IMG/VR virus record: IMGVR_UViG_3300030450_001859
Coordinates: 1 to 20,832 of that record
Direction: 5' to 3' (one strand)
DNA: 20,832 nucleotides
From: a virus
Shown here: piece by piece, positions 1-20,832 of the stretch
Numbering within the stretch: position 1 is the first letter of the stretch
Layout: every line of letters starts with the position of its first letter
The notes under the pieces: generated by a model
Seen by the model: only the letters and a program-made list of their open reading frames with translations
What the model was told of the DNA's origin: nothing
The model's database searches: none
Position numbers and translations under genes: made by a program

Positions 1-135
1 TGGTCGTCCGAAGGCGCAGATTCTTTTTAGCGTGAGAAAATGAGAACCGATCAGATGGTTTTCAACTGTCTAATATGGTTTTAGTGATTTTCATTGCTTG
101 TGCCAGAGGAAATTGGGAAGGAATTATCTATTCAC
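1..135. other. Left-edge leader before the first gene
   Basis: All three forward frames close early, with stops at 28-30, 33-35 and 41-43. Any upstream gene reading rightward would therefore end here, but its frame cannot be chosen. The octamer ATGGTTTT occurs at 55-62 and again at 75-82, exactly 20 bases apart. TAATAT at 71-76 resembles a -10 box but has no convincing -35 partner. I see no terminator and no RNA gene. It may hold a promoter for the late operon, but the sequence alone does not prove this. Confidence 0.3.
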
Positions 136-1359
136 ATGGCTCAAAGAATAGAGCTGTGGCCAATAGATAGGCTCAAGCCATACGAGAAGAATGCAAGAAC
201 ACATGACAAGGAGCAAGTTTCACAGATAGCAAATTCAATCGTTGAGTTTGGTTTTACAAACCCAATTCTGGTTGATAGCAGCGATGGAATTATTGCTGGT
301 CATGGTCGTCTCTGTGCTGCGCAGCAATTAGATTTATCTACAGTCCCAGTGGTAGTTCTTGATCACCTAAGTGAGAGACAGAGAAGGGCTTATGTTTTGG
401 CTGATAACCAACTTGCTCTTAATGCTGGTTGGGATATGGAGCTATTACGCAGTGAGGTTAAGGATTTAGTTGTTGATGATTTTGATATAAGCCTGCTTGG
501 GTTTAGTGACGAAGAGTTATCGGATTTGATGCCGGAGGAGTTGGACCCTGCTTATGAGGGTGAAGCGGAAGAGATACCTGAACCACCTGAAGATCCGATT
601 ACTAAGCCTGGTGATTTATGGATATTGGGAGAGCATCGACTTCTTTGTGGTGACTCAACAAGTATTGAACAGTTGGAAAGATTGATGGATGGGAAGCAGG
701 CAGATCTTTGGCTTACTGATCCTCCTTACAACGTGGCTTACGAAGGTAAAACAAAAGACAAGTTGATAATTGAAAACGACTCAATGAACGCTCAGGATTT
801 CAGGCAGTTTCTTGTTGATGTTTATACGGCGGCTGATGCTGTAATGAAACCCGGCGCTCCTTTTTATATTTGGCATGCCGATTCTGAAGGATTTAATTTC
901 CGTGGTGCAGCAGATGAGATGGGTTGGAGGGTAAGGCAGTGCTTGATTTGGTTAAAGCAAACTATGGTTATGGGTCGGCAAGATTATCACTGGAAACATG
1001 AGCCTTGTTTATATGGCTGGAAGGAAGGCGCTGCTCATACATGGAATACTGATCGAAAACAAACAACAGTTCTTGAGTTTGACAGGCCAAGTAGAAACAA
1101 AGAACATCCAACGATGAAGCCTGTCGATCTATTCCAATATCAGATGTGTAATTCCTCCGTTCAGGGTGCAGTTGTTTTAGATTCTTTTGGTGGATCAGGA
1201 ACGACAATTATTGCGGCAGAAAGAGCAAGACGTAAAGCTTGCTTAATGGAACTAGATCCACGCTATTGCGACGTAATTGTAAAAAGATGGGAGGAATATA
1301 CGTCTAAAACAGCTATTTGTAAGCCATCTACTGAACCAATGGAGGTGATAGCAGCATGA
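136..1359 (+). CDS. ParB-like N-terminal domain fused to DNA methyltransferase
   Basis: This is a predicted 407-residue protein. Residues 1 to about 95 are a ParB/Srx-type domain with the box GIIAGHGRL (51-59), which contains the GxxR of ParB nucleotide-binding proteins. A short helical linker follows, then an N6-adenine/N4-cytosine methyltransferase from about residue 160. Its catalytic motif DPPY is at 195-198 and its S-adenosylmethionine-binding motif FGGSG at 351-355. The DPPY-before-FxGxG order marks the beta class. ATG at 136 is chosen over the in-frame TTG at 94 because the family typically begins just before the conserved IELWPIDRLKPY; an AGGA lies 13 bases upstream of it. No restriction nuclease lies nearby, so the enzyme is probably solitary, modifying phage or host DNA. 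The role of the ParB part is unknown; genes of this fusion type often lie beside the phage terminase. The end overlaps terS as ATGA. Confidence 0.9.
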   Translation: MAQRIELWPIDRLKPYEKNARTHDKEQVSQIANSIVEFGFTNPILVDSSDGIIAGHGRLCAAQQLDLSTVPVVVLDHLSERQRRAYVLADNQLALNAGWDMELLRSEVKDLVVDDFDISLLGFSDEELSDLMPEELDPAYEGEAEEIPEPPEDPITKPGDLWILGEHRLLCGDSTSIEQLERLMDGKQADLWLTDPPYNVAYEGKTKDKLIIENDSMNAQDFRQFLVDVYTAADAVMKPGAPFYIWHADSEGFNFRGAADEMGWRVRQCLIWLKQTMVMGRQDYHWKHEPCLYGWKEGAAHTWNTDRKQTTVLEFDRPSRNKEHPTMKPVDLFQYQMCNSSVQGAVVLDSFGGSGTTIIAAERARRKACLMELDPRYCDVIVKRWEEYTSKTAICKPSTEPMEVIAA

Positions 1360-1865
1360 CATTAAAAGAGTACGCAGCTAAATGTGATGTTGCTTATACG
1401 ACTCTGATTCGTTGGGCTGCGGCAGGAAGGTTGCCGAGTTTACGCAAACATGGCCGAACATACATGATTACTGACAAAGCAGCGTTAGATAGAGAGATTG
1501 CTGGAACAAGATCACCTGACAGAGGTGGGCAAGGTGGCGCTCCAAATTTAGATGAAAACCTACGAAGGCAAGAGGCTGATAATAAGGCTGTTCCATCATT
1601 TGCTAGGAGTCGAGCTATAAGAGAAGCTTTCTCTGCGAGATTATGTGAATTGGAATACCGCGAAAAAAGCGCCAAGTTAGTTGACAAAGCAGATTTAAGA
1701 TTAAAGCTTGCAAAAATGCACATGGGTTTGCGTGATTCGTTAAAGGCAATCCCTGATCGAGTAGCTCCAATATTGGCGGCTGAGACGGAGCAAGCGAAGG
1801 TTCACACATTGTTACTTAATGAAATCTCAGGTGTATTGGAGGATTTAAGTGTCAGCTCTTATTGA
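1356..1865 (+). CDS. Terminase small subunit, Nu1-like
   Basis: This 169-residue protein likely recognises the packaging site and recruits the large terminase. Residues 1-45 form a winged helix-turn-helix of the excisionase/Nu1 kind (KEYAAKCDVAYTTLIRWAAA, then RLPSLRKHGR). A Gly/Arg-rich linker spans about 50-80. Residues 85-165 are a charged helical region whose pattern (RAIREAFSARLCELEYREKS, then KLVDKADLR and IPDRVAPILA) is usual in Nu1/TerS-like proteins and should mediate oligomerisation and large-subunit contact. The start is well supported: GGAGGT lies 9 bases upstream, and the ATG overlaps the methyltransferase stop. Its 3' end overlaps the large subunit by 17 bases, suggesting translational coupling. 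The assignment is by pattern and position; the cos or pac site itself was not identified. Confidence 0.82.
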   Translation: MTLKEYAAKCDVAYTTLIRWAAAGRLPSLRKHGRTYMITDKAALDREIAGTRSPDRGGQGGAPNLDENLRRQEADNKAVPSFARSRAIREAFSARLCELEYREKSAKLVDKADLRLKLAKMHMGLRDSLKAIPDRVAPILAAETEQAKVHTLLLNEISGVLEDLSVSSY

Positions 1866-3729
1866 TCAGCTACTAGAAGAGAGCCTTGAATCTCTACGTT
1901 TTGAAAAAGCTTTAACTGTAAGTGAGTGGTCCGATAAATACAGACGACTTTCAAGTCGCGCCGCATCAGAACCCGGACCTTGGCGCACGAGCAGAACTCC
2001 TTATCTCCAGGGAATAATGGATGCTTTGAGTTCTAACGACCCAACGCAAAGAGTCGTCTTTATGAAAGGCGCACAACTTGGAGCTACGGAATGCGGATCG
2101 AACTGGCTTGGCTACATAGTGGATCACGCACCTTCTAGCTGCCTCGTGGTCCAACCAACTGTAGAAATGGCTAAGAGGCTTTCTAAGCAAAGGCTTCAAA
2201 CGATGATCGAGGAGACTCCAAGGCTCAGAGAAAAGATTGCTGCTTCTAGATCTAGAGATTCTGGTAATACTTTATTTTCCAAAGAATTTGTCGGAGGCAT
2301 GATGCTCCTTACAGGAGCCAACTCGGCAGTTGGGCTTCGTTCGACTCCTTGTAAATATATTTTTCTTGATGAGGTGGATGCTTTTCCAGCTGATGTCGAG
2401 GGAGAAGGAGACCCATGCACATTGGCAGAACGCAGAACGACAACCTTTGCAAGAAGAAAAATATTTATGGCAAGCACGCCGACCATAAAGGACTATTCAA
2501 GGATTGAGACTGAGTACTTGCTCAGTGACCAACGCAGATTTCACGTTGCTTGTCCTTTTTGTGGTGTTTTCGATTGGTTGAAATGGCCGCAGCTAAAAAT
2601 GGAAGATGAGAAACCTTCCACTGTTAAATATGAATGCGAACATTGCAAAGAGCGCTTTGGTGAAGAGCACAAAACAGATCTTTTAAGTAATGGGAGGTGG
2701 ATAGCTACGGCAGAGGGTGATGGGAAAACTGCAGGCTTCCACCTCTCTTCTTTATACAGTCCATTGGGTTGGAAGTCATGGGAAGAAATATGTGAGGACT
2801 TTTTAAAAAGCAAACATGACGCACCCAAGTTAAAAGTATGGGTGAACACGATTCTTGGTGAGACATGGGAGGAAGATTATGCCTCCAAGATTTCAGCTAA
2901 TGCTTTGATGGAGCGTTGCGAACATTACGAACCAGGGGTGATGCCGGAGGGAAGTTTAGCTTTGACTGTTGGGGTCGATGTGCAAGATAATCGACTCGCA
3001 ATTTCTGCCTTTGCATGGCGTGGTCCTTCTGATTCAGAGGAGGGATGGTTGATATACCATCAAGAGATTTATGGAGACCCAGGCAGGCCGGAACTCTGGA
3101 AGCAACTCGATGAAATCGTATTAAGGGAGTGGCCTCATGCTTCCGGCGTGAAATTAAGGCCCGATATGATAGCTGTCGATTCTGGTGGACACTTCACTTC
3201 TGAGGTTTACCAGTACGCAAGGGAAAGAGGAAGGCAGGGAGTAATTGCTATTAAAGGTCAATCTCAGAGAAATAAACCAGCAATAGGACGGGCATCAAAA
3301 GTAGATATTAATTACAAAGGAAAAGCTCTTAAAGGTGGTGCTTTGGTTTATCCCGTAGGCAGTGACACCATCAAAACGACTTTATTCTCGCGGTTAAAAC
3401 ATAACGAACCTGGGCCAGGGTATTTGCACTTTCACATGTCAACGACTAATGAATACTTCGAACAGCTGACTGCAGAAAAACAGGTGATGAGACATAACCG
3501 AGGAGGCTTTGCTCATAGGGAATGGGTGAAAAAACCAAACGCTAGAAACGAAAGCTTAGACACGCTTGTTTATTCTTATGCAGCATTAAATTGCCTATAT
3601 ATGCGTTATGACCGCAGAACTATATGGCAGCAATTTGAAGAACGACTAAAAGAAGCTGCTAACCCTACGAATAAAAAACCTCTAAAATCAAAGCAATCCC
3701 CTAAACAGGGTTTTGTTCATAGTTGGTAA
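1849..3729 (+). CDS. Terminase large subunit, lambda gpA family
   Basis: This 626-residue packaging motor pumps DNA into the prohead and cuts it. The N-terminal ATPase has the Walker-A-like KGAQLGAT (73-80) and Walker B YIFLDEVD (170-177). A zinc-ribbon-like insert has CPFC (235-238) and CEHC (263-266), typical of gpA-type large terminases. The C-terminal nuclease has its expected acidic residues at D377 (GVDVQD), D444 (AVDSGGH) and D571 (ESLDTL). Length is close to lambda gpA (641 residues). The start is GTG at 1849 with GGAGG upstream; the overlap with the small subunit supports coupled synthesis. The last 25 residues are rich in lysine and probably flexible. Confidence 0.95.
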   Translation: MSALIDQLLEESLESLRFEKALTVSEWSDKYRRLSSRAASEPGPWRTSRTPYLQGIMDALSSNDPTQRVVFMKGAQLGATECGSNWLGYIVDHAPSSCLVVQPTVEMAKRLSKQRLQTMIEETPRLREKIAASRSRDSGNTLFSKEFVGGMMLLTGANSAVGLRSTPCKYIFLDEVDAFPADVEGEGDPCTLAERRTTTFARRKIFMASTPTIKDYSRIETEYLLSDQRRFHVACPFCGVFDWLKWPQLKMEDEKPSTVKYECEHCKERFGEEHKTDLLSNGRWIATAEGDGKTAGFHLSSLYSPLGWKSWEEICEDFLKSKHDAPKLKVWVNTILGETWEEDYASKISANALMERCEHYEPGVMPEGSLALTVGVDVQDNRLAISAFAWRGPSDSEEGWLIYHQEIYGDPGRPELWKQLDEIVLREWPHASGVKLRPDMIAVDSGGHFTSEVYQYARERGRQGVIAIKGQSQRNKPAIGRASKVDINYKGKALKGGALVYPVGSDTIKTTLFSRLKHNEPGPGYLHFHMSTTNEYFEQLTAEKQVMRHNRGGFAHREWVKKPNARNESLDTLVYSYAALNCLYMRYDRRTIWQQFEERLKEAANPTNKKPLKSKQSPKQGFVHSW

Positions 3730-3738
3730 GTTTTTAAA

Positions 3739-4311
3739 ATGGCTTGGTCCTCAGATATACCGTCAGAGTTTCCAGCAGGGACGACAATCACATGGAGAGA
3801 TCCATCGGCAATTGTTCCTTTTGATCAAACAGCAACTAGTACTGATTGGACTCTGACTTATTACCTTAGAAGTTCAGTTTCTGGTGCTCATACAATTGTG
3901 GGTAGCGCTCACAATAGTGGATGGGAATTAGTTGTTTCAGCAGCCGATAGCGCAGGCTTTAACGAGGGGAGATGGGCATGGGAAGCGATATTAAGTAAAG
4001 GAAGTGATAAATATAAAATCGGATCTGGTGATGTCGAAGTAAAACAAACGCTCAGTTATACCGGAACAGTTGGAGTTATTGAAACTCGAACGCAGAATGA
4101 AATTGATCGAGATAATATCGCCATTGCATTAAGGAAATTCAATGACGGGGTTCAAGAATACACAATCGGGAATCGAACATTTAAGCGTGTTCATATGAAT
4201 GACTTAAGGGTTCGATTGGCTGAATTAAAAGCTGTTTGCAATAGAGATAAACAAGCACAATTACAAAAACAGGGTCTCGGCAACCCTAGAAATCTCGCTG
4301 TTCGCTTCTAA
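3739..4311 (+). CDS. gpW-like head-tail connector with extra N-terminal beta domain
   Basis: This 190-residue protein lies between terminase and portal, where lambda has gpW. Residues about 125-172 match the gpW pattern: a helix, then EYTIGNRTFKR (140-150), a short beta turn, and the helix MNDLRVRLAELKAV. In lambda, gpW plugs the filled head so that gpFII and the tail can attach. Normal gpW is about 68 residues. Here residues about 10-105 form an additional beta-rich domain with W/Y/G spacing and an ending (WAWEAILSKGSDKYKIGSGDVEV) like N-terminal domains of phage baseplate or fibre proteins. There is no clear Shine-Dalgarno; the ATG lies 9 bases after the terminase stop. The C-terminal call is reasonably firm, and the N-terminal fold is inferred. 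Confidence 0.65.
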   Translation: MAWSSDIPSEFPAGTTITWRDPSAIVPFDQTATSTDWTLTYYLRSSVSGAHTIVGSAHNSGWELVVSAADSAGFNEGRWAWEAILSKGSDKYKIGSGDVEVKQTLSYTGTVGVIETRTQNEIDRDNIAIALRKFNDGVQEYTIGNRTFKRVHMNDLRVRLAELKAVCNRDKQAQLQKQGLGNPRNLAVRF

Positions 4312-5840
4312 TGGGAATTATTAATGCTTGGAAAGGCTTATTTACTTCTGAGATAGAAAAGCCTGCACTCTTAAATCCACCAAGAAGACGTAACTATGCA
4401 GGAGCAAATTCTTCTCGTTTAACTTTCAGTTGGCTTGCTGCTGGTACAAGTGCTGATAGTGAGATTAAATCCAGCAACAAAAAACTTCGACAAAGATCTC
4501 GTCAAGTTTGCAGGGATAACGTATATGCTCGCCAAGCACAAAGGTCAATCGTTCAGAACGTAATAGGAACTGGTGTTCGTATTCAGTGCGATGTAAGAAA
4601 ATTAAGGGGAGGGAAATTAGACACTAAAGTAAATGACGCTATTGAAAAAGCTTGGAAGGATTGGTGTCGCCATGATTCCTGTTCTGCTAATGGGCGTGAT
4701 TCTTTAAACGATATAAGTCGTCTAATAGTTAAATCGCTATTTGAAAGTGGAGAAGTTTTTGTTCGTTGTATTAAAAAACCTTTTGGTCGAAGCACGACCC
4801 CCTTTGGAATTGAGCTTTTAGAAAGCGATCAGCTGGATGACGAATATACAGGCTCACTTCTATCTAAAAAAAATGTATGGAGGATGGGTATAGAGAGGGA
4901 TGAGTTTCAAAGGGCTAAAAGATATGCATTTTTCAAACAGCATCCTGGGGACAGTCCTTTCCCTGTTCCTCAAGGTCAAACGCAGCACATGATTTTGCCT
5001 GCTGACGAGATTTTGCATTTATTTATTGCCGATAGACCTGGCCAAACAAGAGGTGTTAGTTGGTTAGCAAGCGCACTGCAAGATCTTCACCACTTGGCGG
5101 GATTTCAGGAAGCCAGCGTTATCAGGGCAAGAGCCGCATCGAGTATTCAAGGATTTATTAGTAGTCCAGAAGGCGAACTAGTAGGTGAGGATGTTTACGA
5201 CGATGAACGAGTGACAGACTTTCAGCCAGGAGTCTGGAAATATCTCGCTCCAGGGGAGTCGGTACATGTTCCACAGATGGATGCGCCTAATGGTGAATTT
5301 GAACCGTTCCTTCGCGCAATGCTGCGTGCGTTAGCGAGTGGATGCGGAGTTTCGTATGAAAGTGTGAGTCGTGACTTCAGCCAAACCAACTATTCGTCGT
5401 CAAGATTAAGCCTTATAGAAGATCGCGATCATTACAGAACAATCCAAGGTTTCTTACAAGAACGTTTTTATCAACCAATCTTTGATAATTGGCTCGAATT
5501 AGCTGTTTTAAGCGGTAATTTAGAGTTAGGAAGCTTTGAAGCAGAACCAGAAAGATTTAAAAAAGTTAGATGGCTTTTTAGAGGTTGGGCATTCGTCGAT
5601 CCTCAAAAGGAAATTGCTGCTGCAAGAGATGCAGTAAAGGCTGGATTTAAAACACAGGCACAGGTGATAAGCGAAATGGGAAGCATGGATATTGAGGAAC
5701 TAATGACTGCAAGAAAGGTAGAGGTTGATCAAGCAGAGCAGTTGAAATTGGTCTTTGATAGTAATCCTGATATCCCTGCGCAAAACGGAGTTGTTAAAGT
5801 AGAAGAGAAAACTAAACCTAAAATCAATGGAGGCTCGTGA
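4311..5840 (+). CDS. Portal protein, lambda gpB family
   Basis: This 509-residue protein likely forms the dodecameric portal at the unique capsid vertex through which DNA enters and to which the connector and tail bind. The family pattern is clear: an N-terminal basic stretch (NPPRRRNYAGA), the conserved helix with RQVCRDNVYARQAQRSIVQN and the following GTGVRIQ, SLFESGEVFVR, the core LHLFIADRPGQTRGVSWL, and the later NYSSSRLSLIEDRDHYRTIQ. Lambda gpB is 533 residues, so the length is normal. Its ATG overlaps the previous stop as TAATG, and no ribosome binding site is visible, so it may be translated by coupling. The acidic/lysine C-terminal tail overlaps the capsid gene by 14 bases. Confidence 0.93.
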   Translation: MGIINAWKGLFTSEIEKPALLNPPRRRNYAGANSSRLTFSWLAAGTSADSEIKSSNKKLRQRSRQVCRDNVYARQAQRSIVQNVIGTGVRIQCDVRKLRGGKLDTKVNDAIEKAWKDWCRHDSCSANGRDSLNDISRLIVKSLFESGEVFVRCIKKPFGRSTTPFGIELLESDQLDDEYTGSLLSKKNVWRMGIERDEFQRAKRYAFFKQHPGDSPFPVPQGQTQHMILPADEILHLFIADRPGQTRGVSWLASALQDLHHLAGFQEASVIRARAASSIQGFISSPEGELVGEDVYDDERVTDFQPGVWKYLAPGESVHVPQMDAPNGEFEPFLRAMLRALASGCGVSYESVSRDFSQTNYSSSRLSLIEDRDHYRTIQGFLQERFYQPIFDNWLELAVLSGNLELGSFEAEPERFKKVRWLFRGWAFVDPQKEIAAARDAVKAGFKTQAQVISEMGSMDIEELMTARKVEVDQAEQLKLVFDSNPDIPAQNGVVKVEEKTKPKINGGS

Positions 5841-7767
5841 TGTAGAAGAGAAACTTGAAATTCGCGCTGAACCAAAATCGGTCAAATTCAAGATCGATAA
5901 AGAGGCACGAACTGTAGAGTTTCCCTTTTCCTCGGAACTAGGAGTTGATCGTGGTTATCTAGGAATTGAAGTCCTAGACCATCGCGAGAGTTCCGTAGAC
6001 CTGACTCGCTTAAAGGATGCGGCTCCTTTGTTGTTTAATCACGACAGAGATAAACCCATCGGAGTAGTCGAATCAGCATATTTAAAAGATAAGCGTGGCT
6101 ATGTGAAAGTTCGCTTTTCTGATAATCCATTTCCTTCAGAAGTTTTCAATGATGTCCAGCAAGGCATACTGAGAGGTGTTTCTACTGGGTATTCAATAAG
6201 AAAAACTGAAGAAGATGGCGAGAACCAATACAGAGCCGTTGACTGGTGTCCGCACGAGGTCAGCATCTGCAGTCTGGCTGCAGACCCCTCTGTTGGAATA
6301 GGCCGATCTGCTAAGCCTACGTCTGACACGGATAAATCATCTAATATGGCTAAAGAGCGTTCAAGTAACGCTGACGCGACAACTGTCGCACCACCTTGTC
6401 CTCCTATAGAAACAAAAGTAGAAATGTCTACCACTCCCGATCTCGAAGTGGTGCGTGCTGAAGCAGAGAAATCTGTACTTAGCAAAGAGCGCGCCAGAGT
6501 TGCATCTATTCGTGAATTATGTGCGACACATGGTCTTCCAGAGCTTGCAAAAGCAGCAGAAGATAGCGGCATGAGTATTGAAGAAACTCGTGCAAAGGCA
6601 TTAGATGCTATTTCTAAAAAGCCTGTTGAATCTGTTGCTCCTGTAGAGCTAAATGAAAAAGAGCAGTGTGCTTATAAGGTTTCTGCTGGTATCCGTTCTC
6701 TTTTAACTGGCGATTGGTCAAGTAGAGAAGCGGGTTATGTTCGCGAGCTATCTCGTGAAGTAGAAAGTAAAGGTCACAAGCGTTCAACAGAAAAAAGCTT
6801 CTTTGTACCTTTCACAGCGCTTTCAGAAAGAGCTACATACGTGGCCGGAACTGCGAATGTTGGAGGCAATTTAATTGCCACTGATCTTTTGGCTGGCGAT
6901 TTCATTGAGGCTTTAAGGAATCAGTCTGTAATGCTTCAGGCTGGTGTAAAGACAATGAATGGTTTAGTTGGAGATGTCGCTATCCCAAGACGCAGCGGAG
7001 TTGGATCAACTTATTGGCTCGCAAATGACACAACGGCGATCACATTTTCAAACAGTACGTTTGATCAAATCTCGCTTTCTCCTAAAAACCTAGCAGCAAT
7101 TCAAAAGCACTCTAGGCAGGTTCTTCTACAGGGTACTCCTGGAATTGAAGAGCTTATTAGGTCAGATTTGCGTGATGGTCTACAGCTAGAAATGGATCGC
7201 GCGATCCTTGCAGGATCTGGCTCGTCAGGTCAGCCCACGGGCATCATGAATACTTCTGGTATTAATTCAGTTGCTATTGGTACTAATGGAGGTGCTGCCA
7301 CATTAGAGAAAATCGTCGATCTAGAAACAGCCGTCATGGAAGATAACGGTGCTGTAAATCCAAATGCAGTGCGTTATTTAACCAATTATAAAGTGATGGG
7401 AGCACTCAAGAAATTGAGAGCCGGAGGATCTGCAGCAGGTGATGGTGCATTCCTTTATAACTCTGATCTTTCAGCGATTGGTCGTGGTGGTACTCCAGCT
7501 GTTCTTAATGGCTATGGTGTTCTTCCATCAAATCAAGTCCCATCAAATCTAACTAAAGGATCTAGTTCAGGCGTTTGTTCTGCGATTGTCTTTGGAGACT
7601 TCTCTCAGTGCATTATGGGCACATGGGGCGGCGGTTTAGAAATAACTGTCGGTGAGGATGCTGATGACTTCAGCAAGGCTCTTACTTCAATCCGTGGAAT
7701 CTTAACCATGGACGTAGCGGTAAGAAATCCAGTCTCATTCGGTACTATTGCCGACATCACTACTTAA
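5827..7767 (+). CDS. Fused prohead protease, scaffold-like region and major capsid protein
   Basis: This is one 646-residue reading frame with three parts. Residues about 17-165 are an HK97-type (S78) prohead protease with the catalytic His in LLFNHD (H72), the Ser in GVSTGYS (S119) and a third active-site candidate in HEVS (143-146). Residues about 200-265 are a charged helical region that may act as scaffold (delta domain). Residues about 320-646 are an HK97-fold capsid protein: TANVGGNLIATDL, a loop with GDVAIPRRSG, LRDGLQLEMDRAILAGSGSSG, GQPTGIM, YLTNYKVM and VLPSNQVP. The protease presumably frees the mature shell protein by cleavage somewhere between residues 265 and 325. The start at 5827 is the only reasonable one in the overlap with portal, and it lacks a Shine-Dalgarno. 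Internal Met174 and Met200 could give extra capsid subunits, but neither has a clear ribosome binding site. Confidence 0.93.
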   Translation: MEARDVEEKLEIRAEPKSVKFKIDKEARTVEFPFSSELGVDRGYLGIEVLDHRESSVDLTRLKDAAPLLFNHDRDKPIGVVESAYLKDKRGYVKVRFSDNPFPSEVFNDVQQGILRGVSTGYSIRKTEEDGENQYRAVDWCPHEVSICSLAADPSVGIGRSAKPTSDTDKSSNMAKERSSNADATTVAPPCPPIETKVEMSTTPDLEVVRAEAEKSVLSKERARVASIRELCATHGLPELAKAAEDSGMSIEETRAKALDAISKKPVESVAPVELNEKEQCAYKVSAGIRSLLTGDWSSREAGYVRELSREVESKGHKRSTEKSFFVPFTALSERATYVAGTANVGGNLIATDLLAGDFIEALRNQSVMLQAGVKTMNGLVGDVAIPRRSGVGSTYWLANDTTAITFSNSTFDQISLSPKNLAAIQKHSRQVLLQGTPGIEELIRSDLRDGLQLEMDRAILAGSGSSGQPTGIMNTSGINSVAIGTNGGAATLEKIVDLETAVMEDNGAVNPNAVRYLTNYKVMGALKKLRAGGSAAGDGAFLYNSDLSAIGRGGTPAVLNGYGVLPSNQVPSNLTKGSSSGVCSAIVFGDFSQCIMGTWGGGLEITVGEDADDFSKALTSIRGILTMDVAVRNPVSFGTIADITT

Positions 7768-7776
7768 TATCGATTA

Positions 7777-7803
7777 GGGGTCGGCAACGGCCCCTTCTTT
7801 TTT
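7777..7803 (+). terminator. Intrinsic terminator after the capsid gene
   Basis: A six-pair stem (GGGGTC 7777-7782 with GGCCCC 7789-7794, one T-G wobble) encloses the loop GGCAAC. It is followed directly by TTCTTTTTT (7795-7803), a standard Rho-independent form. It lies 9 bases after the capsid stop. It should lower transcription of the head-tail joining and tail genes relative to capsid. The T-tract runs right up to the next start codon at 7804. Confidence 0.87.
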
Positions 7804-7998
7804 ATGAAAGTTTTAATTACTAAAACCTGCTCTGCAGATGGTCAGCATTTAGAAAGCGGTCAAACTTTTGACGTTTCTGATGGAGCTGCTAAAGACTTAA
7901 TTAAATTTGGTCGTGCAAAGGAAGCAATAGAAATTCCTGAACCAGCGCCAAAGCCAAAAACCAAGAAAAAGGTAGAAACAGCAGATGTCCCTGAGTGA
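7804..7998 (+). CDS. Small head protein at the gpFI position
   Basis: This is a 64-residue protein. Residues 1-42 (opening MKVLITKTCSADGQ, then LESGQTFDVSDGAAKDLIKFGRA) are a compact beta-rich unit with a short helix, a pattern seen in many small phage proteins coded just after the capsid gene. It resembles the end of lambda gpFI (PGTAFRVSAGVAAEMTERG) in spacing. Residues 43-64 are a Pro/Lys tail. The role is probably head completion or late maturation, but this is by position only. The ATG follows the terminator T-tract with no ribosome binding site. It overlaps the next gene by 14 bases. Confidence 0.6.
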   Translation: MKVLITKTCSADGQHLESGQTFDVSDGAAKDLIKFGRAKEAIEIPEPAPKPKTKKKVETADVPE

Positions 7999-8266
7999 TG
8001 ATTTAGATGTTTTCTTTAGTGATTCGTCTGCAGTAAGTGCGACGAGTGGAAATTCAAATGGGTTAGGCCATTTAGATCAACCCACAAATATTGCTGTTGG
8101 AGATCAGGTTTTATATATCGATTATGCTTTCAGGTGCAAAACCAGTGATTTTGGAACTTTAAAAAGTGGTGATGAGATCACTATAAATTCTGTGGCTTAT
8201 ACGGTACGAATGGCAGATCAAGAAGATGATGGCCTGATTACAGTTTTATCCGTACAAAAAACATGA
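7985..8266 (+). CDS. Head-tail joining protein, gpFII-like
   Basis: This is a 93-residue protein. After a Ser/Asp-rich N-terminus, which is probably disordered, residues about 38-93 show alternating beta strands (GDQVLYIDYAFRCKTSDFG, KSGDEITINSVAYTVRMA, GLITVLSVQKT) like gpFII and related phage attachment proteins. Those proteins sit on gpW at the portal and form the surface to which the finished tail binds. Lambda gpFII is 117 residues, so this one is short. Position after the capsid and before a gpU-like protein supports the call. It overlaps both neighbours (14 bases upstream, ATGA downstream). Confidence 0.68.
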   Translation: MSLSDDLDVFFSDSSAVSATSGNSNGLGHLDQPTNIAVGDQVLYIDYAFRCKTSDFGTLKSGDEITINSVAYTVRMADQEDDGLITVLSVQKT

Positions 8267-8691
8267 CAACAAGAAGAGAGAATATTTTAGATGCTGTTAA
8301 GGCTGCCCTTGCTGGCACAACTTCTGTAGGCACTAAAATCTACAGGTCACGTGTGACAGCAGTAAGCAGGGCTGAAAGTCCTTGTTTGCTTATTTCTTGG
8401 TCAAACGATACGGCAACTCAAACCACATCCCTAGCGACTCTTGATTGGTCTTTAGACGTACAAGTAGCTGTGATTGTCAGAGGAACTACTCCTGATGAGA
8501 TAGCTGATCCGATAGTAGAGAGTCTTCATACGAAATTAATGACAGATTCAACTCTTGGGGGCTATTTAATGGATATTATTCCCACTGGATGTACGAATGA
8601 GAATTTCGATGCTGACCAGGCGGGCGGCGTTGTAACTTGTTCGTATCAATTAAAATATCGGACTTTAAATAATAATTTGGCTTCGGCTTAG
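8263..8691 (+). CDS. Tail terminator, gpU-like
   Basis: This 142-residue protein shares the general lambda gpU pattern: an N-terminal helix (RRENILDAVKAALAG), a beta strand and loop with a proline (ESPCLLISWS), a central strand (WSLDVQVAVIV), an amphipathic helix with EIADPIVESLHTKLM, and a final strand pair with the acidic NENFDADQAG and VVTCSYQLKYRT. gpU caps the tail tube when it reaches full length and makes the surface that binds the head. Lambda also encodes gpZ here; no second such gene is present, so this one may do both jobs. The start overlaps the previous stop as ATGA; no Shine-Dalgarno is seen. Confidence 0.75.
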   Translation: MTTRRENILDAVKAALAGTTSVGTKIYRSRVTAVSRAESPCLLISWSNDTATQTTSLATLDWSLDVQVAVIVRGTTPDEIADPIVESLHTKLMTDSTLGGYLMDIIPTGCTNENFDADQAGGVVTCSYQLKYRTLNNNLASA

Positions 8692-8743
8692 TCTCGAATT
8701 TTTAAAATAGTTAATATGTAGTCATAGTAATTTGATTCTGTAG

Positions 8744-9676
8744 ATGGCTGTTTTAAAGACTAAAGAGACGCTGATAGCGGCAAAAAAAGAAAGTTCTTAT
8801 GCGTCGGCAGCAACCTTGGCAGGGACTGATGCTGTTTTAGCAACTGAAGTTTCTATTGAGCCTGTAGCTGCTAATGCTTTAGATCGAAACACGATCGACG
8901 GAAAGTTCGGCTCTAGACCCTTTATTCAAACGAATACTCATGTCAGTTTAAATCTAACGGTCGAAGCAACGCCATCAGGCACAGCCGGACAATCGCCAGA
9001 TTACAAAGATCTTTTACTTGGGTGTGGCCTAATAGAAACATCTACTGCAAGTCAAAACGTATTTTCTCCAGAGACGAATTTAGAAACGGCTGATAGTTTG
9101 ACAATTGGGGTTTATATAGATGGCTCACTCCACAAATTGACAGGGGCAAGAGGAAGTTTTACATACCAAATCGAGGCAGCCGATACACCTAAATTTGTAT
9201 TTAATTTTCTAGGTTTATATAACGCCCCAACAGCAACAGCAATATTAACTCCAACTTATGCTCAACTAGCTCCAAAGGTTGCCAACAGCACAAATACAAC
9301 AGCATTCCAACTCCATTCGTATGCGGGTTCAATGCAGTCATTTAGTTTTGAGCAAAATAATAATCTTTACTATTCTGAATTAGTAGGAAGTTCAAAACAG
9401 GTAAGGGTGACAGATCGCGCAAGCTCTGGAAGTGTCAGTATTGAATCGGTTGGATTAGGAACAAAGAACTTTTATGAAATTGTTAATTCAACAGCGACAG
9501 GAAATTTAACTCATCAACACGGGCAAACAGGAGGTAATAAGATCACGTTTACAGCTGGACAAACACAATTAGAGACTGTTGCCCAGGGAGAGAACGAAGG
9601 TTATCAAATGTTGGATGTTGGATATCGTGCGTTACCTAACAGCGGCAACGATGAGTTTGAATTGAAGTTCCATTGA
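8744..9676 (+). CDS. Major tail tube protein
   Basis: This 310-residue protein likely polymerises into the tail tube. The N-terminus (KTKETLIAAKKESSYASAAT, then LAGTDAVLATEVSIEPV), NTHVSLNLTVEATPSGTAG and YKDLLLGCG follow the pattern of phage tail tube proteins of the lambda gpV/phi-type class, with strong predicted beta content throughout and no membrane or signal segment. Its place between the tail terminator and the chaperone pair is exactly that of lambda gpV. A 52-base A+T-rich spacer precedes it. That spacer holds TAATAT at 8712-8717 but no convincing -35, so a promoter is possible but unproven. No Shine-Dalgarno is seen for this presumably abundant protein. Confidence 0.85.
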   Translation: MAVLKTKETLIAAKKESSYASAATLAGTDAVLATEVSIEPVAANALDRNTIDGKFGSRPFIQTNTHVSLNLTVEATPSGTAGQSPDYKDLLLGCGLIETSTASQNVFSPETNLETADSLTIGVYIDGSLHKLTGARGSFTYQIEAADTPKFVFNFLGLYNAPTATAILTPTYAQLAPKVANSTNTTAFQLHSYAGSMQSFSFEQNNNLYYSELVGSSKQVRVTDRASSGSVSIESVGLGTKNFYEIVNSTATGNLTHQHGQTGGNKITFTAGQTQLETVAQGENEGYQMLDVGYRALPNSGNDEFELKFH

Positions 9677-9692
9677 TATTGCTTTTATCAAG

Positions 9693-9712
9693 TTAGGGGT
9701 TTACCCTGCTAA
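9693..9712 (+). other. Small hairpin after the tail tube gene
   Basis: TTAGGGG at 9693-9699 can pair with CCC and CTAA at 9704-9712, leaving loop TTTA (9700-9703) and a TG bulge (9707-9708). There is no following T-run, so it is a poor terminator by itself. It could stabilise the tube transcript's 3' end or weaken readthrough to the chaperone gene. The short stem means it could also be chance. Confidence 0.3.
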
Positions 9713-9729
9713 TTAGACGTATTAAATGA

Positions 9730-10074
9730 ATGGGATTAAGGCTAAATCAATCGGGGACATATAAATGGCCTGTAACTGTTCAGATACCAATCGATGGTGG
9801 TAAATATGAGAAGACAAAGTTTGATGCTGAATTTAAGCGCTTAACTGAAACACGTATTTTAGAAATCAATGAATTAATCACCAAAGGAAAACTTGTTGCA
9901 GTTGATTTATGCAAAGAGGTTCTTGTTGGTTGGGAGGGGATAGAAGATGACGACGGCAATGAGGAGGCATTTTCAGAAACTAATAAAAAGAAGTTGCTAA
10001 ATGTACCAAGGGTTGCACAGTTTATATCAGAGGCTTTTTATGCATCAATAGAGGGAGCTAAAAGAAAAAACTAA
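9730..10074 (+). CDS. Tail assembly chaperone, gpG-like (zero-frame product)
   Basis: This 114-residue protein is coded between tail tube and tape measure, the universal place for the lambda gpG type of chaperone. It opens with a beta-rich part (YKWPVTVQIPIDGGKYEKTK), continues with helices (FKRLTETRILEINELITKG, VDLCKEVLVGWEGI) and ends with helix VAQFISEAFYASIEGAK. Such chaperones coat the tape measure and recruit tube protein. The protein stops at TAA 10072-10074 immediately after a slippery heptamer. A smaller share of ribosomes should shift and make the longer gpGT form. ATG 9730 is used; ATG at 9726 is in another frame. Confidence 0.85.
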   Translation: MGLRLNQSGTYKWPVTVQIPIDGGKYEKTKFDAEFKRLTETRILEINELITKGKLVAVDLCKEVLVGWEGIEDDDGNEEAFSETNKKKLLNVPRVAQFISEAFYASIEGAKRKN

Positions 10075-10400
10075 CTGACTGTGTTGATTATATTTTTAAA
10101 AATAGTAAAAACAATCAAAGTGAATTAGAAGCAGCAGCTAAAGCTTTCGGTGTCATTTTACCTGAAAAAAAAGACAAGGATTTTTTATTATGGCCAGAGC
10201 ATGAGGACGTATTGGATTTATTTATGCGTTGTCAAACTCAATGGAGGGTTGGCGGTCTAGGGCAAGTGACAGGTTTTTGCTATGAGTCGGTAATAGCTTT
10301 GGCTAATATTTACAAGTATGATGACCTCAAGACGGTGCTTGAAGATTTACAGGTAATGGAAATCCGAGCAATTGAAATCATGAATAAGGAGCAGAAATAA
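9730..10400 (+). CDS. gpGT chaperone made by -1 ribosomal frameshift
   Basis: Reading joins 9730-10071 to 10071-10400 and gives about 223 residues. After the slip at A AAA AAC (10065-10071), the -1 frame stays open from CTA at 10071 to TAA at 10398-10400. The 109-residue extension contains AAAKAFGVILPEKK, WPEHEDVLDLFMRCQTQWRV and GGLGQVTGFCYESVIALA. The TQWRxG...TG.xYxxV pattern is that of the gpT-type extension found after many phage gpG genes. In lambda, gpGT binds both tape measure and tube protein. No good start codon or ribosome binding site supports an independent T gene. The stop overlaps the tape-measure ATG as TAATG. Confidence 0.88.
10052..10071 (+). promoter_or_regulatory. Programmed -1 frameshift signal
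   Basis: The heptamer A AAA AAC at 10065-10071 lies in phase over codons AGA AAA AAC of the gpG frame, one codon before its TAA stop. An internal Shine-Dalgarno-like AGGGAG sits at 10052-10057, seven bases upstream. This is the same kind of stimulator used at E. coli dnaX. A weak inverted repeat TTGATT/AATCAA with a long A+T loop follows at about 10084-10117 but is unlikely to be strong. Efficiency cannot be read from sequence. Confidence 0.85.
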
Positions 10401-11992
10401 TGGCAGCTAAGTTTTCAATGCTTCTGTCGGTTAAGACGATAGGAAAGCAAGCAATTAATAGACTCGGCAACTCGATGCAGGGTTTGGCTGGACGGGTTAA
10501 GAATGTACGTTTAACTGTTGATGGATTAGCGAAATCTTATGCGGCGTTAAGGATTGTTCAGAATGCTTTAAATGTCACTGTTCAAAGAGCCGAGTCAGAA
10601 AGAAGATTAAAATTACTTTCACAAGGGTTTGATGATTTAGCAAGCGTTCAAAATGCTGCATCTTTAGCGGCTAATAAATTTGGATTAAGTCAAACACAAG
10701 CGAATAAAGAATTTGCACAAATTTATGCACGTTTAAGACCGATAGGATTGCAATTAAAAGAAATAAGAACTGTTTATGAAGGATTTAATACGGCAGCGAA
10801 ATTAAGCGGAACATCTGCAGCAGAAGCTTCTGGAGCGTTCTTACAGTTATCACAGGCATTAGGAACAGGCGTTTTAAGAGGAGAAGAATTTAATAGCATC
10901 TTTGAGCAAACACCTGCAATTATTCAAGCGATAGCTTTAGAGATGGGTGTTCCTGTTGGTCAGATGAGAGATCTTGCGAAAGAAGGCAAGGTCACAATTG
11001 ATTATATTTTGCCTGCGTTAGAACGACTGCGAACGGAGGGAGCCGATAAATTAACGGAAGCAATGAAAGGGCCTGCACAACAATTTAGAAATTTAAAAAT
11101 TGCAGTCGAGGAATTACAGATTGCCGCAATAGAGGACAACTTAACAACAATTACCGACGGGGTTAATGCTCTAACTGGAAGCGTTAATTTATTAAATAAA
11201 GCAATAAAAAGCGACGAATGGAAACAGTTCTGGGATTTCTTGAGATTTGGTTTTGATGGGAATCCGTTTGATGATGAAAAACTTATGACAGAACTGGAAA
11301 TAAACAGGACTAGATTTCAATCTCAAAATATGGACTTAAGTAGTCCAGAAACAGGAGTAATAGGTCGACGTAATAGACCACCTGTTGAAGACATTAATGA
11401 TTTAAAAACTTCAGTTGAAAAATTAAACGCAGAATGGAAAACAGGAGCAACTGATGGATTGAAAAAATATAAAGAAGGCTTAGGCGATATTTCGACAAGA
11501 TTAACAACTATGGTTACCAATTCATTTAAGAAAATGGAGGATTCGTTGGTTGATTTCGTGATGACGGGAAAGCTTGCGTTTAAGGATTTAGCGAACAGCA
11601 TTATTAGAGATATGGTTCGCATTGCTATTCAACAGACAATCATGGCTCCTTTTGGGGATTGGTTTGGTGGTTTGTTTAAGAAAGGTCCAACAACAACAGC
11701 GGCAAATGTAAGCGGCAACAGAGCCATGGGTGGACCCGTTGGAGCTGGTAGAAGTTATTTAGTAGGTGAACGTGGTCCTGAATTATTGCGTCTAGGTAGT
11801 AAGGGCGGGCATGTCACCCCTAATCATCAATTGGGTAATACTTCCGTCGTTGTTAATGTAGATGCAAAAGGTCAATCACAAGTATCAGGAAATCAAGGAC
11901 AGGCGGCGGCGTTAGGTCGTGCAATATCGGCGGCGGTAACGTCTGAACTTGTAAAACAAAAACGCCCCGGCGGTTTACTTAGCGCTGCTTAA
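10400..11992 (+). CDS. Tail tape measure protein, gpH-like
   Basis: This 530-residue protein sets tail length and is ejected with the DNA. Residues about 65-245 match the common tape-measure N-terminal region (ANKFGLSQTQANKEFAQIYA, SGTSAAEASGAFLQLSQALG, GVLRGEEFNSIFEQTP, GKVTIDYILPALERL, MKGPAQQFRNLK). A helical spacer follows. Residues about 365-420 match the lambda tape-measure C-terminal domain (DFVMTGKLAFKDLANSIIRD, then AIQQTIMAP). The Gly-rich end carries AMGGPVGAGRSYLVGERGPE, also typical. Lambda gpH is 853 residues, so this is short. GGAG lies about 10 bases before the ATG. Confidence 0.93.
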   Translation: MAAKFSMLLSVKTIGKQAINRLGNSMQGLAGRVKNVRLTVDGLAKSYAALRIVQNALNVTVQRAESERRLKLLSQGFDDLASVQNAASLAANKFGLSQTQANKEFAQIYARLRPIGLQLKEIRTVYEGFNTAAKLSGTSAAEASGAFLQLSQALGTGVLRGEEFNSIFEQTPAIIQAIALEMGVPVGQMRDLAKEGKVTIDYILPALERLRTEGADKLTEAMKGPAQQFRNLKIAVEELQIAAIEDNLTTITDGVNALTGSVNLLNKAIKSDEWKQFWDFLRFGFDGNPFDDEKLMTELEINRTRFQSQNMDLSSPETGVIGRRNRPPVEDINDLKTSVEKLNAEWKTGATDGLKKYKEGLGDISTRLTTMVTNSFKKMEDSLVDFVMTGKLAFKDLANSIIRDMVRIAIQQTIMAPFGDWFGGLFKKGPTTTAANVSGNRAMGGPVGAGRSYLVGERGPELLRLGSKGGHVTPNHQLGNTSVVVNVDAKGQSQVSGNQGQAAALGRAISAAVTSELVKQKRPGGLLSAA

Positions 11993-11994
11993 TT

Positions 11995-12342
11995 ATGGCA
12001 ACCTTTCCCACCTCTCCCGCTGCTAGTTACGGGATTTCGAAAACGTCAAGGCCAAATATCAAAAGAGTACAATTTGCCGATGGCTATGAAGCAAGGTTAA
12101 GTTTTGGGATGCATCAAAACGCTAAAACATGGAATCCAACTTGGGACAACATCACAGAAGCAGAATCAGACACTATAGAAACGTTCCTAGATGCAAGAGC
12201 CAACGACGCTGACTCCTTTACTTGGACCCCGCCAAACGAATCAAGCTCTGGTAAATATATTTGCAATGATTGGACAAAACAAATCAATGTTGCAGGGTAT
12301 GCAACTATTACAGCAACATTTGAAGAGGTATTTGAACCATAA
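11995..12342 (+). CDS. Minor tail protein, gpM-like
   Basis: This 115-residue protein has the compact pattern of lambda gpM and relatives: YGISKTSRPNIKRVQFADGY near the start (residues 12-31), NPTWDNITEAE in the middle, FLDARANDADSFTWTPP (64-80), and a closing strand pair YATITATFEEVFEP. gpM joins the tail tip assembly around the tape measure before gpL. It begins 2 bases after the tape-measure stop, and its own stop overlaps gpL as TAATG. No strong ribosome binding site is visible, so coupling is likely. Confidence 0.87.
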   Translation: MATFPTSPAASYGISKTSRPNIKRVQFADGYEARLSFGMHQNAKTWNPTWDNITEAESDTIETFLDARANDADSFTWTPPNESSSGKYICNDWTKQINVAGYATITATFEEVFEP

Positions 12343-12899
12343 TGGCTGTCCCTGTTAGCGAGTTACAAAAGGCCAATCCTAGTTCCATTATTGAACTTTT
12401 TATTCTTGAGTTTATTCCATCAATTCACGGCGGAATTAGTGACGTTCATAGGTTCCATAATGGGACAAATCAAAACGGAAATAATGACATTATTTTTGGT
12501 GGACAAACTTACGTTAAAATTCCAATCATTGCAGATGGCTTTTCCTATAACGGGAAACAACTGCCAAGACCTACTTTAAGGATTAGTAATATTTTAGGAA
12601 CATTTACTGGGTTTTTGAATTTTTTGCCTATGGGAATGGAAGGGGCAAAAGTCACAAGAAGAAGAACGCTTTTAAGATATTTAGATGCGGCGAATTTCTC
12701 AGGTGGTAGTAGTCCTTACACACCAGATTCATCGGCGGTGTTCCCTGATGAAATTTATGTGATTGATCGTAAGTCCATAGAGAATAGAGAAGTGGTTGAG
12801 TTTGAATTAGCGACAAAAATAGATGTCATGGGTGTTCGTTTACCTAAAAGGCAAGTGTTACCTAATGAGTTCCCTGGGGTTGGTACTTTCTATTCATGA
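12342..12899 (+). CDS. Minor tail protein, gpL-like, lacking the Fe-S C-terminal domain
   Basis: This 185-residue protein has the gpL core: SIIELFILEF near the start, then FGGQTYVKIPIIADGFSYNG, LPRPTLRISNILGTF, VTRRRTLLRYLDAANF, PDEIYVIDRKSIENREVVEF and VRLPKRQVLP. In lambda gpL (232 residues) that last motif is followed by a cysteine-rich domain binding a 4Fe-4S cluster. Here the chain ends 12 residues later and contains no cysteine anywhere. The reading frame is intact and the next start overlaps the stop as ATGA, so this looks like a true short form rather than a frameshift. Confidence 0.85.
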   Translation: MAVPVSELQKANPSSIIELFILEFIPSIHGGISDVHRFHNGTNQNGNNDIIFGGQTYVKIPIIADGFSYNGKQLPRPTLRISNILGTFTGFLNFLPMGMEGAKVTRRRTLLRYLDAANFSGGSSPYTPDSSAVFPDEIYVIDRKSIENREVVEFELATKIDVMGVRLPKRQVLPNEFPGVGTFYS

Positions 12900-13603
12900 C
12901 TTGGAAAGATAAAGCTTTATCTCATGCAAAGGGAGAAGACCCATTTGAATCTTGCGGCTTGTTAGTAGTTATCAAAGGAAAGGAAAAATACTTTGCTTGT
13001 AAGAATGTTGCAGACAAACCAAAAGATATGTTCATTATTGATCCAGAGGATTGGGCAAGCGCAGAAGATAAAGGTGAAATAGTCGCGGTTATACATAGCC
13101 ATCCAACGACATCACCTCAATTATCAGAAGCGGATAAGGTTAGTTGTGAAAAATCAAAACTTACATGGCACGTCGTACAACCAAATTTAGAAGAATGGGT
13201 TGAATACAAACCTTGCGGATATAAAGCGCCTTTGATTGGTCGAAAATGGGTGTGGGGCGTTAATGATTGTTGGTCCCTTTGCCGTGATTACTATAAAGAG
13301 GAACTAAACATAGATTTAAAAGATTGGGATAGACCTACAAGCTCAGAGGCATTTATTTTAAATCCAATGTTTGATCGTTCATTTGTTGCGACAGGATTTA
13401 GGGAATTAAAGCCAGAAGAAGAACTACAAAAAAATGATTTACTATTAATGAGTATTGGATCACCGGGGTTAAATCATATTGGTTTATATCTAGGCGATCA
13501 ATTAGTTTTGCATCATTTACAAAACCGTTTATCTAGTCGTGATTTATTAGATGAATGGCTATTAAAATGTATGGGAAAGAGGATTCGTTATGACTTTGCG
13601 TAG
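12896..13603 (+). CDS. Tail tip protein, gpK-like: JAMM protease plus NlpC/P60
   Basis: This 235-residue, two-domain protein is of the lambda gpK type. Residues about 5-105 form a JAB/MPN domain with a complete JAMM motif: E18 in ESCGLLV, HSHP at 67-70, and S77xxD80. Residues about 112-230 form an NlpC/P60 cysteine-peptidase domain with C125 in GVNDCWSLCRDYY, H194 in LNHIGLYLGD and HH at 206-207. This domain probably trims peptidoglycan or processes tip proteins during assembly or entry. All main catalytic residues appear present in both domains. It overlaps gpL by 4 bases and gpI by 14. Confidence 0.9.
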   Translation: MTWKDKALSHAKGEDPFESCGLLVVIKGKEKYFACKNVADKPKDMFIIDPEDWASAEDKGEIVAVIHSHPTTSPQLSEADKVSCEKSKLTWHVVQPNLEEWVEYKPCGYKAPLIGRKWVWGVNDCWSLCRDYYKEELNIDLKDWDRPTSSEAFILNPMFDRSFVATGFRELKPEEELQKNDLLLMSIGSPGLNHIGLYLGDQLVLHHLQNRLSSRDLLDEWLLKCMGKRIRYDFA

Positions 13604-14210
13604 AATAAAATTATACGGCGAATTAGCAAAGTTTGTTGGCGAGCGTGTTTTATATGCTGAAGTAGCAAACGTTGGTCAGGCAATACGCTTTCTATGCGTG
13701 AACTTTAAAGGTATTGAAGGACATATGAAAGATCAATATTACAAGGTCAGCGCTGGTGATTGGCAATTAGAAGAAAGTGAGATCCATTACCCAACAGGGC
13801 AAAGTGATATTTCTATTGTTCCTATAGTTAGTGGAGCCGGTGGAAATATGGGCAAAGTCCTTTTAGGCGCTGCATTGATTGGGATAGCCATAGCAGCTCC
13901 AGGAGCAGGTTTTTTAGCAGGTGGTGGATTTGGTTTTGGGGCGACCACTGCGGGTACTTTTTCAGCGGCAGCTATGGCTGGAAATATTGGTATTGGGTTA
14001 GTACTTAGTGGTGTCGCTGGCATGTTGTCACCTGTTCCGACCACTCCTTCATCAGAACAAGATCCACGGCGAAGTTTTAGTTTCAGCGGGATTCAGAATA
14101 CATCGAGGGCCGGGGTAGCGGTCCCTATTATTTATGGCTCTGAAGTTTTAGTTGGAAGTGTCGTTATTTCAGCGGCAATCGATACCGTACAAGTTGAGGT
14201 GCCAGCATGA
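13590..14210 (+). CDS. Tail assembly protein, gpI-like
   Basis: This is a 206-residue protein. Residues 1-80 look like a beta-grasp (ubiquitin-like) domain, with RRIKLYGELAKFVGERVLYA and VGQAIRFLCVNFKG. A Gly/Ala-rich hydrophobic hairpin follows at about 86-150 (GKVLLGAALIGIAIAAPGAG, then GIGLVLSGVAGMLSP), then a C-terminal segment with SFSFSGIQNTSRAGVAVPIIYG, a gpI family signature. gpI is needed with gpK for tail tip assembly in lambda and is thought not to remain in the finished particle. The hydrophobic hairpin could insert in membrane, but the same feature is common in the family. GAGG lies near the ATG; the end overlaps gpJ as ATGA. Confidence 0.87.
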   Translation: MTLRRIKLYGELAKFVGERVLYAEVANVGQAIRFLCVNFKGIEGHMKDQYYKVSAGDWQLEESEIHYPTGQSDISIVPIVSGAGGNMGKVLLGAALIGIAIAAPGAGFLAGGGFGFGATTAGTFSAAAMAGNIGIGLVLSGVAGMLSPVPTTPSSEQDPRRSFSFSGIQNTSRAGVAVPIIYGSEVLVGSVVISAAIDTVQVEVPA

Positions 14211-17200
14211 AAGATTTAGTTATTGGTTCGGGTGGTGGAAAAGGCGGTGGTGGTGGGTCTGGAACACCTACAGAAGCAAAAGACAATCTTGATTCAAAGC
14301 AATTCGCGACAGTATTAGACCTGATTGGAGAAGGTGAACTTGAAGGATTGATTTACCCAGATCCTCACTTTGTTAATGCAATTGATGGAGCTGCAAACCC
14401 TTGGCATCAATCAATCTTTTTTAACAACACACCACTGCAAAACAGAGATGGGTCATACAACTTTAAAGATGTAATAGTTCATGCTCGTTCAGGCCAATCT
14501 AATCAAGCTTCAATTCCTATAAATGAAAACATATCTACTGTTGTTTCTACGGGTTTTAGTGAAGTAAGGAATGATTCTACTCCTAAAGTAATTCAAGTAA
14601 CTGATACCGATGTTGATGCCGTAAAGGTTACAATTACAGTTCCACAATTACAGATATACAGCGATGAAGGTGACATTGAAGGAACAGAAGTTCAGTTAGA
14701 AATTGCAGTTCAATATTCAGGGGGAAGCTATGTCACAAAGGTTTCAGGGACCGACGGACAAATAAAAGGGAGAACAGGTGATTTATATCAACGTGACTAT
14801 CTAATAAGGCTTGATGGTGCTTTTCCTGTAAATGTAAAAGTTACAAGAATAACAGCAGACTCAACAAGTTCAAAACTTTTTAATGTTATCCAATGGAACG
14901 CATACACCTTAATAACTTATGACCAAAGAAACTATAATAATTCTGCGTTAGTCGGGGTAAGGTTAGATGCGGAACAGTTTACAAGTATTCCTACAAGAAA
15001 ATATTTTGTTAAAGGAATAAAGGTTAAAGTTCCACATAATGCAACGGTGAGAACAAGTGGAGATGGAGTTGGTAGTCTTTCTTATTCTGGTACATTTAAC
15101 GGGACTTTGGGCGCGGCGGTAAGCACTAATGACCCTGCATGGTGTTTATATGATTTGTTGACTTCTTCAAGATACGGATTAGGTGTAGATCCTTCTACTA
15201 ATGCAGGTCATTTAGCAGAAAGTGATTTAGATAAATTTTCGTTTTATGCTGTGTCTCAATATTGCAGTGAATTAATAGACGATGGAACAGAAACAGGAAA
15301 TAAAGAGCCTAGATATTCCTTAAATGTAAATATTCAATCAGCGCAAGAAGCGTACACCGTTATAAATCAAATCTGTTCTGTTTTTAGAGGTATGAGTTTC
15401 TGGTCTACTGGGTCAGTTTCATTAACTCAAGATTCACCAAAAGATACAAGTTACTTATTCACAATTGCGAATGTACTTGAGCCAGGTTTTACATACGCAA
15501 ACAGCAGTCAAAAAACGAGAGCTACCGTTGCAGTCGTTAAATACTTTGATAATGACTTAAGAGATTATCAATATGAAGAAGTAAAAGCAGACCAAGACGT
15601 TATAAATAGATATGGGTCAATCGTAAAAAACATTGAAGCTTTTGGCACAACTAGCAGGGGGCAGGCACACCGATTAGGCCGATGGCTTTTATATGAACAG
15701 GCTGCTAATGAAACATGTTCTTTCGTTACTTCAATTGAAGCGGGTGTCGTTTGTAGACCTGGCGACGTAATAGAAATTGCTGATGAATTAAAAGGGGGTG
15801 AAAGAAGATCAGGTCGTATAAAATCAGCTACTACAACGGCGATTACTGTTGATGATGCGACAGGTTTAACAGTTGGTTCAAATCCAACATTGGCGGTTAT
15901 TCTTCCAGATGGGTCAGTTGAATCTAAAACAGTTTCTACTATTTCCTCTGGTGTAATTACTGTTTCATCTGCTTTTAGTTCAGCTCCTAATGCTAATTCA
16001 ATATGGGTTTATCAAACTTCAGATCTTCAAACTTCGAAATGGCGTGTTGTCTCAGTAGAGGAACAAGATGAAACTAATTATGCAATTACTTGTCTTACAT
16101 ATAACGACGGCAAATATTCGCATATAGAAGATGGCATTGCTTTGCCTGTTAGAGATGTTACTAATTTGAATCAAGTGCCAGATTCACCAGTAAGTTTAAA
16201 TGCAACAGAAGTTATCTATGAAAATACAGGAAGGGCAAAAGTAAAAATAATAGTTACATGGACAAATTCAACTGATAATGTTCTTTTACGTTGGAGATAT
16301 GAGAATAATAATTGGACCTCTGTTGATGTTAAAAGAGCGAAGCAATATGAGATTCTAGATACTCGCGTTGGTGATTATCAAATAGAGGTTTATAGCGTAA
16401 GTGCGTCAGGTCTTCGCTCACCAAATCCAGCACAATTAAAACCATTTAAAGCAATAGGCAAAACAGCACCACCGGGGCAAGTAACGGGAATTAGTTTATT
16501 ACCTGTAGATGAAGCGACTGCCCTTCTTAAGTGGAATAGGGCAACTGACTTAGACGTTATTTTAGGCGGTAGTGTTTTAATAAGACACAGTAAATTAGCT
16601 ACAGGTGCGGAATGGAAAGATGGAACGCCCATCGTTGGACCAGTTAGCGGTGATCAAACTAGTATTCATGTCCCTTTATTGGCTGGAACTTATCTTTTAA
16701 AGTTTAGAGATGATACAGGTAATGATTCACCAAATCCTTCAAACTGGGACCCTACAAGAACAGAAATTGAAGCACCTACACCTTCAGAAAGAGATGCGGT
16801 ACATACATTAACTGAACATACTGGAAATGTTCCATTCTTTGGCCCTAAAGTTAATACTATTTATGACGCAACTTTAGGCGGGTTAAGACTAACGGAATCT
16901 AATTCAGTCGTAGCTTCAACAGGGCAATACACTTTTAACCAAGCATTTGATTTTGGGCAAATTTATGACGTTAATCTTAAAAAAGATATAAAGACAAGCA
17001 CATATTCTAATAATGAACTTTGGGATAGCAGAACAGATTTAATTGATACTTGGGGTGTAATTGATGGTACTGGTAATCTAAAACCTGATAAATGTGACGC
17101 TGCTTTATATGTAAGAACAACAAATGTAGACCCGAATGATGTAACTGAAGCGGATATGGGCCCTTGGCGTGAGTTTTCTAATGTTCTAGTTCAGGCAAGA

Positions 17201-17533
17201 GTCTTTCAATTGAAATTAGTTTTAACAAGTGAAGACACAACGCAAAATATAGTTGTAAGTGAATTAGGGGCAACTTTAGAACTACAAGCAAGAACTGAAA
17301 GCATATCAACAGCGGTTACGACTGGAACAAGTGCCTACAGCGTTACTTATGCTCATGGCTTTAAAAGTGCGCCAAATGTCGTTATTACGCCAACGAGCCA
17401 ACAGGCAGGCGATTATTTCACCCTTGCAAATATCACAAGAACAGGTTTTCAAGTAACATTTAAAAATAGTGGATCTAATGTCGCCAGATCATTTTTATGG
17501 TCGGCATCTGGTTTCGGTAAGGAGATTACTTAA
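14207..17533 (+). CDS. Tail tip / host specificity protein, gpJ-like
   Basis: This 1108-residue protein is close in size to lambda gpJ (1132). It opens with a Gly-rich arm (residues 7-19) and the family motif DLIGEGELEGLIYPD (38-52). Beta-rich tail-hub domains fill about 50-620, including a phage-tail domain near 420-500. Two FnIII-like modules follow at about 655-745 and 755-840. The chain ends in a compact unit from about 1048: YAHGFKSAPNVVITPTS, GDYFTLANITRTGFQVTF and a final FLWSASGFG. This end is at the position where gpJ touches the receptor. GAGG upstream gives a good ribosome binding site. The C-terminus is the best candidate for primary host recognition. Confidence 0.93.
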   Translation: MKDLVIGSGGGKGGGGGSGTPTEAKDNLDSKQFATVLDLIGEGELEGLIYPDPHFVNAIDGAANPWHQSIFFNNTPLQNRDGSYNFKDVIVHARSGQSNQASIPINENISTVVSTGFSEVRNDSTPKVIQVTDTDVDAVKVTITVPQLQIYSDEGDIEGTEVQLEIAVQYSGGSYVTKVSGTDGQIKGRTGDLYQRDYLIRLDGAFPVNVKVTRITADSTSSKLFNVIQWNAYTLITYDQRNYNNSALVGVRLDAEQFTSIPTRKYFVKGIKVKVPHNATVRTSGDGVGSLSYSGTFNGTLGAAVSTNDPAWCLYDLLTSSRYGLGVDPSTNAGHLAESDLDKFSFYAVSQYCSELIDDGTETGNKEPRYSLNVNIQSAQEAYTVINQICSVFRGMSFWSTGSVSLTQDSPKDTSYLFTIANVLEPGFTYANSSQKTRATVAVVKYFDNDLRDYQYEEVKADQDVINRYGSIVKNIEAFGTTSRGQAHRLGRWLLYEQAANETCSFVTSIEAGVVCRPGDVIEIADELKGGERRSGRIKSATTTAITVDDATGLTVGSNPTLAVILPDGSVESKTVSTISSGVITVSSAFSSAPNANSIWVYQTSDLQTSKWRVVSVEEQDETNYAITCLTYNDGKYSHIEDGIALPVRDVTNLNQVPDSPVSLNATEVIYENTGRAKVKIIVTWTNSTDNVLLRWRYENNNWTSVDVKRAKQYEILDTRVGDYQIEVYSVSASGLRSPNPAQLKPFKAIGKTAPPGQVTGISLLPVDEATALLKWNRATDLDVILGGSVLIRHSKLATGAEWKDGTPIVGPVSGDQTSIHVPLLAGTYLLKFRDDTGNDSPNPSNWDPTRTEIEAPTPSERDAVHTLTEHTGNVPFFGPKVNTIYDATLGGLRLTESNSVVASTGQYTFNQAFDFGQIYDVNLKKDIKTSTYSNNELWDSRTDLIDTWGVIDGTGNLKPDKCDAALYVRTTNVDPNDVTEADMGPWREFSNVLVQARVFQLKLVLTSEDTTQNIVVSELGATLELQARTESISTAVTTGTSAYSVTYAHGFKSAPNVVITPTSQQAGDYFTLANITRTGFQVTFKNSGSNVARSFLWSASGFGKEIT

Positions 17534-18432
17534 TGAGCAACACACATGACTACGATCTAGGAAATGCCAACGGCGCAACTTTCCGAACTGACTTAAATAA
17601 TGTTTTAGGAGATATTCAATCTTCTAATTCAGGAGCATCAGCACCCTCTACTACGGTTGCATATAAGCAATGGATCGACACAAGTAACTCAAAAATCAAG
17701 ATTAGAAACGGTGCTGACAACGCATGGATTGAATTAGGTTCACTAGCGACAAATATGGGTCACGCTCCTTCTGTAAGTCCAACATTTACAGGAACGTTGA
17801 CAAGTGCCGGGGATATTGTTTGCAATTCTACAAGTCGTTTAAAACTACCAGCGGGAACAACAGCTCAACGGCCATCGTCTCCAGCTCCAGGCGATACAAG
17901 ATGGAATACAACGTTAGCGCAACAGGAAACTTACACTGGCTCAGCGTGGGAAAGAGTGGGAGGTATCCCATCAGGTTCAGTCGTTTCTATGGCAAGCGAA
18001 ACAGTACCGACAGGATATTTAGAGTGCAATGGTGCGGCGGTTAGTAGAACAACTTATGCACAACTTTATGCAACTATTGGAACACGATTTGGGGCTGGAA
18101 ATGCTAGTTCAACCTTCAATCTGCCAGATTTAAGAGGGCGCTTTGTTAGAGGTTGGGATCATGGGGCGGGAACTGATCCTGATGCTTCATCTAGAACTAA
18201 TTCAGGTGATGGAAATACTGGAGATAAGGTTGGTACTAAACAGGATTCTCAAAATAAAACACATACTCACGCTTACACCGACCCCGTGATTGGTAATTTT
18301 CAAGGCTTAACGCATGACAGTAATGGATCAGCAGCAGAGTTCCCTACTACTAACGGCGGGACTAGTGGAGCGCATGGAGGAACAGAAGCAAGACCGATCA
18401 ACATAAACTTGATGTACGTGATTAAATATTGA
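17533..18432 (+). CDS. Tail fibre with collar domain
   Basis: This is a 299-residue predicted trimeric fibre. Residues 1-70 form an attachment module (HDYDLGNANGATFRTDLN, then QWIDTSNSKIKIRNG). A second small module spans about 102-143 (LPAGTTAQRPSSPAPGDTRW, then YTGSAWERVGG). A tail-collar domain spans about 144-210 (IPSGSVVSMASETVPTGYLE, then FNLPDLRGRFVRGWDHG). The C-terminus has THTHAY (243-248), a possible metal-binding HxH as in T4 gp12-like tips, and ends with EARPININLMYVIKY, also typical of that class. It probably binds the host surface. GGAG lies 9 bases upstream and the start overlaps gpJ's stop as TAATG. Confidence 0.9.
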   Translation: MSNTHDYDLGNANGATFRTDLNNVLGDIQSSNSGASAPSTTVAYKQWIDTSNSKIKIRNGADNAWIELGSLATNMGHAPSVSPTFTGTLTSAGDIVCNSTSRLKLPAGTTAQRPSSPAPGDTRWNTTLAQQETYTGSAWERVGGIPSGSVVSMASETVPTGYLECNGAAVSRTTYAQLYATIGTRFGAGNASSTFNLPDLRGRFVRGWDHGAGTDPDASSRTNSGDGNTGDKVGTKQDSQNKTHTHAYTDPVIGNFQGLTHDSNGSAAEFPTTNGGTSGAHGGTEARPININLMYVIKY

Positions 18433-18438
18433 GTTTCT

Positions 18439-18465
18439 TTGCTATTTTTGCGTAGGCTTTAGAAT
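18439..18465 (+). promoter_or_regulatory. Possible promoter before the last adhesin pair
   Basis: The 56-base gap between the collar fibre and the next gene is the longest in the second half of the window. TTGCTA (18439-18444) and TAGAAT (18460-18465) resemble sigma-70 -35 and -10 boxes with a short 15-base spacer. This would give the two downstream genes separate transcription. The match is modest and could be chance. Confidence 0.3.
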
Positions 18466-18488
18466 AAGGTTAAGCGTTTGGTTTTGTG

Positions 18489-18821
18489 ATGGGTGTCACG
18501 CCTGGTTTGTATTCCCCGAAGATTTATCGACGGGTTGATTGGTCTCAAGAATTTGTCTTACAAGCAAATGGTAATGCCGTTAATTTAAGCAATAGCACTT
18601 TGACGGCTCAAGCGTGGAACGAGAACAGGACTAAAAAATATTGTGATATGACTTGCACAATTAGTGACTCAGCAAATGGAAAAGTACAAGTTTCTATGAC
18701 AGAAACTCAAACAACTATTCTTCCAGACGTTGCTTATTGGGACTTAAAAAAGACAAGCGGCGACATAACTGAATATTGGTTAACAGGGAAACTAAATGTT
18801 TTTCAAGGTTACACCTCATGA
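18489..18821 (+). CDS. Small beta-rich baseplate/fibre accessory protein (BppU N-terminal-like)
   Basis: This 110-residue protein starts at ATG 18489; an in-frame GTG directly before it at 18486 is less likely. The pattern DWSQEFVLQANGNAVNLSNS, AQAWNENRT, NGKVQVSMTETQTTILP, VAYWDLKKTSGDITEYWLTG and KLNVFQG is that of a small beta sandwich seen as the N-terminal domain of baseplate upper proteins and in stand-alone form beside phage fibre genes. It may be an adaptor between the tail tip and the collagen-like fibre, with which it is coupled by an ATGA overlap. It resembles the N-terminal domain of the gpW-like protein at 3739 in its last strands. Function is inferred. Confidence 0.6.
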   Translation: MGVTPGLYSPKIYRRVDWSQEFVLQANGNAVNLSNSTLTAQAWNENRTKKYCDMTCTISDSANGKVQVSMTETQTTILPDVAYWDLKKTSGDITEYWLTGKLNVFQGYTS

Positions 18822-20832
18822 CAACAACTTCTTCGAGTAATTCCATGAACACAGTCACAGTTAACAGCATTGGAACACAAGGTCCAGCAGGTCCCGCTGG
18901 TCCCGCTGGTGCCGCTGGTGCTGCTGGTGCCGCTGGTGCAACAGGTGCTGATGGTAAGACCCTATTGAATGGAACGGGTGCGCCTTCTAACGGGTTAGGA
19001 GCTAATGGTGATTTCTATATTGATACGACTAACAAAGCAATTTATGGTCCTAAAAATAGCGGGACTTGGGGTTCAGGAACTTCATACTTGCAAGGCGCTC
19101 AAGGTGCAACGGGTGCAACGGGTGCAACAGGTGCAGCGGGTCCGACTGGTTCTCAAGGATCAACTGGAGCGACTGGTTCAGCAGGTGCTGACGGAAAAAC
19201 TTTATTAAATGGATCTGGTGTTCCTGGGTCAGGACTAGGTGTAGATGGTGATTTTTATATTGATACAACAAACAAAAATATTTACGGTCCAAAGGCTAGC
19301 GGTGCGTGGGGGAGTGCTACTTCTTACTTGCAAGGACCAACTGGAGCTACTGGTCCTCAAGGTCCACAAGGAAATACTGGTTCACAAGGAGCTACAGGCG
19401 CGACGGGAGCAACAGGGCCAGCGGGTCAAGACGGTCAGGATGGTCAGGATGGTCAAGGTATAACCGACGGAGACAAAGGTGATATTTCCGTAAGTAATAC
19501 AGGAACCGTTTGGACTATTGATAATAATGCTGTTACTAACGTCAAAATTCTTGACGATACAATTGCCGAATCTAAATTAGATATTCATGGAGGAGGGCCA
19601 AGCGGAACAAATAAGTTTTTAGGTTATACAGCCAATGGGATGGAGTGGGCAGTACCTCCTGATACTACATATTCGGTTGGTGATAATGGACTTACAAAAA
19701 ACAATTTTACTGATGCGTTAAAAACAAAGCTCGATGGTATCGCCACAGGCGCAGAAGTAAATGTCCAGAGTGATTGGAACGCTTCAAGCGGTGATGCTCA
19801 GATATTAAATAAGCCAACAATTCCAACTAATACAGATACAACTTATGCAATCTCATGTGTTGATGGAGATAATACAGATGAAGAAAAGATTCGTTTAACT
19901 GCTGGAGGTGATGGCAGTGGTACGGATGATGTTGTACTTGAGGCAGGTACAGGTCTAAGCGTTGCAAGATCAGGCGATAAGATTACATTCACAAATACTG
20001 TTAGTAATACAGATACACAGTTAACAACAGAACAAGTTCAAGACATTATCGGGGCAATGGTTTCTGGTAATACGGAAACTAATATTGCTGTTACTTATGA
20101 CGATACAAACGGGAAGATAGATTTTGTTTCGACTGATACGAATACAACTTATTCAGTCGGTGATAACGGTTTAACTAAGAATAATTTTACTGATGCTTTA
20201 AAGACAAAACTTGACGGAATAGAAGCCAGTTCAACGGCTGATATGACGGGCAGTGAAATCAAATCAGCGTATGAAGGTGAATCAAATACTAACGCATATA
20301 CGGATGCAGAAAAAACAAAGTTATCAGGAATTGCTACGTCTGCGAATAACTATGCCATATCTTCTGATTTGCTTGATGAAGATAATATGTCAACCAACTC
20401 AGCGACTAAAGTTCCATCGCAGCAGTCGGTTAAAGCCTACGTCGATGCAAATAGTTCTGATACAACTTACACAGCCGGAACAGGTCTTCAATTATCTGGG
20501 ACGCAGTTTTCAGTAACGTCTTTAGCTTTAACAACAGTACAAGAGGCTTCAAGTCAATCAGCTCAATTAGCACTGACAACGCAAGAAGGAGATATTGTTG
20601 TTCGTACTGATGAAAACAAAACGTATTGCAGAAATAGTGGATCGGCTGGAACGATGGCAGATTTCACACTGCTTAGAACCCCGACCGATTCAGTACTTAG
20701 TGTTAATGGAAATACAGGAGCGATTACATCGGCACAAATAGCAGCAGCGGTTGAGGCGGCTTCAGATTCAAATACTTTTACTGACGCAGATCATTCAAAA
20801 TTAAACGCTATTGAATCTAACGCGACTGCCGA
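18818..20832 (+). CDS. Collagen-like tail fibre (3' end outside the window)
   Basis: The frame from ATG 18818 has no stop up to the right edge (671 codons plus two bases), so the protein is longer than seen here. Gly-X-Y tracts lie at residues about 19-48, 93-128 and 173-214, and should form trimeric collagen-like rods. Two copies of a 51-residue module, at 43-93 and 123-173, sit between them, overlapping the tracts at their edges. From about 215 on it is a beta-rich fibre with repeats of the TDALKTKLDGI type and VPSQQSVKAYVDANSSD, common in phage fibres. The start overlaps the previous stop as ATGA; AGG lies 10 bases upstream. It is likely a long side or tip fibre that contacts the host. Short forward ORFs at 19005, 19245 and 20253 and the reverse ORF at 19050 are shadows of it. 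Confidence 0.88.
   Translation, partial: MTTTSSSNSMNTVTVNSIGTQGPAGPAGPAGAAGAAGAAGATGADGKTLLNGTGAPSNGLGANGDFYIDTTNKAIYGPKNSGTWGSGTSYLQGAQGATGATGATGAAGPTGSQGSTGATGSAGADGKTLLNGSGVPGSGLGVDGDFYIDTTNKNIYGPKASGAWGSATSYLQGPTGATGPQGPQGNTGSQGATGATGATGPAGQDGQDGQDGQGITDGDKGDISVSNTGTVWTIDNNAVTNVKILDDTIAESKLDIHGGGPSGTNKFLGYTANGMEWAVPPDTTYSVGDNGLTKNNFTDALKTKLDGIATGAEVNVQSDWNASSGDAQILNKPTIPTNTDTTYAISCVDGDNTDEEKIRLTAGGDGSGTDDVVLEAGTGLSVARSGDKITFTNTVSNTDTQLTTEQVQDIIGAMVSGNTETNIAVTYDDTNGKIDFVSTDTNTTYSVGDNGLTKNNFTDALKTKLDGIEASSTADMTGSEIKSAYEGESNTNAYTDAEKTKLSGIATSANNYAISSDLLDEDNMSTNSATKVPSQQSVKAYVDANSSDTTYTAGTGLQLSGTQFSVTSLALTTVQEASSQSAQLALTTQEGDIVVRTDENKTYCRNSGSAGTMADFTLLRTPTDSVLSVNGNTGAITSAQIAAAVEAASDSNTFTDADHSKLNAIESNATA
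18944..19336 (+). repeat. Two copies of a 51-residue module between collagen tracts
   Basis: Copy 1 is at 18944-19096 and copy 2 at 19184-19336, offset by exactly 240 bases. Both start GADGKTLLNG and share GDFYIDTTNK, IYGPK and TSYLQG; 41 of 51 residues are identical. Each copy begins and ends inside Gly-X-Y tracts, so the unit of duplication is module plus collagen. It is a coding repeat inside the fibre gene. Confidence 0.88.
19664..20221 (+). repeat. Identical 26-residue fibre repeat with different codons
   Basis: Positions 19664-19741 and 20144-20221 encode the same 26 residues (core YSVGDNGLTKNNFTDALK) exactly 480 bases apart. By my count 17 of 26 codons differ, all synonymously. Looser relatives lie at about 20297-20350 (YTDAEKTKLSGIATSA) and 20777-20832 (FTDADHSKLNAIESNATA). 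They are probably repeating structural units of the fibre shaft. Confidence 0.85.

Follow-up and report, generated by a model that had tools for sequence, protein, structure and literature searches.

Organization of the G and T reading frames

The DNA analyzed here (the window, 20,832 nt in full) is a linear IMG/VR fragment of a marine phage. It carries a head-tail module of terminase, portal, capsid, and tail genes, the first three of which were named by sequence similarity and gene order. A pair of overlapping open reading frames (ORFs) on the plus strand, the second in the -1 frame, is located between the genes for the putative major tail protein and the tape measure protein, and the surrounding gene order is that of a lambda-type tail module. 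The first ORF, G (9730–10074), encodes a predicted tail assembly chaperone of 114 amino acids that ends in ...AKRKN and matches Pfam Phage_TAC_4 (PF08748) with a modest E-value (E 7.5e-5; 23.4 bits against a curated cut-off of 21.1). The second, T (10071–10397), is open for 109 codons, as the first-pass annotation reported, from CTA at 10071 to the TAA at 10398–10400, and contains a DUF1799 domain (PF08809, E 4.1e-12; 46.6 bits, curated cut-off 26). The same annotation had described a gpT-type pattern in this frame; T does match a tail family (PHROG 680, E 5e-22), but DUF1799 was its sole Pfam match, and it produced no match to Phage_tail_T (PF06223), the family of lambda gpT.

The 3' end of G reads GAG GGA GCT AAA AGA AAA AAC TAA. 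Here, as previously noted, an A_AAA_AAC heptamer (10065–10071, plus strand) lies in phase with G, its AAC being the final sense codon, and the G stop codon TAA (10072–10074) follows directly. A TAA in the -1 frame at 10059–10061 sets the 5' limit for a shift; the -1 frame opens at 10062, and any frame change is therefore confined to 13 nt (10062–10074) with the heptamer inside. Among the window's genes, in-phase heptamers of the X_XXY_YYZ type occupy 42 of 6,703 codon positions (0.6%) and AAAAAAC occupies three, and the heptamer at 10065–10071 is the only in-phase one that adjoins a stop codon.

Elsewhere in the window, the dnaX heptamer A_AAA_AAG occurs in phase at 18746–18752, within an ORF at 18486–18821. 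It was rejected as a frameshift site: the -1 frame meets a stop seven codons on, short of any fusion to the collagen-like ORF that comes next, and the motif is probably a chance occurrence. The downstream ORF (18818–20830) encodes collagen-like Gly-X-Y repeats with recurring DGDFYIDTTNK-IYGPK units and is a probable tail fibre gene that runs off the fragment.

Along the T frame, the first of the common start codons to appear is TTG at 10212–10214, well inside the ORF. Comparison with the nearest relatives (L002 and L003) gave a dN/dS of ~0.2 in the T frame over T codons 1–46, where the other two frames are interrupted by stops. The -1 frame also has conserved residues just past the heptamer (L[TIKR]xAV...), and an N-terminal LTxxV...F pattern is common to distant relatives. 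These comparisons indicate that T codons 1–46 are under purifying selection, which argues against T being a separate, unfused protein translated from an internal start (TTG 10212, ATG 10224, or a non-standard codon). A GAGG motif does lie a few nucleotides before TTG 10212, and T is annotated in this way in several relatives; however, the TTG is replaced by TTA in L002–L004, the first candidate start falls anywhere from T codon 4 to 85 across 76 representatives, and a start-codon model leaves the near-invariant heptamer described below without explanation. We regard an internal start as extremely unlikely. The first-pass annotation had also anticipated that gene callers would miss T or start it falsely, and public records bear this out: T is annotated from false internal starts in Synechococcus phages S-CBS1 (L008), S-LBS1 (L009), and S-CBS3 (L010) and in phage T1 (L246), and it is unannotated in HK639 (L013). 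The G gene of S-LBS1 is labelled as an ABC transporter ATPase.

Conservation of the slip site among relatives

Searches of annotated phages with tblastn found the G/T pair in Synechococcus phages S-LBS1, S-CBS3, and S-CBS1 and also in E. coli, Pseudomonas, Variovorax, and other phages. Nearly all of the phages read closely carry A_AAA_AAC with an immediate TAA or TGA; phiPMW carries G_GGA_AAC. A wider set of 234 T loci was assembled from scans keyed on T peptides alone, plus fetched phages; the full T alignment did not have enough conserved stretches for a profile, and two sub-alignments were used. The set includes HK639 and the Synechococcus phages, and T1 likewise has R_RRA_AAC followed by a stop.

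R_RRA_AAC was present in 233 of the 234 DUF1799-type T loci, with a stop directly after the heptamer in 232. The automated count found no codon before the stop in 231 loci, and L036 (GGGAAAC TGA) was added on inspection when its apparent exception proved to be a parsing artefact. The abutting stops in the 231 loci were TGA (142), TAA (75), and TAG (14). Clustering of the abutting loci at <60% T identity gave 27 clusters, of which 20 have AAAAAAC and 7 have GGGAAAC; these were built from loci with an abutting stop and so measure breadth, not exception rate. Across the raw loci, GGGAAAC takes the place of AAAAAAC in 42, an alternation that keeps both the X_XXY_YYZ pattern and the same A-site codon, and the heptamer is kept while other C-terminal residues of G diverge. 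None of the 233 slip sites has a heptamer ending in AAG.

The departures from this pattern are few. In L034 (2393–2822, a Pseudomonas massiliensis prophage), GGGAAAC is kept and the G stop lies three codons further on, which suggests that an abutting stop is not strictly required. L080 (2312–2705, a gammaproteobacterial MAG) has a DUF1799 T-like ORF without an adjacent -1-arranged G or slip site and may be a decayed prophage or a different arrangement; it is the only one of the 234 to keep T without a slippery site, a combination that the first-pass annotation had named as evidence against frameshifting. Because of this conservation in relatives, a chance origin of the slip site is untenable, and the comparison indicates that the frameshift signal is real and ancient.

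The exchange of AAAAAAC for GGGAAAC also bears on transcriptional slippage, by which the A-run would gain one A in some mRNAs and bring T into frame with no ribosomal shift. Six consecutive A residues at the site and a nearby A4 run would suit such an event, but a review gives runs of nine A or T for bacteria, and the 42 GGGAAAC relatives have no long homopolymer while tandem slippage is kept. Polymerase slippage is disfavored because of this swap, and the selected Shine-Dalgarno (SD)-like element described below suits ribosomes, not polymerase; the chance that transcriptional slippage accounts for T expression appears very remote.

Elements flanking the slip site

A candidate internal SD-like element, AGGGAG (10052–10057, plus strand), is located 7 nt before the heptamer, where the first-pass annotation had placed it. 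It has the same SD core as dnaX. The 7 nt gap is shorter than the 9–14 nt that one review gives for -1 shifting, but it is within the 6–17 nt range used elsewhere (counted to the motif's second base). SD-like sites occur in all eight window-clade representatives, where the mean anti-SD pairing energy upstream of the slip was -6.8 kcal/mol compared with -4.5 kcal/mol in synonymous shuffles (0/150 as low), although such counts overstate independence since clade members are related. The sister clade gave -6.3 versus -4.9 kcal/mol in synonymous shuffles; in the rest of the family, the difference was not significant (-3.5 versus -3.3 kcal/mol, p 0.15). Likewise, sequences from a published list of active SD-like elements were present in 8/8 window-clade members (5.0 expected) and 12/18 of the sister clade (6.1 expected), and in 6/50 outside these two clades (6.8 expected). 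The window-clade element is built from GAG GGA, ACT GAG GCA, or ACA GGA GAG, so that the nucleotide signal is kept while the encoded residues vary. A family-wide element was considered and rejected; the excess over synonymous shuffles was small (p ~0.03 at gaps 3–6 in the 27 clusters; best-site p 0.15). These data indicate selection on the SD-like element in the window and sister clades, not family-wide.

A 3' hairpin was sought in the window and gave a shuffle z of about 0, and z was -0.1 or higher in 8/8 window-clade representatives. Across the 76 representatives, folding 3' of the slip was better than at control positions (mean z -1.2 versus -0.15; Wilcoxon p 9e-8). In many relatives a hairpin follows the slip site, instead of or besides the SD-like element, whereas the window clade has the SD-like element alone. 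The sister clade carries the two together: its 11-pair hairpin begins 7 nt past the heptamer and is backed by covariation, with 95.5% of cells paired, four pairs changed on both sides, and a score above all 500 shuffles. When all representatives were compared, the strength of the SD and that of the hairpin showed no significant trade-off (Spearman 0.12, p 0.32).

The predicted G-T fusion and its likely frequency

The anatomy, conservation, and coding selection of G and T are observed directly in these comparisons, and in other phages frameshifting of the G-T type is already established. A -1 frameshift producing a G-T fusion, as predicted in the first-pass annotation, is supported by the conserved heptamer, the conserved -1 frame, and the coding selection. 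It is very likely, judging from the sequence comparisons, that most ribosomes would translate G, stop at TAA 10072, and release gpG, while a minority would move back by one base at A_AAA_AAC, probably aided by pairing of AGGGAG with 16S rRNA. Reading would resume from CTA to give a G-T fusion of 223 amino acids with the junction ...AKRKN-LTDCVDYIF.... By analogy with lambda, G would coat the tape measure protein, and recruitment of the major tail protein would fall to the T part; we infer both the slippage in vivo and these roles of G and G-T.

By sequence, the window G/T is a member of a long-established kind, the -1 frameshift tail assembly chaperones of tailed phages. Lambda likewise makes a G-T tail assembly chaperone by a -1 shift close to the 3' end of G, but the slip site there is G_GGA_AAG, five codons before the stop, and the Pfam families of lambda G and T are TAC_2 and Phage_tail_T (PF06223). 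The slip site of D3 is GGGAAAG, six codons before the stop, and lambda, HK97, and D3 all have chaperone families other than that of the window. Closer matches are phage T1 ST40/ST39 and HK639, which combine Phage_TAC_4 and DUF1799 with A_AAA_AAC and then a stop; unlike the window, T1 has a hairpin that begins 7 nt after the heptamer, 5 nt beyond the first two bases of the stop codon, and only a weak SD-like element. The same R_RRA_AAC-stop unit is found in phiCbK, and AAAAAAC has been published for phiCbK and halovirus HCTV-2. Acinetobacter phage vB_AbaS_Loki gp12/gp13 (PMC5313236), from another host and phage, has AAAAAAC in the same slip-then-stop layout with a predicted -1 fusion; no SD comparison is given for it. 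Burkholderia phage KL1 gp18/gp19 (PMC3483164) also has its slip heptamer directly before the chaperone stop codon, but with GGGAAAC, TGA, and a predicted downstream stem-loop. Reports on T1-like phages mention a conserved frameshift and do not give the site, and no paper linking DUF1799 by name to frameshifting was found in the partial open-access literature. The family-wide R_RRA_AAC-stop rule and the stimulator comparison may therefore be new.

The first-pass annotation had called the signal dnaX-like and its rate possibly high. The likeness holds for the upstream SD-like element, AGGGAG, as a candidate stimulator; it does not extend to the heptamer, which is A_AAA_AAC and not A_AAA_AAG, or to the 3' stem-loop, which the window clade does not have. 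In E. coli dnaX, an AGGGAG-type internal SD precedes the A-rich A_AAA_AAG and a stem-loop follows, with ~50% shifting to a shorter product; the stimulators of dnaX are resembled more by the sister lineage, with its SD-like element and hairpin, than by the window. Frameshifting of the dnaX type at tens of percent, with proportions of G and G-T far from those of lambda, might be expected from the shared SD core and the selection on SD-like sites in the window clade. We nevertheless consider it quite improbable: A_AAA_AAC is a low-efficiency heptamer in E. coli, where A_AAA_AAG is far more shift-prone (PMC4066793, PMC5009743), AAG is found in 0/233 slip sites, and the window clade is without a hairpin. 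In addition, shifting in E. coli fell when a stop codon followed the HIV slip site and was abolished by excess RF2, which competes there (Horsfield 1995, as summarized in PMC4373837). Nor does the slip position at the very end of gpG imply a high rate, as had been suggested; because the terminal position is the family norm, it is uninformative on the rate in the window phage. In known systems, reporter tests gave 6% for one HK97-like chaperone gene and 7% for another (PMC3711429), and the product ratio in lambda is 30:1, with a P2 shift rate 2–3 times higher (PMC5009743). These findings favor a low to moderate frameshift rate, with caution called for as to the host of the phage.

R_RRA_AAC with an immediate stop could act as a compound signal. 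Slippage would then take place in part while the A site holds the stop codon, and competition from release factors (RF2 for UGA, RF1 for UAG) would determine how much G is made relative to G-T. The 3' hairpin and 5' SD-like element would be helpers that can stand in for each other and that come and go from lineage to lineage. This scheme is tentative, a possibility that we would not yet favor.

With the R_RRA_AAC-stop rule, the annotation of this gene pair, which is misannotated widely, can be corrected: any DUF1799 gene that directly precedes a tape measure gene should be extended back to its R_RRA_AAC-stop unit. The family is also a natural series for comparison. Its one slip site occurs with the SD-like element, with a hairpin, with both, or with neither, and this variation is useful for asking how the frameshift rate is tuned in phages whose motif is weak on E. 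coli ribosomes.
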